DNA from: Acidobacteriota bacterium
Lineage (GTDB): Bacteria > Actinomycetota > AC-67
Length of the DNA stretch: 57,743 bases
Reading direction: 5' to 3'
NCBI GenBank assembly: GCA_016208485.1
Contig: JACQXY010000043.1
Coordinates: 1 to 57,743 of the forward strand
Shown here: positions 1 through 57,743 of the stretch, one piece after another
Layout: every line of letters starts with the position of its first letter
How positions within the stretch are numbered: position 1 is the stretch's first letter
Position numbers and translations under genes: made by a program
Notes under the pieces: model-generated
Told to the model about the DNA's origin: nothing
Databases searched by the model: none
What the model saw: the letters and a program-made list of their open reading frames with translations, nothing else

Positions 1-783
1 TTCGCTCGTGGCGCCGTGGGTCCGCCCATCCACCACGAAAGGAACGCTCCCCACCGACGTGGCGTCCGCCAGATCATCGTTGGCCGGCGGCTGCTCCCCT
101 TCCGGCGGCGTGATCGCCCCCTCGACGCTCGTCGCGACGCCCTCCGCCCGCACCGAGGCCCGGCCGTTCAGGCAAACAACGAACACGCAGTCCAGGTCGG
201 CATACGCATCCAGCCTGACCCTGATGGCGAAATCGCCCGGAGGAATCGCGGAGCCGTCCGGGCGCGCGATCGAAAGCTGGACGACGACGTCCTCGTTCAC
301 TCGTGTCGGCCGGTCCAGATCCACCACGACCAGCCTTCGCCCATCCGAGCAGCCGTCGCAGCCGGCCGAATGGTTCGCCGAGACCCGAAGGTCCACCTCG
401 GCATACCCGTTGTCCCTCACCGCGGCCTCAGCCGACCCGATGTGCACGGTGACGCGGTAGCCGACCGCCGCAGCCGGGGAGTCAAGGTGATGCAGGGCCG
501 TGAACTTAGTGGACGCCTGCGCCCCGAGACCGCCTGGGAGAGTTCCCTCTCCCAGTGAGGTGGCCTCCGCAGCGAGCGTGAAAACCCCGGTGGCGGCGTC
601 CGCCTCGGCCTCGGAGAAGCAGCTTGATGCGGGCGCCAAGCAGCCGTGATCGGCCTGCGCGTCGTCGTAGGGCGGCGCGAGGGCCACCCACGCCGGCTGC
701 CCCGCCGCGGGGGCCGCAGGGACAAGGGCCGCAACGACCGCCACGGCCAGCGCGGCGAGCGGGAGGCGTCGGCGCGCGGTCAC
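1..783 (-). CDS. Secreted protein, partial (3' end outside window)
   Basis: An uninterrupted minus-strand frame runs from a GTG at 783 to the window edge (261 residues, no stop seen). The GTG overlaps the TGA of the upstream protease gene as GTGA, so the two are probably translationally coupled. The product starts with Arg-rich residues and a hydrophobic stretch (LPLAALAVAVVAALVPA) ending in AAG, a good signal peptide. The mature part is acidic with paired Cys (HGCLAP, SSCFSE, CDGCSD, DLDCVFVVC). The end seen here, PPANDDLADATSVG..PFV, resembles the NDDxxxAT repeat units of large secreted actinobacterial proteins. Function unknown; probably exported with the protease. Confidence 0.72.
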   Translation of the reverse strand, partial: MTARRRLPLAALAVAVVAALVPAAPAAGQPAWVALAPPYDDAQADHGCLAPASSCFSEAEADAATGVFTLAAEATSLGEGTLPGGLGAQASTKFTALHHLDSPAAAVGYRVTVHIGSAEAAVRDNGYAEVDLRVSANHSAGCDGCSDGRRLVVVDLDRPTRVNEDVVVQLSIARPDGSAIPPGDFAIRVRLDAYADLDCVFVVCLNGRASVRAEGVATSVEGAITPPEGEQPPANDDLADATSVGSVPFVVDGRTHGATSE

Positions 784-1568
784 AGAACCTCCTCCCGAAG
801 CGGCGCAGTCACCAGCTCGATCGCGATCCCGAGCCGAGCCTCCGCGCGCTCGATCTGGAGCGGAAGGCGCGTCGCCCCCGTGATGCCATTGAGGCCCGCT
901 CCCAGCCGGACCAAGACTGCGGCGGCCTCGCCGTTCGCCGTCATCACCCCGCTGCCCGAGTCCCCAAAGAACGCGAGGCCCCAGAACCAGAAGAAGTCAG
1001 GATCCAGGGTGTCGCGGGCGATGCCCGACCGACCCGGCACGACCTCGCTCACGCTGTATCCCTGGCCGTAGTGCCGCAGGAGAACCGGGGAGGGGTCCAG
1101 ATCGGTGTAGAGGCCGGTCGGGCCGCCGAAGTGGCACATCGCCGGATCCACCGGGACTCCTGGCGCCACCCGGATGAGCGCGAAGTCCCTCTCACCCCTC
1201 TGCACCGCGTACGCGAACTCGCCGACGAGGTTGCCCGGGTCGTCCCAGGCGCTCGGACCCTCCCCGGGCGCCCAGACTCGCTCGCCCCAGTCCTTCAGAA
1301 TGCAGTGGCCGGCCGTTCCGATGTAGGTGGACTGGTCGCTTCCGTGGAAGACGAAGTTGAAGCTGCACCCCCCGACGCCCGTCCAGACCGCCGCTCCGGG
1401 CCGGACCCCGGGGCAGGGCCCCGTCCCAACAGGCAACGGGCCCTGGATGGGACCGAGCGGGGTCCCGCATCCCGCCACGTGGCCCCCGCCGGCACCGGCA
1501 CCGCGCCCGACCGCCGGGAGCAGCGCAACCGCGACTCCCAAGGCAACGGCGACCCGCATCAATCGCAT
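780..1568 (-). CDS. Secreted chymotrypsin-fold (S1-like) serine protease
   Basis: Predicted exported trypsin-like endopeptidase. The catalytic triad can be read in order: His in GTAGHC, Asp in RDFALI, Ser in GDSGSG. The start is placed at the ATG that gives MRLMRVAVALGVAVALLP, a compact signal peptide; the frame stays open upstream to 1631 but that extension is not hydrophobic. About 262 residues, normal for this family. Two Cys flank the triad region and one follows the signal peptide (AGCGTP). It overlaps the next gene (secreted partner) by four bases. The substrate cannot be deduced. Confidence 0.85.
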   Translation of the reverse strand: MRLMRVAVALGVAVALLPAVGRGAGAGGGHVAGCGTPLGPIQGPLPVGTGPCPGVRPGAAVWTGVGGCSFNFVFHGSDQSTYIGTAGHCILKDWGERVWAPGEGPSAWDDPGNLVGEFAYAVQRGERDFALIRVAPGVPVDPAMCHFGGPTGLYTDLDPSPVLLRHYGQGYSVSEVVPGRSGIARDTLDPDFFWFWGLAFFGDSGSGVMTANGEAAAVLVRLGAGLNGITGATRLPLQIERAEARLGIAIELVTAPLREEVL

Positions 1569-1688
1569 CGGGGGAACACTTCGAGATGCGGGTGCGGAAT
1601 TCCTGCCCAGAACGCGAATCATCCGGTTCAAGACCCCGAGACCGGGAGCCGCAACGGCGCCGTTTGCCGGGACGTTCCGGGGCGCGGA

Positions 1689-2213
1689 CTACGCGGGCGC
1701 CGGAGAGAGCGCCACCTGCTCGTCGCCGTCCAGATAGGGGCGCCACTTGGGGTCGACCCTGCCGACGGCGACGATGATCCACACGGTCTCCCGGGGCGCG
1801 GCAGGCTTGGAGCGCAGGTGCAGGCCCGACTCGTGCGGGAGGCGGTTCTCCTTGCGAGCGTTGCACGGGCGGCAAGCGGCGACGACGTTCTCCCACGTGT
1901 GCGCGCCACCCCTCGAGCGCGGGATCACGTGATCGACGTTCTCGGCGGCCGCACCGCAGTACTGACACTTGAAGGAGTCGCGCACGAAGACCGCCCGTCT
2001 CGACAGGCTCGCGCGGGCGCGGTAGGGGACCTTCACGAAGTACTTGAGCCGGATGACCGAGGGGATCGGCAGCGTGATCCGCTCAGAGCGGAGGGATCCT
2101 CCGTCCTCGTGGATGATCTCGGCCTTGTGCTTCAGGACCAGGACGACCGCGCGCCGGACCGGAACGACGCACAGGGGTTCGTACGTCGCGTTGAGCACCA
2201 GGGCTCTTCCCAA
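1689..2213 (-). CDS. HNH endonuclease
   Basis: Predicted metal-dependent HNH nuclease. The N-terminus has the conserved ALVLNATYEPLCVV block typical of short actinobacterial HNH proteins; the nuclease core follows as CQYCG (zinc Cys pair), DHVIPRSRGG (catalytic His) and WENVVAACRPCNARK (second Cys pair and Asn). The frame is open to 2306, but a TATACT box at 2258-2263 lies inside that extension, so I prefer the TTG at 2213, preceded by AAGGA eight bases away. About 174 residues. Divergent from moxR. The biological role of this widespread family is not established. Confidence 0.85.
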   Translation of the reverse strand: MGRALVLNATYEPLCVVPVRRAVVLVLKHKAEIIHEDGGSLRSERITLPIPSVIRLKYFVKVPYRARASLSRRAVFVRDSFKCQYCGAAAENVDHVIPRSRGGAHTWENVVAACRPCNARKENRLPHESGLHLRSKPAAPRETVWIIVAVGRVDPKWRPYLDGDEQVALSPAPA

Positions 2214-2257
2214 CAGGCCATCCTTCGATCCAACCCACACATTCGCGCGGTTGAGGC

Positions 2258-2263
2258 AGTATA
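2258..2263 (-). promoter_or_regulatory. -10 box of the HNH gene
   Basis: TATACT on the minus strand, 44 bases before the chosen TTG start. No good -35 is visible. Its position argues against the upstream in-frame start codons. Confidence 0.45.
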
Positions 2264-2333
2264 GCAGCGAGTTCCCCGCCGGATGACCCAAAGGACATGT
2301 CCGCATGGACGGTGGGCCGAAGGGGAGCGTTGC

Positions 2334-2339
2334 TACAAT
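2334..2339 (+). promoter_or_regulatory. -10 box of the moxR operon
   Basis: TACAAT, 20 bases before the ATG at 2360. The -35 is weak. It supports an internal start for MoxR, because the longer frame (from 2297) would begin upstream of the promoter. Confidence 0.45.
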
Positions 2340-2359
2340 TGAATGCCCTTCACGAGACG

Positions 2360-3328
2360 ATGCCTGTGGCCTCTCGACGACCCAACCGCACCGACTTCCC
2401 CACCGCTTTCGGGGAGTTGGCCTCCGACGTCGAGCGCGCGATCCGAGGCAAGGACGAGACCGTCCGGCTCGCCCTCACCTGCCTGCTCGCCGAGGGCCAC
2501 CTGCTCATCGAGGACGTGCCCGGGGTCGGCAAGACGCTGCTCGCGAAGTGCATCGCGCGCTCCATCGGCTGCACGTGGCGGCGCATCCAGTTCACCCCCG
2601 ATCTCCTGCCGACCGACGTCACCGGGGTCAACGTGTTCAACCAGCAGAAGCGAGCGTTCGAGTTCCGCCCCGGGGCGGTCTTCGCAAACGTGGTCCTCGG
2701 CGACGAGCTGAACCGGGCGTCCCCGAAGACGCAGTCGGCGCTTCTCGAGGCCATGGAGGAGCGGCAGGTGACCGTGGACGGAGCGACCCACGAGCTCGCC
2801 CGTCCGTTCATGGTGATCGCGACCCAGAACCCGATCGAGCACGAGGGAACCTACCCGCTCCCGGCCGCTCAGCTCGACCGGTTCCTGATGCGGATCGCCA
2901 TCGGCTACCCAAGCCCCGAGTCCGAGGTCGACGTGCTCCACACCCACGGCGACCACGTCGCGATCGAGGAGGTCGAGCCGGTCTGCGAGCCGCGGGTCCT
3001 GCTCGCGATGATGGGCGCCGCGCGCAAGGTCCACGTCTCGGAGTCCGTCCACACCTACATCGTGTCCATCGCGGGCGCGACGAGGCGCGCCCCGGACCTC
3101 TCCCTCGGAGCGAGCCCCCGGGCCTCGCTCGCGCTCCTGCGCGCGGCGCGGGTGCGGGCCGCCGCCGCCGGACGCGACTACGTGACCCCCGACGACGTCA
3201 AGCGGCTGGTGCCGGCCACCCTGGCTCACCGGCTCGTGCTCTCGCCGGAGGCTGAGATGAACGGCCGCGCGGGCGAGGACATCCTCGCCGACCTCTTCGA
3301 CGAGCTCCCCGTCTCGGTCGGGCGGTAG
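2360..3328 (+). CDS. MoxR-family AAA+ ATPase
   Basis: Cytoplasmic MoxR-type AAA+ ATPase thought to act as a chaperone or maturation factor for the proteins encoded next to it. Walker A is EDVPGVGKTLLAK, Walker B is VVLGDELNRASPKTQ, sensor 1 is VIATQNPIEHEGTYPLP, and the lid domain ends TPDDVKRLVPATLAHRL. About 322 residues, usual length. The start MPVASRRPNR is chosen because the -10 box lies downstream of the other in-frame ATG. It is followed after 3 bases by a DUF58 gene and then by a transglutaminase, the standard MoxR-DUF58-TgpA arrangement. Confidence 0.93.
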   Translation: MPVASRRPNRTDFPTAFGELASDVERAIRGKDETVRLALTCLLAEGHLLIEDVPGVGKTLLAKCIARSIGCTWRRIQFTPDLLPTDVTGVNVFNQQKRAFEFRPGAVFANVVLGDELNRASPKTQSALLEAMEERQVTVDGATHELARPFMVIATQNPIEHEGTYPLPAAQLDRFLMRIAIGYPSPESEVDVLHTHGDHVAIEEVEPVCEPRVLLAMMGAARKVHVSESVHTYIVSIAGATRRAPDLSLGASPRASLALLRAARVRAAAAGRDYVTPDDVKRLVPATLAHRLVLSPEAEMNGRAGEDILADLFDELPVSVGR

Positions 3329-3331
3329 GAG

Positions 3332-4648
3332 ATGCCGACCCGGCGCGGCAACGCGGTCCTCGCAGCGGCGGCCGCCTGCTACCTCGGAGCGCGCGTCACC
3401 GGAGCCGATTCCCTGTACGCGGTCGCGGCGGCGGGGGCCGTTCTTCCCGCCCTCGCGGCGATCCTCGTTCGCCGGGGCGGCCGCGCGCTCGGCCGCCGGC
3501 GCCGCCGGCCGAGTGGGCCGGCCACCCGAGTCGGCGTCTCGCGCGCCCTTTCGCGCGCCCGCCTATTCGCGGGAGACCCGCTCCGGATCGAGCTGTCGGC
3601 GTTCAACCCCACGCCCGTGACCACTCCCCCGCTGCTCCTGGAGGACCGCGCGCCGGCGGGGCTCGGCGGGCCGATCCGGCTCTCCCTCCCCGGGATGCCC
3701 TCCGGCTCCCGCGAGCGCGCGGTCGCCGAGCGGCGGCCGGCGCTGCGGGGACGGTTCCGGCTCGGCCCGCTGGACGGGGTGGTCGTGGACCCGTTCGGCC
3801 TCGCCTCCATCCGGCGACCTCTCGCGCCGGCCGTTCAGATCGTCGTCTACCCCCGCATCGAGGCGCTCGGCGCCCGTCTTCCGCCGGCGGGGACCGAGGG
3901 GTGGGGCGGCGCGTCGCTCTCGGCGCCGGCCCTGTCCGGAGAGGAGTTCTATGCCGTGCGCGAGTGGGCTGACGGGGACGACCTGCGCCGCGTCCACTGG
4001 CCCTCGGTCGCCCGGACCGGCCGGCTCATGATCCGGCAAAACGAATCCCGCCCGTCGTCGCGCGCCACGATCTTCGTCGACACCCGCGACCGCCTCCACC
4101 ACGGAGCCGGCTCGGCGCGGAGCATCGAATGGACCTTGTCGGCGGCCGCCTCGGTCGTCTGGCACCTCGCGCGCGCCGGCTTCTCACTGCGCCTGGCCGT
4201 TGCCGGGCGCCCCCCGATGCGCGCGGTCGCCGGGAGCGGGGGCGTCGAGGCGATGCTCGAGGCGCTGGCGGTCGCCCGCCCCGCGCGCGCGGCATCAATC
4301 GCGCCCGACGCGCGCGAGCTGCGCCGCTCTCCGGGATCCGGCGGCGCACTCATCGCGATCCTCCCTCCGCCGGGAGAGGAGGGCCGAGCCGACCTTGCCG
4401 CCCTTGCCGCGCTCCGCGCCTCCTACGCGTGGTGCGGCGCGATGGTCCTTCACCAAGCGTCGTTCGCGGAGATCTCGCCGCGACTGCGCGCGCAGGCCGA
4501 GGGCCGCGCCGCCGGGGCAGTCCGCGCGCTCCGCGCGGCCGGGTGGGCCGTCGCGGTCGCCGGGGCCCGGACCCCACTCCCACAGACATGGAACGATCTG
4601 CTCTCCGTCGAGGGCTTGCGCCCGAGCCGGCCGTCGCGGCACTCGTAG
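3332..4648 (+). CDS. DUF58 domain membrane protein
   Basis: DUF58 protein of about 438 residues. Two hydrophobic N-terminal segments (AVLAAAAACYLGARV, AVAAAGAVLPALAAILV) anchor it; a beta-rich region follows, then the DUF58 signature YAVREWADGDDLRRVHW and RTGRLMIRQNE, and a vWA-like C-terminal part (ATIFVDTRD). It lies directly downstream of moxR and overlaps the transglutaminase gene by 61 bases. By analogy with other MoxR operons it may be handled by MoxR; the substrate is unknown. Confidence 0.9.
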   Translation: MPTRRGNAVLAAAAACYLGARVTGADSLYAVAAAGAVLPALAAILVRRGGRALGRRRRRPSGPATRVGVSRALSRARLFAGDPLRIELSAFNPTPVTTPPLLLEDRAPAGLGGPIRLSLPGMPSGSRERAVAERRPALRGRFRLGPLDGVVVDPFGLASIRRPLAPAVQIVVYPRIEALGARLPPAGTEGWGGASLSAPALSGEEFYAVREWADGDDLRRVHWPSVARTGRLMIRQNESRPSSRATIFVDTRDRLHHGAGSARSIEWTLSAAASVVWHLARAGFSLRLAVAGRPPMRAVAGSGGVEAMLEALAVARPARAASIAPDARELRRSPGSGGALIAILPPPGEEGRADLAALAALRASYAWCGAMVLHQASFAEISPRLRAQAEGRAAGAVRALRAAGWAVAVAGARTPLPQTWNDLLSVEGLRPSRPSRHS

Positions 4649-6864
4649 CCGCGGCGGCGCTGCCCCTCGGCCGGCTCTTCCGGCCGGGGTCCCTCGCTCC
4701 GGTCGTAGCGGGGGCGATCGTCGCGAGCGCCGCCACCTGCCGGCTCCTCCGGCGGGCGCGAGCGCCGACGTCGGCGCTGTTGTCGGCCGCCGCCTTCGCC
4801 TGGTTCGCCGCGGCGGCCCTGTTCCGCGGCACGATGGCCGGACCTCTGCCGAGCCTCGAATCGTTCCGAGCCCTCGGCCGCGCCCTGGCCGAGGGCTACC
4901 GGGCCGCGCTGGTGGAGGCGGCCCCGGTGCCGGCCCGCCCCGAGCTGATCCTGCTCGCCGCTCTCGGGGCCTGGGCCACCGTTTGGCTCGTCCACGACGC
5001 CGCCGCCCGCCTTCACTACCCGCTGCTCGGGATCGCGCTCGCCTTGCCCTTGTTCGCCTTCCCCTCCACCGTCGTCGCGGTCCCGAGACTTCGAGAACTC
5101 GCCGGTGGCGCCGTCTTCCTCGCGGCGTCGCTGGTCCTCCTCTTCCGGGATCAGCGTGGCCGCATCGCCCGGTGGGGCTCCGCGGACGGCAACCGGGGAG
5201 ATTGGAGAGTGAGCGCGGCGCTGTGGCTCGGACTGCTCGGCGTCGCGGCATCCGTGGCCGCCGCCCCCCTCCTGCCCGGATGGGGGAGGCCGCCCGGATT
5301 CCGCGGCTTCGGCGACCAGGGGCCGAGGGTCGTCTACAACCCGATCGTCTCGATCCGACCCAGCCTGAGCGAGTCGCCGGTTCGCAACCTTGCGACCGTC
5401 CGGTCCACCGTCCCCGTCTACCTGCGGCTCACGGCGCTCGACGTCTTCGACGGGAGGGTGTGGACGGCGCGGTCGGAACGGGCGAAGCTCCGGATCTCGG
5501 AGGGTCGCCTCCGCCGCTCCGGCTCGTCGTTGTTCCGCGACGTTGCGCAGCGCGTGCGGATCTTGGGCCTCGGGGGACCGTGGGTACCGGCCGCCTTCGA
5601 GCCGGTGGAGGTGAGAGGCCTCCCCCAGGCCGGGGCCCTGCCGAGGGCGCGGTCGGTAGTCGTCTCCGGCGAACTCGCGCCGGGGCAAGAGTACGAGGTC
5701 GTCTCCGCCGTCCCGCAACCATCCGCCGCCGATCTGGACCGGCCCTTCGACTTCGGCGCTTCCCCGGAGCTCGCGCCGTATCGCGCGTTGCCGGACTCGC
5801 TTCCGGGGGAGATCCGGCGGATCGCCCTGCGGGTCGCCGGCGATGAGCCGACCCCCTTCCGCCGGGCGGTCGCGCTCCAGGACTACCTGCGCGGCTTCAA
5901 GTACGACGAGCGAGTCGCGGAGGGACACGCGTTCTCGGACATGGTGGAGTTCCTCACCCACGCGCGCCGCGGCTACTGCGAGCAGTTCGCCGGAAGCATG
6001 GCGGTCCTCGCCAGGGCTCTCGGCCTGCCCTCCCGAGTCGCCGTCGGGTTCGGGATCGGCGACCCGGCCGGCCCGAACACCTACCTCATCACAACCCGAC
6101 ACGCGCACGCCTGGGTCGAAATCTATCTACCCGGCGCCGGCTGGACGGCCTTCGAGCCCACTCCGCGCGCGGGCGTCGTCCAGGTACCCGGTTACGCGCG
6201 GGGGCTGGCACCGTTCCGACCGGCGCAGTCCTCCAGGTCGTCTCCCGAAGCCACCTCACGCGCGACGATCCCAACCACAACGAGTCGTCCCGGGGCGGAG
6301 GGGGACGCCGGCGGAGCGGGGACCCACCGGCGCGGCGTGCCGGGGGATCTCGTGGCACTCGCGGCCCTCGCGACCCTGGCGGCACTCGCGACCCTTGGGG
6401 CCGGGGTCGCGATCTCGCTGCGCGGGCGGCGCTGGTTCCGGCACCACCGAGCGCGCGCGCCTCGCGCCCGGGCGGCCGCCGCCTACCTTGAGTTCCTCGA
6501 CTGGTGCGCCGCCGCCGGGTTCGGCCGGACGGCCTCGGAGACCCCCCTTGAGCACGCGCGACGGCTCGCCGCGCCCGGGAACACCCCGGAGGAGGCCGCC
6601 ACGCTCGGCGGGCGAGCCCTTTGGGCCGCCTCCGACGGGATCGACCCCGCCGCAGCCGAGCGCGCGTGCGAAGCGGCCCGCCGGGAACTCGGTCGCAGCA
6701 TGCGCCGCGCGCAGCGGGCTGCCATCGCCGCCGGCTGGCGCTTCTGGCGCACCGATCCCGTCGCCGGTCTGGCCGAGCCCTCCGCTCGAAGGCCCGGGCG
6801 GATCAGCGCGCGCGGCGCCGCCCGGGGGCCGACTCCTCCGCAAGATCCTGCTCGACGGCCTTGA
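4588..6864 (+). CDS. Transglutaminase-like membrane protein (DUF3488/TgpA type)
   Basis: Large membrane protein of about 758 residues beginning MERSALRRGL. Five or six membrane helices fill the first ~230 residues, followed by a beta-rich extracytoplasmic region and a papain-fold transglutaminase core: Cys in RRGYCEQFAGSMAVLARALG, His in TRHAHAWVEIY, acidic residue in GWTAFEPTP. A further membrane helix (VALAALATLAALATLGAGVAI) and a DUF4129-like tail (TPLEHARRLAAP) complete the usual architecture. It is the third gene of the moxR operon and presumably processes peptide bonds outside the cytoplasm; its target is unknown. Its 3' end overlaps the convergent merR gene by 62 bases. Confidence 0.9.
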   Translation: MERSALRRGLAPEPAVAALVAAAALPLGRLFRPGSLAPVVAGAIVASAATCRLLRRARAPTSALLSAAAFAWFAAAALFRGTMAGPLPSLESFRALGRALAEGYRAALVEAAPVPARPELILLAALGAWATVWLVHDAAARLHYPLLGIALALPLFAFPSTVVAVPRLRELAGGAVFLAASLVLLFRDQRGRIARWGSADGNRGDWRVSAALWLGLLGVAASVAAAPLLPGWGRPPGFRGFGDQGPRVVYNPIVSIRPSLSESPVRNLATVRSTVPVYLRLTALDVFDGRVWTARSERAKLRISEGRLRRSGSSLFRDVAQRVRILGLGGPWVPAAFEPVEVRGLPQAGALPRARSVVVSGELAPGQEYEVVSAVPQPSAADLDRPFDFGASPELAPYRALPDSLPGEIRRIALRVAGDEPTPFRRAVALQDYLRGFKYDERVAEGHAFSDMVEFLTHARRGYCEQFAGSMAVLARALGLPSRVAVGFGIGDPAGPNTYLITTRHAHAWVEIYLPGAGWTAFEPTPRAGVVQVPGYARGLAPFRPAQSSRSSPEATSRATIPTTTSRPGAEGDAGGAGTHRRGVPGDLVALAALATLAALATLGAGVAISLRGRRWFRHHRARAPRARAAAAYLEFLDWCAAAGFGRTASETPLEHARRLAAPGNTPEEAATLGGRALWAASDGIDPAAAERACEAARRELGRSMRRAQRAAIAAGWRFWRTDPVAGLAEPSARRPGRISARGAARGPTPPQDPARRP

Positions 6865-7306
6865 GCGCCTTCACAAACTGCTCCCGGTCCCGAACGAACT
6901 CGGTCACGCCGCGGCCGAGGTCACCGGCGAGCCGGTCGATCGCCAGGAAGAACGTCATCTGCCCCTGGCGCAGCGCGTCCAGGATCTCGCCGTCGGTCTT
7001 GCAGATCTTGAAGATGCTCTTGCCGTCGGTGACGAGCTTCAGGCTGGCCAGGTGCTCCTCCAGCCGGTGCTCCCCCAGGTAGTCGTAGGCGCGGCGCACC
7101 CGCTGGAGGGACATTCCCCCGTCGAGCAGCGACTTGACCACCTTGAGCGCGACGAGATCGCGGAACGAGTACACCCGGCGAACACCAGGCCGGCCTCGCG
7201 TTTGCTTCACGCTCGGACGAGCCAGACCGATCTTGTCCCAGTACCGAAGCTGATTGCCTGTGCATCCGGTGAAGCGGGAAGCTTGAAGCGAAGTGAATCC
7301 TTCCAC
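6803..7306 (-). CDS. MerR-family transcriptional regulator
   Basis: DNA-binding protein with a winged helix of MerR type at its N-terminus: SLQASRFTGCTGNQLRYWDKIGL, then RRVYSFRDLVALKVVKSLLD. The rest is a helical region of about 100 residues with no Cys cluster, so it is unlikely to be a metal sensor. I place the start at a GTG (VEGFTSLQ) that has GGAG seven bases upstream; an ATG six codons earlier is the alternative and the frame is open to 7405. About 167 residues. Its effector and targets are not evident. Confidence 0.85.
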   Translation of the reverse strand: MEGFTSLQASRFTGCTGNQLRYWDKIGLARPSVKQTRGRPGVRRVYSFRDLVALKVVKSLLDGGMSLQRVRRAYDYLGEHRLEEHLASLKLVTDGKSIFKICKTDGEILDALRQGQMTFFLAIDRLAGDLGRGVTEFVRDREQFVKALKAVEQDLAEESAPGRRRAR

Positions 7307-7433
7307 GGGCCGACTCCATGTCATCGAACGACAGCAACGAGGGGAAGGTGTGAGGCTCCTTTCTAAAGCACCGGACACGCGCAGTGCAAGATGCAACGGC
7401 CGCATTCTCGAAAAAAAAATCGCCGCCGCTCGT

Positions 7434-7802
7434 TCAGCGCCCGTCGCCGCGCTCGAAGCGCTTGCGCCAGCGCTCCTCCAGACGCGCGAACCACGCCGGA
7501 GGCTGAGGAAGCGCGACGGGCGGCCGTTCCCGGTCGAGATGCTTGAGCGTCGCGGTCCCGACGACCACCGCGAACAGCATCACGCCGAAAGCCACGAGTC
7601 CCAAGGGAACGGTCGCGCCCTGGATGAAGAGAGCGGCGATCAGCAGAGCCAGTCCCGCCCCGAAGGCGACCGCCGACAGGCGAAGACGCTTGGAAACCCG
7701 GTCCTTCGAGGCGCGTGCGTGCCGGGCGAACTTGGGATCGTCGGCGGCGAGCCGCCTCTCGATCTCATCGAGGATTCGCTGCTCGTGCTCCGACAGAGGC
7801 AT
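7434..7802 (-). CDS. DUF3040 family membrane protein
   Basis: Small protein of 122 residues starting MPLSEHEQRILDEIERRL, the diagnostic opening of DUF3040, followed by RLRLSAVAFGAGLALLIAA and a second hydrophobic stretch (VPLGLVAFGVMLFAVVVG) with a charged tail. Two membrane helices. DUF3040 proteins are common in Actinomycetota and often lie near cell-division genes or DNA polymerase IV; their role is unknown. Here it lies downstream of dinB on the same strand, with a 232-base gap that shows no clear gene. Confidence 0.9.
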   Translation of the reverse strand: MPLSEHEQRILDEIERRLAADDPKFARHARASKDRVSKRLRLSAVAFGAGLALLIAALFIQGATVPLGLVAFGVMLFAVVVGTATLKHLDRERPPVALPQPPAWFARLEERWRKRFERGDGR

Positions 7803-8034
7803 GCGACGCTCCGATGGATCGGCCCACTCGACTCGATTATAGGACGCGAGCGAGGCACGGGACAACCGGTTGCCGCTCGTCCTCGCGGAAATGTCTTCCT
7901 GCCTGTGGAGAGAGAACCTCACCGCGCGCGGAAGTCGGGAGCGCGCCGCTGCAGCCTCGCCGCCACCGCCTCGACAAAGTCGGCCGAGGAGACAGGATGC
8001 GCCGTTGCGCCGTCGCCTCGCGCTCCAGTCCAAT

Positions 8035-9357
8035 TCAGGACCTCCTTCGGGTTCGGGCGTCCCGGGCACTCTCACGGTTGCCTGGGGGCGCGGGCGAGCC
8101 TGGGGGCGGAAGCCCGGACGAGCCTTGGGGCGAGGCGGTGGGGGGCCGCGCGCCGCGCGGCCGGCGGCGGGCGATCGCGGCTCGCTCGACGGCGTCCCTG
8201 CCGAACCGCTCGCGCGCTCGGTCGACGGCCCGGTCTGCGTCCCCCCACCGGTCCGGCCTCTCCCCCAGGCGGAGCTGCTCGGGCCCCGCCCCATCGACGA
8301 GCCCCGATGCGGCCACGCCGAGAAGACGGATCCGGGGTCGCGCGAGACGAAGATCCTGGAACATATCCCCAGATGCACGGTACACGCGGGCCGCGACGTC
8401 GGTCGCAGCAACGAGCGTCCTCGAGCGCGTGACGGTCGTGAAGTTCGCGAGACGGACCTTTATTGTCACCGTGCGGGCGGCCCGCCCCGATGTCCGCAGG
8501 CGCGACGCGACCTTGTCAGACAATCGCAGCAGCTCCCGGCGGATCTCCTCCGGGGCGTCGAGGTCGCGGTCGAAAGTCTGTTCGGCGGAGACCTGCTTCG
8601 CCGGCTCGTACGGAATCACAGGTCGCTCGTCGGCTCCGCGCGCGAGAGACGCGAGATGGGCCGCGGGGCCCGGACCGAACACCCTCGCCGCCACGTCGGC
8701 CGACAGCACCGCGAGTTCCCCGACCGTCCGGACCCCAAGACGGCCCAGGGTGGAGGTCGTCTCCGGTCCGACCCCCCACAATCGGTCAACCGGGAGGGGG
8801 TTCAGGAACCGGCGCACCCCGTCGGCCGGGACGACCCCTATCCCGTCCGGCTTCGCCTGGCGGCTCGCGATCTTGGCGAGGAGCTTGTTCGGCGCAACCC
8901 CGACCGAGCAGGCGAGCCCGCGCTCCTCGCGAACCCGCGCGCGGATGCGGCCGGCGATCTCGATCGGGAGGCCGAAGAGCCGCCCGGCACCCGAGACGTC
9001 GAGGAACGCCTCGTCGAGGGAGACCGTCTCGACGAGCGGGGTGACGGAAAACAGGATGTCGAGGACGCGATCCGACTCTTCGCGGTAGCGAACGAAGCGA
9101 GGAGGGACGATGACCAGCTCGGGGCAGAGCCTCCGAGCGCGTACCGAGGGCATCGCCGAGCGCACCCCGAAGCGCCGGGCCTCGTAGGAAGCGCTCATGA
9201 CCACCCCGCGGGGGCCGGGGCTCCCCACAACGAGCGGCGCCCCCCGGAGCGCCGGGTCGTCGAGCGCCTCGACCGAGGCATAGAAGGCATCCATGTCGAC
9301 GTGCAGGATTCGTTCCGCCGGCGGGGGGCGGGAGCCGGGAGATGCGGCGCCCGGCAT
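8035..9357 (-). CDS. dinB: DNA polymerase IV (Y-family, DinB)
   Basis: Translesion polymerase with a complete active site: HVDMDAFYASVE near the N-terminus and SLDEAFLDVSG, so unlike ImuB it should be catalytically active. The palm/thumb block reads GVAPNKLLAKIASRQAKPDG and the helix-hairpin-helix PVDRLWGVGP; the little finger follows. The motif EQLRLGE near residue 370 fits a beta-clamp-binding site and is followed by RARERFGRDAVERAA, common in DinB/ImuB tails. The last ~45 residues are low-complexity Pro/Gly/Arg, rich in short GGGGC-type repeats. It begins 3 bases after dnaE2 ends, so both form one operon. Confidence 0.93.
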   Translation of the reverse strand: MPGAASPGSRPPPAERILHVDMDAFYASVEALDDPALRGAPLVVGSPGPRGVVMSASYEARRFGVRSAMPSVRARRLCPELVIVPPRFVRYREESDRVLDILFSVTPLVETVSLDEAFLDVSGAGRLFGLPIEIAGRIRARVREERGLACSVGVAPNKLLAKIASRQAKPDGIGVVPADGVRRFLNPLPVDRLWGVGPETTSTLGRLGVRTVGELAVLSADVAARVFGPGPAAHLASLARGADERPVIPYEPAKQVSAEQTFDRDLDAPEEIRRELLRLSDKVASRLRTSGRAARTVTIKVRLANFTTVTRSRTLVAATDVAARVYRASGDMFQDLRLARPRIRLLGVAASGLVDGAGPEQLRLGERPDRWGDADRAVDRARERFGRDAVERAAIARRRPRGARPPTASPQGSSGLPPPGSPAPPGNRESARDARTRRRS

Positions 9358-9360
9358 TTC

Positions 9361-12300
9361 CTATGCCCCCGCCGAGCCGGGGCTCGCGTGCCAGAGCTTC
9401 CGTGGGGGCTCCGGCGCGGGGGCGGCGTGCGGGCGCAGGGCGGCGACGGCGGCCGGCCGGGGTTGCGGCGCATCTGGACGGCGGCCCGCGCGGGACGCGC
9501 GACGCCGCTCGCGCTCGGCGGCCTCGATCTCCTCCACGCCGTCGCCCCAGAGCGCCGGCGCGTCCAGAGTCCCCTCCTGGTAGGCGCGCGAGAGCGCGGC
9601 GAGATCCCATGCGCGCTCGCAGTTGATCGAGATCCCCCGCGCGCCGGTCTTGCGGATCGTCCCGCGCACCGCCAGGAGCCAGGAGTGGAACACCGTCCGG
9701 GCGCAGTGCTCCTGCACGCTCTCGAACACCGTCGCGTCCACGAGGCCGGTCGCGTCGTCGAGCGTGAGGAAGATGATCCGCTGCCCCGAGCGCACGGCCG
9801 GGGTCTGGGAGGCCACCTTCACCCCGGCAACCATCACCCGGCTCCCCTGCCGCTTCGCGCGCAGCCCGGTCGCGCGAGTCACCCCGAGCGCGCGGAGCAC
9901 CGGATCGTAGAACGAGAGGACGTGCCGGCTCGCGTCCATCCCGAAGACCTCCAGCTCGGCGCGCACGCGCTCGGCCGGAGTGTAGTCGCGCAGACCGAAG
10001 TCGGTGCGCGACTCCTCCAGGGAGAACGCGATCTGCGCCGGCCGGGGAGCAGAGGCGCCCCGTGCCCCCCAGAGGTCGCACGCCTGAACCCAGAGGTCCC
10101 TCCGCCGGCCGAACGCGTCGAACGCGCCGGCGTGGATCAGGGCCTCGGCCACCGGGCGGCTCACCCGCGCGCGCCGGCAGAAGTCGGCGAGCCCCGCGAA
10201 GGGTCGCTCGGCGCGCGCGCCGAGGATCGCGTCGATCTCCTCGCCGGAGATCCCCTCGACGTGCATCAGCCCGATCCGCACGCCGAGTGTGTCGCGCGCG
10301 TCGCGCTCGACCGTGTAGTCGCGCTCGGAGAACCGGACGTCGAGCGGCAAGACCCTCACCTGCTCGTGGCGCGCGTCGTCGAGGATCGCGCGCCGCGGGT
10401 ACATCCCCGGCTCGTGGGTGAGCACGCCGGCGTAGAACGCCGCCGGGTGGTGGGCCTTGAGCCACGCCGACTGGTAGGTCGGCACCGCGAAGGCCGCCGC
10501 GTGCGCCTTGCAGAAGCCGAACGCGGCGAAGCTCGATACCTCGTGCCAGACGGCAGCGATCTCCTCGTCGCGCCAGCCGTTCGCGCGGCCGCGCGCGCGG
10601 AACCACTCCCCGATCGCCGGGACGCGGTCGGCGTCCTCGAGCGCGCGGCGCACCTCGTCGGCCGCGCCGAGGTCCACTCCCGTCGCCGCCGAGATGGCTC
10701 GCATCACCTGCTCGTGGAACACGATCCCCCCGAAGGTCTCGCGAAGGAACGGCCGGAGCGACGGGTGCGCGTAGACCGGCATGTCGAAGCCGTGCCGGCG
10801 GAAGAGATACGGCCCGACCATGTCGCTCCGCACCGGGCCCGGGCGGAAGAGCGAGATGTCCACGATCAGGTCGCGCCACTCGGTCGGCTGGAGCTTGCCG
10901 AGCAGCTCGCGCTGACCCGGCGACTCGATCTGGAAACAGCCGAGCGTGCGCGAGGCGCGGATCAGGTCAAAGGTCGCCGGATCGTCGCGCGGGATCCCGC
11001 CGAGGTCGATCCGCTCGCCGGTCGCGCGGGAAACCTCGCCGACGGCATGGGTCATCGCCGAGAGCATCCGCACTCCCAGCACGTCGAGCTTGAGCAGCCC
11101 GAGCGCGGCGCAGTCCTCCTTGTCGAGCTGCGCCATCCGGAAACCCTGCGCGCTCCGCTCGAGCGGCGCGCGGCTCGCAAGGTCGCCGGGGACGATCAGG
11201 ATCCCCGAGGGGTGAAGCGCGGGATGGCGTGGGAAACCGCCGAGCCGTTCGGCGACCGAGAAGAGCAGGTCGAGCTGCCCGGCGCCGAGCGAGCTCCCGC
11301 GCAGCTCGGGGAGACGGCCGAGCGTGTCCCGGATGTGCTCGGCGCCGACGTGCGGGAACGACTTCGCGACCAAGCCGACCTCTCCCTCGGGGTAGCCGAG
11401 GGCCTTTCCGACCTCCCGAATCGCGCCGCGCGCGCGGTAGGTGTCGATCATCGCTACGCATCCCACCGACTCCTCGCTCAACCGAGGGACCGCGCCGCCG
11501 ATCGAGCCTCCCGGACCCCCGTGCGACAAGCCGGCGAGGATCTCGCGGTAGACGTCCTCCCGGCGCGCGCTCTCGACGTCGAGGTCGATGTCGGGCGGCT
11601 CGCTCACCCGGTGGGGATTCACGAACCGCTCGAAGAGCAGGTCGTGCTCGATCGGATCGACATCGCTTATCCCGGTGAGGTAGCAGATGAGCGAGCCGGC
11701 GCCGGATCCGCGGCACGCGGAGCGGATCCCCATCGCGCGGATGCGCGCGGCGATATCCGAGATGGTGAGGAAGTAACCGGAGAAGCCGAGGCGCGCGGTC
11801 ATGACCAGCTCGGCGTCGAGCCGTTCGCGCAGCGTCCGCGACCGGGAGAGCCCGCGGCGCGCGATCCCCTCCCAGCAGCGGCGCGCGAGCGCCTCGTTCG
11901 CGGTCGCCCCGGGCGGGAGCGGGTAGACGGGGAGCTGCGGGCGCCCCGTCTCCATCTCGACCTCGCACTCCTCGGCGAGGAGCCACGCGTTCTCCAGCAG
12001 GTCCGGCCGGCCGCGGAAAAGCGCCGCCATCTCGGCCGGCGACTTCAGGATCGCCTCGTGGTTCCGGTTGTCCCGGTGGTGCTCGGCGACGGGGACGAGC
12101 TTGCGCATCGCGTCGAGCACGTCGGCGAGGAACGCATCGGAGGAGTCGAGCGCGCGCACCCCGTTCGTCGCGACCGCGCGCAGGCCCGCCTCCTCGGCGA
12201 GCGCGAGCGATCGGGCGAGGAGGGCCTCCCATCCGGGCTCGAGGAGGTTTCGCACCTCGACCAGCAACCGGCGCGTGCCGAACGCCTCGAGCCAGGCGCG

Positions 12301-12831
12301 CAGGCGGTCGCGCGCCGGATCGAGCGCGCGGAGGGCGACCAGGCGTCCGACGTCGCTCTCCGGCCCGAGGAGGCAGAAGAGGCCTTCGGCACGGGCGCGG
12401 ACGTCCTCGAACGTGGCGCAGGGATCGCCGCGCTCGGGCGGGTCGCCGCGCTCGGGCGGGTCGCGCGGCGACCGGGCGTCCCCGCCGTGCGCGGCGGTCA
12501 GGATCCGGCAGAGGTTGGCGTAGCCGCGCCGGTCGCGCGCGAGGAGGGTGACGACGGTGCGCGCGGCGCCGGCGGGGTGCGAAGCCGGAGAGATGCCGGC
12601 TCGCTGCGCGCGGCCGATGGTGACGCGCGCGCCGAAAACCGGCTTGATCCCCTCGGCCCCGCACGCCAGGGCGAAGCGCACCGCGCCGTAGAGATTGTTC
12701 GAGTCGGTGAGCGCGACCGCGCGCATCCCGAGCGCGCGCACGCGCGCCGCAAGCTCCTCCAGGCGCACCGCGCCCTCGCGGAACGAGTAGATCGAGCGGA
12801 CCGACAGGTGCGCGAACCTCGGGGAAGACAT
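9361..12831 (-). CDS. dnaE2: Error-prone DNA polymerase III alpha subunit (DnaE2/ImuC)
   Basis: Replicative-type C-family polymerase of 1156 residues, the length expected for DnaE2. The N-terminal PHP domain starts HLSVRSIYSFREGA, with Arg where a metal-binding His usually sits, so PHP exonuclease activity is doubtful. The catalytic region shows SACRGSGAGSLICYLTG, ERFVNPHRVSEPPDIDLDVE (two catalytic Asp) and LKLDVLGVRML (third Asp). The C-terminal OB fold reads MVAGVKVASQTPAVRSG. It supports mutagenic bypass of DNA damage. The downstream dinB and upstream DUF6504 gene complete a translesion module that lacks imuA and a true imuB in this window. Confidence 0.95.
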   Translation of the reverse strand: MSSPRFAHLSVRSIYSFREGAVRLEELAARVRALGMRAVALTDSNNLYGAVRFALACGAEGIKPVFGARVTIGRAQRAGISPASHPAGAARTVVTLLARDRRGYANLCRILTAAHGGDARSPRDPPERGDPPERGDPCATFEDVRARAEGLFCLLGPESDVGRLVALRALDPARDRLRAWLEAFGTRRLLVEVRNLLEPGWEALLARSLALAEEAGLRAVATNGVRALDSSDAFLADVLDAMRKLVPVAEHHRDNRNHEAILKSPAEMAALFRGRPDLLENAWLLAEECEVEMETGRPQLPVYPLPPGATANEALARRCWEGIARRGLSRSRTLRERLDAELVMTARLGFSGYFLTISDIAARIRAMGIRSACRGSGAGSLICYLTGISDVDPIEHDLLFERFVNPHRVSEPPDIDLDVESARREDVYREILAGLSHGGPGGSIGGAVPRLSEESVGCVAMIDTYRARGAIREVGKALGYPEGEVGLVAKSFPHVGAEHIRDTLGRLPELRGSSLGAGQLDLLFSVAERLGGFPRHPALHPSGILIVPGDLASRAPLERSAQGFRMAQLDKEDCAALGLLKLDVLGVRMLSAMTHAVGEVSRATGERIDLGGIPRDDPATFDLIRASRTLGCFQIESPGQRELLGKLQPTEWRDLIVDISLFRPGPVRSDMVGPYLFRRHGFDMPVYAHPSLRPFLRETFGGIVFHEQVMRAISAATGVDLGAADEVRRALEDADRVPAIGEWFRARGRANGWRDEEIAAVWHEVSSFAAFGFCKAHAAAFAVPTYQSAWLKAHHPAAFYAGVLTHEPGMYPRRAILDDARHEQVRVLPLDVRFSERDYTVERDARDTLGVRIGLMHVEGISGEEIDAILGARAERPFAGLADFCRRARVSRPVAEALIHAGAFDAFGRRRDLWVQACDLWGARGASAPRPAQIAFSLEESRTDFGLRDYTPAERVRAELEVFGMDASRHVLSFYDPVLRALGVTRATGLRAKRQGSRVMVAGVKVASQTPAVRSGQRIIFLTLDDATGLVDATVFESVQEHCARTVFHSWLLAVRGTIRKTGARGISINCERAWDLAALSRAYQEGTLDAPALWGDGVEEIEAAERERRRASRAGRRPDAPQPRPAAVAALRPHAAPAPEPPRKLWHASPGSAGA

Positions 12832-12913
12832 CTCACACCACTCGATCTAGACCTTGACGCCATGGCCGTCTACGTTGGCGCGCGGCGGTGGGTCCGCGTT
12901 GCACCACGGGTTC

Positions 12914-12945
12914 GAGGAGCGGGGAAACCCGCTCCTCGCTTTTTC
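12914..12945 (+). terminator. Rho-independent terminator of the truncated first array unit
   Basis: Ten-base-pair stem GAGGAGCGGG / CCCGCTCCTC with a GAAA tetraloop, followed by GCTTTTT. Identical stem and loop to the other two array terminators. Confidence 0.85.
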
Positions 12946-12989
12946 CGGACGATCCCGTCGCCGAGCCCTCACAGCCTCTTGCGAATCGC

Positions 12990-12995
12990 TACCAT
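12990..12995 (+). promoter_or_regulatory. -10 box of tRNA-like gene 1
   Basis: TACCAT, 12 bases before the tRNA-like gene. The surrounding TTGCGAATCGCTACCATCGC is conserved in both units; no standard -35 is seen at 17 bases. Confidence 0.5.
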
Positions 12996-13007
12996 CGCGA
13001 CGGCGGT

Positions 13008-13080
13008 GGGCCCGTGGGGTAATGGACAGCCCAGGACCCTGACGAAAGTCCAGGAGGCAGTTCGAATCCGTCCGGGCCCA
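13008..13080 (+). tRNA. tRNA-like gene 1, loop CTGACGA (GAC, Val-like), irregular
   Basis: The acceptor stem GGGCCCG/CGGGCCC is perfect, with discriminator A73; no CCA is encoded. The D arm GGGT-AATGGACA-GCCC and T loop TTCGAAT are canonical. The anticodon arm is irregular: in standard register the 5-bp stem fails (GGACC against AAGTC), and only an enlarged loop restores GGAC/GTCC pairing; the T stem has one A-C mismatch. Standard numbering puts GAC at 34-36, which with A73 would suggest valine. Bases 25-40 of this RNA are perfectly complementary to 13186-13201 downstream. It may be a decoy or specialised tRNA rather than a translating one. Confidence 0.65.
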
Positions 13081-13149
13081 CCCCTTCTTGAGCAAGGTGG
13101 GACCCTCGCCGGGGCGGCCAACAGGGATATCCGCTCCGCCATCTGGCAC

Positions 13150-13178
13150 TTGACTCACTCTGCGGCGCAGCCGAAGAT
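13150..13178 (+). promoter_or_regulatory. Promoter of guide-like RNA 1
   Basis: TTGACT (13150-13155), 17-base spacer, GAAGAT (13173-13178). The same geometry recurs in unit 2. The predicted start site falls at about 13185, next to the tRNA-complementary segment. Confidence 0.5.
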
Positions 13179-13184
13179 GGCTGT

Positions 13185-13253
13185 GTTTCGTCAGGGTCCT
13201 GTCCGATACCCACGGGCATGCGAGGAGCGGGGAAACCCGCTCCTCGGCTTTTT
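13185..13253 (+). ncRNA. Predicted small RNA 1, 5' end antisense to tRNA-like 1
   Basis: From the predicted start to the terminator is about 69 bases. The first 16 bases, TTTCGTCAGGGTCCTG (13186-13201), are an exact reverse complement of 13032-13047, the anticodon arm of tRNA-like 1. A conserved box (TCCG..CACGGG) and the terminator stem follow. If transcribed alone it would be a guide-like RNA with a variable 5' end on a constant scaffold; if read through from the tRNA it would be a trailer able to refold onto the anticodon arm. Confidence 0.5.
13222..13253 (+). terminator. Rho-independent terminator of array unit 1
   Basis: Stem GAGGAGCGGG/CCCGCTCCTC, GAAA loop, then GGCTTTTT. Confidence 0.88.
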
Positions 13254-13298
13254 CCGGACGGTCCCGTCGCCGAACCCTCGCCGCCTCTTGCGAATCGC

Positions 13299-13304
13299 TA
13301 CCAT
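13299..13304 (+). promoter_or_regulatory. -10 box of tRNA-like gene 2
   Basis: TACCAT 12 bases before tRNA-like gene 2, in the same conserved context as unit 1. Confidence 0.5.
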
Positions 13305-13316
13305 CGCGGCGGCGGT

Positions 13317-13389
13317 GGGCCCGTGGTGTAACGGAAAGCACAGGGCTCCGACTAAGCCCCGGGAGACGGTTCGAATCCGTCCGGGCCCA
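13317..13389 (+). tRNA. tRNA-like gene 2, anticodon GAC (Val-like) with C33
   Basis: Folds as a complete cloverleaf: acceptor GGGCCCG/CGGGCCC, D arm GTGT-AACGGAAA-GCAC, anticodon stem GGGCT/AGCCC, loop CCGACTA, 5-base variable loop, T arm GACGG-TTCGAAT-CCGTC, A73, no encoded CCA. GAC at 34-36 and A73 would fit valine, but position 33 is C where U is nearly invariant. The anticodon arm differs from copy 1 while the acceptor and T-arm 3' halves are identical. Bases 13346-13357 are the exact reverse complement of 13494-13505 in the same unit. Confidence 0.72.
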
Positions 13390-13458
13390 CCCCTTCTCTT
13401 GAAGAGGGGACCACCGCCGGGGCGGCCAACGGAAGATAACCGCCCTGCCACCCGGCAC

Positions 13459-13487
13459 TTGACCCTCTCCTTCCCGGAGCGGAAAAT
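13459..13487 (+). promoter_or_regulatory. Promoter of guide-like RNA 2
   Basis: TTGACC (13459-13464), 17-base spacer, GAAAAT (13482-13487). Predicted start at about 13494, exactly where the tRNA-complementary segment begins. Confidence 0.5.
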
Positions 13488-13493
13488 AGAGAT

Positions 13494-13560
13494 GCTTAGT
13501 CGGAGTCACGTCCGTGCATCACGGGTTCGAGGAGCGGGGAAACCCGCTCCTCGGCTTTTC
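13494..13560 (+). ncRNA. Predicted small RNA 2, 5' end antisense to tRNA-like 2
   Basis: About 67 bases from predicted start to terminator. The 5' segment GCTTAGTCGGAG (13494-13505) is an exact reverse complement of the loop and flanking stem bases of tRNA-like 2. Next comes a small hairpin CCGTG-CAT-CACGG, then GGTTC and the common terminator. Compared with unit 1, changes in the antisense segment match the changes in the tRNA loop, so the pairing is kept although the sequence differs. Confidence 0.5.
13529..13560 (+). terminator. Rho-independent terminator of array unit 2
   Basis: Third identical stem GAGGAGCGGG/CCCGCTCCTC with GAAA loop, followed by GGCTTTTCC. Confidence 0.85.
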
Positions 13561-13571
13561 CGGGAACCATC

Positions 13572-14009
13572 TCAATCCCACACCCGGAAGAGACTCCACT
13601 CCCCCTTGCGGAGGTCGCGCGCGATCTCATAGGTGCCGGGCGCGCTCCCGTTCGACCGGGGGGCTACCGCTCCGCTCCCTGAGCCCCCCGGACCCCCGTT
13701 CGGCCGGGGGGCTACCGCTCCGCTCCCTGAGCCCCCCGGACCCCCGTTCGACCGGGGGGCTACCGCTCCGCTCCCTGAGCCCCCCGGACCCCTGCTCGCC
13801 GTCGCGACAGCATCGACGCGCAGGATCTCGCGCGCGTCGCCGGCCGCCCACGGCTTCCGCGAGTCGCCGCTCGCCTCCCACCACCCGCCGGCCTCGCGCC
13901 AGCGGCAGAGCACCTGCCGGACGAGGTAGCGCCTGCCGCGCCACCAGAACGCCTCGATCGATCCTTCGGGCGCCTCGACCGAGATCGGGTCCTCATATCG
14001 CTTCGACAT
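13572..14009 (-). CDS. DUF6504 family protein with an in-frame repeat insertion
   Basis: Small protein typical of actinobacterial dnaE2/imuB neighbourhoods. The N-terminal half is recognisable (MSKRYEDPISVEAPEG, AFWWRGRRYLVRQVLCRW, REAGGWWEAS), as is the C-terminal piece YEIARDLRKGEWSLFRVWD. Between them, about 48 residues are made of three near-identical 16-residue units (GPGGSGSGAVAPRSNG), encoded by a 48-bp tandem repeat that is not part of the family. It stays in frame. Same strand as dnaE2, but separated from it by the tRNA-like array. The exact role in mutagenesis is not known. Confidence 0.85.
   Translation of the reverse strand: MSKRYEDPISVEAPEGSIEAFWWRGRRYLVRQVLCRWREAGGWWEASGDSRKPWAAGDAREILRVDAVATASRGPGGSGSGAVAPRSNGGPGGSGSGAVAPRPNGGPGGSGSGAVAPRSNGSAPGTYEIARDLRKGEWSLFRVWD
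13650..13793. repeat. Three 48-bp tandem repeats inside the DUF6504 gene
   Basis: Unit starts at 13650, 13698 and 13746; copies differ by about one base. Each carries the inverted repeat GGGGGGCT..AGCCCCCC. It belongs to a palindromic family also seen at 33.8 kb and 39.85 kb (shared GGGGGTC, CAGGGAGCG and GGTCGA blocks). Confidence 0.88.
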
Positions 14010-14378
14010 CGCCTGCCCGGACGCCGCGCCGGCGCCGGACCCCCTTCCCGCCCCTCAGATTCCCCGTCGATTCAGTATCGAACACATGTTCGAGGAACCC
14101 TTACCGTACGCCCGGCGGCGACAGCCGTCAAGACGAAATCGGAGGGTCGGAGAGAAGCTCGGATCGCGGTGGGTTCTGGGTGGGGCTACCTCCCCGGGGG
14201 CCCCACCACATCCGCGCGCACGGACCAGCGCGGGAGGAACACGGCGAGCACGCAGGCCGGACTCGAAGCCGAAGCCCGGCGTTCGTGTTCCACGTTCCTT
14301 CCCCTTTTCGCATGACGACCCTGCGGCTCAGCGGCTGGACGCCCGCCAAGCGGGCGGACGGTCCATTGCGGGCGCGAG
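14010..14378. other. Gap without a convincing gene
   Basis: About 370 bases between the methyltransferase and DUF6504 genes. Open frames exist on both strands but none looks like a real protein. There is a hairpin GTCCGCCCGC-TTG-GCGGGCGTCC (minus strand) shortly after the methyltransferase stop. I could not recognise an attC in it. Confidence 0.5.
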
Positions 14379-14996
14379 TTACACGGTTCGCCGGGCGTGA
14401 AACAACTGGTGGCCACCATTGCCCTCCGGCACAAACGTATCGCGGATGATCGAACATCCCGCGGCCTCCAGCCACGACCTATATGTCGCCGAGTCCGCAT
14501 GACTCCAATACATGGTCGCGTCCGGGACCCCAAGCCAGTTCTCCTCCGTCCCTGTCCAGGCATGCGCCCCGAGCGTCGCCATGAAGCTGCCGCCCACCTT
14601 GAGCCAGCCGGCGATCCGCTCAAGAAGAGAACTCTGCTCCTCCACCGGAACGTGGATGATGGCGTAGAAGGACACAACGGCATCGAACGATGCCGCAGGG
14701 AAACGCACCATGCTCATGTCCTCGCATATGAACTCAGCATCCGGAACCAGCAGACGCGCACGCTCAATTTGCACTGGCGAAAGGTCCACGCCGGTCACGC
14801 GCGCGCGCGATGAGAGCAACTTGCTGGTCGGCACGCCGCATCCACAACCCAGATCCAAGATTCAAGGTGCGGAGCCGAGCGCGGAACAGAGTTCATCGAT
14901 CCAGTCGCCATAGGCGTGGTCGCCGTCCCCGTCGTCGGAGCGGTAGGCGAGCGAGACCCGATCGAATCCATCGCGCACAACCTGCTTAGCGTTCAT
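14379..14996 (-). pseudogene. Class I SAM-dependent methyltransferase interrupted by one in-frame UGA
   Basis: From the ATG at 14996 the frame gives MNAKQVVRDGFDRVSLAYRS and continues to LCSALGSAP, then a TGA (14862-14864), then at once ILDLGCGCGVPTSKLL, the SAM-binding motif I. The rest is intact: VTGVDLSPVQIERAR, FDAVVSFYAIIHVP, GWLKVGGSFMATLG and a proper C-terminus (HQLFHARR). Nothing is missing and no frame changes, so a single codon separates it from a full 205-residue enzyme. It may be a nonsense mutation, a sequencing error, or recoding; no selenocysteine-type context is evident. It lies in the integron-like cassette block. Substrate unknown. Confidence 0.8.
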
Positions 14997-15009
14997 CGTG
15001 CATCCGTAT

Positions 15010-15068
15010 GGCGACGGTCCGCCGATGAGCTGCCGACATCGCCGGCCCGCTCCATCGGCATGTTGGCG
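15010..15068 (-). other. attC-like site 2 (59 bases, degenerate)
   Basis: Minus strand: CGCCAACATGCCGATGGAGC at the left, then an imperfect central palindrome, then GCTCATCGGCGG and a degenerate right end GTCGCC. It has the same length as attC 1 and shares AACA-GCCGATG-AGCGG with it. The GCCGATG/CATCGGC pairing matches the L boxes of integron recombination sites. It follows the antitoxin gene and precedes the methyltransferase, as expected for a cassette boundary. Confidence 0.6.
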
Positions 15069-15080
15069 GGCACTCTTCCC

Positions 15081-15299
15081 TCAGCCTCGAACCGGCGTAA
15101 GTCGGTAGACACGGATCGCCATCTGCGACGCCCGGTCGATGTCGCCTGCCCGCAGCGCGTCTCGCACGTCGTCTAGCTTGTACGCGTCCTCCAAGGACAG
15201 GTACGGCGTCCAAGCTCCCTCGGCCTCCACGAGCTCAACATCCACCTCGGCGACAAATTCTCCTTCGCGCACTAGTCGTCTAGTCGACCTGCGGCTCAT
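15081..15299 (-). CDS. Antitoxin-like partner of the DUF4258 protein
   Basis: Small acidic protein of 72 residues: MSRRSTRRLVREGEFVAEVD, then a segment with YLSLEDAYKLDDVRDAL and a basic end VYRLTPVRG. I recognise this as the short protein commonly encoded next to DUF4258 toxins. Its ATG overlaps the stop of the upstream DUF4258 gene as ATGA, so both are co-translated. It sits inside a cassette bounded by two attC-like sites. A role as antitoxin is inference from the arrangement. Confidence 0.7.
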   Translation of the reverse strand: MSRRSTRRLVREGEFVAEVDVELVEAEGAWTPYLSLEDAYKLDDVRDALRAGDIDRASQMAIRVYRLTPVRG

Positions 15300-15643
15300 G
15301 TCCGCCTCCTTTGCCACGTCTCATCCCACCTCTCCGGGTCAGGCCTGTACCCAGTTATCAGGACAGCCGGTGAATCCTGACTCGCCGGGATGCCCCAGAC
15401 TACATGGATCGGCCGACCGTCTCGATCTGGCTCCAGAACCAGCACGCACGACCCCCTCGGATAGTCTGGGTAATCCTCGACAACAACGGCCGCTGCCAAC
15501 CCTTCGACAGCGTCACGCACGCGGATCGTGTCCGCGGCAAGCTCCTCGTAGCCGTGAAGCGATACGCGCACCTCACCCCGCGCGACCAGCGCTTGCACCT
15601 CTTCCAGGGTCTTGCTCACGGTCGTTCCAACCTCTGTCAACAA
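15296..15643 (-). CDS. DUF4258 domain protein, putative RelE-fold toxin
   Basis: About 115 residues. The DUF4258 pattern is visible: VSLHGYEELAADTIRVRDAVEGL, VVEDYPDYPRGSCVLVLEP, GRPIHVVWGI and VLITGYRPDPERWDETWQRR. Members of this fold are often ribosome-independent RNases in type II toxin-antitoxin pairs. Possible starts are the TTG at 15643 or 15640 (AGGA just upstream) or a GTG at 15619; I give the longest. It comes first in the pair, toxin before antitoxin, which is common for this family. Confidence 0.8.
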   Translation of the reverse strand: MLTEVGTTVSKTLEEVQALVARGEVRVSLHGYEELAADTIRVRDAVEGLAAAVVVEDYPDYPRGSCVLVLEPDRDGRPIHVVWGIPASQDSPAVLITGYRPDPERWDETWQRRRT

Positions 15644-15657
15644 CTTCGTCCTGTCCC

Positions 15658-15716
15658 GCTAACGCCTTGCCGATCGGCGGCGGCCGAAGGCCGGCCGCTA
15701 CATCGGCTTGTTAGAC
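15658..15716 (-). other. attC site 1 (59-base element)
   Basis: On the minus strand it begins GTCTAAC (R''), continues AAGCCGATGTA (L''), a GC-rich palindrome around TTCG (GGCCGGCC-TTCG-GGCCG-like), CGATCGGCAAGG (L'), and ends CGTTAGC (R'). GCCGAT pairs with ATCGGC, and the outer TAAC/GTTA boxes are those used by integron integrases. It starts 6 bases after the nuclease stop codon, the normal place for a cassette recombination site. No integrase gene is in the window. Confidence 0.8.
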
Positions 15717-15722
15717 CTCTGC

Positions 15723-16469
15723 TCACGACCACATCTCGGTTTCGATGAGGCGCATGTACTTGTTGGCGTAGAACATGTCCGGCTCCTGTTTTCTAGCGCG
15801 GACGCGAATGTCGAACTGCGGATTCTCAGGCGAGGACACGGCGAACAGAATCAGTCCGATGCCAAACACCTGACTTAGCGAGTCAAGGCGAGCAATCTCG
15901 TCTTGGGGCGACTCCTTCGGCACCACGAGATACGACTTGTGACTGAAAAGGCAGTACGCGCAAGCCTGACCAAACGCTGTCACAAGCTGCGAGACGTCGG
16001 TCTTGATTTCGGCAGAGACGATCTCAGTAGGCGCCTGCAGGATGTCGCTCTTCTTTGACTCGCGCTTCCCGACAACGTCAGGAGTTCCCCACTTATCTCG
16101 GAATCGGTTGCCACCGAGCGGGATGGCCTTCGTGCAGTCCTCCAGGTCGTTCACAAGCCAATCGGCGAAGGAGGAGTAGAAGTCCTCTTCCTTCGTCTTC
16201 TTCGCAGGCTTCGGAACGAGGGCGGCCTTCAGTTGGTCGGTGTCCTTCTCTCGAAACTCGACGAGGCGAAACAGGCCGCGCGACGGCTTGTACACCTTGT
16301 CCGGGAGACGGGTGGCGAGATCCCACACCGTAGCGTGGATCGTGTTCTTCTTCAGGGATGCATCGGTCGCCTGGACCTGGGTAACGAGGTCCGTGTAGCG
16401 GATGCCATCCGGATGCTTCTTCAGCTGCTCAAGGGCAATGGTGGTTATCTTCTCGCCGATCGTTGCCAT
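15723..16469 (-). CDS. HTH plus PD-(D/E)XK-type nuclease-like protein (cassette gene)
   Basis: About 248 residues. The N-terminal ~80 residues look like a HARE/winged-helix domain: MATIGEKITTIALEQLKKH, TDLVTQVQATDASLKKNTIH, YKPSRGLFRLVEF. The C-terminal part has the order of a restriction-nuclease fold: WGTPDVVGKR (Asp), then TEIVSAEIKTD (Glu-x-Lys), then QLVTAFGQACAYCLFSHKSYLVVP. Composition is clearly less GC-rich and uses more AT-ending codons than the host genes, a sign of transfer. An attC follows the stop codon. A defence or DNA-processing role is plausible but unproven; the start is supported by an AGAGAG purine stretch. Confidence 0.7.
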   Translation of the reverse strand: MATIGEKITTIALEQLKKHPDGIRYTDLVTQVQATDASLKKNTIHATVWDLATRLPDKVYKPSRGLFRLVEFREKDTDQLKAALVPKPAKKTKEEDFYSSFADWLVNDLEDCTKAIPLGGNRFRDKWGTPDVVGKRESKKSDILQAPTEIVSAEIKTDVSQLVTAFGQACAYCLFSHKSYLVVPKESPQDEIARLDSLSQVFGIGLILFAVSSPENPQFDIRVRARKQEPDMFYANKYMRLIETEMWS

Positions 16470-16548
16470 CGTGTGATCTCTCTTCGCGATTTCGGGCTTC
16501 GCGTGGTGCATTCGGCCCGCCCGCCGGGATTGGCCCGCGCTGCTGGTC

Positions 16549-16554
16549 AGTATA
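16549..16554 (-). promoter_or_regulatory. -10 box of the cassette nuclease gene
   Basis: TATACT on the minus strand with a weak CTGGTC at the -35 position (about 17 bases). It leaves a leader of about 70 bases. A cassette gene with its own promoter would not depend on an integron promoter. Confidence 0.45.
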
Positions 16555-16678
16555 TGCCCCGGTTGCGGAGAGACCAGCGTCCATCGGTCCGGAAGCGTTC
16601 GCGAAGGGGGCGCTCTCCCCCGCCGCCGACGAGATCCGGGACGCGGCCCGCGCCCTCCCGTGAGATCCTCCCACGCCG

Positions 16679-17284
16679 CTACCGCTTCGCGCGGCTCCCC
16701 CGAGCGGCCGCGGTGGCCCTGGCCGGCCGACCCGGCCGCGCGCCCGGTCCGCGCGCGGTGGCGCCCTCCGATTCGAGCAGGCGCCGCTTGGTCTCTGTTC
16801 CCCGCGGACCGCCGTAGCCCCCGAGCGACCCGTCGGCGCGCACGACTCGGTGGCAAGGGACGATCAGCGGAACCGGATTGCGCGCGAGCGCGCCGCCGGC
16901 CGCGCGCGCCGCCGCCGGCCGACCGGCCGCGCGCGCGATCTCGCCGTATGTGCGGGTCTCTCCGCGCGGGATCCGGCAGGTGGCCTGAAGCACGCGCCTC
17001 GAGAAGACCCCGAGCGCCGAGAGGTCCGCGCACGCCCCGTCCCCGGCAGCGATCGAGCGCCGAATGCGCACCGCGAGCGCCGCCGGGACCGACCGCCGGC
17101 ACGGCGCGAGACCGGCGCGCCGCAGGCCGGCGAGGAAGGCGCGCTCGGCCGCCGCCGGGGAGCGCCCGCCGAACCAGAGACCATCCGGCGACAGCGCCAC
17201 GACCCCCGTCCGCGTCCATGCGGCAAGCGCAACCCCAACCGGGGTCCGAACGCGCGCGTACCCGACACTCGTCGCCGCCGACAT
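16679..17284 (-). CDS. ogt: Methylated-DNA--protein-cysteine methyltransferase
   Basis: Suicide repair protein that removes O6-alkyl groups from guanine. The active-site block is [22 protein letters not shown] (read here in parts: PCHRVV with acceptor Cys, then [20 protein letters not shown]). The preceding winged helix reads [21 protein letters not shown]. About 201 residues, beginning [17 protein letters not shown]; it starts 2 bases after the lipoprotein gene ends. The C-terminal Ala/Arg/Gly tail is extra. It fits the DNA-damage theme of the dinB/dnaE2 genes nearby, but no shared operator is seen. Confidence 0.92.
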
Positions 17285-17286
17285 CG

Positions 17287-18303
17287 TCAAACTCCCGAAG
17301 GCCCGGCATGTGGCGCGCCGTCGGGCGGGCCTGCCGGGGAATCCGGCGGAGCCGTTGGACCGGCGGGAGCCGCAGGGTCGGCGGGAGCCGCAGGGTCGGC
17401 GGGAGCCGGCGGTGTGGGCGGAGCCGGCGGTGTGGGCGGAGCCGGCGGTGCGAGACCCTCGATCAACGGGGAAGGCGCCGGAGCGCGGCGCCGGAGCGCC
17501 ACCGCAGCCGCGCCGAGGGCCACCACGCCGGCTCCGGCGGCAACCGGGACGACCGGGAACCCGCCGCCGCCGAACCCGGTCGTCGTCGCGCTCAGCTCGC
17601 CGGCGCTCATCTTGCCCCCGATCTTCCACACGAACGTCGTCGATCCACCGTGGCGCTCGACCGTGTCGGCGTTGTGCGCCGCCGCCTTGCCCGGCAGCGT
17701 CACACGGAACTGGACGTCGAAGGCGTTCCCGAACATCGCGCCGGGATCGAACGAAGGCATGCTCGGTATCGCGGTCGGCATGGAGGGCATGGTCGGCATG
17801 CCCGGGAACCCGCTCGGCATGGACGGCATGGGGGGCATGGCCGGCGGGCTCTCGCCCCCGAACGACCCGCCGAGCGACCCGCCGAGCGACCCCATGTCGG
17901 GAGCCTCGGCCTGCGCGCGGAACTCCCAACCGGTGGCGGTCTTGCGGAGAACGAGGCCCTTGAAGCCGGGGCCCTGGTTGGAGCCGGACTGGTTCAGCGC
18001 CTCCGCCTTGCGGAGCAGATCCGGTATGTCGCTGAAGGCAAAGGTCGCGCGGATTCCCGAAAGTCCGCCCTTGTCGAACCGCTCCACCTTCCAGGGGACC
18101 GGGTCATTGCCCAGATCCTTCGTGGCCTCCGCGAACGGGTCCTGGCCGGCCGCGCCGGGGATCGCCTGGAGGAGCGACTTCTCGATTCCGAACTCGAATC
18201 CCATCGTCCCCGACCCGTTCGGGTTGACGTTGATCTCCGCGCGCAGCTCGCACGCAGTGAGCGCCAGCGCGAGCAGCCCGAGCGCTACCAGGAACCGCCT
18301 CAT
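17287..18303 (-). CDS. LppM-like lipoprotein with Met/Pro-rich repeats
   Basis: Predicted lipoprotein: [20 protein letters not shown] contains the lipobox LTAC. The mature domain ([20 protein letters not shown] ... [15 protein letters not shown]) matches the LppM/DUF3153 pattern. A low-complexity insert made of PMPSMPS-type units lies in the middle; a C-terminal helix ([21 protein letters not shown]) is followed by RRR and a Pro/Ala tail of short repeats ([13 protein letters not shown]). About 338 residues, longer than usual because of these repeats. ogt follows 2 bases later. Mycobacterial LppM is implicated in phagosome interaction; that role cannot be assumed here. Confidence 0.8.
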
Positions 18304-18488
18304 GCTCCCCTCCTTGCCGATCGACGGGCCCCGCACGGCACGCGCGCTCGGCGCCGTGGACGGCGAACCCCAATCACATCCAGGCGGGATCGTCCCCCCG
18401 CTCCCTTCCGGAGAAGGCTACCCCGCGCCGCTCAGGAGGGAAAGGAGCAGAGACGAGCCCCAGCGCGCCATCCCGGCCGGTGCCACGC

Positions 18489-19130
18489 TCAGGCGCCGAG
18501 CGCGGAGCGCATCTCGCGCGCGGCAGCGGCCGGATCGGGCGCGAACCCGATCGCGCGCACGACCGCGATCCGCCGCGCTCCGGCCGCGACCACTCCGGTG
18601 ACCGTAGCCGCGTCGATCCCACCGATCGCAAACCAGGGAAGGGTCGCCTCGGCGGCGGCAAGGCGAACCAGGTCGAGCCCGACCGCGGCGCGCCCGGGCT
18701 TCGTCGGGGTCTCATGCACCGGGCCGACCGCGACGTAGTCCACCGGCTCCGCATGCGCGCGACGGATCTCCTCGGGAGCGTGCGTCGAGCGGCCGATGAT
18801 CGCCTCGGAGCCGAGCACGGCGCGCGCGAACTCAGGCGAGAGATCCCTCTGCCCGAGGTGCACTCCGTCGGCCTCGGTCGCCAGAGCGACATCGACGCGA
18901 TCGTTCACGATGAAGAGTGCGTGGTGACGATCGCAAGCCGCGCGGAATTGCTCGGCGAATGCGAGCAAGGGCTGCGCCTCCATCTCCTTCTCGCGGAGCT
19001 GCAGGATGTCCACGCCCGCCGAGAGGACCTCGTCGAGGAACCGGTCCAGGCCCGGTCCGCCCCCGAGCCCGCCGGAGACCAGGTACAGCCGCGCGCCGTC
19101 GAGGCGCGCGCGCCGCTCCTGCGGCCTCAT
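18489..19130 (-). CDS. thiE: Thiamine-phosphate synthase
   Basis: Joins the pyrimidine and thiazole moieties to give thiamine phosphate. TIM-barrel features are visible: [73 protein letters not shown] and [11 protein letters not shown]. Start [20 protein letters not shown]; its ATG overlaps the stop of thiS (ATGA). About 213 residues. Last gene of a thiG-thiH-thiS-thiE operon. Confidence 0.94.
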
Positions 19131-19342
19131 CCCCCGGCCACCGCGCGCACGATCTCCAGCCGATCGCCGTCCTCGAGTCGCGTCGAGGCAAAGAGCCGCC
19201 GCTCCACGGGATCGCCGTTTCGCTCCACGACCACCCATTCGGAGCGCAATCCCGTCTCAGCGAGCAGATCGGCCACGGTCGCGCCCGGCGGCACCGCGCG
19301 CGGCTTGCCATTCGCGACGATCTGGACCGCCCCGGTCTCCAC
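19127..19342 (-). CDS. thiS: Sulfur carrier protein ThiS
   Basis: Ubiquitin-fold carrier that ends in the required GlyGly (VRAVAGG). It is activated as a thiocarboxylate and donates sulfur to thiazole synthase ThiG. 71 residues: VETGAVQIVANGKPRAVPP, then ATVADLLAETGL, VVVERNGDPVERR, LEDGDRLEIV. GTG start 5 bases after thiH, which is why it is easily missed. Overlaps thiE by four bases. Confidence 0.93.
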   Translation of the reverse strand: METGAVQIVANGKPRAVPPGATVADLLAETGLRSEWVVVERNGDPVERRLFASTRLEDGDRLEIVRAVAGG

Positions 19343-19347
19343 GGCGA

Positions 19348-20535
19348 CTACGCGCGAGAGACCGGCGCGACTCCGGACCGGGGGCGGCCGTTCCCGCCGG
19401 GGGCCGGCGCGGCCGACGCGCTCATCGTCCGGTCCCAGTCCTTCCAGACCGCCTCGTAGCCCATCGCGCGGATCGCGGCAACCACCTCGGCGACGCTCCG
19501 CCCGTCGGCGACCTCGAACTGACGCCCCGCCGCATCGGGCTCGCCGTAGCCGCCCGGCTCCGTGTGCGACCCGGCGCTCGTGTGGGTGATGCCGAGCGGG
19601 ACGAGCCGGTCGCGCAGCTCGGCCTCCTCGCGAGTCGACAGCACGAGGCCCACGTCGGGCAGCAGGAGCCGCAGGGCGCAGATGAGCTGAACAAGCTCCC
19701 GGTCGGTGACGGGATGCTCCGGCGAGTACCCGCTCGCCGACGGTCTCAGCCGCGGCACGCTGACCGTCAGCTCCTGCCGCCAGGCAACCTTCGTCAGGTG
19801 CTGGGCGTGCGCGGCGACGGCGACGGCCTCCTCGCGCCACGGCTCGTGAAGCCCGAGGAGAGCCCCGATGCCGATCCGGCGGATCCCGGCGCGCGCGGCG
19901 CGCTCGGGTCCCTCGATGCGCCACTCGTACCGCCGCTTCTTGCCTGCGATGTGGAACCGGCGGTAGGAGCCCCGGTCGTACGTCTCCTGGTAGATCACGA
20001 CGCCGTCGCAGCCGGCCTCGCGGAGCGCTCGGTACTGCTCCTCGCTCCACACCTGCACCTCGAGGGAAATCTGCGGCACAACCTGCGACAGCGCCCGGAC
20101 GTGCTCGACGAGGAAGTCGACGCCGGTGAGCTTCTGGTGCTCGCCGGTGAGGAGAAGGAGGTGCCGGAACCCCTGTTCCGCGAGGAGCCGGCCCTCGGCG
20201 CCCGCCCGCTCGACCGGAAGAGTCTGGCGCGCGACCGGGAGCGTGCGCGCGAACCCGCAGTAGCTGCAGGTGGACAGACAGTCGTTGGACAGGTACAGCG
20301 GCGCGTACATATGGACGGTGCGTCCGAAGCGCCGCTCGGTGAGCCGGCGCGACGCGGCGGCGAGGTCCTCGATCCGCTCGGAAGCGGAAGGGCCGAGGAG
20401 CGCGGCGAAGTCCCACAGGTCCCGCGCCCCGGCCGGCTTCGAAAGCGCGCGCTCGACGTCGGCGGCGCTCGCGCGGCCGGAGTGCGCCGCGATCTCGCGC
20501 ACCGGCGTGCGCTCCATGACGTCGAGGAAGCTCAT
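19348..20535 (-). CDS. thiH: 2-iminoacetate synthase (radical SAM)
   Basis: Cleaves tyrosine to dehydroglycine for thiazole formation. The radical-SAM cluster motif is present as [10 protein letters not shown] (CxxxCxxC), preceded by [13 protein letters not shown]. Further family motifs: [50 protein letters not shown] and the end [12 protein letters not shown]. 395 residues, slightly longer than usual because of a Pro/Gly tail. It overlaps thiG by four bases. Use of ThiH implies an oxygen-sensitive step, in line with low-oxygen capability. Confidence 0.95.
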
Positions 20536-21344
20536 GCCGACCCCGGGCCGCGCGCCCCGGCGGGCCGTCCGGCATCGAGGAACCCGGTGAGCGGGCTGGA
20601 GGCCTCGGCCTCACGGCGCTCCGGCGCAACCCCCGCGAGGAACGCCTCCCGACCCGCCTCGACGGCCTTCGCGAACGCCGCGGCCATCGCGGCGGGGTCC
20701 CGCGCGACGGCGATCGCCGTGTTGACGAGCACCGCGTCGACCCCCATCTCCATCGCCTCGGCCGCGTGCGACGGCGCTCCGAGCCCGGCGTCGACGACGA
20801 CCGGCACCGTCGCCTGCTCGACGATCACGCGCACCGCGTCGCGCGTGCGCACGCCCTGGTTCGAGCCGATCCACGACCCGAGCGGCATCACGGTCGCGCA
20901 GCCGGCCTCCTGCAGACGCTTGGCGAGCACCGGGTCGGCGTTGATGTAGGGCAGGACCGTGAACCCATCGGCGACCAGCCGCTCCGCGGCCCGCAGGGTC
21001 TCGATCGGATCCGGCAAGAGGTAGCGGGGATCGGGAGTGACCTCGAGCTTCACCCAATCCGGCAGGCCCATCGCGCGCGCGAGCCGTGCAAGGCGCACCG
21101 CCTCGTCGGCGTCGAGCGCGCCGGAGGTGTTCGGCAAGATGAGCATGCGCGCGGAATCGATGAACTCCAGGATGTCGGGGCCGCCGGTCGCGTCGAGATC
21201 GACCCGGCGAAGCGCGACCGTCACCATCTCGGTGCCGCTCGCGCGCAGCGCCTCGCGCATGATCTCGCCCGAGGCGAACTTGCCCGTGCCGACGACGAGA
21301 CGCGAGCGGAACTCGCGCCCGGCGATCACAAGAGAGTCGGTCAT
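20532..21344 (-). CDS. thiG: Thiazole synthase
   Basis: Forms the thiazole ring from deoxyxylulose 5-phosphate, dehydroglycine and ThiS thiocarboxylate. Typical blocks: [89 protein letters not shown] and [20 protein letters not shown]. Start MTDSLVIAG; 270 residues. First gene of the operon, with TATAAT about 84 bases upstream. No TPP riboswitch could be recognised in the leader. Confidence 0.95.
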
Positions 21345-21428
21345 CGCGCTCGATCGGGTCGGCGGGGTCTGGGCCTTCCCCTCGCCGGGTTCTCCGGAGC
21401 CCCCGCGGTCCAAGGCCTGCCCGAGGCG

Positions 21429-21434
21429 ATTATA
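21429..21434 (-). promoter_or_regulatory. -10 box of the thi operon
   Basis: Perfect TATAAT on the minus strand; -35 weak. It gives a GC-rich leader of about 75 bases ahead of thiG that can form a hairpin but lacks the conserved TPP-sensing boxes. Confidence 0.55.
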
Positions 21435-21547
21435 CGCGGACCGGCCGCCGCCGGATCGCTCCTTCCGCCGGACACGCCCCAATGCTCCGCCTCACGAAAC
21501 CCCCGTCCGGAGCCGATGATTTCAATAGGGGCGATCGGCAGGAGGCG

Positions 21548-22876
21548 ATGGGGAGCTCGCATCCGATGAGCGGCAACTTGCGGCGCTACATCGCCGGCGT
21601 GTCCGTCGCCGGGCTGGCGGCGCTCGCCGTGATGATCGCGCGCGCGCGCGCCGGTCCCCTCCCGCCCCCGGGCCACGCCGCGATCTTCCTCATCGCGATG
21701 ATCGGCTCTCAAGTCCCGCTCGTGACCGTGCGGCGGCGCCAGGGCGAGGAGGAAGCGGCGATCGCCGACGTGTTCGCCTTCGCCGCGCTGCTGCTGTTCG
21801 CGCCGGCCGTCGCCGCCGTAGGGCTCGTCGTGGGAAGCGTAGCGGCCGACCTTCGCCGCCGGAAGCCGTTCCACCGCATCGTGTTCAACGTCGCCCAGCA
21901 CTCGCTGTCGGTCGCGGCCGCAGGGGCCGTGCTCGCCGGCGCGCGCCTCGACGGCCCCCTCGATCCCGGGCGGCTCGCGTACGCCGCGGTGGCCGGCTAC
22001 ACCTTCTTCATGGTCAACTGGATGCTCGTCGGCGTAGCCGTCGCGATCGCCCAGCGGTCGCGCCCGCTCGCATTCCTGGCGACCGATCTGTGGACCGGGG
22101 CGGGGCAGGCCCTGGCGACGTTCACGCAAGGGACCCTCGTCGCGCTCGTCTACCCGCGCGCGTCGTGGGGCGTCGTGCTGTTCGCCCCCTCGGCCTACAC
22201 GGCGCAGGTGGCGGCGCAGCGGTACCAAGCCTTGCACGTGCAGGCGCGCCAGACGATGGAAACCCTCGCCCAAGTGCTCGACGACCGTGACCCCGCGACC
22301 CACGACCACTCCCAGCGGGTCTCGCGCTACGCCTGCGCGGTGGCGACCGCCCTCGGCCTGTCCGAGCCGGACATCGAGGAGATCGAGAAGGCCGGCCTCG
22401 TCCACGACCTCGGCAAGGTGGCCGTCGCCGACTCGATCCTCTTGAAGCCGGGCTCGCTCACCGACGAGGAGCGCGAGTTGATGCACGACCATTCGGCGCG
22501 CGGGTCCGACATCCTCGGAGGACTGGAGATCTACGCAGGAGTGAGCCGAATCATCCGGCACCACCACGAGCGGTGGGACGGTCGCGGGTACCCGGACGGC
22601 CTCGCCGGCGAGCGGATCCCGCTCGCCTCGCGCATCATCGCCGTCGTCGACGCCTTCGACGCGATGACGAGCACCCGCGTCTACCGCGAGAGGGTCTCGG
22701 CCATCGAGGCGCTGATGGAACTCGATCGCGCCTCCGGCCGCCAGTTCGACCCGGAGATCGTCCGGGCGTTCTCGCACCTGGTCGGCGAGAGCCCCGAGAC
22801 CTTCTGCCACGGCGCTCGGCCCGCCTGCCGGGGCTCGAGGTCCGCGCGACCCAGACTCGTCGCCGCGACATCCTGA
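21548..22876 (+). CDS. Membrane HD-GYP domain protein, putative c-di-GMP phosphodiesterase
   Basis: About 442 residues. The N-terminal half has roughly six hydrophobic segments (YIAGVSVAGLAALAVMIAR, FAFAALLLFAPAVAAVGLVVG, VAGYTFFMVNWMLVGVAVAI), then an HD-GYP domain: DPATHDHSQRVSRYA, AGLVHDLGKVAVAD, HDHSARGSDIL, IIRHHHERWDGRGYPDGLAG and VDAFDAMTSTRVYRE. The metal His/Asp and GYP residues are kept, so turnover of a cyclic dinucleotide is plausible. The start MGSSHPMSG has AGGAGG only 2 bases away; the ATG six codons later is an alternative. Divergent from the thi operon. Confidence 0.9.
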   Translation: MGSSHPMSGNLRRYIAGVSVAGLAALAVMIARARAGPLPPPGHAAIFLIAMIGSQVPLVTVRRRQGEEEAAIADVFAFAALLLFAPAVAAVGLVVGSVAADLRRRKPFHRIVFNVAQHSLSVAAAGAVLAGARLDGPLDPGRLAYAAVAGYTFFMVNWMLVGVAVAIAQRSRPLAFLATDLWTGAGQALATFTQGTLVALVYPRASWGVVLFAPSAYTAQVAAQRYQALHVQARQTMETLAQVLDDRDPATHDHSQRVSRYACAVATALGLSEPDIEEIEKAGLVHDLGKVAVADSILLKPGSLTDEERELMHDHSARGSDILGGLEIYAGVSRIIRHHHERWDGRGYPDGLAGERIPLASRIIAVVDAFDAMTSTRVYRERVSAIEALMELDRASGRQFDPEIVRAFSHLVGESPETFCHGARPACRGSRSARPRLVAATS

Positions 22877-22931
22877 GCCGGCGCCGCGCTCCCCGCCGGC
22901 GCGGCTGCGTCCGGAAAGGGCCGGCGGACAC

Positions 22932-22937
22932 TACACT
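22932..22937 (+). promoter_or_regulatory. -10 box of the kinase gene, leaderless arrangement
   Basis: TACACT ending 9 bases before the GTG start, so the mRNA should begin at or within a few bases of the start codon. Confidence 0.5.
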
Positions 22938-22946
22938 GGCCTCGAC

Positions 22947-24788
22947 GTGACCGCTTCCGGCGACCCCACCGTCGCCCCTCTCGTCGGCGGCCGCTACCGG
23001 ATCCGCGGCCTCATCGCCTCCGGCGGAATGGGCGAGGTCTACGAGGCCGAGGACACCGTCCTCGAGCGCGCCGTCGCGCTCAAGGTCGTCCGTCCCTCGC
23101 TCGGGCAGGATCCGGAGTTCCTCGCGCGGTTCCGTAGCGAGGCCACGAACGCGGCCCGGCTCCACCACCCCGGCATCGTCGGCGTCTTCGACTTCGGCCT
23201 GGAGCCCGGCGGCGGGGCCTACATGGCGATGGAGCTGGTCGACGGCCAGACGGTGCGCGAGATCCTCGCCGCGCGCGGCCGGCTCGATCCGGGGGCGGCC
23301 GCCGCCGTCGCGGCACAGGTCTGTGACGCGCTCGATCACGCCCACCGCGCCGGCATCGTGCACCGGGACGTGAAGCCGGAGAACATCCTCGTCACGCCCG
23401 ATGGACGGGTGAAGGTCGCCGACCTCGGCCTGTCGCGCGCGCTCGCGGCCGCGCGCGCGACCCAGGCCGGCGTCGTATTCGGGAGCCCCCACTACCTCGC
23501 GCCGGAGCAGGTCGACGGCCGCGAGTCCGACCACCGCGCCGACATCTACGCCCTCGGGATCGTCCTCTTCGAGATGCTGACCGGCCGGCCGCCGTTCTCC
23601 GGGGACACCGCGGCCGCCATCGCCTACCGCCGGACGGCCGAGGACGTGCCCGCTCCGCGGAGTCTCGACCCCGCGATCCCGCCCGCCTTGGACGAGGTGG
23701 TTCGGCGCGCGACGGCGCGCTCCCCCGACGAGCGGTTCGCCTCGGCCCGCGCGATGGGCGACGCGCTCAGGTCCGCGGCGATGGCCGGGGATCCCGGCGG
23801 CCTCGCCGGACACACCGTCGTCCTTCCCCTCGCCGCGACCGAGACGGTGGCGCTCCCGCGCGCCGCGCCGGCCCCCGACGCGACCCGCCGCCGCGCGCGA
23901 GCCGCGGTGCGCCGGCGCCGGCGGCGCTTGGTCGCGCTGGCGGTGGCCCTCCTCGTGCTCGGAGCCTCGACCCCGGCAATCATCGGCGCCCTGGCGCGCG
24001 CGCGGGTCCCCGCCGTCGCCGGGAAGACGCGGGCCGAAGCCGCGCGCGCGCTCCAGGCGGCCGGCTTGGCGGTGTCGTTCGACTTCGAGAACCACGACTC
24101 CATCGAGTCCGGAACGGTGATCCGGACCCGCCCGCCGGCCGGTCGCTCGATGAGGCGCCGCTCCATGGTCACGATCGTGGTCTCGCTCGGCCCGGCCACC
24201 GTCAACGTGCCCGACGTCCGCGGCTTGACCTATGCGGCCGCCGCCCGAGCGCTCGATAAGCGCGGCTTGAAGGTGCGACGCCAAGACGTCTTCAGCCACG
24301 ACGTCGCCGCCGGCCGTGTCGTCTCCCAGGATCCCGGCGCGAACGACATCAAGCGCGCCGGCTCGACCGTGACCGTGCGCGTGTCGAAGGGCAAGGACAT
24401 GGTCGAGGTGCCCGGCGTGGCCGGCAAGACCGAGCAGGAGGCGCGGGCGTCGCTCCGCGGCGCCGGCTTCCAGGTGAAGGCGTCGCCGCGATTCGACGAC
24501 GCCGCGCCGGCCGGCCGGGTCCTCGACCAGTCTCCGGATGCCGGCGCGAACGCCGAGCGGGGCTCGACCGTCACGATCGTGGTGAGCCAGGGCCCGCCGC
24601 TCGCACCGGTGCCCGACCTCCGGTGCATGACTCGCAAGCAGGCGGAGGACCGGGCCGCCGCGTCCGGTTTCGCGATCCGGTTCGAGGGCCGGGGCAAGCG
24701 AGTCGTAGACCAGCAGCCCGGCCCCGGCGCGGAGCAGCCGCGCGGGAGCACGATCACGGCGTTCCTCGGCGCCGGGGTGTACTGCTGA
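22947..24788 (+). CDS. PASTA-domain Ser/Thr protein kinase (PknB type)
   Basis: Transmembrane sensor kinase of 613 residues. Kinase domain: GLIASGGMGEVYEAED (Gly loop), VALKVV (Lys), GIVHRDVKPENILV (catalytic loop), VADLGLS (DLG for DFG), GSPHYLAPEQ and HRADIYALGIVLFEMLTGRPPF. A basic stretch precedes one membrane helix (LVALAVALLVLGASTPAI). Four PASTA repeats follow outside the cell, each with VPxVxGxTxxxA and a VxxQxPxxG element; the last ends in Cys. PASTA domains bind muropeptides and link the kinase to cell-wall growth. GTG start, likely leaderless. It overlaps the EamA gene. Confidence 0.95.
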   Translation: MTASGDPTVAPLVGGRYRIRGLIASGGMGEVYEAEDTVLERAVALKVVRPSLGQDPEFLARFRSEATNAARLHHPGIVGVFDFGLEPGGGAYMAMELVDGQTVREILAARGRLDPGAAAAVAAQVCDALDHAHRAGIVHRDVKPENILVTPDGRVKVADLGLSRALAAARATQAGVVFGSPHYLAPEQVDGRESDHRADIYALGIVLFEMLTGRPPFSGDTAAAIAYRRTAEDVPAPRSLDPAIPPALDEVVRRATARSPDERFASARAMGDALRSAAMAGDPGGLAGHTVVLPLAATETVALPRAAPAPDATRRRARAAVRRRRRRLVALAVALLVLGASTPAIIGALARARVPAVAGKTRAEAARALQAAGLAVSFDFENHDSIESGTVIRTRPPAGRSMRRRSMVTIVVSLGPATVNVPDVRGLTYAAAARALDKRGLKVRRQDVFSHDVAAGRVVSQDPGANDIKRAGSTVTVRVSKGKDMVEVPGVAGKTEQEARASLRGAGFQVKASPRFDDAAPAGRVLDQSPDAGANAERGSTVTIVVSQGPPLAPVPDLRCMTRKQAEDRAAASGFAIRFEGRGKRVVDQQPGPGAEQPRGSTITAFLGAGVYC

Positions 24789-25657
24789 TCCGGGCCCGCC
24801 TCGCGGCACTCCGGTGGGAGACCGCGCTCGTCGGGATCTCACTCGTCTGGGGATCCACGTTCGTCCTCGTCCAGGACGCGGTCGATCGGGTTCCGCCCTC
24901 CCAGTTCCTCGCAATCCGGTTCGCCCTGGCGACCATCGCGATGGCCGCCGCCGGCGGCCTCCGAGGTCTCGGCAGGGAGGACCTTCGGGCCGGCATCCCG
25001 ATCGGCGTGGCGCTCTTCGCCGGATACGCGCTCCAGACCGTCGCCCTCCGGCACACGACCGCATCGAACACCGGCTTCATCACCGGGCTCTTCGTCGTGT
25101 TCACCCCCCTGATCGGCGCGACCGTGACCCGGCGCCTTCCCTCGGCGGCGACCGCCGGCGGCGTGGCCCTTGCGACCGCGGGGCTCGCGCTGCTCGCGAC
25201 GCCCTCGGGGATCCACCTCGGCGCCGGCGACGCGCTCGCGCTCGGCTGCGCCGTGGCATTCGCGGCGCACATCGTGCTCCTCGGCCACCTCGGCGCCGGC
25301 CGGCCGGCGATCCGCATCACGACCGTTCAGATCGCCGCGGCGGCCGCGGCGTCGGGGGTCTGGAACATGGCCAAAGGGCAGGCCGTCCCGAGCATCCCGG
25401 CGCCGGTCTGGGGCGCGGCCCTCCTCACCGGCGTGCTCGCGAGCGCGGTCGCCTTCTTCGTCCAGACCTCCGCGCAGCGGGTCGTGCCCCCGACGCGCGC
25501 CGCAGTGATCCTCACCGCCGAGCCGGTGTTCGCCGCCGTCTTCGGCTACCTCTTCGCCGGCGACCGACTGTCCGCGCGCGGGTACGGAGGCGCGGCGCTC
25601 ATCCTCGCCGGCATCCTCGTGGCCGAGCTGCTCGCGCCGGCGCGCGAGGAGGTGTGA
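24782..25657 (+). CDS. EamA-family (DMT) permease, start codon uncertain
   Basis: Ten-helix drug/metabolite transporter with two EamA repeats: LVGISLVWGSTFVLVQDAV and RFALATIAMAAAGG in the first, ALALGCAVAFAAHIVLLGHL and ILTAEPVFAAVFGYLFAGD in the second. About 291 residues. Between the end of the kinase and WETALVG there is no in-frame ATG, GTG or TTG; CTG codons at 24782 and 24785 overlap the kinase TGA. The only ATG lies at 24623, deep in the kinase gene. Initiation by coupling at a CTG is a guess. Substrate unknown. Confidence 0.85.
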   Translation: MLIRARLAALRWETALVGISLVWGSTFVLVQDAVDRVPPSQFLAIRFALATIAMAAAGGLRGLGREDLRAGIPIGVALFAGYALQTVALRHTTASNTGFITGLFVVFTPLIGATVTRRLPSAATAGGVALATAGLALLATPSGIHLGAGDALALGCAVAFAAHIVLLGHLGAGRPAIRITTVQIAAAAAASGVWNMAKGQAVPSIPAPVWGAALLTGVLASAVAFFVQTSAQRVVPPTRAAVILTAEPVFAAVFGYLFAGDRLSARGYGGAALILAGILVAELLAPAREEV

Positions 25658-25670
25658 GCCGGACGTGCAA

Positions 25671-25698
25671 CGGCCCCGGCGGGGGGCCACCGGGGCCG
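25671..25698. terminator. GC-rich hairpin after the EamA gene
   Basis: Nine-base stem CGGCCCCGG/CCGGGGCCG with a 10-base loop, no U tract. It lies between convergent genes, so it may stop transcription from both sides. Confidence 0.5.
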
Positions 25699-25710
25699 CG
25701 GGGAAGTTCC

Positions 25711-25785
25711 CTACCGGGCCCGAGCGAGGCGCCGGCCGCGCAGCCACGCGATCTGCGTGAGCACGAAGAGGGTCAGGCGGGTCAT
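25711..25785 (-). CDS. 24-residue hydrophobic/basic peptide
   Basis: Short reading frame MTRLTLFVLTQIAWLRGRRL plus ARAR. Its ATG overlaps the stop codon of the upstream gene (TGATG), suggesting coupled translation. A hydrophobic first half and Arg-rich end give a possible membrane peptide. I do not recognise it. The overlap geometry and position as third in a small operon are the only support; it could be chance. Confidence 0.4.
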   Translation of the reverse strand: MTRLTLFVLTQIAWLRGRRLARAR

Positions 25786-26057
25786 CAGTTGCTCCAGGTG
25801 TCGAGCGGCCCCGCCTCCCAGGCGAAGCCGATCTCATACAGCGCCGCAGCGATGAGCGGGTAGAGGTTCTTCAGCTCCGCGCCGGAGCGCGGGTGAAATC
25901 CCGAGTCCTCATGGGTCGTGTAGAGGAGCTTCAGAGGATCGATCCCCGCGTACGTGCCGTCGGCGGGCGCGAACGGCTCGCCCGAGTACCCGACCTGCCC
26001 CCAACGGGCGCGCTCTCCGAGAACCTTGCTCTCCTGCTCCGCAACCCGATCCATCAT
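25785..26057 (-). CDS. Hypothetical 90-residue protein
   Basis: Starts MMDRVAEQESKVLGERARWG with GAGGTG just upstream; the frame is open to 26105. The sequence has natural-looking composition with aromatic and acidic residues: GYSGEPFAPADGTYAGIDPL, LLYTTHEDSGFHPRSGAELK, YPLIAAALYEIGFAWEAG, ending DTWSN. No signal peptide or known domain could be recognised. It is followed with a one-base overlap by the 24-residue peptide and preceded by a small membrane protein. Confidence 0.6.
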   Translation of the reverse strand: MMDRVAEQESKVLGERARWGQVGYSGEPFAPADGTYAGIDPLKLLYTTHEDSGFHPRSGAELKNLYPLIAAALYEIGFAWEAGPLDTWSN

Positions 26058-26111
26058 GCTCACCTCTGCCCTCTCTAACGCCGTCCTCGACAAGGCGTCA
26101 CGCATCCTCGA

Positions 26112-26339
26112 TCACCCCTTCGCCCTATTCCTGCAAAACGGCTCCGAAGAGCCAGCCCCAGGTAGCCTCAAATGACCACGGACCCCTCCCACCTCGGCCG
26201 GGCAACTCGGCGCGGGGAGCGCGGCGGCAGCCCCGGGAGAGAGGGCGGTCGCGGCGGCCGCGAGCACCGCGAGAGGCAAGGCCGCCGCCAGGGCGGTGGG
26301 GAAGAGAACGACCACCGCCGCCGCCATCTTCGCGTCCAT
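26112..26339 (-). CDS. Small membrane or secreted protein, hypothetical
   Basis: 75 residues. The start MDAKMAAAVVVLF has a textbook AGGAGG six bases upstream. One long hydrophobic segment (VVVLFPTALAAALPLAVLAA) could be a signal peptide or membrane anchor; the rest has two Cys (PSCPAEV, EPFCRNR). It heads a three-gene minus-strand group and is divergent from the DAHP synthase leader. The C-terminal half is less convincing as protein. Confidence 0.5.
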   Translation of the reverse strand: MDAKMAAAVVVLFPTALAAALPLAVLAAAATALSPGAAAALPAPSCPAEVGGVRGHLRLPGAGSSEPFCRNRAKG

Positions 26340-26449
26340 CTCAATCCTCCTGTGCACCCCCGCGTCCTTCGCGGGGGACGGTTCGACGGTAGCGCCGCGG
26401 CCGGAAGAGGGGGGCCAGCGTTCCTCAAAGATTGCGTAAGCCCCACTTG

Positions 26450-26478
26450 TTGACAGCCTGGAGGTTCCCCCCTACCAT
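26450..26478 (+). promoter_or_regulatory. Promoter of the DAHP synthase leader
   Basis: TTGACA (26450-26455), 17-base spacer, TACCAT (26473-26478). The best sigma-70-like promoter in the window. The predicted start is within 2-3 bases of the leader ATG. Confidence 0.75.
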
Positions 26479-26487
26479 GACTTCGCG

Positions 26488-26547
26488 ATGCGCGACTATT
26501 TCTGGTTCTACGGCACCTCCGGCAGCCCGGAGGCCGACGCTCGTTAG
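26488..26547 (+). CDS. Aromatic leader peptide of the DAHP synthase attenuator
   Basis: 19-residue frame MRDYFWFYGTSGSPEADAR ending in TAG. Codons 4-8 are Tyr-Phe-Trp-Phe-Tyr, so ribosome progress reports on all three charged aromatic tRNAs. It starts 9 bases after the -10 box (leaderless) and is followed by an intrinsic terminator before the first enzyme of aromatic amino-acid synthesis. Stalling at the aromatic run when any of them is scarce should favour an antiterminator and expression. The pairing of the CCCGG in codons 13-15 with the CCGGG of the terminator is a possible switch, not proven. Confidence 0.8.
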   Translation: MRDYFWFYGTSGSPEADAR

Positions 26548-26567
26548 AGCCAAGGTCGCGAGATGAA

Positions 26568-26603
26568 GCCCCGGGCGAGGCGCCCGGGGCGTTGTTTTTT
26601 CTT
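26568..26603 (+). terminator. Attenuator (rho-independent terminator) before the DAHP synthase gene
   Basis: Nine-base stem GCCCCGGGC/GCCCGGGGC, loop GAGGC, then GTTGTTTTTT. It lies between the leader peptide stop and the enzyme's ribosome-binding site, so it controls read-through. Confidence 0.85.
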
Positions 26604-26626
26604 GTCAGATGTGGGAGGGCCGAGCG

Positions 26627-27676
26627 ATGGTCGTGGTGATGAGCCCGAAAGCGACGGATGAGGATGTCGCGCGCGTCGTCGACATGGTGGAGGACGCGGG
26701 CGGCGAGGCGTTCGTCAGCCGGGGGAAGCACCGCACCATCATCGGCCTCGTCGGGGACACCGAGCGCTTCGTCGCGCTGCCCCTGCCCGGGCTGCCCGGG
26801 GTAGACGAGCTGATCCGGGTCGGCAAACCCTTCAAGCTCGTCGCGACGGAGTCCCGGCCGGAGCCTAGCGAGATCCCCGTCGGCGGGACGCTCATCAGCC
26901 GCCGGGCCGTGTGCGTGATCGCCGGGCCCTGCGCGATCGAGACCGAGGAGCAAGCGCTCGCCGCCGCGCGCACCGCGAAGGCCGCCGGCGCGCACATCTT
27001 GCGCGGCGACGCCTACAAGCACCGGACCTCGCCGTACGCGTTCCAGGGACTCGCGAAGCGGGGCCTCGAGATCCTCGCGGAGATGCGCGCGGAGACCGGC
27101 CTGCCGGTCGTGACCGAGGTGCTCCACACGACCGACGTCGAGCTGGTCGCCTCCTACGCCGACATCCTGCGCATCGGCGCGCGCAACATGCAGAACTTCC
27201 AGCTTCTGCGCGAGGTCGGCAAGCTCCACAAGCCGGTCATGCTGAAGCGCGGCCTCTCGGCCACGATCGAGGAATGGCTGATGGCCGCGGAGTACATCGC
27301 GCAGCAGGGCAACCAGGAGATCGTGCTCTGCGAGCGCGGGATCCGGACCTACGAGCCGATGACGCGAAATACCCTCGACCTGTCGGCGGTTCCGCTCGTC
27401 CACCGGCTCTCGCACCTGCCGGTGATCGTCGACCCCTCGCACGCCTCAGGCAGGCGCGAGCTGGTCGCCCCGCTCGCCCGCGCAGCGGTCGCAGTCGGTG
27501 CCGACGGGATCATGGTGGACATCCACCCGCACCCCGAGACCGCGCTCTGCGACGGGCCTCAGGCGCTCCGGTCGGAAGAGGTCGGGCCGCTCATCGCCGA
27601 CATCGCCGCGGTCGCCCAGGCGCTCGGCAAGCCGCTCGCCGGGCATTCGCACGGGTTGAGCGCGGTCGGGGGGTAG
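26627..27676 (+). CDS. aroF: 3-deoxy-7-phosphoheptulonate synthase, type I-beta with regulatory ferredoxin-like domain
   Basis: Condenses PEP and erythrose 4-phosphate, the first step of the shikimate pathway. The first ~70 residues ([20 protein letters not shown] ... TIIGLVGD) form the ferredoxin-like domain that senses Phe/Tyr in the Thermotoga-type enzyme. The catalytic barrel shows [60 protein letters not shown] and [12 protein letters not shown]. 349 residues. Start chosen for GGGAGG eight bases upstream. It should be controlled twice: by attenuation and by feedback on the enzyme. Confidence 0.95.
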
Positions 27677-27726
27677 CGGTCTGTCGTGACCACACGATCC
27701 GGTTCGATGGCCAAGCCGCGGGGAGC

Positions 27727-27755
27727 TTGCGGAACGGACTGTTTCGTAGTACGTT
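27727..27755 (+). promoter_or_regulatory. Possible promoter of the decayed toxin-antitoxin pair
   Basis: TTGCGG (27727-27732), 17-base spacer, TACGTT (27750-27755), six bases before a GTG: again a leaderless layout. Confidence 0.4.
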
Positions 27756-27761
27756 ACCCAT

Positions 27762-27914
27762 GTGGATATCTTGTCCTCGGCGTTGCGCCACAGCGTCGAG
27801 GAGGAAGATATCCAGCATGGTATTCGTCACGCGCTGGTCGTTGAGGAGGTTGGTGACGATGTTGAGGGACGACTCCCCTGTCACCGAGGAGATGGTGGAA
27901 GCCCTCGCGGATGA
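27762..27914 (+). pseudogene. Truncated toxin gene
   Basis: The frame from the GTG reads VDILSSALRHSVEEEDIQHG, IRHALVVEEVGDD and then drifts into low-quality sequence ending at a TGA. This opening matches small toxins found upstream of RHH antitoxins in Actinomycetota, which continue for another ~45 residues. The remainder is absent; the antitoxin start lies inside this frame. A deletion seems to have removed the toxin's C-terminal half while leaving the antitoxin in place. Confidence 0.55.
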
Positions 27915-28116
27915 GGCCGAGCGCGGCTACGATGTCGAGGAGATTCAGCGCCGCCGCGGCGGCCGGCCCGCCATGGGGACCGCCCCTGCTGGTGTCGAAT
28001 CCGTTCGACTCGACCCCGAACTCAAACGCGACCTGCTCCTGCGCGCTGCCGAGGAGCACATCAGCGTTTCTGAGGTGATTCGGCGGGCACTCCGCCGGTA
28101 CGTGAAGGCGAGCTGA
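27859..28116 (+). CDS. Ribbon-helix-helix antitoxin-like protein (orphan)
   Basis: 85 residues: MLRDDSPVTEEMVEALADEA, ERGYDVEEIQRRRGGRP, then an RHH domain SVRLDPELKRDLLLRAAEEH and SVSEVIRRALRRYVKAS. The ERGYDxxxxxRRRGGRP linker is typical of antitoxins paired with small RNase-like toxins. AGGAGG lies nine bases upstream of the ATG. The toxin in front of it is truncated, so this may be a surviving antitoxin or free regulator. Confidence 0.75.
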   Translation: MLRDDSPVTEEMVEALADEAERGYDVEEIQRRRGGRPAMGTAPAGVESVRLDPELKRDLLLRAAEEHISVSEVIRRALRRYVKAS

Positions 28117-28501
28117 AACCCATGGACTGATTGCAGCGCGCCCCTCTTCGCGACACCCAAGTCGCGAGGGTTGGGGGCCCGCAGGAATGGGGGATCCCAT
28201 CCGGCCTTTGCCAGGTCTCGCGTTCCGGGATAGCCGCACGAGAGCGGTTGGAGTCCGAGCGGCGCATCGGGCGCGCGCGGCTGCGGCGGACGCCGCGATC
28301 GCGGGCGCCGGCATCGCGGTAAGCACCAAGCTCGAGCAGCCTGTCAATGTACCGCTCGAGTTCCCGCCATTCTTCAGGCGAGCCGGGACGAGGGCGCCGC
28401 GGTGGGCCGACTGCCGCAGTCCGCCCCTTCGTGGTCGTGCCATCCCGGCGTGACCTCTCTGGAACTCGGTTGTCTCCTCCGATCCCGCGCGGTCCTCTGC
28501 C
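28117..28501. other. Gap without a convincing gene
   Basis: 385 bases between the orphan antitoxin and ltaE. Several frames are open on both strands. One minus-strand frame has a protein-like piece (EEWRELERYIDRLLELGAY), with no start codon or clear end; it may be a gene remnant. Confidence 0.45.
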
Positions 28502-29539
28502 TCACTTGCCGCGCACGGCTTCTCCGAAAGCCTCAATCGCGCGCGCCACCCCCTCCGCGTCCACCTCGTAGTGGGTGACGCATCGTAGGAGGTGCGGCCC
28601 GTAGGGGTACACGCGCACGCCGCGCGCGGCCATGCGCGCGGCGACCTCGACCGCGTCGAGCGCGCCCAGGTCCGCGTAGACGATGTTGGTCTCGACCGCG
28701 GCGGCGTCCACGCACCCGGCAAGAGCGGACGCGAAGCCCTCGGCGAGCCGGCGCGCGTTCGCGTGGTCCTCGGCCAGGCGCTCCACCATCTCGTCCAGCG
28801 CGACGCCGGCAGCGGCGGCAAGCACGCCCACCTGGCGCATCCCGCCCCCGAACCGGCGGCGCGCCTTGCGCGCGGAGGCGATCATCTCACCCGAGCCAAC
28901 GAGCATGGATCCCACCGGCGCGCCAAGCCCCTTGGAGAAGCAGAAGGACAGCGCGTCGGCCTCGGCCGCATACTCCGACAACGGGACCCCGCTCGCGACG
29001 CTCGCGTTGAAGATCCGCGCGCCGTCGAGGTAGACGGCGCAGCCGCGCTCACGCGCCACTCGCGAGACCGCGCGCAGGGACTCCAACGGCCACACGCAGC
29101 CTCCGCTCGCCTGGTGGGTGTTCTCGAGGCACACGAGCGCGGTGTGGCTGAACATCGGCGAGGGCGCGCGGATCGTGGCGGCGACCTCGCCGGGATCCAG
29201 CACCCCGCGCGCGCCGCGCAGGCACCGGAGCACGACGTGGCTGAGCACCGCGGCGGCGCCGACCTCGTGCAGCACCAGGTGCGCGCGCTCCTCGACGATC
29301 ACCTCGTCGCCGGGGCGGGTGAGCACGTGCAGGGCCACCTGGTTACCCATGGTGCCCGACGGCACGAAGAGAGCCGCCCGCATGCCGAACATCTTCGCGA
29401 CGCGCTCCTGCAGCGCGTTCACGGTGGGATCCTCGCCGAACCCGTCGTCGCCGACCTCGGCCTCGGCCATAGCGCGGCGCATGGCGGGAGTGGGGCGCGT
29501 GACCGTGTCCGAGAGGAGATTCACGACGACCTGGGCCAT
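28502..29539 (-). CDS. ltaE: Low-specificity L-threonine aldolase
   Basis: PLP enzyme that splits threonine or allo-threonine to glycine and acetaldehyde. Fold-type I signature: [74 protein letters not shown], and [18 protein letters not shown] with the PLP lysine. 345 residues. TACGCT ends 9 bases before its ATG, a leaderless arrangement, divergent from the truncated EamA gene. No neighbour suggests a dedicated pathway. Confidence 0.93.
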
Positions 29540-29548
29540 CGGCCGGGA

Positions 29549-29554
29549 AGCGTA
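29549..29554 (-). promoter_or_regulatory. -10 box of ltaE
   Basis: TACGCT on the minus strand, nine bases before the ATG. Eight bases separate it from the -10 box of the divergent gene. Confidence 0.4.
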
Positions 29555-29561
29555 GCACCGC

Positions 29562-29567
29562 TACACT
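29562..29567 (+). promoter_or_regulatory. -10 box of the truncated EamA gene
   Basis: TACACT, eight bases before the ATG at 29576. The same box and spacing as the kinase gene at 22.9 kb. Confidence 0.4.
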
Positions 29568-29575
29568 GGCCGGCG

Positions 29576-29875
29576 ATGCGCGCCGGACGACGCCTCCCGT
29601 TCGCCCCGATGCTCCTGCTGCTCTCCGCGCTCTGGGGCATCGCGTTCGTCGCGATCAAGGAGGCCCTGCGCGAGCTGTCGCCGGTCACGCTCACGCTGCT
29701 CCGCTTCGCGATCCCCTCCGCGTGCCTGCTCGTGCTGGTCGCCGCGTGGCCGGACGCGCGACCGCGGCTCGCGCGCCGGCGCCTCGGGCGCGCGGCGGGG
29801 CTCGCGCAGCAGGAGCGGGCGGCGCCGCCCAGCAATCAAGAGACGCTGACGCCGATGGCGCGCCCGACCCCGTAG
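29576..29875 (+). pseudogene. Truncated EamA-family transporter
   Basis: The start is good: MRAGRRLPFAPMLLLLSALW, GIAFVAIKEALRELSPVTLT, LLRFAIPSACLLVLVAAWPD, i.e. the first two helices of an EamA permease. After about residue 70 the similarity stops, and the last part of the frame is antisense to the end of the VIT1 gene, finishing at an accidental stop. Roughly 220 residues of a normal transporter are missing. The gene was probably cut by the rearrangement that brought in the convergent ferritin-VIT1 gene. Confidence 0.75.
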
Positions 29876-30951
29876 GTCGCCGCGGCCGCCGCCGCGCCGA
29901 CCGCGACCATCCTGAGCCCGCTCCGGAGCGCCCCACGCCCGGTGAGGATCGAGATCCCGGCTCCGATCCCGAGCAGCGCCGCGCCGGAGGCGACCGCCGC
30001 CGCAACGAATGCCGCGGTCCCGCTCCCGACAAGGTAGGGCACGACCGGGATGATCGCCCCCACCGCGAACGCGGCGAACGACGCGCCGGCCGCCACCCCG
30101 GGAGAAGCGAGGTCGGCGGGATCGAGTCCCAGCTCCTCTCGCGCGAGGGTGTCGAGGGCGGTCTCGGGGGTGCTCATGATCCGGCCGGCGAGCGCCCGCG
30201 CCGTCGCATCGTCGATCCCCTTCGCGCGGTAGATGAGGGCCAGCTCCTCGCGCTCCTCCTCCGGGAAACGGGCGAGTTCCTCGCGCTCGACCCGGATCTC
30301 GCGCTCGTACAGCTCCCGTTGCGACCGGACCGAGATCCACTCCCCCGCCGCCATGGAGAAGGCGCCGGCGAGGAGCCCCGCGACGCCGGCGAGGAGCACG
30401 AACCGCCCGTTGCCCGTCCCGCCGGCCACCCCCATTACGAGCGAGAGGTTCGACACCAGCCCGTCGTTGATCCCGAAGACCGAGGCGCGAAGCGCGCCGC
30501 CGGCGCCGGCGCGGTGCCGCCCCTCCGAGCGCAGGATCCGCTGCCCCGCTCCAGGCGCTGCCATGGCCGCGACCACCTGGCCGTGCGCCTTCTCGTCCCG
30601 CGACATGCCGGCCGCGGCATCCGGCGTGGCGGCGTACTTCTCGGAGTCGGCGACCTCGAGCTTCAGGACGATCGGAAGGACGGCGGCCGACCCGAAGCGG
30701 CGGGCGAGGAAACCGAGGGCCCGCACCCGGAACGGCGGTCGCGGCGCCGCCAGATCGCGGACGCCGGCCTCGCCGAGCAGCGCGGCCCAGTGCGCCGCGT
30801 GCCGCTCCTCGGCTCCGGCCAGCTCGAGCAGCACGCCGCGCCGGCGGTCGTCGGGCGTGGCGCGCGCGACCGCGCGGTAGAGCGCCGCGCCGGCCATCTC
30901 ATCGGCCCAGAACTCGCGCCAGCGCCGCACGTCCTCCGGAGAAGCCGCCAT
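29836..30951 (-). CDS. Ferritin-like domain plus VIT1/CCC1 iron or manganese transporter
   Basis: About 371 residues. N-terminal ferritin-like helices (VRRWREFWADEMAGAALYRA, LAGAEERHAAHWAALLG, SRDEKAHGQVVAAM) supply Glu/His metal ligands. The membrane part is VIT1-like: ASVFGINDGLVSNLSLVMGV, VAGLLAGAFSMAAGEWISVR, ELYEREIRVEREELA, and three C-terminal helices. Such fusions move Fe2+ or Mn2+ and may oxidise iron at the ferritin-like domain. The start MAASPEDV is preferred to the upstream open frame. Its 3' end overlaps the truncated EamA frame on the other strand. Confidence 0.9.
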   Translation of the reverse strand: MAASPEDVRRWREFWADEMAGAALYRAVARATPDDRRRGVLLELAGAEERHAAHWAALLGEAGVRDLAAPRPPFRVRALGFLARRFGSAAVLPIVLKLEVADSEKYAATPDAAAGMSRDEKAHGQVVAAMAAPGAGQRILRSEGRHRAGAGGALRASVFGINDGLVSNLSLVMGVAGGTGNGRFVLLAGVAGLLAGAFSMAAGEWISVRSQRELYEREIRVEREELARFPEEEREELALIYRAKGIDDATARALAGRIMSTPETALDTLAREELGLDPADLASPGVAAGASFAAFAVGAIIPVVPYLVGSGTAAFVAAAVASGAALLGIGAGISILTGRGALRSGLRMVAVGAAAAAATYGVGRAIGVSVS

Positions 30952-31029
30952 TCCCGACAGGCTATCGCGGCCGCTATGGGCGGCGGGGGGCCACAAGCGC
31001 CCGTAGCGAATCGGCGCGGTCCTCTCCGG

Positions 31030-31749
31030 TCATCCGTACAGCGCGCGCATCCCGTTCCCGTCGCCGGTCGCCGGGGACCGCTTCAGCGTCTCGCCGGTGT
31101 AGCCGTACGCGTGCATGGTCTCGAACCGGGAGTCGCTCGGGTGGTCGAGCCCGTACACGTGCCCGAACTCGTGCACGGCGATGTTCTCCCAGTCGTAGCG
31201 CGCGCCGGCCGTCTCTTCGCAGCCGTCCCCCTCGGCCGCCGCCTGGAACCAGCCGAGTCCCTTGTTGAAGACCACGTCGCTCTCGATGAGCCCGTCCGTC
31301 CAGCGCCAGGTGTAGGTCGTCGCGATCGATCCTCCGGGCCGTCCGAACAGCACATCGTCCTGCCGGTTCGCCGTCGCCTTCGCCACCGTGCCGTCGCCGG
31401 CGACCGCGACGCGCGGGACGCCGGCGCTCAGGAACCACGCATCGAAGGATCTCTGCATGGCGCCGGTGGCGTCGCTCAACGCCGGGGGAACCGACGCGAG
31501 GTTCAGGTGCGCGGTCACCGCTCCCGAGAGCGCCCAGCCGGTAAGCCCGTAGAGACCCGAGTACTGAGCGGGATCGTCGTTGACGCAGTTCGCCACGCCC
31601 GCCGGCTTCCCTTTCCCCCCGTCCCTGAAAACGTCGACCCGAATGAGATCCGGCCTCGGCTCCTCGGCGACGGCCCGCGCGGCGAAGGACAGCGGAATCG
31701 TCGCGGCGAGAAAGACCGCCGCCCATCCGAAACGATTGAGACGCCTCAT
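31030..31749 (-). CDS. Secreted matrixin-type zinc metalloprotease
   Basis: About 239 residues with a signal peptide (MRRLNRFGWAAVFLAATIPL, SFAARAVA). The zinc site is complete: HEFGHVYGLDH (HExxHxxGxxH), followed by a Met in RFETMHAYGY that fits the Met-turn. It lacks an obvious pro-domain Cys switch. The preceding mature region has DAWFLSAGVPRVAVA and YTWRWTDGLIESDVVFN, typical of bacterial matrixins. 111 bases from the TIMP-like gene, same strand: a protease next to a candidate inhibitor. Confidence 0.9.
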   Translation of the reverse strand: MRRLNRFGWAAVFLAATIPLSFAARAVAEEPRPDLIRVDVFRDGGKGKPAGVANCVNDDPAQYSGLYGLTGWALSGAVTAHLNLASVPPALSDATGAMQRSFDAWFLSAGVPRVAVAGDGTVAKATANRQDDVLFGRPGGSIATTYTWRWTDGLIESDVVFNKGLGWFQAAAEGDGCEETAGARYDWENIAVHEFGHVYGLDHPSDSRFETMHAYGYTGETLKRSPATGDGNGMRALYG

Positions 31750-31860
31750 CCCCACACCCCCCCCGCTCGTGTGACCCACCCCATCGTATCCCCGGCGCGC
31801 GGGGGGGTCCATGGCTACCTGGTGCCGGTTCGCACGAGCCCCCCCGGCCTGGGGGTCTCG

Positions 31861-32499
31861 CTACCGGTTCGGACGCAGGGAGCCCTTCCGCGGTGAGCGA
31901 GGCCCACCGGCCTGCCCACCGCGCCGGCGGCGCGCGCGCGCCGCGAGACCCATCGTGACCCCGGCCGCGAGCGCGGCACCGGTTCCGATCGGGACCGCGC
32001 GCGACGGCGCGCCCGGCGACCGGGGCGGGGCAGCGGCTGGTCCCGGCGCGCCACCCGAGGTCGGGCGCGGATCCCGGCGGTAGGTAGCGAGGCGCATCCG
32101 CCCGGCGCGATCGAGCGCCCCGACGTCCGCGGTTGTGCCTCCGCACACCGTGGCGGCAAGTACGCGCGGTCCCCCCGAGGCATAGACGAGGTAGCGGTGG
32201 CCTTCCACGAAACCCACGCCGCACGCCTCCTCGCTCCCGGCGGTCCGCACGAACGCCAGGAGGCCGGGATCCCCCTTGTAGACCGCCTCGACCTGGATCT
32301 CGGCGACGACCGTCCCGGTGCCCGGGTCCTCCGCCACCACACGGGCGACCCGGCCGGTGAAGACGGCGGATGCCCGCGACATCTGCCGGGCGCCGGTCTC
32401 GGCGGCGCAGGTGCAGGCGAGCCCGGGAGACGCCCCGGAGAGCGCGCCGAACAAGAGGCCGGCCGCAACGACCACCGTGAGACGCCGGCGCGCCGTCAT
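31861..32499 (-). CDS. TIMP-like (NTR fold) secreted protein
   Basis: 212 residues. A signal peptide ends SGASPGLA, so signal peptidase would expose CTCAAETGARQM at the mature N-terminus, the same Cys-x-Cys opening that animal TIMPs use to chelate the zinc of metalloproteases. Further NTR-type features: SRASAVFTGRVARVV, VEAVYKG, EEACGVGFVEGHRYLVYA and ATVCGGT. A C-terminal helix (TGAALAAGVTMGLAA) and RARRRR suggest membrane anchoring. It lies directly upstream of the matrixin gene. A lipobox reading of GLAC is possible but weak. Inhibitor function is inference. Confidence 0.75.
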   Translation of the reverse strand: MTARRRLTVVVAAGLLFGALSGASPGLACTCAAETGARQMSRASAVFTGRVARVVAEDPGTGTVVAEIQVEAVYKGDPGLLAFVRTAGSEEACGVGFVEGHRYLVYASGGPRVLAATVCGGTTADVGALDRAGRMRLATYRRDPRPTSGGAPGPAAAPPRSPGAPSRAVPIGTGAALAAGVTMGLAARARRRRGGQAGGPRSPRKGSLRPNR

Positions 32500-32984
32500 C
32501 GTTTCACGATCCTTCGGACCTCCTCTTCGCCGAGCCCGATCTCGGCGAGCACCTCCGCGGTGTGCTCGCCGAGCAGCGGGGGCGGCCGGCGCGTGGCGGC
32601 TGGCGTCGCCGTCATCTCCACGGGTGAGCGCACGAGCCTCAGCTCATGGGCCGTGGCGTGCGGGATCGTCTCCACCAAGCCGAGCGCCTCGACCTGCGGG
32701 TCCTCGAAGACCTCGGACACGGAGTTGATCGGCCCGCAGGGCACCTCCGCCTCGCGCAGCGCCGTGAGCCAGGCGTCGCGCGGCCCGGCCGCGAGGATCG
32801 AGGCGAGCAGCGCGACGAGGGCCTCGCGGTTGCGCACGCGGTCGCCGTTCGTGCGGAAGCGCTCGTCCGCGGCGATATCCGCGCGCCCGAGCGCCGCGCA
32901 GAAGCGCCGCCAGATCCCGTCGTTCGCGACCGCGACGACGAGCGGCCGGTCGGCGGCGTCGAAGACCTGGTAGGGCACGATGTT

Positions 32985-33028
32985 CGGGTGCGCGTTCCCC
33001 ATCCGGCGGGTGCGCGTTCCCCATCCGG
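32985..33028. repeat. Exact 22-bp tandem duplication in the CaiB gene
   Basis: Two adjacent identical copies (32985-33006, 33007-33028) beginning CGGGTGCGCGTTCCCC. 22 is not a multiple of three, so one extra copy shifts the frame. Confidence 0.97.
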
Positions 33029-33498
33029 TCCGGTTCCAGACCGCCGACGAGGTAGTTCGAGGCCTGGTTCGCGAGCCAGGCGACCTGCGAGGCGAGAAGC
33101 GACGTATGCACGCGCTGCCCTTCCCCCGTCGAGTCGCGGTGACGCAGCGCCGCAAGGATCGCGACCGCGCAGAACAACCCCGCCGCGATGTCGGTCACCG
33201 CCACCCCGACCTTCTGCGGCGGGCGCCCCGCCTCCCCGGTGACGCTCATGAGGCCGCCCATGGCCTGGATGACGAAGTCGTAGCCCGGGCGATCGCGATC
33301 GGGACCCTCCAACCCGAAGCCGGTGATCGACGCGTAGACGAGCCGGGAATTGAGCGCGCGGCAGTCTTCCCATCCGAGGCCGAGTCGGTCCATCGTCCCC
33401 GGCCGGAAGTTCTCGACCACGACGTCGGACCGCGCGACGAGCCGCCGCGCCGCGCCGAGGTGCTCGGCCCGCGCGAGGTCGAGCGCGATCGAGCGCTT

Positions 33499-33562
33499 GT
33501 TGCGGTTCGTGCACAGGTAGTAGGCGCTCTGTTGCGGTTCGTGCACAGGTAGTAGGCGCTCT
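33499..33562. repeat. Exact 32-bp tandem duplication in the CaiB gene
   Basis: Two adjacent identical copies (33499-33530, 33531-33562) beginning GTTGCGGTTCGTGCACAGG. The extra copy shifts the frame; with the 22-bp repeat the net insertion is 54 bases. Confidence 0.97.
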
Positions 33563-33738
33563 CACCTCCGGCGAACGGAGGACCCCAGGCGCGCGTTTCG
33601 TCTCCCTCCCCCGGCCGCTCGACCTTGACCACGTCGGCGCCGAGATCGCCGAGGACCATCGTGCAGTACGGCCCCGAGAGCACGCGCGAGAAATCGGCGA
33701 CTCGCACCCCGTGCAGAGGGCCGAGCGCCCCGCCCGGC

Positions 33739-33826
33739 CGCCCGATCGACCAGGGGGCAGACGCCCCGGCCACCCGGTGCCGGCTCCCTTGGGGGGCGCC
33801 TTCGCCCCCCGGACCCCCGGGCGGGA
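33739..33826. repeat. Intergenic palindromic repeat of the GGGGGTCCGGGGGGC family
   Basis: Contains GGGGGGCGCCTTCGCCCCCC and, on the minus strand, CGGGGGTCCGGGGGGC, plus a GATCGACCAGGGGGC block. The GGGGGTC/CCCCCC core is shared with the repeats in the DUF6504 gene and at the end of the esterase gene. Confidence 0.65.
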
Positions 33827-35515
33827 TCACCGCCGCGATCCGGTCGACCGGGAGGGGGCGGCGGCAAGCGGCCACCGCGGCGAGATCGTGATCGGCGGCG
33901 CGAACGCGGCCGGGACCTCGATGAGGACGGGACCATCCTGGCGAAGCGCCCACCGGAGCGCGGGGCGGAAACCCGCGAGGGACGCGCGCCGGGCCTTCGC
34001 CCCAAACGCCCTCGCCAGCGCCACGAAATCGGGGGCGCGCAAGTCCGAGGCGAACCTCGCGCCGAACCGCCGGTCCTGGTCGAACCGGAGCATCCCGTAG
34101 CCGGAGTCGTTCACGACCACCGCGACCACGGGCAGGCTCTCCTGTACCGCGGTCGCCAGCTCTCCGGCGGCGAAGAGGAGCCCGGCGTCGCCGCACACGG
34201 CCACCGCGCGCCGGCCGGCGGCCGTCGCGCCGATCGCAGCAGGCAGCGCGAAACCGAGCGTCCCCCATCCGAGCGGGAACGCGAACGCGCGCGGACCCGG
34301 GGCCGGGTAGTACGCAGCGGTCCAGTATCCGGCGACGGCCATGTCCCCCAAGACGAAGGCATCCGGGGGGAGTTCGGCCGCGAACGAATCCACGAAGGCG
34401 AGCGGTTCGGTGAATTCGCGCCGCCCTCGCAGCCACTTGAGCGCCGCGCGCCGCGCCGCTCCGGCCCGCCGCGCCCCCGCGCCGGCACGACGCGTGCCCA
34501 CGCCTTCACCGCGCTCCCCCAGAGCGCCGGCGAGCGCCTCGAGGGCAAGTCGCGCGTCGGCCTCCACCACCACGTCGGCGGCGTAGTTCCTCCGCGCGTC
34601 TTGCGCGACCGTGTTGATCGCCACCCGCGGCCTGGGGAGCGGGAGCCGCCAGCCTTGCGTATTCATCGCGTCGAGATCGCTCCCGACGACGAGCAGCGCG
34701 TCCGACCCCGCGACTAGACGGGTCACGTGCGGGTGGTGCGGCGGGAACCCGACCGCGAGCGGGTGCCCCCCCGGGATCGCGCCCTTGCCGGCGAAGGTTG
34801 TGACGACCGGAGCGTCCAGCATCTCGGCGACCCGGCGGAGCGCCTCGGAAGCGCCCGAGGAGATGATCCCTCCCCCAGCCCAGATCGCCGGGCGCTCGGC
34901 CCGCACGAGCGAGCGAGCCGCGCGCGCGACGGCCGCCCCGTCCGGCGGGACCGGCTCCCAGAGCGCGCCCCGGCGAGGGGCCGCGACCGGCACGCGCGCA
35001 TCGAGCAGATCGTGGGGGATCTCGAGGAACGCCGGTCCGCGCCGTCCGCGGAACGCCTCGCGCGCGGCAACGGCGACCATCCCCGGGATCGCCTCCGCGC
35101 GAGCCACCCCTTCCGACCACACGCAGACGGCGCCCATCAGATCTCGCTGGTGGGAACTCTCGGGCAGCGACCACCGCCCGCCGCGGCCCTGGAGCAGGCG
35201 GGTCTCGATCTGCGTCGAGACGTGCAATACCGGCGACCGGCAGGCTCGGGCCTCCCCCATCGCCGCGGCCGCGTTCGCCGCGCCCGGTCCCGTCGTCGTG
35301 ATGCAGACACCGAGCCGCCCGGTCGCGCGGGCGTACCCGTCTGCCGCGTACCCGGCCGCCTGCTCGTGCCGGACCACGACCGCGCGGATGCTCGAGTGCC
35401 TGAGCGCGTCGAACACCGGGAGGTTGTGGACACCCGGGATGCCGAAGACCACCTCAACGCCCAGAGCTTCCATCTGGGCGACGAGCGCCTCGGCTCCAGT
35501 CCGGGACCTCGCCAC
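33827..35515 (-). CDS. Thiamine-diphosphate enzyme, acetolactate synthase-like
   Basis: About 562 residues, usual for the family. N-terminal Pyr domain: [37 protein letters not shown] (catalytic Glu), [15 protein letters not shown]. Middle domain: [21 protein letters not shown]-terminal PP domain: [30 protein letters not shown] and the diphosphate motif [25 protein letters not shown]. It could be acetolactate synthase, a benzoylformate decarboxylase relative or another decarboxylase; no regulatory subunit is adjacent. GTG start 6 bases after a TATTCT box (leaderless). Next gene on the strand is the CaiB pseudogene. Confidence 0.88.
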
Positions 35516-35521
35516 ACGGCG

Positions 35522-35527
35522 AGAATA
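35522..35527 (-). promoter_or_regulatory. -10 box of the thiamine-diphosphate enzyme gene
   Basis: TATTCT on the minus strand, six bases before the GTG start. Confidence 0.4.
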
Positions 35528-35648
35528 GCCGAAAAGTGCTATGCCATACCATGACGGAGCCCGCGTTATGCCCCGCATCCTCAAGGCAGCTCGACCGTTG
35601 AACACATCGGGAGAAGGGATCCGGGCGGCGCGAGGGAGGACACTCGAG

Positions 35649-36611
35649 ATGAAGACCAAGCGAATCCTCGCCGTGGCGATCGCCATCGCGCTGGTGAGTT
35701 CCGTTCCGGTTCTTGCCGCCAAGCGGCGCGCGGTCCCGGCGACGTTCCGGATCAGCGCCCCGGCGGCCGGGGCCTACCACGGGATCGTCGATGTCCGGTG
35801 GAAGTGGACGGGCGGCAGCGCCATGCGAAGCCGCTACGCGGCGTTCTCCACGGTCGATCCGGCCGGGGCGATCAAGATCATGACCCTCGCCGAAGCCATG
35901 TGGCACGGCCGCTACCGCTGGGACACCACCCGCTGGGCCGACGGCGTCTACGACCTCCGCGGAATCGTCGTGTCGACCTCCATGGTCCACACGGTCCCGG
36001 GCATCATGGTGGACAACACCGCGCCGGTGATCGCCATCACGAACCCCAAGCAGAACTCGACCTGGGTGAGCATCGCCGACCTCATCGAGACCGGCGCTCT
36101 GCCGACCTCGAACGTCCCGGCGACGCTGGTCGTCGGGAAGGCCCGCTTCATCGCCCAGGCGACCGACAACCTTTCCGGCATCGGATCGGTGAGATGGGTT
36201 CTGGACGGCGTGGAGATCGGCACCGGAAACGAGGCCACCTACGAGTTCGGGCCGGTGCCCGCCGAACACACGGTCGTCGCCACCGCGACCGACCGCGCGG
36301 GAAACGAGACCTCCACCGAGATGAGCTTCCACTCGGTCGGCGCCAAGGACGCGACCAAAGTGCCGCCGGACGTGCCGTCGCCGTTCCCGCCCGAGCCGCC
36401 GTCGGCGACACCGCCGGGCTCCGGGCTCCCCGTGCCGTCCGAGCTGCCGAGCCTGCCTGCGACGCCTCCGGGCCTACCCTCCGGAACCCCGAGCCTGCCG
36501 GCCGCGCCGGGCGTCCCGGGCGTCCCCGGCGCGCCGAGCCCCGCCGGCGAGCCAAGCCCACCTGTCCAGCCTCCCCTCGCCGTTCCCCCCGTCCCTCTCC
36601 CACTCCTGTAG
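35649..36611 (+). CDS. Secreted protein with two Ig-like modules and a Pro-rich tail
   Basis: About 320 residues. Signal peptide [20 protein letters not shown] ending LAA. First module: [51 protein letters not shown]. Second module: [40 protein letters not shown], the pattern of bacterial Ig-like/Big_9 folds. The last ~85 residues are Pro/Ser/Gly-rich and may span the cell wall. The start has AGGA about nine bases upstream. No enzymatic motif; binding or structural role likely. Followed by glpK. Confidence 0.85.
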
Positions 36612-36673
36612 AGTCCGGGCCCTCAGCGCCGCCGCCACCACGCGGCGGCGCTGCCGTCTATCATCACCCCCGA

Positions 36674-38164
36674 ATGCCGAGGATTCTCGCGATCGACGCC
36701 GGGACCACCGGCGTGACCGCGCTCGTGGTCGGCCAGGACGCGCGCGTGCAGGCGCGCGGCTACCGCGAGTTCCCCCAGCACTTTCCGCGCCCGGGCTGGG
36801 TCGAGCACGATGCGCGCGAGATCTGGAACGCGACGCTCGCGGCCTGCCGCGAGGCCCTGTCGGCGGCCTCGATCCAGGCGGGCGACCTCACCGCCATCGG
36901 GATAACCAACCAGCGAGAGACGACGGTCCTCTGGGACCGCGCGACGCTTGAGCCGGTCCACAACGCCATCGTGTGGCAGGACCGCCGCACCGCCGAGCGC
37001 TGCGACGCCCTGCGGGCCGAGGAACCCCGCATCCGCGCGCGCACCGGGCTCGTGCTCGACGCCTACTTCAGCGCGACGAAGATCGAGTGGCTCCTTGAGT
37101 CGGTGCCGGGCCTCGACGAGAGAGCCCGCGCCGGGGAGATCGCCTTCGGGACCATCGACTCCTGGCTCGTCGCCAAGCTCACCGGGGGGCGCGTCCACGC
37201 CACCGATCCCTCGAACGCGAGCCGCACGCTCCTCTACAACATCTACGACCGCGCGTGGGATCCGGCGCTGCTCGAGGCCTTCGGCGTCCCCCCGGAGGTC
37301 CTCCCGGAGGTCCGGCCCTCAAGCGGCCGGTTCGGCGTCACCGAAGCCGGCGCGTTCCTCGGCGCCCGCATCCCGGTGTCGGGGATCGCCGGGGACCAGC
37401 AGGCGGCGCTGTTCGGGCAAGCATGCTTCTCCCCCGGCATGGCGAAGAACACCTACGGCACCGGATCCTTCGTCCTCATGAACACCGGCCCAACCGCCGC
37501 TCCTCCTCAGCCCGGCCTGCTCGTCACGGTGGCGTGGGAGATCGGCGGCCAGATCTGCTACGCGCTCGAGGGCTCGATCTTCATAACCGGCGCGGCGATT
37601 CAGTGGCTGCGGGACGGCCTGCGCATCATCGGCTCGGCCGCCGAGACCGGCCCCCTTGCCGAGAGCGTCCCGGACACCGGCGGCGTCTACTTCGTGCCGG
37701 CGCTCGCCGGGCTCGGGTCCCCTCACTGGGACCCCTACGCGCGGGGGACCATCGTCGGCATCACGCGCGGAACCACGACGGCCCACATCGCGCGCGCGAC
37801 GGTGGAAGCTATGGCATACCAGACGCGCGACGTCGTCGAGGCGATGGAGCGCGAGGCCGGCGTGCGCCTGCCGGAGCTGCGAGTGGACGGCGGCGCGAGC
37901 GTCATGGATCTGCTCTGCCGGCTCCAGGCCGATCAGCTCGGTGTGGCGGTCCGCCGCCCGGAAGTGAAAGAGACGACCGCGCTCGGAGCCGCGTTCATGG
38001 CCGGCCTCGCCGAGGGCATTTGGTCGGGGACCGAGGAACTCGCGCGGGCCTGGCGGATCGAGAAGGAGTTCCTCCCTTCTCCGGACCACGGGGAGCGGGA
38101 CCGTCTTTACGCGGGGTGGGTCCGCGCGCTCGGGCGCGCGCGGGGCTGGGCGGAGCCGGCCTGA
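36674..38164 (+). CDS. glpK: Glycerol kinase
   Basis: Phosphorylates glycerol to glycerol 3-phosphate. FGGY signatures: [117 protein letters not shown] and [12 protein letters not shown]. 496 residues, normal. The convergent plsC gene 25 bases further uses glycerol 3-phosphate derivatives, so the two fit glycerolipid synthesis, although they are on opposite strands. Confidence 0.96.
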
Positions 38165-38188
38165 GGAAGCGCGGCGGAGGTCCGACGA

Positions 38189-38914
38189 CTACCCGGCGGC
38201 GCGCATGCCGGCGCCCGCCGACGGAGGCGCCGCCGCCGGCAGCTTGGCGGGCTGCTGCCTCGGCCCCTTGAACTTCGAGGCGTACTCGTCCACGTATTCC
38301 TGCCCCGAGAGCATCATGATCTCGTACATGATCTCGTCGGTGACCGAGCGCAGCACGAACCGGTCGTCCTCCTTGCCGGCGTAGCGAGAGAAGTCGAGCG
38401 GCCGGCCGAACTTGACCGTCACCCGGTGAAGCCGGGGCAGGTACCTGTTCGGAGGCATCACCTCGCGCGTGCCGAAGAGCGCGATGGGGATCACGGGGCA
38501 CCCGACGCGCAGCGCCATGCGCGCGGCGCCGGTCTTGCCCCGGTAGAGGCGGCCGTCCGGAGACCGGGTCCCCTCGGGATAGATCCCGACCGCGATCCCG
38601 GCCTCGAGCTGCTCGCTGCCCGCGCGCAGCGCAGCCTCCCCGGCCTGGCCTCCCTCGCGCCGCACCGGGATCACCCCGGCTCCCTCATAGAACCAGCGCG
38701 TGTACCACTTGTCGAAATAGTCGCTCTTGCCGAGGAAAACGACCCGCCGCGGCACCATGAGCGGCATGAAGAGGCTGTCCACGAAGGACATGTGGTTGGC
38801 GCAGAGGATGATCGGGCCATCGAGTGGGACGTTCTCCAGGTCCTCGGACTTCGGGCGGAAAAACAGCCTGAGCGCGGGGCCAATGAGAATGTACTTCAAG
38901 AACCAATAGAACAC
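38189..38914 (-). CDS. plsC: 1-acyl-sn-glycerol-3-phosphate acyltransferase (PlsC family)
   Basis: Transfers an acyl chain to lysophosphatidic acid at the membrane. Motif I is NHMSFVD (NHxxxxD), the glycerol phosphate-binding motif is IYPEGTRSPDGRLYRGKTG, and VIPIALFGTREVMPP follows. The N-terminus MFYWFLKYILIGPALRLFF is a membrane segment. GTG start with GGGAG six bases upstream. 241 residues; the C-terminal Ala/Pro tail is variable. Confidence 0.92.
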   Translation of the reverse strand: MFYWFLKYILIGPALRLFFRPKSEDLENVPLDGPIILCANHMSFVDSLFMPLMVPRRVVFLGKSDYFDKWYTRWFYEGAGVIPVRREGGQAGEAALRAGSEQLEAGIAVGIYPEGTRSPDGRLYRGKTGAARMALRVGCPVIPIALFGTREVMPPNRYLPRLHRVTVKFGRPLDFSRYAGKEDDRFVLRSVTDEIMYEIMMLSGQEYVDEYASKFKGPRQQPAKLPAAAPPSAGAGMRAAG

Positions 38915-39014
38915 GCCCGTCTCCCAGCGCTCGTGCAGCCCCCGCCACCCCGACGGGTCAAGCCTACCCCGGTCGCCCGCTCCCCCTCAAGGGTGCGCGC
39001 CGACCGTCCCTAGG

Positions 39015-39051
39015 CTGGTAGCGTACCAGCTCGGGGTAACGCCCGCGTTAC
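39015..39051 (+). promoter_or_regulatory. Two perfect palindromes upstream of the esterase gene
   Basis: CTGGTA-GCG-TACCAG (39015-39029) and GTAACG-CCCG-CGTTAC (39036-39051). Both overlap the likely promoter region and look like operators for one or two dimeric repressors. Confidence 0.5.
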
Positions 39052-39087
39052 GGGGATGTGAAGACTGGTGAACAGCGGAGGCCCAAG

Positions 39088-39900
39088 ATGACCGCGACTC
39101 CGACCCTGATGCCGGGAGCCGAGCCCTGGGGAAGCGACGGAGGCGAGGCCGGCGTCCTGGTTTTGCACGGCTTCACCGGCTGCCCTCAGAGCGTGCGGCC
39201 GTGGGCCGAGGGTCTTTCGGCGCGCGGTCTCACGACGGCGCTCCCGCGCCTTCCCGGTCACGGCACCGACCTCAAGGACTTCGCGTCGACCGGGTGGCGG
39301 GACTGGACGGGCGAGGCGGAGATGGCCCTGCGCGGGCTCCGCGAGCGTTGCTCGTCGGTGTTCGTGGCCGGGCTCTCGATGGGGGGCACGATCGCGATCG
39401 ACCTCGCGGCGCGCTTCCCCGACTCTGTCGCGGGGCTCATCGTCGTGAACGCGAGCGTCCACACCACCGACCCGCGCGCCAAGCTCGCACCGCTCCTCGC
39501 GCGCCTGCCGATCTCGGTCAAGGGGGTCGGCAACGACGTCGCCGACCCCGCCGCGCGCGAGCTTTGCTACCCGAGGATCCCGACGCGCGCCGCCGCGCAG
39601 TTCCTCGAGTACCAGGCGCTCGTGCGCGCGCGCCTGGAGAGCGTTCGCGCGCCGGCGCTCGTCTTCGTGTCCCGCCAGGACCACGTCGTCGCGACCACGA
39701 ACGCCGCCGAGATCCACGCTCGGATCTCCTCAACGGACAAGGAGCTGGTCTGGCTGGAGCGCTCCTACCACGTCGCGACGCTCGACTACGACCGTGACCT
39801 AATCGTCGAGCGCTCGGCGGAGTTCGTCGCGAAGCACAGCCGGGGGTCTGGGGGCCAGGGAGCGAGCGGAGCGAGCGGGCCCCTGGTCGAGCGGGGGTGA
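39088..39900 (+). CDS. Alpha/beta hydrolase, carboxylesterase/monoacylglycerol lipase type
   Basis: About 270 residues. Oxyanion region VLVLHGFTGCPQSVRPWAEG, nucleophile elbow FVAGLSMGGTIAIDLA (Ser), acid in VFVSRQDHVV and catalytic His in LERSYHVATLDYDRD. This is the EstD/Est30-type carboxylesterase pattern. Start MTATPTLMPG has GGAGG six bases upstream. The last ~20 residues (SGGQGASGASGPLVERG) are encoded by a palindromic repeat and are not part of the fold. The stop overlaps the next gene's GTG. Confidence 0.92.
   Translation: MTATPTLMPGAEPWGSDGGEAGVLVLHGFTGCPQSVRPWAEGLSARGLTTALPRLPGHGTDLKDFASTGWRDWTGEAEMALRGLRERCSSVFVAGLSMGGTIAIDLAARFPDSVAGLIVVNASVHTTDPRAKLAPLLARLPISVKGVGNDVADPAARELCYPRIPTRAAAQFLEYQALVRARLESVRAPALVFVSRQDHVVATTNAAEIHARISSTDKELVWLERSYHVATLDYDRDLIVERSAEFVAKHSRGSGGQGASGASGPLVERG
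39838..39898 (+). repeat. Palindromic repeat forming the 3' end of the esterase gene
   Basis: CGGGGGTCTGGGGGCCAGGG, then AGCGAGCGGAGCGAGCGGG, then CCCCTGGTCGAGCGGGGG. The outer GGGGGCCAGGG/CCCCTGG arms pair. Blocks GGGGGTC, CAGGGAGCG and GGTCGA.CGGGGG are shared with the repeat in the DUF6504 gene. Confidence 0.75.
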
Positions 39901-40241
39901 GCCCGGTGCCCGACCAGGAGGACCGCAAGCCGGAGCGCGCGATCGGAGACACCGCGCTCCTCGGGGAGTTCGGGGTCTTCGAGGCGCGGCTGGTGCTCGA
40001 TCTCCTCGCCGAGCACGGGATCCTCGCGTTCCCGAAGTCCCCCCTCGGGGAAGAGGGCGGATTCACCTATGAGGTCGTCCGCCCCGGGCGCCCGGCGATC
40101 CTGTTCGTCGAGAGGGCTCAGCGAGACGAGGCGCGCCGGGTCCTGAGCCAGGAGCTTCCCGCGCGCCTGCGCGAGATCGAGCGAGAGATGACGGCGCTCG
40201 CCGGCGAGGGGCCGTCCGGGGAGAGCGATCAGGAACCCTGA
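39897..40241 (+). CDS. Hypothetical protein, DUF2007-like
   Basis: 114 residues. The core LLGEFGVFEARLVLDLLAEH, GILAFPKSPLG, TYEVVRPGRPAILFVERAQR, DEARRVLSQEL has the FxxAxxxxxLLexxGI...VxxxxxxxA pattern of DUF2007 (putative signal-transducing) proteins. The GTG overlaps the esterase stop (GTGA), so they are co-translated. Function unknown. Confidence 0.65.
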   Translation: MSPVPDQEDRKPERAIGDTALLGEFGVFEARLVLDLLAEHGILAFPKSPLGEEGGFTYEVVRPGRPAILFVERAQRDEARRVLSQELPARLREIEREMTALAGEGPSGESDQEP

Positions 40242-40285
40242 CGGCCCGGGCCGCACAGCCCTCGGCGGCTACGCGGGGGAGTTCC

Positions 40286-41131
40286 TCAAGAAGAAGCGCC
40301 GGCGAACAGAGTCCAGTCGTTTCCGATCGGCGCCCACGCGGCGAGGTTCGGGTTGCCGACTCCGCTCCAGCGCCAGATCCAGGTGCCCGGCGGGCCCGCG
40401 AAGGCGTAGGAACCCGATCGGCCGTCCGGCGACTCCCAACCGGCCGAGCACAGCTTGTCCCTCGGAGTGCAGACGGACACCCCGACGAGGCCGGCGCCAA
40501 CCGACCTCGAGACCTCGCCGGAGCCCACGGCGAAATCGAGTGCCTGCACACCAACACCGCCGATGTCCGGATCCATGAGGCCCAAGATCGTTGTCCCGTT
40601 GCCCTCGGTGCGGGAAAGCGTCACCGAGCCCCGATGCACGACGACCGAAGGAACCAGCTCGGCGACTGCTCCCCCTCCGACGAAGAGGAGCGCCGCGAGG
40701 GCCTCCCCTGAACCCAGTTCCCCGCCGAAGTCCCACTGAAACGGGTGTCCCGCATACCCTGTCGTCGGCCGGACCGAGACTTCATACCCCCCGGCGTCCC
40801 GTGTCGTCGCGACATCGGCACTCCCCGCGCGTCCGTTGAACCAGAAAACGCGGTTCGGCACGTCTCCTCCGCCGTGGGCAACGCCCCACCCGGTCGGACC
40901 GGTGCGCTCGAAATCGAGACGGGCGAAGATCGACAAGCCGATGTCGGCTCCTTCGTCCCCAGCAGTCGCTCTCATAAGAATCCAGTCCGGGCAGTCACGG
41001 CCTGGACCGAAGCACCAGTCCACGGCGCGCGCGGAAGGAATATCCCCGATCGCCAACAGCAGAGCAACAAGCACAGCGGCCATCACCCGCGGCGTGTGCC
41101 TTACGCGCCCGCGCTCGTTCATCTGTCTCAT
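40286..41131 (-). CDS. Secreted hypothetical protein
   Basis: About 281 residues. A hydrophobic N-terminus (VMAAVLVALLLAIGDIPSAR) ends at an A-R-A site, giving a good signal peptide. The mature protein is rich in Gly, Trp and beta-type sequence: CFGPGRDCPDWILMRATAGD, GGYEVSVRPTTGYAGHPFQW, SVVVHRGSVTLSRTEG, ending WRWSGVGNPNLAAWAPIGND. A GTG at 41149 that overlaps the upstream stop is an alternative start. No known domain recognised. Confidence 0.72.
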   Translation of the reverse strand: MRQMNERGRVRHTPRVMAAVLVALLLAIGDIPSARAVDWCFGPGRDCPDWILMRATAGDEGADIGLSIFARLDFERTGPTGWGVAHGGGDVPNRVFWFNGRAGSADVATTRDAGGYEVSVRPTTGYAGHPFQWDFGGELGSGEALAALLFVGGGAVAELVPSVVVHRGSVTLSRTEGNGTTILGLMDPDIGGVGVQALDFAVGSGEVSRSVGAGLVGVSVCTPRDKLCSAGWESPDGRSGSYAFAGPPGTWIWRWSGVGNPNLAAWAPIGNDWTLFAGASS

Positions 41132-41145
41132 CGCCCCGCCCGCTC

Positions 41146-41553
41146 TCACCCAACGACCGGCATGCGATCCACGTCCCAGGTCCCGTTCGGATCCTCCGCG
41201 CTGAGATTGCTCGCCAGGGTCTCCATGGCCACAAAAGCGCCGTTGGCAGAAATCACAGGCGACTCACTACGGCCGTTCGCCTCTTCCGCGCGCCAGGAAA
41301 CCGAGACCCTGACGGTGGTTGCGGCGACCCGATCCCGCAGGAAGACGTCCCTGAGCAGGTTGGCATCGCCCGAGACGAGGTTGGCGGCGTCGGACACGAA
41401 TGCCACGTACCGGCCGTCAGCGGAGATGGCCGGATCGTAGCTTCCTCCCGGTCCTGGGAGACCCTGGGGTTTGGAGGCCGTCGCGACTCGCGGCATGCGA
41501 AACTCTCCAGGAATCGACTCCGGCCAGGGTTTCAGACCGGGCCCCTCTCGCAA
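41146..41553 (-). pseudogene. Fragment of a PD40/TolB-like beta-propeller protein
   Basis: The frame contains two propeller units: SYDPAISADGRYVAFVSDAA, NLVSGDANLLRDVFLRDRVA, TTVRVSVS, then SPVISANGAFVAMETLASNL and NGTWDVDR. These match secreted WD40-like repeat proteins that normally have many such units and a signal peptide. Here the start has none and the end stops abruptly after DVDRMPVVG. It is most likely an internal fragment left by rearrangement. Confidence 0.65.
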
Positions 41554-41670
41554 CGATCATATGTCCTGATGAGACCCCCGATCAAGGGAAAGGCGAGTTC
41601 TGTCGAGTCGCGTCTGCGCCAGACCGCGGGAGATGTCGGCGCTCGCCGGCGAGGAGCCGTCGCCCGACCC

Positions 41671-41711
41671 TTGACCCCCTCAGCCTCATACTTCATACTG
41701 CATACGGTATG
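41671..41711 (+). promoter_or_regulatory. Promoter and CATAC operator of the vapBC pair
   Basis: TTGACC (41671-41676), 17-base spacer, CATACT (41694-41699), ATG ten bases on. CATAC occurs three times at 7-8 base spacing, and the last forms the palindrome CATAC-G-GTATG that includes the start codon. This is well suited to autorepression by the antitoxin on a nearly leaderless mRNA. Confidence 0.65.
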
Positions 41712-41978
41712 ACGACTCGGAAGACCTTCAGCCTGTCCGACGACCTGGCCAGGGCGCTCGAAAGAGAGGCCGAGAGTCAGGGGCGACCCGAATCGGCCCT
41801 CGTTCGCGAGGGCATGCAGCAGTACCTCGCGTCGCTGTCCACCTCCAAGCTTGCGCGCTGGGTTGGGAAGGGCAGGTCGCAGGAACCGCTCGATCACGAA
41901 TCGCTCCACGAGGGCCTCGTCGACATCCTCGAGAAGAAGCACCGACGCCTGCGACCGCGCGCCGAGAGCACCGATTGA
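41709..41978 (+). CDS. vapB: VapB-type ribbon-helix-helix antitoxin
   Basis: 89 residues. RHH domain MTTRKTFSLSDDLARALERE and PESALVREGMQQYLA, then an acidic/basic tail for toxin binding (EPLDHESLHEGLVDILEKKH). It ends 3 bases before the PIN toxin. The operator repeats upstream fit autoregulation. Confidence 0.85.
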   Translation: MTTRKTFSLSDDLARALEREAESQGRPESALVREGMQQYLASLSTSKLARWVGKGRSQEPLDHESLHEGLVDILEKKHRRLRPRAESTD

Positions 41979-41981
41979 GCC

Positions 41982-42383
41982 GTGATCGTCGACACAGGCG
42001 TCCTGGTCGCGGCCGCAGACTCATCGGATCCCCACTTCGAAGAGGCTCGGGCGATCCTGGAGAGCGGGGCCGAGAAGATGGTGACTGATGCCATCCTGTC
42101 CGAGGCCCACCACCTCATTGCGTCAAGAGCCGGGAAGCGCGTCGCCGCCGCGTTCCTCGAGTCGATCGACCACGATCTCTTCGTGGAATGCTCCACGAGA
42201 TCCGACCGCGCTCGCGCCGGGGGGCTGTGCCGGAAGTACCTGGATGCGCGGATGGACTACACCGACGCGCTCACCGTGGCCATCGCGGAGCGGATCGGCG
42301 AGCGCGTGATCGCCACCCTCGATCCCCGGCACTTCCGGATCGTCCGTCCGCGCCACGCCCCCGCCTTCAATCTGATCCCGTAA
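41982..42383 (+). CDS. vapC: VapC-type PIN-domain ribonuclease toxin
   Basis: 133 residues. PIN acidic residues are in place: MIVDTGVLVAAADSSDPHFE (Asp4), DAILSEAHHLIA (Glu), MDYTDALTVAIAERIG (Asp), VIATLDPRHFRIVRP (Asp). Such toxins usually cleave tRNA or rRNA. GTG start. It appears intact, unlike the PIN remnant at 45.4 kb. Confidence 0.9.
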   Translation: MIVDTGVLVAAADSSDPHFEEARAILESGAEKMVTDAILSEAHHLIASRAGKRVAAAFLESIDHDLFVECSTRSDRARAGGLCRKYLDARMDYTDALTVAIAERIGERVIATLDPRHFRIVRPRHAPAFNLIP

Positions 42384-42404
42384 CGGCGTCCGGCCGGGCG
42401 CGCG

Positions 42405-42410
42405 TACAAT
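42405..42410 (+). promoter_or_regulatory. -10 box of the ornithine cyclodeaminase gene
   Basis: TACAAT, seven bases before the GTG start: leaderless arrangement. Confidence 0.45.
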
Positions 42411-42417
42411 CCACGCC

Positions 42418-43626
42418 GTGCAGACCGAGGTCGTCGAGATCCGCGGGCACATCATCGATTCCTTGGTGCTGCCGCGCGTCCTCGACGAGATCATCGACGC
42501 CGGCGCCGAGTACCGCATCCTCAGCTTCGAGGTCGGGCGCACTCACGACGACCCGTCGTTCGCGCGCATCGAGATCTCGGCCGCTCCCGAGGCGCTCGGC
42601 GGTCTCCTGAGGCGCCTCGGCGCGCTCGGCGCGGCCACCACCGAGGCTCACGACGCGCGCGCCGAGCCGGCCGACCGGGACGGCGTGTTCCCCGAGGGCT
42701 TCTACTCGACCACGAGCCTGCCCACGCGCGCGCGCGTCGCCGGGCAGTGGCTGGAGGTCGAGAACCCCGAGATGGATTGCGGCATCGTGGTCGCGAAAGG
42801 CCGCGCGCGCACGGCTCCGATGAGCGACATCCGCGCCGGCGACCTCGTCGTCTGCGGACAGCGGGGAGTCCGGGTCACGCCCCTCGAGAAGCCGCGCCAC
42901 TCCCCGCTGTTCGGCTTCATGACGAGCGAGGTATCGAGCGAGAAGCCGCAAGGGGTGCTCGTCGAGCGGATCGCCGACCTGATGCGGGAAGTGCGCGAGG
43001 CGCGCGCGAAGATCCTGTGGGTGCTCGGCCCGGCCGTCGTGCACACCGGCTCGATCGAGCCGTTCTGCGCCCTGGTGCGGGGCGGCTGGGTGAACGTGGT
43101 GTTCGCCGGCAACGCGCTCGCCGCGCACGACGCGGAGGCCGCGATGTTCGGGACCTCGCTCGGCGTCTCGCTGTCCCGGGGCGCGCCGGCCGAGCGCGGC
43201 CACGAGCACCACCTGCGCGCGATCAACGCCGTGCGGCGCGCCGGCTCGATCGCCGCGGCCGTCGAGCAGGGCGTGCTCACCCGGGGGATCCTTCGCCACC
43301 TCGTGACCCACGGCGTGGATCTCGTGCTCGGCGGCTCGGTCCGGGACGACGGTCCGATGCCCGGCGTAGTCACCGACGTGATCGAGGCCCAACGCGCGAT
43401 GCGCGAGCACCTGCCGGGAGTCGGGCTCGCCCTGATGCTCTCGACGATGCTCCACTCGATCGCGACGGGGAACCTGCTGCCGGCCACGGTGCCCATCGTC
43501 TGCGTGGACATCAACCCCGCCACGCTGACCAAGCTCCTCGATCGCGGGAGCATCCAGTCGCTCGGCATGGTCACCGACGTCGGGTTATTCGTGCGGCAGC
43601 TCGCAGGGGCGCTCGGCGCGCGGTAG
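42418..43626 (+). CDS. TIGR00300-family ornithine cyclodeaminase-like protein
   Basis: 402 residues. N-terminal domain: VEIRGHIIDSLVLPRVLDEI, EYRILSFEVGRTHDDPSFAR. Family-specific middle: FYSTTSLPTRARVAGQWLEV, MDCGIVVAKGRARTAPMSDI. C-terminal NAD-binding part: ILWVLGPAVVHTGSIEPFCA, VNVVFAGNALAAHDAEAAMF, GTSLGVSLSRGAPAERGHEH, VDLVLGGSVRDDGPMPGV. The same family includes archaeal ornithine cyclodeaminase (ornithine to proline and ammonia) and the C-terminal part of cyanobacterial AgrE. With the carbamate kinase at 46 kb it may serve arginine/ornithine breakdown, though the genes are not linked in one operon. Confidence 0.88.
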   Translation: MQTEVVEIRGHIIDSLVLPRVLDEIIDAGAEYRILSFEVGRTHDDPSFARIEISAAPEALGGLLRRLGALGAATTEAHDARAEPADRDGVFPEGFYSTTSLPTRARVAGQWLEVENPEMDCGIVVAKGRARTAPMSDIRAGDLVVCGQRGVRVTPLEKPRHSPLFGFMTSEVSSEKPQGVLVERIADLMREVREARAKILWVLGPAVVHTGSIEPFCALVRGGWVNVVFAGNALAAHDAEAAMFGTSLGVSLSRGAPAERGHEHHLRAINAVRRAGSIAAAVEQGVLTRGILRHLVTHGVDLVLGGSVRDDGPMPGVVTDVIEAQRAMREHLPGVGLALMLSTMLHSIATGNLLPATVPIVCVDINPATLTKLLDRGSIQSLGMVTDVGLFVRQLAGALGAR

Positions 43627-43791
43627 GGATCTCCGGGGTCGGCGTCGAACCCTCCTGAGGGTGCCTCGACCGTAGCGGTGCGAATCCGCGCGGTGCCTGG
43701 ACCCGAAAACCCGGCCTGACGGGAAGGAATCCTCGATCGTCCGGCGAATACGGAACCGGAGGCCCCGGGGGGGCCGGGAAGGGAGGGCACG
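43627..43791 (+). other. Structured leader of unknown kind
   Basis: 165 bases between the cyclodeaminase gene and a secreted-protein gene. Contains GTCGA-ACCCTCCTGAGGGTGCC-TCGAC (nested stems), then a second half with the near-repeat GGTGCCTGGACCCG and CGGTGCGAATCCGCGCGG. It could be a terminator plus leader or an actinobacterial riboswitch. I could not match it securely to a known class. Confidence 0.4.
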
Positions 43792-44382
43792 ATGCGCCGT
43801 ATCCGATGCCTGCTCGCCGTTGTGGTGGCCTTGCCACTCGCAGTGAGCGCCGCCGGGGCCACCCCGGCGCCAACCGCGGAGGTCCGCGCCTCCACGATCG
43901 TGGTTCAGACGGGAACCTCGGGACCCGGGATCGAGTCCATCGCCCAGCCGTACAGCCACTACGACTGCGTCGGCCCGGGGCTGCCGGGCACCGCGGGACC
44001 CCACATCACGCACACCGAGAACGTGACCGGCTTCACCTTCAGCAGCGCGGTGATGCGCTTCACCCTGACTCCGCTCGCGCTCTTCGGCTCCGGGATCTGC
44101 CCGACCATTGTGGGCGGGCCGGTCCTTCCGGAGGACTTCACCGGCACCTACCGACTGACCGCGGTCTGCCGGGAGACGAGCAACGACGGGACGGTGCTCC
44201 TTGTCTGGGAGATCCAGGCCGTGGCGGGCGCCGTGATCTCTCAGGGCTCCGGCGGGACGTCCTGCACTGGAAACCTCGGGGCCCTCTTCAGCCTCGACAT
44301 CACGATCGCGATATCGCCGACGAGCTTCCTCGGGATCCCGCTCGATCCGCTCGGCGGGATCCTGCTCACGGTGACCCAGTAG
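43792..44382 (+). CDS. Secreted hypothetical protein
   Basis: 196 residues. Signal peptide MRRIRCLLAVVVALPLAVSA ending AGA. The mature protein has four Cys (HYDCVGPG, GICPTIV, AVCRETS, TSCTGNL) likely forming two disulfides, and beta-type sequence (FSSAVMRFTLTPLALFGSG, VLLVWEIQAVAGAVISQG, LFSLDITIAISPTSFLG). AGGGAGG-type purines precede the ATG. Its stop codon overlaps the convergent acyltransferase by 17 bases. No domain recognised. Confidence 0.72.
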   Translation: MRRIRCLLAVVVALPLAVSAAGATPAPTAEVRASTIVVQTGTSGPGIESIAQPYSHYDCVGPGLPGTAGPHITHTENVTGFTFSSAVMRFTLTPLALFGSGICPTIVGGPVLPEDFTGTYRLTAVCRETSNDGTVLLVWEIQAVAGAVISQGSGGTSCTGNLGALFSLDITIAISPTSFLGIPLDPLGGILLTVTQ

Positions 44383-45187
44383 CGGCTGGGATCTCCGGGA
44401 GATCCTCGAAGGCGAGCGGGTCGGCGAGGTAGGCGCGGAACGTGCGGCCGAGCGCCGCGAGCCCGTGCCCGTCCGCCCATCGGTGGTCGATCGTGGCCGT
44501 CACCGTCAGCGCCGGCTGCACGCTCACCGAGTCGCCGTCGGCCCACGGCCGGCGCTCGACCTCGCCGACGAGGACGATCAGCGGCACGCGGTACATCGGG
44601 GAGAGAGGGGCGAAGCCCTCAGGCACTCCGAACATGCCGACGCTCGTCACCATCGCGCTACCGAAAGCGTCGCGCGGCAGCCCGAGCCGCCTGAGGTTCA
44701 AGCCGAGATCGGAGGTGAGGAACGCCGCCACGCGGAGCACGATGCGGAGCAACCAGTAAGGCATGGCGGCCAGAAGCCCCTTGCCCCGCTCTATCTCGGC
44801 GCCGCGGCCGCCTCGGATCCCTCCGGCGCGCTCCTCGATCTCCCGGGCGATGTCCCCGGCCCCCTTCTCGTCCACCCGGGTGACCTTCACGCCGGACAGG
44901 TCCTTCCCGGCGCCGGTGGAGACGATCACGAACACATCGACGGCGTCCCTCGGACGGAATCGTCCGAACACGAGGCGCGTGTTGATCGAGGGGCTGTCCC
45001 GGAGCGCGAGGCCGAGCGCCCGCACCACGAGGTGAGTCACCGTCACGCGCGCGCCGGAGCGTGCCCTGAGGACCTCCACCGCGCGCAGGATCGGGCGCGC
45101 GTCCAGCTCGACGCGCCCGTAGATCTGGGGATCGCGCGGCCAACCCCAGACGGCCGTCGCGATCTTGCGCCACCCGGTCGTGCGCAT
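44366..45187 (-). CDS. 2-oxoacid dehydrogenase acyltransferase (E2 catalytic domain) homologue
   Basis: 273 residues with only the CAT-like catalytic domain: GRVELDARPILRAVEVLRAR, VTHLVVRALGLALRDSPSIN, FVIVSTGAGKDLSGVKVTRV, GSAMVTSVGMFGVPEGFAPL, and the active-site motif IDHRWADGHGLAALGRTF (HxxxDG). There is no lipoyl or E1-binding domain, so it is not a normal E2 core; such stand-alone proteins may acylate other substrates. No dehydrogenase subunits are nearby. Confidence 0.82.
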   Translation of the reverse strand: MRTTGWRKIATAVWGWPRDPQIYGRVELDARPILRAVEVLRARSGARVTVTHLVVRALGLALRDSPSINTRLVFGRFRPRDAVDVFVIVSTGAGKDLSGVKVTRVDEKGAGDIAREIEERAGGIRGGRGAEIERGKGLLAAMPYWLLRIVLRVAAFLTSDLGLNLRRLGLPRDAFGSAMVTSVGMFGVPEGFAPLSPMYRVPLIVLVGEVERRPWADGDSVSVQPALTVTATIDHRWADGHGLAALGRTFRAYLADPLAFEDLPEIPAATGSP

Positions 45188-45318
45188 TGCCCCTCCCGGC
45201 TCCCGTGGTGCGTGGACAGATCCTCTACCCGCCGCGAGGCCCGGTCAAGGGGGCGCCCGGCTCGGCCCCCGTCGCGCGGGCCGGAAGCGAGGCCGCGGCC
45301 TCGCCGCGCGCGGCCGCC

Positions 45319-45636
45319 CTACGGAGCGATCAGCTCGAGCGCGGGGAAGTAGGTTCGATAGCGAGACGCGTCGCGGGTCAGGAAGGCGGTAGCCGGCGAC
45401 CGCGGCGTGCGCGCCGATGTAGAAGTCGGGCAGCGGGGCGGACCGCCGTCCCCCGCGACGGCGGTAGCCGACGAACGCCTTCCCGGCCAGAAAGGCCGCC
45501 TCGTACGGCAGGGGGTCCCGGCGAAAGACGTCGGGGGCAAAGCCTCCCCGGGGGCCGCCGATGACCACGAACCCCACGCGGGGTCCTCGGTCCCGACCTC
45601 GAGCACGACATTGCTGTCGACCAGGATCGAGGTCAT
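45319..45636 (-). pseudogene. VapC-type PIN toxin remnant
   Basis: Starts well: MTSILVDSNVVLEVGTEDPA (PIN Asp). The expected middle with the conserved Glu is missing. A different frame then carries RRDPLPYEAAFLAGKAFVGY, RRRGGRRSAPLPDFYIGAHA, AVAGYRL, and a return to the first frame gives LTRDASRYRTYFPALELIAP, the family's C-terminus. So at least one deletion and two frame changes have inactivated it. Confidence 0.8.
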
Positions 45637-45785
45637 TGCCTCCTTGTCAGGGCCATGATCTGGTCGGTGGACACGCGCACAGTTCCCGTTCCGGGGCACT
45701 CCGTTGGCACGTGCCGGCCGCGGACGGACCCTTCGCCTCGATGCTCGCGATCGGGACGCGTTCGGCCACGCACCGGCGCACGCAT
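45633..45785 (-). pseudogene. Remnant of the antitoxin for the PIN toxin
   Basis: The frame ends TVRVSTDQIMALTRRQ, the C-terminal signature (TDxIMALTR) of short VapB antitoxins, and overlaps the toxin start (ATG inside the last codons). The rest of the frame is not recognisably antitoxin. Bases 45786-46006 upstream hold no gene that I can support. Confidence 0.45.
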
Positions 45786-46006
45786 GTTGCTTCTCTTGTC
45801 GAATGGTGCGCGTATTTGATGCAGGGGCGACAAGAGAATCATTCGACCGGCAGGTGGCGCGCTTGGCCGGCGCTCAGTTCGGGGTCTTCATGCTCGAACC
45901 GTGCCCATGAGGCGAGGCGATTGCGACGATCGTCGCATGCGCACTCGAGGTCACTGGGGCGCTCGTTGAACGGCCGGAGGATCACTCCAGGAGAGCCGCG
46001 CGCGCA

Positions 46007-46936
46007 TCACATGGGACCGATCGAGGTGCCGGCGCGCCCCTCCACGGCGGCGGCGGCAGCCTCGAGCGAGGTGATCACCGCGCGCGCGCCGCTCTCGACA
46101 ACCTCGATCGCGGCTTCGATCTTTGGCCCCATCGACCCGGCCGGAAACTCCCCGCGCTCGAGCCCCCCGCGGGCCTCGGCCACGGTCAGGCGCGCGAGCG
46201 GGCGTGCCTCCGGGGTCCCGAACCCGGAGAAAACGTGGTCGACGTCGGTGAGGATCAGCAGGAGGTCGGCCCCGGACGCGCGCACGAGCAGCGCGGCTGC
46301 CCGGTCCTTGTCCACGACGGCCTCGACCCCGCGCAGCGCCTCGCCTTCGCGCAAGACCGGGACCCCTCCCCCGCCGCAGGCGACCGGCACCGCCCCGGCG
46401 GCGACGAGCGCCCGGAGGGCTTCCTCCTCGACGATCTCGCGCGGACGCGGAGAGGCGACGAGGCGCCGCCACCCACCGCGCGGAGCCCTGCCGACGGCCA
46501 CGCCAGCGCGGCGGAGCGCGGTCGCCTCCTCGTCGGAGAGGTACGGGCCGACCGGCTTGGCCGGGCGCAGGAACGCCGGGTCGGAGGCATCCACCAGGAC
46601 CTGCGTCACGATCGCGACGACCGGCCGCGCCGCTCCCGCGCGCGCGAGCGCCGGCCCCAGCTCCTGCTGCAGCACGCATCCGAGCTCGCCCTGGGTCTGT
46701 GCGACGAGCAGGTCGAGCGGCATCGGGACGACGTGCCGCGGAGCGCTGGCGTTCAGCAGCAGCAGCCGCCCGACCTGCGGCCCGTTGCCGTGGGTGACGA
46801 TCAGCTCGTGCCCCGAGGCGGCGAGTGAGGCCAGGCCCTCGCACGCCTCCCGGACGGCCGCGCGCTCCTCCGACGCGGTGCCGCGCTCCTCGCGCGTCTG
46901 GATCGCGTTGCCGCCGAGCGCCACGACGATCCGCAC
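46007..46936 (-). CDS. arcC: Carbamate kinase
   Basis: Converts carbamoyl phosphate and ADP to ATP, carbon dioxide and ammonia, or the reverse. Family motifs: MRIVVALGGNAIQTREERGT, GHELIVTHGNGPQVGRLLLL, TQGELGCVLQQELG, GPYLSDEEATALR, VASPRPREIVEEEALRALVA, VACGGGGVPVL, VVDKDRAAALL, LTDVDHVFSGFG, FPAGSMGPKIEAAIEVV. 309 residues, normal. It begins 8 bases after the cyclic-DPG synthetase gene. ATP from carbamoyl phosphate suits arginine or ureide fermentation, but no transcarbamylase is visible. Confidence 0.95.
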   Translation of the reverse strand: MRIVVALGGNAIQTREERGTASEERAAVREACEGLASLAASGHELIVTHGNGPQVGRLLLLNASAPRHVVPMPLDLLVAQTQGELGCVLQQELGPALARAGAARPVVAIVTQVLVDASDPAFLRPAKPVGPYLSDEEATALRRAGVAVGRAPRGGWRRLVASPRPREIVEEEALRALVAAGAVPVACGGGGVPVLREGEALRGVEAVVDKDRAAALLVRASGADLLLILTDVDHVFSGFGTPEARPLARLTVAEARGGLERGEFPAGSMGPKIEAAIEVVESGARAVITSLEAAAAAVEGRAGTSIGPM

Positions 46937-46944
46937 AGGCGACC

Positions 46945-48309
46945 CTACCCGGGCCCCGCGGCCGGAGCCCCCGCCGCTTCACCGCGCGCGAGCACCGGGG
47001 CGAGCACGTCGGGGATGGTCGGCGCGCCGACCTCCTCCAGCTCGTAGGTCACCCGCACCGCGGCCGGCCTGAGCGACACCAGGCGGCGCAGATCCACCGG
47101 AGTCGCCACCACTACCAGCTCGGCCGGCGAGCGGTTGATGGTGTCGGCAAGATCCCGAAGCTGCTCGGGGGAGTACCCGGTCGCGGGGAGCAAGGGGCCG
47201 ATCTCCGGGTACCGGCGATAGGTGTCGGCCACGGTGCCGGCGGCCCACGGCCGCGGGTCGATGATCTGTGCCCCGGCGCGGCGCGCCGCGATCACGCCGG
47301 CGCCGAAGGACATTCCCCCGTGGGTGAGCGTCGGCCCGTCCTCCACGACGAGCACCCGGCGGCCCGCCATGGCGGGGCCCTCGACCGTGATGGGCGATCG
47401 AGCGCGCACGACCTGCGCGCGCGGGTTCAGCTCCGCGATCGACGCCTCGATCTCGGCGAGCTGCTCCGGGCTCGCGGAGTCGACCTTGTTGATCACGATC
47501 GCGTCCGCCATCCGGACGTTCGCCTCGCCGGGGTGGTAGGCGCGCTCGTGCCCCGCGCGCAGCGGGTCCACGACCACGATGTGGACGTCGGGCCGGTAGA
47601 AGGGCAGGTCGTTGTTCCCCCCGTCCCAGACGATCACGTCGGCCTCCGCGTCGGCCTTGCCGAGGATCTCGACGTAGTCGACCCCGGCGTAGACGACCGT
47701 GCCGGCGCGCACGTGCGGCTCGTACTCCTCGCGCTCCTCGACCGTGAGACCGGCGGCATCGAGGTCCTCGAAGGTGGCGAAGCGCTGGCAGCGCTGCGCC
47801 TCGAGGTCGCCGTAGGGCATGGGGTGGCGGACCACGACGACCGCCCGCCCCGCCTCGCGGAGCGCGCGCACCACGCGGCGCGTCGTCTGGGACTTGCCGG
47901 CGCCGGTGCGCGACGCGCACACCGCCACGACCGGAACGAGCGCGTCGAGCATCGTGGCGCGCGGCCCGAGGATCGCGAAGTCGGCGCCGCCGGCGAGCGC
48001 GACCGACGCCCGATGCATCACCAGCTCGTGCGGGACGTCGGAGTAGGCGAAGACCACCTCGTCGATCCGCTCGCGCCGGAGCAGGTCGGCGAGCCCCTCC
48101 TCGCCCGCGATCGGGATCCCCTTCGGGTAGAGCGGGCCCGCGAGGGAAGCCGGGTAGAGGCGCCCCGAGATGTAGGGAATCTGCGTCGCGGTGAACGTGA
48201 CGACCTCGACGGCCGGGTCGTCGCGGAAGGCGACGTTGAAATTGTGGAAGTCGCGCCCGGCGGCGCCCATGATCACGACGCGGCGCCGCCGATCCTCCGA
48301 ATGCGTCAC
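46945..48309 (-). CDS. Cyclic 2,3-diphosphoglycerate synthetase-like GTPase
   Basis: 454 residues. Motifs: RVVIMGAAGRDFHNFNVAFR, VEVVTFTATQIPYISGRLYP, ERIDEVVFAYSDVPHELVMH, P-loop ASRTGAGKSQTTRRVVRALR, VRHPMPYGDLEAQRCQRFAT, VIVWDGGNNDLPFYRPDVHI, VVDPLRAGHERAYHPGEANV and VINKVDSA. The family contains the methanogen enzyme making the thermoprotectant cyclic DPG, but many bacterial members sit, as here, beside carbamate kinase, where a different role is likely. Packed between arcC and a methyltransferase (8 and 9 base gaps). Confidence 0.9.
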   Translation of the reverse strand: MTHSEDRRRRVVIMGAAGRDFHNFNVAFRDDPAVEVVTFTATQIPYISGRLYPASLAGPLYPKGIPIAGEEGLADLLRRERIDEVVFAYSDVPHELVMHRASVALAGGADFAILGPRATMLDALVPVVAVCASRTGAGKSQTTRRVVRALREAGRAVVVVRHPMPYGDLEAQRCQRFATFEDLDAAGLTVEEREEYEPHVRAGTVVYAGVDYVEILGKADAEADVIVWDGGNNDLPFYRPDVHIVVVDPLRAGHERAYHPGEANVRMADAIVINKVDSASPEQLAEIEASIAELNPRAQVVRARSPITVEGPAMAGRRVLVVEDGPTLTHGGMSFGAGVIAARRAGAQIIDPRPWAAGTVADTYRRYPEIGPLLPATGYSPEQLRDLADTINRSPAELVVVATPVDLRRLVSLRPAAVRVTYELEEVGAPTIPDVLAPVLARGEAAGAPAAGPG

Positions 48310-48318
48310 GCACCCATC

Positions 48319-48942
48319 CTACGTAGCCACGCCAGGACGGGACGGGATCCCGGGCGCGCGGGGAGTATCGGCCACGAGCCGGTACCACAGGGGCCCCACC
48401 GGCCGGAGGCGCCAGCGCGCGAAGCCGGCCTCGGGCAATGCGGCGCGCAGCTCCTCGATCGAGTACGTCCCGGCCGGGGGGAACAGCCTGCCGAAGACCC
48501 CGTGGAACACCCCAGGCAAGAGATCGGCGACCAAGAGCCGGCCGCCGGGTCGCAGCGCCTGCGCGCTCTCCGCAAGGGCCTTCCGCCAGTCGCCGACATG
48601 GTGCCAGACCCCGATCGCCACAACGATGTCGAAGGAGGCATATGCGAACCCGAGCGCCGTCGCGTCGGCGCGCTCGACCACCGCGCGCTCGCCGAAGCGC
48701 GCGAGGCGCTCGCGCGCGCGCTCGACCATGTCGGGGTCGTAGTCGGTCGCCCAGAGCCGCCAGCCGGGGAACCGCTCGAGCATCGCTTCGGCGTTGAAGC
48801 CGCCGCCGGCGCCGACCTCGAGGACTTCGGCGCTCCCGGGCAAGAGCGCGACGCCGAGGACGTAGGGAAGGACCGTGTGCTGGGTGACGATCCGCCACGC
48901 GGGACTCTGCAGGACCCGCTTCTCGAACCCCTCCATCTCCAC
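48319..48942 (-). CDS. Class I SAM-dependent methyltransferase
   Basis: 207 residues. Motif I VLEVGAGGGFNAEAMLERFP, motif II WATDYDPDMVERARERLA, then VERADATALGFAYASFDIVV, AIGVWHHVGDWRKALAESAQ and LRPGGRLLVADLLPGVFHGV, with a C-terminal segment YSIEELRAALPEAGFARWRL, typical of UbiE/MenG-like enzymes. Start is a GTG (MEMEGFEKRVLQSP) or the ATG two codons later. Substrate unknown; in a run copA-copZ-this-cDPGS-arcC. Confidence 0.88.
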   Translation of the reverse strand: MEMEGFEKRVLQSPAWRIVTQHTVLPYVLGVALLPGSAEVLEVGAGGGFNAEAMLERFPGWRLWATDYDPDMVERARERLARFGERAVVERADATALGFAYASFDIVVAIGVWHHVGDWRKALAESAQALRPGGRLLVADLLPGVFHGVFGRLFPPAGTYSIEELRAALPEAGFARWRLRPVGPLWYRLVADTPRAPGIPSRPGVAT

Positions 48943-49012
48943 CAGGTCCCCCCTCCGACGGCATCGGATTCCACCGGAGGTCCTCCGGGGAGGCCGGCGC
49001 GCCCCGCGCGCG

Positions 49013-49222
49013 TCAGCCGGCGAGATCGTACCCCGCGCCCTCGATCGCGCGGCGGATCTCGGCTTCGCTTGCGCGCGCGGGATCGAATACGACGCTCACC
49101 ATGCCGCTCTGGTGGTCCGCCGCGGACGAAGCCACACCGGGGACCAGCCCGAGCGCCCGCTTCAGCGTGCCCTCGCACCCGCCGCAGTGCATCCCCTGAA
49201 CCTTGAACTCGCGAGTCTCCAT
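49013..49222 (-). CDS. copZ: Copper chaperone, heavy-metal-associated domain
   Basis: 69 residues with the HMA motif [15 protein letters not shown] (CxxC metal site), starting METREFKVQ and ending [16 protein letters not shown] is six bases upstream. It follows the copper ATPase gene and should deliver Cu(I) to it. It appears intact while the ATPase is damaged. Confidence 0.93.
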
Positions 49223-49272
49223 TCCTTCCCTCCTGAGGCCGGGGGGCTCGGCGCCGCCCGGGCGCGCCGCCG

Positions 49273-51412
49273 TCACACCGAGACCGGCCGCACCGCCGGT
49301 CCCACCCGCTTCAATCTGAGCGCGTTGCCGACCACCGAGACGCTCGAAGTCGCCATCGCGCCGGCGGCCCACACCGGGCCGATCTTGCCGGCCGCCGCGA
49401 GCGGCACGAGCGCAGCGTTGTATACGAACGCCCAGAACAGGTTCTGCTCGATCGTGCGGAACGTGCGCCGCGCCAGGCGAATCGCGGTCGGCGCGCCGGC
49501 CGGGTCGTCGCCGACGAGCGTGATGTCGCTCGCCTCGATCGCCACGTCGGTGCCGCTCCCGATCGCGATCCCGAGGTCGGCCGCGGCGAGCGCCGGGGCG
49601 TCGTTGATCCTCGGCCACGACCCGCTCGATCCCGACCTGCGCGGCGATCGCCCGCGCCGTGGCGGCGTTGTCGCCCGTCACCATGACCACCTCGAGCCCG
49701 AGCCCCCTCAAAGCCCGCACTGCGTCGGCCGCCGTCGGCTTGAGGGTGTCGGCCACCGCGACGAGCCCGCGCACGCGGCGCTCCCACCCCACCACGAACA
49801 CGGTCTTGCCCTGCCGCTCGAGGCCGCGCAGGTGCTCGTCCAGCTCAGTGCAGGACATGAGCCCGCGCTCGCCGAGCAGAGCCGGCCGTCCGACCACGAC
49901 CTCGCGGCCTTCGACGACCCCGCGCGCGCCGAGGCCGCTCACCGCCTCGAACGCCTCGACCGGGGGCACGCCGAGACCGCGCTCGCGCGCGGCGGCGACC
50001 ACGGCCTGGGCTATCGGGTGCTCGCTCCCCTGCTCGACCCCGGCCGCAGCGCGCAGGACCTCCTCTTCGGAGGAGGCGCCGCCGTTCCACGAATCGATCA
50101 CGACATCGGTCACCGCCATCTCGCCTCGGGTGATCGTGCCGGTCTTGTCGAGCACCACCGCGTCGATCTTGCGCGAGCGCTCGAGCACCTCTCCACCACG
50201 GATCAGCACACCCATCTGAGCGCCCCGCCCGGTCCCGACCATGATCGCGGCCGGCGTCGCGAGACCCATCGCGCACGGGCAAGCAATGATCAGCACGGCG
50301 ACCGCGGGAACGAGCGAGTCCCCGAACGCGTGCCCGGTCGTGAGCCACGCGCCGAACGTCGCGGCCGCGATCACCATCACGAGCGGCACGAACACCGACG
50401 CGATCCGGTCCACCAGCCGCTGGATCGGCGCCTTCGAGCCCTGGGCCTCCTCCACCATCCGCACGATCTGGGCGAGAACGGTCTCCGCGCCGACGCGCGA
50501 GGCCTCTACCGTGAGGATGCCCTGGCGGTTGATCGTCGCGCCGATCACCTCGTCGCCGGGGGATTTCTCGCGCGGCACGCTCTCACCGGTGACCATGGAC
50601 TCGTCCACGGCGGAGGCGCCCGCGCGCACCACGCCGTCCGTCGGGATCTTCTCGCCCGGCTTCACGACGAAGACGTCCCCGGGGGCGAGCGACTCGACCG
50701 GCACCATGACCTCCTCGCCCTCGACGATCATGCGCGCCTCCTTGGCGCCCATCTCGAGGAGCTTGCGGATCGCGGCCGAGGCGCGGCCGCGGCTCGTCGC
50801 CTCCAGGTACTTGCCGAGCAGGATGAGGGTGATGATGACGCCGGCGGTCTCGAAGTAGACGTCGTCGCGCCCGGCGAGGACCGCCCAGACGCTGTAGGCG
50901 TAGGCCGACGTCGTGCCGACGGCCACCAAGGTATCCATGTTGGACTGGAGCCGGCGCGCCTTCAGCACGGCGCTCCGCAGGAAGGGCCAGCCGGACCAGA
51001 ACTGCACCGGCGTGACGAGCGCCCAGCTCGCATACATCGCCCAGTGCGCGCGCTGGGTCATCGCGAGCGCCATCGCCGGCGCGCTCAGAACCGCCGCCAC
51101 CAGGAACCGGCGGAGGAACCCGCGCGCCTCGGCGCCCTCCTCTCCGGGCGCGGCCTCGGCCGAGTGCAGACGAGCGCCGTAGCCGACCCGCTCGACGGCA
51201 TGGATCAGGTCCTCCACGCCGGCCTTCCCGGGATCGACGACGACCCGCGCGCGCTCGGACGCGAAGTTCACCGCGCACTCCAGGACCCCAGGCTGGCGGG
51301 AGAGGACCTTCTGGATCCGCGCCGCGCAGGACGCGCACGTCATCCCCTCGAGGTCCAGCTCGAGGCGCTCGGGCTCGACGGCCTCGTCGCGCGTTGCCGG
51401 AGTAACACTCAT
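49273..51412 (-). pseudogene. copA: Copper-translocating P-type ATPase with a deletion in the P domain
   Basis: The frame from the ATG has an N-terminal HMA ([15 protein letters not shown]), membrane helices, [10 protein letters not shown], the metal site [20 protein letters not shown], phosphorylation loop DKTGTITRG and [20 protein letters not shown]. After ERVVAE (about 49608) it jumps, in another frame, to [35 protein letters not shown] and the last two helices, ending VRPVSV. About 26 residues, including the GDG of the hinge motif GDGxND, are missing and the frame is shifted. Either a real loss of function or an assembly deletion. Controlled by a CsoR-like operator. Confidence 0.88.
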
Positions 51413-51421
51413 GTCCCCACG

Positions 51422-51450
51422 AGCATACCCCCCGGGGGTACATGGGTCAA
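51422..51450 (-). promoter_or_regulatory. CopA promoter with CsoR-like operator in the spacer
   Basis: Minus strand: TTGACC (51445-51450), 17-base spacer, TATGCT (51422-51427), ATG nine bases later. The spacer and -10 contain the G/C-tract palindrome TACCCCCGGGGGGTA (51426-51440), the form bound by copper-sensing CsoR repressors. Copper would release CsoR and open the promoter. No csoR gene is in the window. Confidence 0.8.
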
Positions 51451-51491
51451 GGCCGACCGGGTCAGCCGGGCGCGGAGACCACGCGGTCCCC

Positions 51492-51549
51492 GCCGGTTCT
51501 CGTACCGATCTGCGCTCGCAGGCGATACCGGATCCGTACGAGAACCGGC
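51492..51549. repeat. 14-bp perfect inverted repeat with 30-bp loop
   Basis: GCCGGTTCTCGTAC (51492-51505) and GTACGAGAACCGGC (51536-51549); the loop has a further small hairpin TGCG-CT-CGCA. It lies between the ROK kinase stop and the copA promoter. It may act as a terminator without a U tract or be a mobile palindrome. Confidence 0.85.
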
Positions 51550-51596
51550 TGGACTTCGGCTCTCACGAGCGAGGGGCAAGCGGGAATCGGATCGAG

Positions 51597-52547
51597 CTAG
51601 GCGATCTCGCGCGCGAGCGCGGCGGCGCCGACCAGACCGGCGTCGGGCCCGAGAGATGCAGGCACCACCCGGACAGGCGGACGCGCGTCGCGCCCGATGA
51701 TCAAGCCCTGCATCCGCTCGCGCGCGGGGGAGAGGATGAGATCGCCGACCTCGGCCGCTCCGCCGGCGACGACGATCACCTCGGGGTCGAAGATGTTGGC
51801 GAGGCTCCCGAGCGCCACGCCGAGCGCCCGCCCGGCCTCGGCCACCACCTCCCGCGCGAACAGGTCGCCGGCAAGAGCCGCGTCGCCGACGATGCGACCG
51901 GTGATCGCCGACGGATCGCCGCCCGCGGCCGCGACCACCTTCGAGTCGAGGTGCCCGGCCGCCCGCTCGCGCGCCATCCGCCCGATCGCGTTGCCGCTCG
52001 CCATCGCCTCCAGGCACCCCTGGTTGCCGCACGGGCAGGGGGGGCCACAGGGGTCCACCACCATGTGACCGAGTTCCGCCCCGACCCCGTGGGCGCCCCG
52101 ATACAGGTGCCCGTCGAGGACGAGCCCTCCGCCGATGCCGGTGCCGAGCGTGAGAGCGATCAGGTGCCGCGCCCCCCGCCCGGCGCCGTGGAGGGCCTCG
52201 CCCCAGGCGGCGACGTTCGCATCGTTGTCGACCACGGCCGGCAGACCGAGGCGCTCCTCGATCATCGTGCGCAGGTGAAGATCGCGCCAGGCGATGTTCG
52301 GGGCGGTGAGCACGACGCCGTGCTCCACGTCCACCAGGGCCGCCGCGCCGACCCCGACCGCGACGGTGGCCGGCGCCGCCGCTCGCAGCTCGCGCGCCAT
52401 CTTCACGATCGCGGTCACGATCGCGGACGGCTCGCCGGAATCGGTTGGGATCTCCCGTCGCGCGAAGATGGCGCCCGACGGACCCACGACCCCGGCCGCG
52501 ATCTTCGTGCCGCCGATGTCGATGCCGATCGTGGGCGCGCTCTTCAT
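51597..52547 (-). CDS. ROK-family sugar kinase (glucokinase-like)
   Basis: 316 residues. ATP motif PTIGIDIGGTKIAAGVV, substrate region PAVVDNDANVAAWGEALHGA (catalytic Asp), ALTLGTGIGGGLVLDG, GAELGHMVVDPCGPPCPCGN (zinc-binding ROK signature CxCGxxGC continues QGCLEAMASG), and VIVVAGGAAEVGDLIL. This is the glucokinase branch, phosphorylating glucose with ATP. Its ATG overlaps the upstream stop by one base (TGATG). Confidence 0.93.
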   Translation of the reverse strand: MKSAPTIGIDIGGTKIAAGVVGPSGAIFARREIPTDSGEPSAIVTAIVKMARELRAAAPATVAVGVGAAALVDVEHGVVLTAPNIAWRDLHLRTMIEERLGLPAVVDNDANVAAWGEALHGAGRGARHLIALTLGTGIGGGLVLDGHLYRGAHGVGAELGHMVVDPCGPPCPCGNQGCLEAMASGNAIGRMARERAAGHLDSKVVAAAGGDPSAITGRIVGDAALAGDLFAREVVAEAGRALGVALGSLANIFDPEVIVVAGGAAEVGDLILSPARERMQGLIIGRDARPPVRVVPASLGPDAGLVGAAALAREIA

Positions 52548-53734
52548 CAGTACCTGAGGAGGGCGCCCACCCCGCCGGGGACGGCACCGGGGACGGACAT
52601 CACGACCTCGCACCGGCGCCTGAGCGCCTCGTCCACCAGCTCCTCCGCAAGGTCTTGCACCGGCTCCACGGCGCCGCCACACTCGGCGCACGCGCCACCG
52701 CCGAGATGGAGGCGCCGGCATGAGAGACAGCGAAACCCCCCGTCCGGAGCCGGCCCATCGGCGACGATCAGCGTCTCGGCTCGCCCGTCGGCGAGCGCCT
52801 TCAGCGTGGGCTCCAGGCCGATGGCGCCGAGCCGCCGCGCGCCCGCCTCCTCGAGAAGCCTCTCGACGACGCCGGCGGTCCGCTCGGTCTCGATCGCCCT
52901 CTCGACCTCCAGCACGGCGGCTCGGACCTCGGAGAGCCCGGAGGTCATCGCGAGGGACAGGCGCGCGGCCACCCGCTCGGCGAGCCAGGGATGCAGGCCC
53001 TTCTCGAACTCCGCCACGACCTCGTCCGGCCCGGCGACGATCAGGTGGTCGAAGGACTCGCCCCTGGACATCTCAAACACGGCCTCCGCGGTCCGGCGCA
53101 GGTGCCGGTGCGCGTGCTCCTCGACGTGGCGGGCAAAGCGCGCCTGCGACCAGCCGCCCTGTTCGTGCTTGCCCGGGACATCGTCCAGGATCTCCGAGCG
53201 CTCGGCCGTGCGGCCGAGCCGGGTCGAGAAGATCCGCGCGCGGTTGCGGCTGACGATCACGGTGCACGTGCGCTTCCCGGTCGCAAGGAGCGCCTCCAGG
53301 CGCAACACGTGGGGATGGCGGTCGAGGACGATCCGGGTCCCGACGGCGCGCGGGAGATGGAACTCCGTCCAGAGATCAATCGGCGAGGACACGAAGAGGG
53401 CAAGGCCGGCGGCGTCGCCACGATCGAACTCCCTGGTCACGAATCGCGCGACGCGCTCGAGGTCCGACTCGGCCGCGCGCATCGCCTGTCTCGGGAGATC
53501 GCGGCCGCCAAGCGCCGCGCGCGCGCGGCGCAGCCCGTCGCCGAAGAGAGCCTCGTAGTCGCCCTTGCGCGGGAAGCGACGCCCGTCGGCGTCGAGCGTG
53601 AGGCTCACCACGAGCCCCTCGCCCGCGTCGAGAGAGGCGAGCGCGCGGACCCCGCGCTCGTCGAGCGCCGGCCCATTCCCGGGGCCGCGGGTCCCCGCCG
53701 AGCCCCCGAGTGCGCCTCGCTTCGCCCTGGCCAT
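52547..53734 (-). CDS. eRF1/Vms1-like protein (bacterial archaeo-eukaryotic release-factor family)
   Basis: About 395 residues. The middle domain carries TCTVIVSRNRARIFSTRLGR and, in the catalytic-loop region, KHEQGGWSQARFARHVEEHA, in which GGW..Q takes the place of the GGQ of release factors. The third domain has SFDHLIVAGPDEVVAEFEKG. A zinc ribbon closes it (CLSCRRLHLGGGACAECGG). Such baeRF proteins may act on stalled peptidyl-tRNA or ribosomes; activity is not established. Start MARAKRGALGG, with GGAGGGC just upstream. Same operon as the ROK kinase. Confidence 0.8.
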   Translation of the reverse strand: MARAKRGALGGSAGTRGPGNGPALDERGVRALASLDAGEGLVVSLTLDADGRRFPRKGDYEALFGDGLRRARAALGGRDLPRQAMRAAESDLERVARFVTREFDRGDAAGLALFVSSPIDLWTEFHLPRAVGTRIVLDRHPHVLRLEALLATGKRTCTVIVSRNRARIFSTRLGRTAERSEILDDVPGKHEQGGWSQARFARHVEEHAHRHLRRTAEAVFEMSRGESFDHLIVAGPDEVVAEFEKGLHPWLAERVAARLSLAMTSGLSEVRAAVLEVERAIETERTAGVVERLLEEAGARRLGAIGLEPTLKALADGRAETLIVADGPAPDGGFRCLSCRRLHLGGGACAECGGAVEPVQDLAEELVDEALRRRCEVVMSVPGAVPGGVGALLRY

Positions 53735-53870
53735 GCCCTCCCTCGGCGCCAGATGCCGCACGCACGAGACTACTCTCCCGGCGCGCCCTCGACCAGGGCC
53801 CGGGCCGCGGCCTGCGCCCGAAAAGAAGGGAGAAGGAAGATCGGCCCCCAGCGCCGAAGTCATCCCTCCA

Positions 53871-54747
53871 ATGAAGACGACGCGATTCACCCAGCGCACC
53901 GCCGCCGTCCTCCTCGTGCTCGCCGTCCTCGCGCCGGCGGCCGGCGCGCGGTGACCCTTGGCCTGCTCGACCTCAACGTCCTCATGGGAGACCGGGTCGC
54001 CGACGCGCCGTCGGAGAGGACATCCAGGCGTTCGCGCAGCGGGAACTCCTCACGCCGATCGGGATCGGGCCCGACCGCTGGACGTGGGAGCGCGATCGCG
54101 CGGGGAACACCCCCGGCTTCTACGGCTTGCGCATGCGGCCGCTCGACTTCGCGCGCCTCGGGAACCTGATGCTGCGGGGCGGCTCGTGGGGCGGCACCCG
54201 GATCATCGACCCGGCGTACGTGGCCGCGGCCGGCTCCCCCACCACGACCAACCCCGGGTACGGGTACCTCTTCTGGACCAACGCCGGGGAGAGCTACGTC
54301 GCCCCCACCGTGTACTCGCGCGACATCCGCGGTCACCGTCAGATCCAGAGCGCGCCCACCGACATGTACATGATGGAGGGGATGGAGGATCAGCGCGTGT
54401 ACATGATCCCGAGCCTCGACATGGAGATCGTGCGCCTGGGCGTCCCCGGGTCGCGCGAGGCCGACACGCGCAGCGCCGTCTTCACCTCGGCGCCGGGTGA
54501 GTTCGAGCACGAGCTACTCCGGATGCTCATGAAGGCCGTGACCGACGGCTCGGTGCCCGTGGACCCAGGCGCCTACGTCGGCGACGACCCGGTGCCGGCA
54601 TTCGACCCACACTCGGGAGTGCTGTACAGCGCTCAGCACCCCCGAGGACTGGGCGGCCGGATTCGGCGTCCGCCCGTAGCGGGGGGGGTTCAGAGCACGG
54701 GGATGCGCTGGAGCCGCTCGGCGGCCTCCACGCGCTCGGCCGCCTGA
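53871..54747 (+). pseudogene. Beta-lactamase-family serine hydrolase, internally deleted
   Basis: A perfect signal peptide is present (MKTTRFTQRTAAVLLVLAVL, APAAGAR) but stops at once. From about 54005 another frame has GEDIQAFAQRELLTPIGIGP, TWERDRAGNTPGFYGL, RMRPLDFARLGNLMLRGGSW, GYGYLFWTNAGESYVAP and DMEIVRLGVPGS, the C-terminal half of a class C beta-lactamase-like hydrolase. The N-terminal half with the SxxK nucleophile and YxN is gone. The frame then runs over the end of the convergent gene. Probably a deletion remnant. Confidence 0.78.
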
Positions 54748-55103
54748 TCCACGAGGGCCTTGACGGCGAGGAACACCTCCTGGCCGGCTTTGACCAGGTG
54801 CTCGGTGACCTCGGGGCGAACCTGACGCATCGCGAACATGAACAGGCCCATCGGGCAGCCCGTGCACTCGCGCGCGAACCCGGGCGGGAAAGACGACTCC
54901 GTGAACGGGGAGGCCCCGGGGAATCCCGGTCCGGCGCCTTCACCCCCCGGTCCGCCGGTAGCGCGCGCGCTCGCCGCCTTGCGAGCCGGACCGCGTCGCG
55001 GCCCGCGCGCCGGTCCGCCCTTCGGCCCGCGCGCGGCGGCCTTGCCCTTCGGCCCGCGCCGCCCGGCGCTCGCTCCCCCGGCCGGCTTCTTCTTCTGCGG
55101 CAT
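54690..55103 (-). CDS. Hypothetical basic-tailed protein with CxxC, downstream of arsA
   Basis: 137 residues. The first ~60 residues are Lys/Arg/Gly/Ala repeats (GPKGKAAARGPKGGPARGP), a likely nucleic-acid-binding or disordered tail. The conserved part is FARECTGCPMGLFMFAMRQV, RPEVTEHLVKAGQEVFLAVK, ALVDQAAERVEAAERLQRIP. Short actinobacterial proteins of this kind (CPxxxGL..VRPEVxxHLxxAG) commonly follow arsA-like or kinase genes. ATG overlaps the arsA stop (TGATG). Function unknown. Confidence 0.75.
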   Translation of the reverse strand: MPQKKKPAGGASAGRRGPKGKAAARGPKGGPARGPRRGPARKAASARATGGPGGEGAGPGFPGASPFTESSFPPGFARECTGCPMGLFMFAMRQVRPEVTEHLVKAGQEVFLAVKALVDQAAERVEAAERLQRIPVL

Positions 55104-56293
55104 CACGATCCTCCCTTGGTTTCTCCGCCCACCCGTGCGAAGGAGACGTTCAGCCGGTCTCCCTCGAACACCGCCCCGGCGACCTCGAGGCGCGCGAGCA
55201 TGCTCGGAAGCATGAGCGTCCTCTTGTACGGCCCGACCCGCACGTACAGGTCCTCACCCTTGCGCATCACGTCGAGGTCGGGCTTCGAGGCGAACGGCAG
55301 CCGGAGCGACAGCACGTACCCGCCGCCCTTCTTCCGCACGCGCACCGGCTCGTCGTCGTAGAAAATGCCGGCGGGGTCCCTGCCCGCGTACAGGTCCCCC
55401 GCGAGCCGGTCGAGCAGATCGAGCCCGATCATCTCGCGCTCGTACAGAGGCAGCGTGAGGATCGGGATCGGGGCGAAGCACTCGGCGATCGTGCCGAGGT
55501 GCTCCCCCTGCACGCGCTTCCACTCGTCGAAATAGGGGTCGCTCACTTCCTCAGGGATGATCCGGTTGCACACGACCGCGTCCACGCGGTACCCGAAGAG
55601 GTTGAGGTAGGTGTAGGTCCGGCGCGCCTCGGCGATCACCATGCGCTCGGCGTTCACGACGAGCCGCACCGTCGAGATCCCCTGGTCGACGAGGAGCGCC
55701 CGCACCCCGTCGAGCGTCCGGTGCAGACGCTCGATCGCGGCGAAGATCCGGTCGTCGGCGATGGGCATGCTCGTCACCCGCGACAGCAACGGGCGCACGA
55801 CCTTGAATAGGCGCCGCTCCACCGGGAAGATCCGCTCGATGTACCAGTTCAGCGCGTCGGGCAGACTGAGGAGACGCAGCGTCTCGGCCGTCGGGGCGCA
55901 ATCCACGACGAGCAGGTCGTAGGCGCCGGACTCCGCCGCGCGCTTCACGCTCGTCAGGCTGAAGATCTCGTCGAGGCCCGGGATCACCGACAGCTCCTCG
56001 GCCGCCACGGCGTCCACCCCGCCCCAGTCGAGCAGGGAGAGCACGTACTCCTGGATCTCCCGCCAACCCTCCTCGAGCCTGGCTTGCGCGTCGATCTGCT
56101 CCCCGAAGAGATTCCGCTCGACCTCCACGGCCTGGTCCCCGAGCGGCCGGTCGAACGCGTCGGCGAGCGAGTGCGCGGGATCCGTGGACATCACCAGGGT
56201 CCGTAGGCCCGCGCGCGCAGCGCGCAGCGCCGTGGCGGCCGCCACCGTGGTCTTTCCGACGCCGCCCTTGCCGGTGAAGAGGAGGATCCGCAT
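55103..56293 (-). CDS. ArsA/Get3-type ATPase with C-terminal Hsp20-like domain
   Basis: 396 residues. Deviant Walker A FTGKGGVGKTTVAAATA; switch I STDPAHSLADAFDRPLGD; VVDCAPTAETLRLLSLPDAL; AERMVIAEARRTYTYLNLFG; VVCNRIIPEE. The C-terminal ~90 residues (GYVLSLRLPFASKPDLDVMR, LYVRVGPYKRTLMLPS) form the alpha-crystallin-like module of bacterial ArsA-related proteins. There is no arsenite permease nearby, so a chaperone or targeting role is as likely as arsenic efflux. ATG follows a TATGCT box by nine bases. Confidence 0.92.
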   Translation of the reverse strand: MRILLFTGKGGVGKTTVAAATALRAARAGLRTLVMSTDPAHSLADAFDRPLGDQAVEVERNLFGEQIDAQARLEEGWREIQEYVLSLLDWGGVDAVAAEELSVIPGLDEIFSLTSVKRAAESGAYDLLVVDCAPTAETLRLLSLPDALNWYIERIFPVERRLFKVVRPLLSRVTSMPIADDRIFAAIERLHRTLDGVRALLVDQGISTVRLVVNAERMVIAEARRTYTYLNLFGYRVDAVVCNRIIPEEVSDPYFDEWKRVQGEHLGTIAECFAPIPILTLPLYEREMIGLDLLDRLAGDLYAGRDPAGIFYDDEPVRVRKKGGGYVLSLRLPFASKPDLDVMRKGEDLYVRVGPYKRTLMLPSMLARLEVAGAVFEGDRLNVSFARVGGETKGGS

Positions 56294-56302
56294 GGGGACC
56301 CC

Positions 56303-56308
56303 GAGCAT
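56303..56308 (-). promoter_or_regulatory. -10 box of the ArsA-type ATPase gene
   Basis: TATGCT on the minus strand with TTGTTC 18 bases upstream; leaderless spacing to the ATG. Confidence 0.45.
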
Positions 56309-56532
56309 ACCGGCCGCGCGCGTGCACGAACAACCGCTCGCGCCGCAGCCAGCGCCCCGGTGACTTCCACGAGAGTGCTAGACCGCGCCGCTCGACGCGC
56401 GAGGGACTTCAGTGTGGTCGCCGGGCGGACTCGGCTCGGCGCATCCAGTCCAAACTCATGCCACCCACCTGACAGCAAGCGGGTAGGGGGGCTTCGGATC
56501 GCGCCTGCCCCTGTACGTTCGCCTGCACGGAG

Positions 56533-56703
56533 TCAGCGCTTCCGGGGGCGATCCCACCAACCGAGGAACGTCCACGTCACGGACGTGGGCCAAAGGAGGG
56601 CCCACCACGGGGATCTCCCACGCCACCTCAAGAGAGGGATGGCGACCAGGCACCCGGCCACGTAGACGATGCCGAGAACGACGAGACCTGGATCAATTGT
56701 CAC
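56533..56703 (-). CDS. Small two-helix membrane protein, hypothetical
   Basis: About 56 residues from a GTG: VTIDPGLVVLGIVYVAGCLV, AIPLLRWRGRSPWWALLWPT, SVTWTFLGWWDRPRKR. Two hydrophobic helices with a basic loop and a basic end (positive-inside). The frame is open to 56733. The flanking 200 bases towards the ArsA gene hold nothing that I can support. Confidence 0.5.
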   Translation of the reverse strand: MTIDPGLVVLGIVYVAGCLVAIPLLRWRGRSPWWALLWPTSVTWTFLGWWDRPRKR

Positions 56704-56785
56704 CCGGCCACTCCTGGAGACCGCCCAGACCAACGGGACGCCGCCTCGCGGACGCCGGTCCTTGGGCTCCGTAGGACACCTTGCG

Positions 56786-57025
56786 CTACTGGTAGCCTGA
56801 GCAGGAGCCCCACTCCTGTCCGGGAAGCAGACGAACCGTCAGCGACTTCGTCCAGACTCCGTCCAGGAGCGGAACGCTCATGAAATCGCTGGCCGCCTCA
56901 GCCTCGCCCCACACCGAGTGCCCCCACGCCTCGGTTTGGGAGACCACCTTCGCAGACGAAGCCGAGGCATTGAGCGAAACCGCTAACATCGCCGCGCTCG
57001 CATCAAGGCCCAAAACACAAACCAT
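56786..57025 (-). CDS. Hypothetical protein, possible signal peptide
   Basis: About 79 residues: MVCVLGLDASAAMLAVSLNA, SASSAKVVSQTEAWGHSVWG, EAEAASDFMSVPLLDGVWTK, ending PGQEWGSCSGYQ. Composition is less GC-rich than the host genes. It overlaps the end of the upstream 64-residue membrane protein gene; an ATG at 56989 would overlap it by less. Third gene after the RHS-type gene. Confidence 0.45.
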   Translation of the reverse strand: MVCVLGLDASAAMLAVSLNASASSAKVVSQTEAWGHSVWGEAEAASDFMSVPLLDGVWTKSLTVRLLPGQEWGSCSGYQ

Positions 57026-57177
57026 CCAGCCACTACCCCCACAGAAGCAACGACTCCCAGCGGCCAATCAGCAAGAACCTGTAGAAGAATACCGACCGCC
57101 GCCGCTGCCAACCCGCCAAGCAGCCATGCCGCTAGCCACCAACCGCCGCGGCCTCCGCAGGGCCCCCCGCGACTCAT
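56983..57177 (-). CDS. Small membrane protein directly after the RHS-type gene
   Basis: 64 residues: MSRGGPCGGRGGWWLAAWLL, GGLAAAAVGILLQVLADWPL, GVVASVGVVAGWFVFWALMR, ARRC. Two strong membrane helices. The ATG overlaps the stop of the RHS-type gene (TGATG). Position immediately 3' of a polymorphic-toxin-like C-terminus makes it an immunity candidate; there is no sequence evidence for that. Confidence 0.6.
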   Translation of the reverse strand: MSRGGPCGGRGGWWLAAWLLGGLAAAAVGILLQVLADWPLGVVASVGVVAGWFVFWALMRARRC

Positions 57178-57743
57178 CAGAAGCAGAGTTCGTTACTGAT
57201 CGTACCGTCAGAGTAGCTGTGATCTTCGCCCGTTGCCGGGTCATGCCATAGCCCCTCGTAGTCCATCGTCGAGAAATAGCAGTGTCCCTTTACCGATGGT
57301 CGGTGCACCAGATGATCGTCAATGCAGCTATAGCTGTTGTAGCAGTCCTTGTCCCATGTCTTGATAGGGACATAATCCTCGAACAGAGTATCAGTCACGA
57401 ACAACCAGGTCATTGCCTTACTACAAGTGACGTGGTTCGTGACGAATACCTGATAGTAGCCAGAGTAGGGGTCACTCCTGTTGTCAAACACATAGGAATG
57501 TGGTTCGCATGACGGCGCATTTGGAGCGCAGGGATTGCTCTGACAATACGCCGCGGAGCCCGCTAACGCAGCTCCTTTCGCAACAACACAACCAGCGCCC
57601 CCCGTGTAGCTGCACGCGGCAATCCCGAACGCATACCCTACCACCATGGCCGCAATACAGGGCCAGCAGACGGCGCTGATATCCGAGGAGGTCTCTGTGC
57701 TGACCTGGCCCCGTGGATCGGTGGCGGTTGTTGTCGTCGTGCC
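57177..57743 (-). CDS. RHS-type protein, C-terminal end (5' part outside window)
   Basis: Open from the window edge to 57177 (188 residues, partial). The first residues, TTTATDPRGQVSTETSSD, resemble an RHS/YD-repeat junction (TDxxGQ). Then a hydrophobic Cys-rich segment (VCWPCIAAMVVGYAFGIAAC, GGAGCVVAKGAALAGSAAYC) and a soluble tail with many Cys and aromatics (YYQVFVTNHVTCSKAMTWLF, DKDCYNSYSCIDDHLVH), ending ISNELCF. GC content drops clearly here, as is usual for exchangeable RHS tips. Toxin activity not recognisable. Confidence 0.6.
   Translation of the reverse strand, partial: GTTTTTATDPRGQVSTETSSDISAVCWPCIAAMVVGYAFGIAACSYTGGAGCVVAKGAALAGSAAYCQSNPCAPNAPSCEPHSYVFDNRSDPYSGYYQVFVTNHVTCSKAMTWLFVTDTLFEDYVPIKTWDKDCYNSYSCIDDHLVHRPSVKGHCYFSTMDYEGLWHDPATGEDHSYSDGTISNELCF

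Follow-up and report, generated by a model that had tools for sequence, protein, structure and literature searches.

Cis-encoded antisense RNA pairs, such as those of type I toxin-antitoxin systems and the plasmid RNAI/RNAII system, keep their match as their sequences diverge, and individual pairs are insulated from one another. In the repeated units described here, complementarity is likewise conserved by covariation, although the antisense segment (Z) is an inverted copy located downstream on the same strand rather than on the opposite strand, and the target is tRNA-like, with no toxin gene. As in the bacterial Y RNA YrlA, a tRNA-like module forms part of a putative non-coding RNA, but in the units it is found at the 5′ end and not within a terminal stem; a Ro60 (TROVE) gene was detected in none of the five genomes (0/5), the positive control being found in Deinobacterium. 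The loop of hairpin H2 pairs with the anticodon region in a manner that recalls the anticodon-specifier pairing of T-box riboswitches, from which the units differ in that this pairing is in cis, at positions ~29-34, and that no regulated downstream gene is present on that strand, the downstream gene lying on the other one; no Rfam T-box match was obtained up to E=5. The tRNA-Other of Bacillus cereus is a pseudo-tRNA within a larger regulatory RNA that is linked to a genomic island (PMC3399842). It also represents a tRNA-like element outside translation that is embedded in a longer transcript, although a downstream antisense copy of its 5′ half is not mentioned in the portion of the published description that served for this comparison, which is one of descriptions and not of sequences (PMC3399842). 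In CreTA, as outlined in part of the corresponding report, the tRNA-sequestering CreT RNA acts via a mini-ORF, and the CRISPR-like CreA requires CRISPR repeats and Cascade (PMC8501985). CreTA and the present units are alike as RNA-only modules that touch tRNA biology, but the units are, by eye, without the repeat-like elements of the outlined system (PMC8501985).

The window, that is, the whole stretch of 57,743 nt of DNA that was analysed, derives from a genome of 2.66 Mb (G000). Two units (U1 and U2) and the relic of a third (U0) are found on the plus strand in the gap between dnaE2 and a DUF6504 gene (Table 1). The units have a period of 309 bp and each consists, in order, of a promoter (P1), a tRNA-like domain, hairpins H1 and H2, a promoter-like site (P2), segment Z and an intrinsic terminator. 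A tRNA is called in each by both ARAGORN and Rfam (13007-13083 and 13316-13392). The first-pass annotation had reported inverted matches of 16 and 12 nt between the anticodon arms and downstream segments, together with a truncated third unit upstream. Both matches are exact, and the third unit is borne out by positions 12900-12948, where 49 nt of tail and terminator are repeated; it looks like a unit that has lost the whole interval separating the tRNA 5′ end from the tail.

Table 1. Coordinates of the array and its flanking genes in the window, with the genomes and contexts of the related units.
Feature	Position or genome	Strand	Remarks
dnaE2	9361-12831	minus	Flanks array
U0, relic unit	12876-12948	plus	Start of tRNA 5′ strand fused to tail and terminator, interior lost; read directly; 94% to U2
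U1 promoter P1	12968-12995	plus	−35 CTCACA, 16 nt, −10 TACCAT; ends 6 nt before tRNA-like RNA; −10 conserved
U1 tRNA-like domain	13002-13081	plus	Extended acceptor stem GGTGGGCCCG/CGGGCCCACC; Rfam tRNA 40.7 bits at 13008-13080; helix counts
U1 anticodon-arm segment X	13032-13047	plus	Exact 16-nt complement of 13186-13201
U1 hairpin H1	13082-13101	plus	Three doubly compensated pairs
U1 hairpin H2	13108-13147	plus	Conserved middle domain; loop Y CAGGG at 13122-13126, complementary to X; model R2 finds this family only
U1 promoter-like site P2	13150-13178	plus	TTGACT-17-GAAGAT, 7 nt before Z; highest-scoring site in U1
U1 antisense segment Z	13186-13217	plus	Complement of tRNA-like 5′ half; predicted 5′ part of ~68-nt RNA 13185-13252
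U1 intrinsic terminator hairpin	13221-13246	plus	
U2 promoter P1	13277-13304	plus	CTCGCC-16-TACCAT
U2 tRNA-like domain	13311-13390	plus	Rfam tRNA 51.0 bits at 13317-13389
U2 anticodon-arm segment X	13346-13357	plus	Exact 12-nt complement of 13494-13505
U2 hairpin H1	13391-13409	plus	Helix counts
U2 hairpin H2	13416-13456	plus	Loop Y CGGAAG at 13430-13435
U2 promoter-like site P2	13459-13487	plus	TTGACC-17-GAAAAT, 6 nt before Z; only site from scan of 12850-13620
U2 antisense segment Z	13494-13525	plus	Predicted ~66-nt RNA 13494-13559
U2 terminator hairpin	13528-13553	plus	Same sequence as in U0 and U1
DUF6504 gene	13572-14009	minus	Flanks array
Unit L033	G001		dnaE2 context as in G000
Unit L037	G001		Contig other than that of L033
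Unit L034	G002		Third genomic context

A DNA search of relatives yielded three further units, L033 and L037 in genome G001 and L034 in genome G002, whose tRNA-like genes are called by ARAGORN as Val-gac, Cys-gca and Leu-gag, in that order. Each has its own, differing anticodon arm and downstream segment (CACACGACTCTGACTAAG/CTTAGTCAGAGTCGCGTG, CACATCCCTGC/GCAGGGATGTG and CGCGTCCCTGAG/CTCAGGGACGCG), and in 3/3 of these homologues, at three different loci, the downstream segment tracks the arm and the cognate match is kept. The claim made from U1 and U2 that pairing is maintained while sequence changes is supported by three independent homologous units, none of which shows the mismatch between arm and downstream segment that the first-pass annotation had named as its refutation. 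In an alignment of all five units, which are so few, and of which L034 and L037 are so alike, that the covariation counts do not represent independent events, 11 pairs of the foldback helix are changed on both sides and ten compensated pairs are distributed over the T-stem, H1, D-stem and H2. The foldback helix is paired in 89.9% of cells, falling to 27-43% in slid controls, and its covariation score was equalled in 0/500 shuffles; the tRNA, H1 and H2 helices together are paired in 98.9% of cells. The H2 loop (CAGGG, CAGAG or CGGA) complements the anticodon-arm positions given above in its own unit, the cognate match being best wherever the loops differ, with two positions swapped compensatorily, in a comparison for which U2 and L033 were brought into register by manual deletion of a single loop base in each. 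Judged from this alignment, the H2 loop is a third covarying element.

Segment Z pairs with the entire 5′ half of the tRNA-like domain (~nt 3-19 and 24-40), interrupted at the 3′ strand of the D-stem by a 3-5-nt bulge. The complementarity initially described as antisense to the anticodon arm is real, but that label is too narrow because the whole 5′ half is matched, the pairing extending past the arm into the D-arm and 5′ acceptor strand (GCCCGTGGTGTA/TACACCACGGGC). Among the 70 distinct tRNA genes of the examined loci, which include the five units and were used as the chance control, exact complements of the tRNA 5′ half within the 260 nt downstream of it reach lengths of 11-16 nt in the five units and of ≤8 nt in the other 65, and a chance origin of the complementarity is excluded. 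The duplex energy between 5′ half and cognate tail is −47.7 to −59.8 kcal/mol in the five units; the corresponding energies for native tRNAs (median −36.4) make this a poor discriminator, and exact run length was used as the control instead. Over the anticodon segment, cognate pairing is the best of 120 permutations (total −127.3 vs −118.6 for the next), and within G000 each segment favours its own partner over the other (−28.4 vs −11.1 kcal/mol for U1, −25.9 vs −16.0 kcal/mol for U2). Neighbouring units are insulated from each other, as expected for antisense-controlled pairs. Short reading frames in the tail are alike in L034 and L037 and, by eye, are not kept in U2 or L033; the likeness is put down to the pairing constraint.

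In all five units the cloverleaf scores above the gathering score of the Rfam tRNA family RF00005 (40.7 to 59.3 bits vs 29), and the T-loop is intact and the D-loop GG present. The acceptor stem is extended to ~10 bp into the leader and trailer, with H1 following directly, and the anticodon stem is mismatched in 4/5 units. GAC, GAG and GCA anticodons occur together with A73 on a nearly constant body, for which the closest native tRNA by rough alignment varies among Gln, Asp, Met, Gly and Arg. Known identity rules accommodate neither a 'Leu' of class I with GAG nor a 'Cys' with A73, and native Val-gac and Cys-gca genes are present in G000. The domain thus departs from a functional tRNA, with its 5-bp paired anticodon stem, 7-bp acceptor stem with a free 3′ end and consistent identity. 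From the extended acceptor, the stem mismatches and the mixed anticodons, we infer that the domain serves either as a tRNA-shaped structure or as an aberrant tRNA.

The −10 box of P1 (TACCRT; TACGGT in L033) is kept in all five units, 6-7 nt upstream of the initial G of the tRNA-like RNA. By sequence, P1 resembles the native tRNA promoters of G000, with that of Leu-taa being ATGACT-17-TACCAT and P1 of L034 having the same pattern (ATGACT-17-TACCGT). Further downstream, the conserved end of H2, CACTTG, provides the TTGNNN of P2 in 5/5 units, and is followed by 16-17 variable bases, GARRAT (GAAGAT, GAAAAT, GAGGAT, GAAAAT and GAGAAT in the five units) and, 6-7 nt on, the first base of Z. In a consensus promoter scan of 12850-13620, P2 of U2 was the one site returned (shuffles mean 0.0), and P2 ranks first among the promoter-like sites of its unit in U1, U2 and L033, second in L037 and third in L034. 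The P2 −10 sequence is weaker, being without the first T of native TANNNT boxes. With such a site 6-7 nt ahead of Z in every unit, a separate RNA of 66-70 nt is probable, for which Z would serve as the 5′ seed. The separate antisense RNA proposed in the first-pass annotation is plausible in view of this site, and its predicted length is near the ~68 and ~73 nt then suggested, although the −10 is weak and Z may act in cis. The predicted P2 transcripts (68 nt in U1, 66 nt in U2) fold as the terminator hairpin plus a small hairpin (z −2.95 and −4.18), the 5′ seed being unpaired in U1 and weakly paired in U2. Terminators are located only at the very end of the unit. In the full-length RNA the foldback is predicted to be more stable than the tRNA fold by 10-21 kcal/mol in all five units, and prefixes shorter than ~180-200 nt mostly retain the acceptor stem; for a P1-only RNA of ~250 nt, refolding at the expense of that stem is predicted only after synthesis of the tail. 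Given the stability of the foldback in a read-through transcript, Z could also act in cis, and the cis and trans modes rely on one conserved pairing.

It is proposed, with about even confidence, that each unit may be a self-contained non-coding locus in which a tRNA-like RNA is controlled by its own co-evolving antisense RNA. The housekeeping-type promoter P1 would make an RNA that begins with the tRNA-like domain, and P2, embedded at the end of the conserved H2 block, would start an antisense RNA of 66-70 nt. In the latter, the unstructured 5′ ~15 nt would be complementary to the anticodon arm and the small hairpin to the D-arm together with the 5′ acceptor strand, with the shared terminator forming the 3′ end. 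Such an RNA could seed on the anticodon loop and zip along the 5′ half, abolishing the tRNA fold, while in a P1 read-through transcript Z would do likewise in cis once transcribed; selection would hold each pair matched and insulated from its neighbours. The sequences, their complementarity, its covariation in five units at three loci and the promoter-like and terminator signals are direct observations, whereas transcription, a separate antisense RNA and inactivation of the tRNA-like RNA are inferred. The simplest purpose would be antisense control of a non-canonical tRNA-like effector, as a type I-like or a regulatory RNA pair; that the freed tRNA-like RNA interferes with translation is a guess. 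A fuller version, which is tentative and on balance doubtful, describes an RNA-only module. Its effector would be a non-canonical tRNA that possibly mistranslates or interferes with translation, its antidote an anti-tRNA RNA that co-evolves with the effector and seeds on the anticodon loop, and duplicates would diverge into insulated pairs. If true, this would to our knowledge be the first tRNA-targeting antisense RNA pair of such a kind.

The same pairing could alternatively belong to a one-piece bistable RNA, where a ~250-nt transcript first adopts the tRNA-like fold, its H2 loop in kissing contact with the anticodon loop, until its own tail converts it into a long rod, acting as a kinetic switch or as a tRNA-like sensor for a tRNA-binding factor with no separate antisense RNA. 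This is a possibility of some weight, albeit a minority one: the predicted preference for the foldback at full length and for the acceptor stem in shorter prefixes, the sole terminators at the very end of the unit and the covariation of the H2 loop with the anticodon arm are all consistent with it, but the conserved CACTTG and GARRAT, the near-fixed distance to Z and the variable spacer have the character of a promoter and not of RNA structure. It is improbable that the units represent MITE-like or quasi-palindromic elements derived from a tRNA gene and without an RNA function, the similarity of the arms being maintained through template switching or gene conversion. Three unrelated loci are occupied, including insertions between DUF6504 and dnaE2 in two genomes, and arms separated by a ~140-nt spacer might be homogenised at the DNA level, a matter on which the count of G-U vs A-C in the arms (4 vs 2) is too small to decide. 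However, the T-stem, H1 and H2 covary independently of both arms, the H2 loop covaries as a third element, the promoter, the terminator and the arm mismatches at the D-loop are all conserved, and copy number is not high.

Slightly less probable again is a pre-tRNA with a cis-inhibitory tail, from which an ordinary tRNA would be freed by RNase P and RNase Z under some condition and used in translation. The Rfam scores, the intact T-loop and D-loop GG and promoters like those of native tRNA genes would suit such a precursor, whereas the ~10-bp acceptor stem running into H1, the mismatched anticodon stems, the three anticodons with A73 on a near-constant body and the native Val-gac and Cys-gca genes already present in G000 speak against it. 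Besides anticodon masking, the roles initially suggested include a variable-guide RNA system and a decoy for anticodon nucleases; these last two, in which the anticodon segment would be an interchangeable guide or a bait, are very improbable. This segment is indeed the most variable part of the unit and is copied in complement twice, but the U1-arm 16-mer has no other match with <2 mismatches in the genome, the neighbouring genes include no nuclease or guide protein common to the loci, and the variation has the appearance of slow covariation rather than exchange, leaving the variable-guide reading unsupported.

DUF6504 and dnaE2 are adjacent, ~20 bp or less apart, in genomes G002, G003 and G004, and are split by the element, on the opposite strand, in G000 and G001; by this gene order the element has been inserted into the dnaE2 operon of two genomes. 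The other two loci (L037 and L034) have no flanking genes in common, and the gene beside the G001 copy was found in no other family member. Judged by these unshared contexts and the insertion, the element has moved or been duplicated, though it is low-copy. A NOV_C-like gene lies next to the element in G001 and a weak PycTM-like ORF in G002. No partner protein common to the loci was found among the neighbouring genes, on which PADLOC yielded nothing beyond a weak PycTM hit. The G002 unit is flanked by two small ORFs for membrane proteins in which a similar 'LDSKAG' motif occurs (L034 917-1378 and 2308-2523), one of the two being weakly PycTM-like.

The covariance-model search of relatives that had been suggested as a check was carried out with models R1 and R2, the latter of the middle domain, over 397 Actinomycetota genomes and gave true hits in G000, G001 and G002 only. 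The other matches of R1 (best 53 bits vs 157-171 for the units) are taken to be ordinary tRNAs because R2 gives them no support. A scan of 84,980 genomes returned the contig of G002 itself and one chance match without a tRNA. Among the genomes searched, the element is found only in one family of Actinomycetota. The element had no match in viral, phage and plasmid collections, and a phage or plasmid element was rejected on that ground. Rfam identified only a generic tRNA in the units, and no described element of this layout was found in the literature. By eye, no CRISPR-like repeats or Cas genes were seen in the window or flanks. A normal tmRNA (RF00023; 139-152 bits) is encoded elsewhere in all five genomes, and no reverse transcriptase, as would accompany a retron or other retroelement RNA, is found beside the element, one being present on other contigs in each of G000 and G001 and none in G002. 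These reverse transcriptases (L101 1000-2580 and L100 1015-2451) resemble, by eye, group II intron proteins and are unlinked to the element. Because the tests for tmRNA, Y RNA, T-box and retroelement failed and the nearest described ideas differ, the units are assigned to a new kind of RNA locus; confidence is moderate for the two-RNA form and low for any specific function.

The evidence points to a real RNA control system, apparently undescribed, in a little-known actinobacterial branch. No described RNA family was found in which the 5′ half of a conserved tRNA fold also takes part in another pairing that is as well conserved as the fold and mutually exclusive with it. An antisense acting in trans would be a natural anti-tRNA RNA and provide a direct way to study the silencing of an individual tRNA-like RNA; with action in cis, the unit would be a natural two-state tRNA switch. 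Both modes would be novel in tRNA biology, and orthogonal parts could be drawn from the insulated pairs. The element is also mobile or duplicating enough to have entered an SOS mutasome operon (DUF6504-dnaE2) in two genomes.

Upstream of this operon in the window, a perfect palindrome at 14078-14093 (TCGAACACATGTTCGA) is like an actinobacterial LexA/SOS box, and a similar LexA/SOS-box-like sequence (CTCGAACGTATGTTCGAG) is present at L033. The non-coding RNA units are located, on the opposite strand, inside an operon that is apparently SOS-inducible. The DUF6504 gene itself contains an in-frame insertion of three 48-bp palindromic repeat copies (13647-13798), and its relatives match only residues 1-71 and about 116-145. 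A stretch similar to this insertion may occur at G000:C69:10795-11124.

What the first reader, a model, noticed from the sequence alone, without database searches (positions are those of the whole stretch)
15723..16469. Cassette-borne HTH plus PD-(D/E)XK protein, candidate defence nuclease
The N-terminal HARE/winged-helix-like part with a C-terminal D...ExK core is a layout shared with modification-dependent restriction systems. It is carried by an attC cassette next to a toxin pair and has its own TATACT promoter.
Basis: inference. Interest (0 to 1): 0.5.

Follow-up and report, generated by a model that had tools for sequence, protein, structure and literature searches.

The report
Integron cassette nuclease, likely restriction enzyme
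A gene that appears to travel between bacteria and archaea on small mobile cassettes encodes what looks like a DNA-cutting enzyme with its own DNA-gripping domain, probably used to destroy foreign DNA, but no cutting or defence has yet been tested.

Summary
The gene is on the minus strand (ATG 16469, stop 15725-15723; 248 aa). Its C-terminal domain models as a PD-(D/E)XK nuclease (pLDDT 93); joint best structural matches are the restriction enzyme PaqCI (Z 12.5, 146 residues) and 3dnx. D131 and E154 are invariant in 75 of 75 aligned rows, K156 in 74. The N-terminal domain is a winged helix closer to Bacillus Rok than to HARE. An attC site follows the stop. The claimed TATACT promoter is not supported.

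The protein reaches no cut-off in Pfam, NCBIfam or PADLOC. 112 relatives were found in bacteria and archaea; the family is patchy (4 of 296 genomes of the phylum sample, own included). Fifteen of 80 genome loci carry DNA methyltransferase or restriction genes of several types within three genes, against 0 of 24 control stretches. The nuclease domain is distantly related to HrgA, the "restriction-replacing" protein of Helicobacter (profile E 2e-8; controls 0.04 or worse).

Best explanation: a stand-alone, cassette-borne restriction nuclease, plausibly modification-dependent (type IV-like). Fold and catalytic residues are shown by computation; cleavage, target mark and phage defence are inferred.

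The parts
15723..16469 (-). wH-PD-(D/E)XK protein, 248 aa, intact (P0001); stop codon at 15725-15723
   Evidence: single match in own genome
16263..16463 (-). N-terminal winged-helix domain, residues about 3-69, Rok-like
   Evidence: hmmsearch of family profile vs PDB: Rok 5zuz E 0.0014; WH_Rok in 34 of 75 rows; VIA Z 8.0
15726..16208 (-). C-terminal PD-(D/E)XK nuclease domain, residues 88-248; D131, E154, K156, with E94, Q168, Y172
   Evidence: model pLDDT 93.1; PaqCI 8em1 Z 12.5, 3dnx Z 12.4; conservation
15659..15716 (-). attC site directly 3' of the gene (R'' GTCTAAC ... GCGTTAG)
15296..15643 (-). next cassette: DUF4258 protein, toxin-like
   Evidence: Pfam DUF4258 E 1.6e-13
15081..15317 (-). 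78-aa partner of the DUF4258 protein, antitoxin-like by position only
   Evidence: no family above cut-off
15000..15066 (-). possible decayed attC after the DUF4258 pair (stem kept, R' core lost)
   Evidence: sequence, fold; judged by eye
14379..14996 (-). third cassette gene: SAM-dependent methyltransferase (named by eye) interrupted by an in-frame stop
16489..16501 (.). probable 5' boundary of the nuclease cassette
   Evidence: 92% DNA identity (425 of 460) to L051 begins at 16489, which is 12 nt downstream of the first base of that copy's GTTAGAC core

Best explanation
The gene encodes a small stand-alone DNA endonuclease. A winged helix of the Rok kind holds DNA, and a metal-dependent PD-(D/E)XK domain (D131, E154, K156, helped by E94 and Q168) cuts it, probably as a dimer. 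It is a distant relative of the HrgA proteins. It spreads as an integron cassette and is often found near restriction-modification genes of various types, so it most likely restricts incoming DNA. Because it is not tied to one kind of methyltransferase, and neither of the two methylase families searched (N6_Mtase, N6_N4_Mtase) occurs on its contig here, a type IV-like (modification-dependent) mode is the likeliest form of restriction. Shown by computation: fold, catalytic residues, cassette site, spread, neighbours. Inferred: cleavage, dimer, target mark, protection from phage.
For: PD-(D/E)XK fold. PaqCI's catalytic D54/E73/K75 (passage) have the same D...E-x-K order. Catalytic columns conserved in 74-75 of 75 rows. 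Rok-like wH with Rok's DNA-contact positions largely basic: R24 72/75, K61 66/75, R64 63/75 plus K 11/75 (contacts from PMC6212790, passages). dN/dS 0.125 against the nearest copy over 146 codons. Gene GC 58% in a 72% GC window; 1 of 60 and 4 of 296 genomes carry it, own included, which points to horizontal gain. attC-like site within 60 nt of the stop in 6 of 80 relatives vs 10 of 588 neighbouring genes, Fisher p 0.007. RM genes within three genes in 15 of 80 genome loci vs 0 of 24 control stretches, p 0.02. Four cases directly beside a methyltransferase or Res gene on the same strand with gaps of 1, 5, 23 and 29 bp (L036, L031, L025, L073). HrgA profile match E 2.2e-8; in Shewanella, HrgA lies 17 bp before HsdR.
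Against: No activity data. No PADLOC match for P0001. 65 of 80 genome loci show no RM gene within three genes, though contig ends cut many of them short. The control is small, from one phylum, and itself matched 17 PADLOC models of other kinds. Three relatives carry broken frames (L024, L077, L079), so the gene is dispensable, or these drafts hold errors. Across relatives, gene GC follows flank GC (r 0.87), a sign of long residence in many hosts rather than constant movement. Hosts range from 31 to 70% GC, so AT-rich targeting alone could not tell self from foreign. No molecular function of HrgA is given in the passages read; [quoted passage not shown]
Confidence: 0.55

Rival explanations
1. 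It is the endonuclease of an ordinary type II-like system, sequence-specific and blocked by methylation supplied in trans by a host methyltransferase.
For: In L025 and L055 an N6/N4 DNA methylase is the gene directly upstream, 23 and 60 bp away. The own genome has N6_Mtase and N6_N4_Mtase hits on other contigs.
Against: Neighbouring systems are of many kinds (type I, IIG/Eco57I, MmeI-like, III, DUF1156), so there is no constant partner. In 65 of 80 loci none was seen within three genes. A lone cassette copy should harm hosts without the right methylase (inference).
Confidence: 0.2
2. It is a DNA repair or junction nuclease (NucS/EndoMS-like or MmcB-like) rather than a defence enzyme.
For: Structural matches include 2vld NucS (Z 8.5) and, on the full-length model, EndoMS 5gke (Z 8.7); 3dnx, of unknown function (MmcB-like is my recall), scores as high as PaqCI.
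Against: Patchy distribution (4 of 296), cassette carriage and RM neighbours are unlike a repair gene. PaqCI, a restriction enzyme, is joint best.
Confidence: 0.12
3. It is a cassette- or island-stabilising (addiction-like) nuclease, or an accessory effector of neighbouring systems, not restriction in its own right.
For: It sits beside a DUF4258 toxin-like pair; TA cassettes that can stabilise arrays are common in integrons (PMC9668308, passage). HrgA lies 17 bp before HsdR in Shewanella.
Against: No immunity gene is paired with it in the cassette: the attC begins 6 bp after its stop.
Confidence: 0.13

Closest known systems
HrgA proteins (COG2958, name recalled) on plasmids of Helicobacter, Alteromonas, Shewanella and others
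   Same: C-terminal nuclease domain matches by profile over residues 90-221, E 2.2e-8, with E94, W127, P130-D131, E154-x-K156, Q168 and the GIG turn in register. RM neighbourhood in one case.
   Different: 305-324 aa vs 248. HrgA in L145 carries a HARE-HTH, ours does not. Profile similarity is confined to the nuclease half.
PaqCI, type IIS restriction endonuclease (8em1)
   Same: Same PD-(D/E)XK fold over 146 residues, Z 12.5, and D...E-x-K order.
   Different: PaqCI has the nuclease at the N-terminus and a separate target-recognition domain; sequence identity 11%; not among the profile hits at E<=10.
wH-fusion type IV endonucleases (DpnI, FcyTI, HhiV4I; PMC11037411)
   Same: A winged helix joined to a nuclease domain in one small protein.
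   Different: In the PD-(D/E)XK-wH enzymes the nuclease comes first. P0001's only Pfam row at E<=10 is DUF7669, E 0.06, so no DpnI-type domain was hit. 6mA reading is untested here.
Rok winged helix, Bacillus xenogeneic silencer (5zuz, 5zux)
   Same: wH fold and the kP.RG wing; family profile E 0.0014; several basic contact positions kept.
   Different: Rok is a silencer without nuclease; its N154 aligns with T43 here, so base contacts need not be the same.

Membership tests
PD-(D/E)XK nuclease superfamily | alpha-beta-beta-beta-alpha-beta core | tested here: met
   C-terminal model pLDDT 93.1, H7-22 E27-30 E45-49 E62-68 H72-85 E91-97; PaqCI Z 12.5
PD-(D/E)XK nuclease superfamily | Asp at start of beta-2 and E-x-K in beta-3, conserved | tested here: met
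   D131 75/75, E154 75/75, K156 74/75. Caveat: one search peptide, DKWGTPDV, contains D131; E154/K156 were in none.
PD-(D/E)XK nuclease superfamily | metal-dependent DNA cleavage | not testable with these tools
   needs purified protein
HrgA family | profile similarity of the nuclease domain | tested here: met
   hhalign 95.3%, E 2.2e-8; reversed E 0.11, 20 column shuffles E 0.043 or worse
HrgA family | HARE-HTH N-terminus | tested here: not met
   P0001 no HARE-HTH hit at E<=10; 2 of 75 rows at best 0.064. Of 4 HrgA scanned (of 5 aligned) only L145 had it, so the feature is not universal there either. Filed as distant relative, not member.
Type IV (modification-dependent) restriction | cuts only modified DNA | not testable with these tools
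   biochemistry needed
Type IV (modification-dependent) restriction | no cognate methyltransferase gene needed beside it | tested here: inconclusive
   No N6_Mtase or N6_N4_Mtase hit on contig C22, which holds the window; 5mC methylases not searched; some relatives do have a methylase next door
Integron gene cassette | attC directly 3' of the gene | tested here: met
   15659-15716
Integron gene cassette | defined 5' recombination boundary | tested here: inconclusive
   inferred from L051 at 16489-16501; no GTTRRRY core seen in the window there
Integron gene cassette | integron integrase in the genome | tested here: met
   C64:16420-17346, TIGR02249 416.7 bits over cut-off 265; other contig than the array
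Rok-type winged helix | WH_Rok profile match and minor-groove contact residues | tested here: inconclusive
   34 of 75 rows match at E<=1, P0001 itself does not at E<=10; R24, K61, R64 kept, N154 position is T43

The most novel reading that the evidence does not exclude
A so far unnamed family of one-gene restriction nucleases, carried between archaea and bacteria by integron cassettes, in which a Rok-like minor-groove winged helix rather than a HARE, SRA or DpnI-type domain reads a mark or shape of foreign DNA and triggers a PD-(D/E)XK cut. That would make integrons carriers of ready-to-use type IV immunity across domains, and HrgA its long-unexplained cousin.
Probability: 0.25. Interest if true: 0.68.

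Novelty: new variant of a known kind. Interest (0 to 1): 0.46.

Why it matters
The gene is intact and its family widespread and strongly conserved (112 loci found), yet P0001 reaches no model's cut-off in Pfam, NCBIfam or PADLOC. If it restricts DNA, it adds a single-gene defence module that moves by cassette, and it suggests a function for HrgA, which was reported to replace a restriction gene in H. pylori and for which the passages read give no molecular activity. Both can be tested by simple plasmid and phage assays in E. coli K-12.

Tried and rejected
Rejected: HARE-HTH as the N-terminal domain. A private sigma-70 promoter. AT-rich DNA as the only mark of foreign DNA, since hosts span 31-70% GC. 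Constant pairing with one RM type. Membership in HrgA proper (HARE feature not met).

Weak rows not built on: DUF7669 (P0001 E 0.06; 9 of 75 rows, best 0.005). AbiEi models in PADLOC (two models, 5 and 4 of 75 rows, best 4.6e-5). sce7726 family in NCBIfam (17 of 75, best 0.0046). The ahpD row of P0001 (E 0.046), taken as chance.

Led nowhere: phmmer of P0001 against the PDB (best 0.68, chance). tblastn in 50,697 phage records (no match at 1e-5) and in plasmids (1 of 72,556 records, Novosphingobium, 37%). Foldseek with the C-terminal model (no match at E<=0.001), so the fold claim rests on VIA-align Z, model quality and motif. Viral contigs gave 5 loci. The strict two-core cassette test was not significant (2 of 78 vs 2 of 538, p 0.08; upstream core alone 6 of 78 vs 14 of 538, p 0.03). 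DpnI, Mrr and McrBC are not among the 50 VIA rows; this excludes nothing. Paper searches listed mostly papers unrelated to this protein; one search was useless.

Limits: 74 of 80 kept relatives entered the alignment. L024, L077 and L079 (broken frames), L051 (3' part lost), L070 and L072 (no start found) were dropped. Gene calls in relatives come from a simple longest-ORF script. PADLOC/Pfam neighbour scans used 134 of 327 neighbours and 122 of 125 control proteins. Controls are 24 of 40 requested stretches; 9 did not exist and 7 were shorter than 10 kb. Control rows in Pfam are a capped list (25 of 155 families), so the zero rests on PADLOC (complete list of 17 families, no RM model) and on BLAST. 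The BLAST seeds came from the test loci, so that zero is biased; the PADLOC zero is independent. Integrase presence was tested in 20 genomes chosen by me, 12 for cassette signs; 5 of 20 were over the cut-off, one of them with a partial match; 0 of 14 named controls were.

Full report
What is there. The ORF at 15723-16469 is real but on the minus strand: ATG at 16469, stop at 15725-15723, 248 aa. It is the only match in its 2.66 Mb draft genome. P0001 reaches no curated cut-off in Pfam, NCBIfam or PADLOC.

Relatives. A back-translated search of one genome per species found 112 relatives, of which 80 are kept (47-69% identity in the best segment over most of the length, apart from L051, a 93% match over residues 1-149 only). 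They come from Planctomycetota, Verrucomicrobia, Nitrospira, Bacteroidetes, Proteobacteria, several archaea and others. One of the six peptides searched contains D131 and another contains Q168, so invariance at those two spots is partly built in; E154 and K156 were in none. In the alignment of P0001 with 74 of the 80 loci, D131 and E154 are invariant, K156 holds in 74 of 75, and E94, Q168 and Y172 in 75 of 75.

Fold. The full model has pLDDT 84.6, pTM 0.61. The C-terminal domain alone has pLDDT 93.1, pTM 0.88. VIA-align puts PaqCI first (Z 12.5, 146 residues, rmsd 3.6), tied with 3dnx (Z 12.4), then NucS 2vld (8.5) and XisH (7.4-7.6); FokI, HindIII, AspBHI, BamHI and MspJI follow at 5.0-6.5. 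The tool warns that Z under 8 may mean only a common arrangement. Foldseek alone gave no E<=0.001 for this domain. D131 is at the start of the second strand, and E154-x-K156 is in and just after the third, as the PD-(D/E)XK plan demands. PaqCI's catalytic residues are D54, E73, K75 (PMC10201449, passages). I could not superpose coordinates, so the residue equivalence is by topology.

DNA-binding part. The family profile finds Rok in the PDB (E 0.0014). WH_Rok matches 34 of 75 rows at E<=1, best 2.1e-6, HARE-HTH only 2; P0001 itself hits neither. Rok binds the minor groove through N154, T156 and R174, with lysines 116, 136, 164 and 171 (PMC6212790, passages). Reading the alignment, K136, K171 and R174 fall on R24, K61 and R64, which are R in 72, K in 66 and R in 63 (K in 11) of 75 rows; N154 falls on T43. 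This suggests DNA binding, not the same sequence preference.

Cassette. The attC at 15659-15716 begins 6 bp after the stop. The genome holds an integron integrase without stops on contig 64 (416.7 bits), with an attC-like site and a cassette gene after it. The window array is therefore a detached or fragment array of up to three cassettes: this gene; a DUF4258 pair; a methyltransferase with an in-frame stop. The last two attC sites look decayed (by eye). A 92%-identical DNA stretch in a Planctomycetota contig (L051) begins at window 16489, 12 nt downstream of the first base of that copy's GTTAGAC core. The cassette's 5' end is thus near 16489-16501, and the TATACT at 16554-16549 lies outside; no sigma-70 site was found. 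dN/dS to L051 is 0.125 over 146 codons. Gene GC is 58% against 72% for the window.

Spread. 1 of 60 nearest genomes and 4 of 296 of the phylum sample carry the family (the own genome is counted in both). attC-like sites directly after the gene occur in 6 of 80 relatives, among them two archaea (L019, L021), against 10 of 588 neighbouring genes (p 0.007); some of those ten look like true cassettes. A looser two-sided test was not significant. Of 20 host genomes chosen by me, 5 have an integron integrase over cut-off. Against constant movement: across relatives gene GC follows flank GC (r 0.87).

Neighbours. Within three genes, 15 of 80 genome loci have DNA methyltransferase or restriction genes: N6/N4 methylases (L025, L055), type III Mod/Res (L073; Res in L030), Eco57I/IIG (L029, L031, L033, L036, L056), MmeI-like (L063), type I (L040, L061, L062), DUF1156 (L012, L026). 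L012, L025, L026, L029, L030, L055, L063 and L073 were confirmed by individual Pfam scans; L012 only just passes the DUF1156 cut-off (24.4 vs 24 bits), and the N6_N4 rows of L012 and L026 stay below theirs. The other seven rest on BLAST to confirmed ones (L061 weakly, E 1e-5). Of 5 viral loci, L087 has type I genes and L083 a methylase by BLAST. The 24 control stretches gave 0, though PADLOC models of other kinds did match there. The effect is moderate (p 0.02), and the control is small and from one phylum. No single partner is constant, which fits a solo defence gene that lands in defence islands better than one half of a fixed RM pair.

HrgA. From memory I suspected HrgA. Five of them, aligned, match the family by hhalign over residues 90-221 with E 2.2e-8; the reversed profile gave 0.11 and 20 shuffles 0.043-0.92. 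One HrgA lies 17 bp before HsdR. Passages read: in MboI-sensitive H. pylori strains hpyIIIR was absent and hrgA present, with the pathogenic mechanism unclear (PMC4687069); hrgA was reported to replace a restriction gene in H. [quoted passage not shown] HARE-HTH-REase fusions have been proposed to read modified bases (PMC10853773, passages), and wH-nuclease fusions that sense 6mA have been demonstrated (PMC11037411, abstract, introduction and passages), there with reversed order for the PD-(D/E)XK type. The present protein has a Rok-like wH instead.

Mechanism. I hold a restriction nuclease most likely (0.55), type IV-like as its likeliest form. What is shown is fold, motif, conservation, cassette and neighbourhood. 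What is inferred is cutting, dimerisation, target and protection. That integron cassettes carry restriction genes is known: among archaeal cassette proteins with a predicted function, 8.3% are phage-resistance proteins by DNA methylation or restriction (PMC9668308, passage). Two papers on integron phage defence (Kieffer; Darracq) were seen only in a reference list. In the listings and passages seen here I found no description of this family; it has no name to search by and the library lacks most subscription journals, so this is weak.

Noticed in passing
L093:9560-10252 (own genome, contig 64), attC-like site at L093:10263-10322: The cassette gene next to the genome's integron integrase encodes a second PD-(D/E)XK-like protein (P0002) with C-terminal CxxC pairs; hhalign to this family's nuclease domain probability 81%, E 1.2e-5.
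   Followed up: partly
window 14379-14996 (-): Cassette-borne SAM-dependent methyltransferase gene interrupted by an in-frame stop.
   Followed up: partly
window 13007-13083 and 13316-13392: Two tRNA-like genes in repeats 84% identical: the second is called tRNA-Val (gac), the first has an odd four-base anticodon and may be a decayed copy.
   Followed up: no
L147:3638-4573: HrgA gene 17 bp upstream of a type I restriction subunit R on a Shewanella plasmid, which may hint at an accessory role of HrgA.
   Followed up: no
L021:7078-9567 and L019:3510-5846: NB-ARC/TPR protein and a possible nSTAND protein (below cut-off) near the family gene in two archaeal loci, possible further defence genes.
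   Followed up: no
own genome contig 52, 35624-36997 (L143, L151): N6_N4 methylase and Mrr_cat hits lie side by side, each in a 629-codon open frame, presumably the same one: a candidate methylase-nuclease fusion.
   Followed up: no
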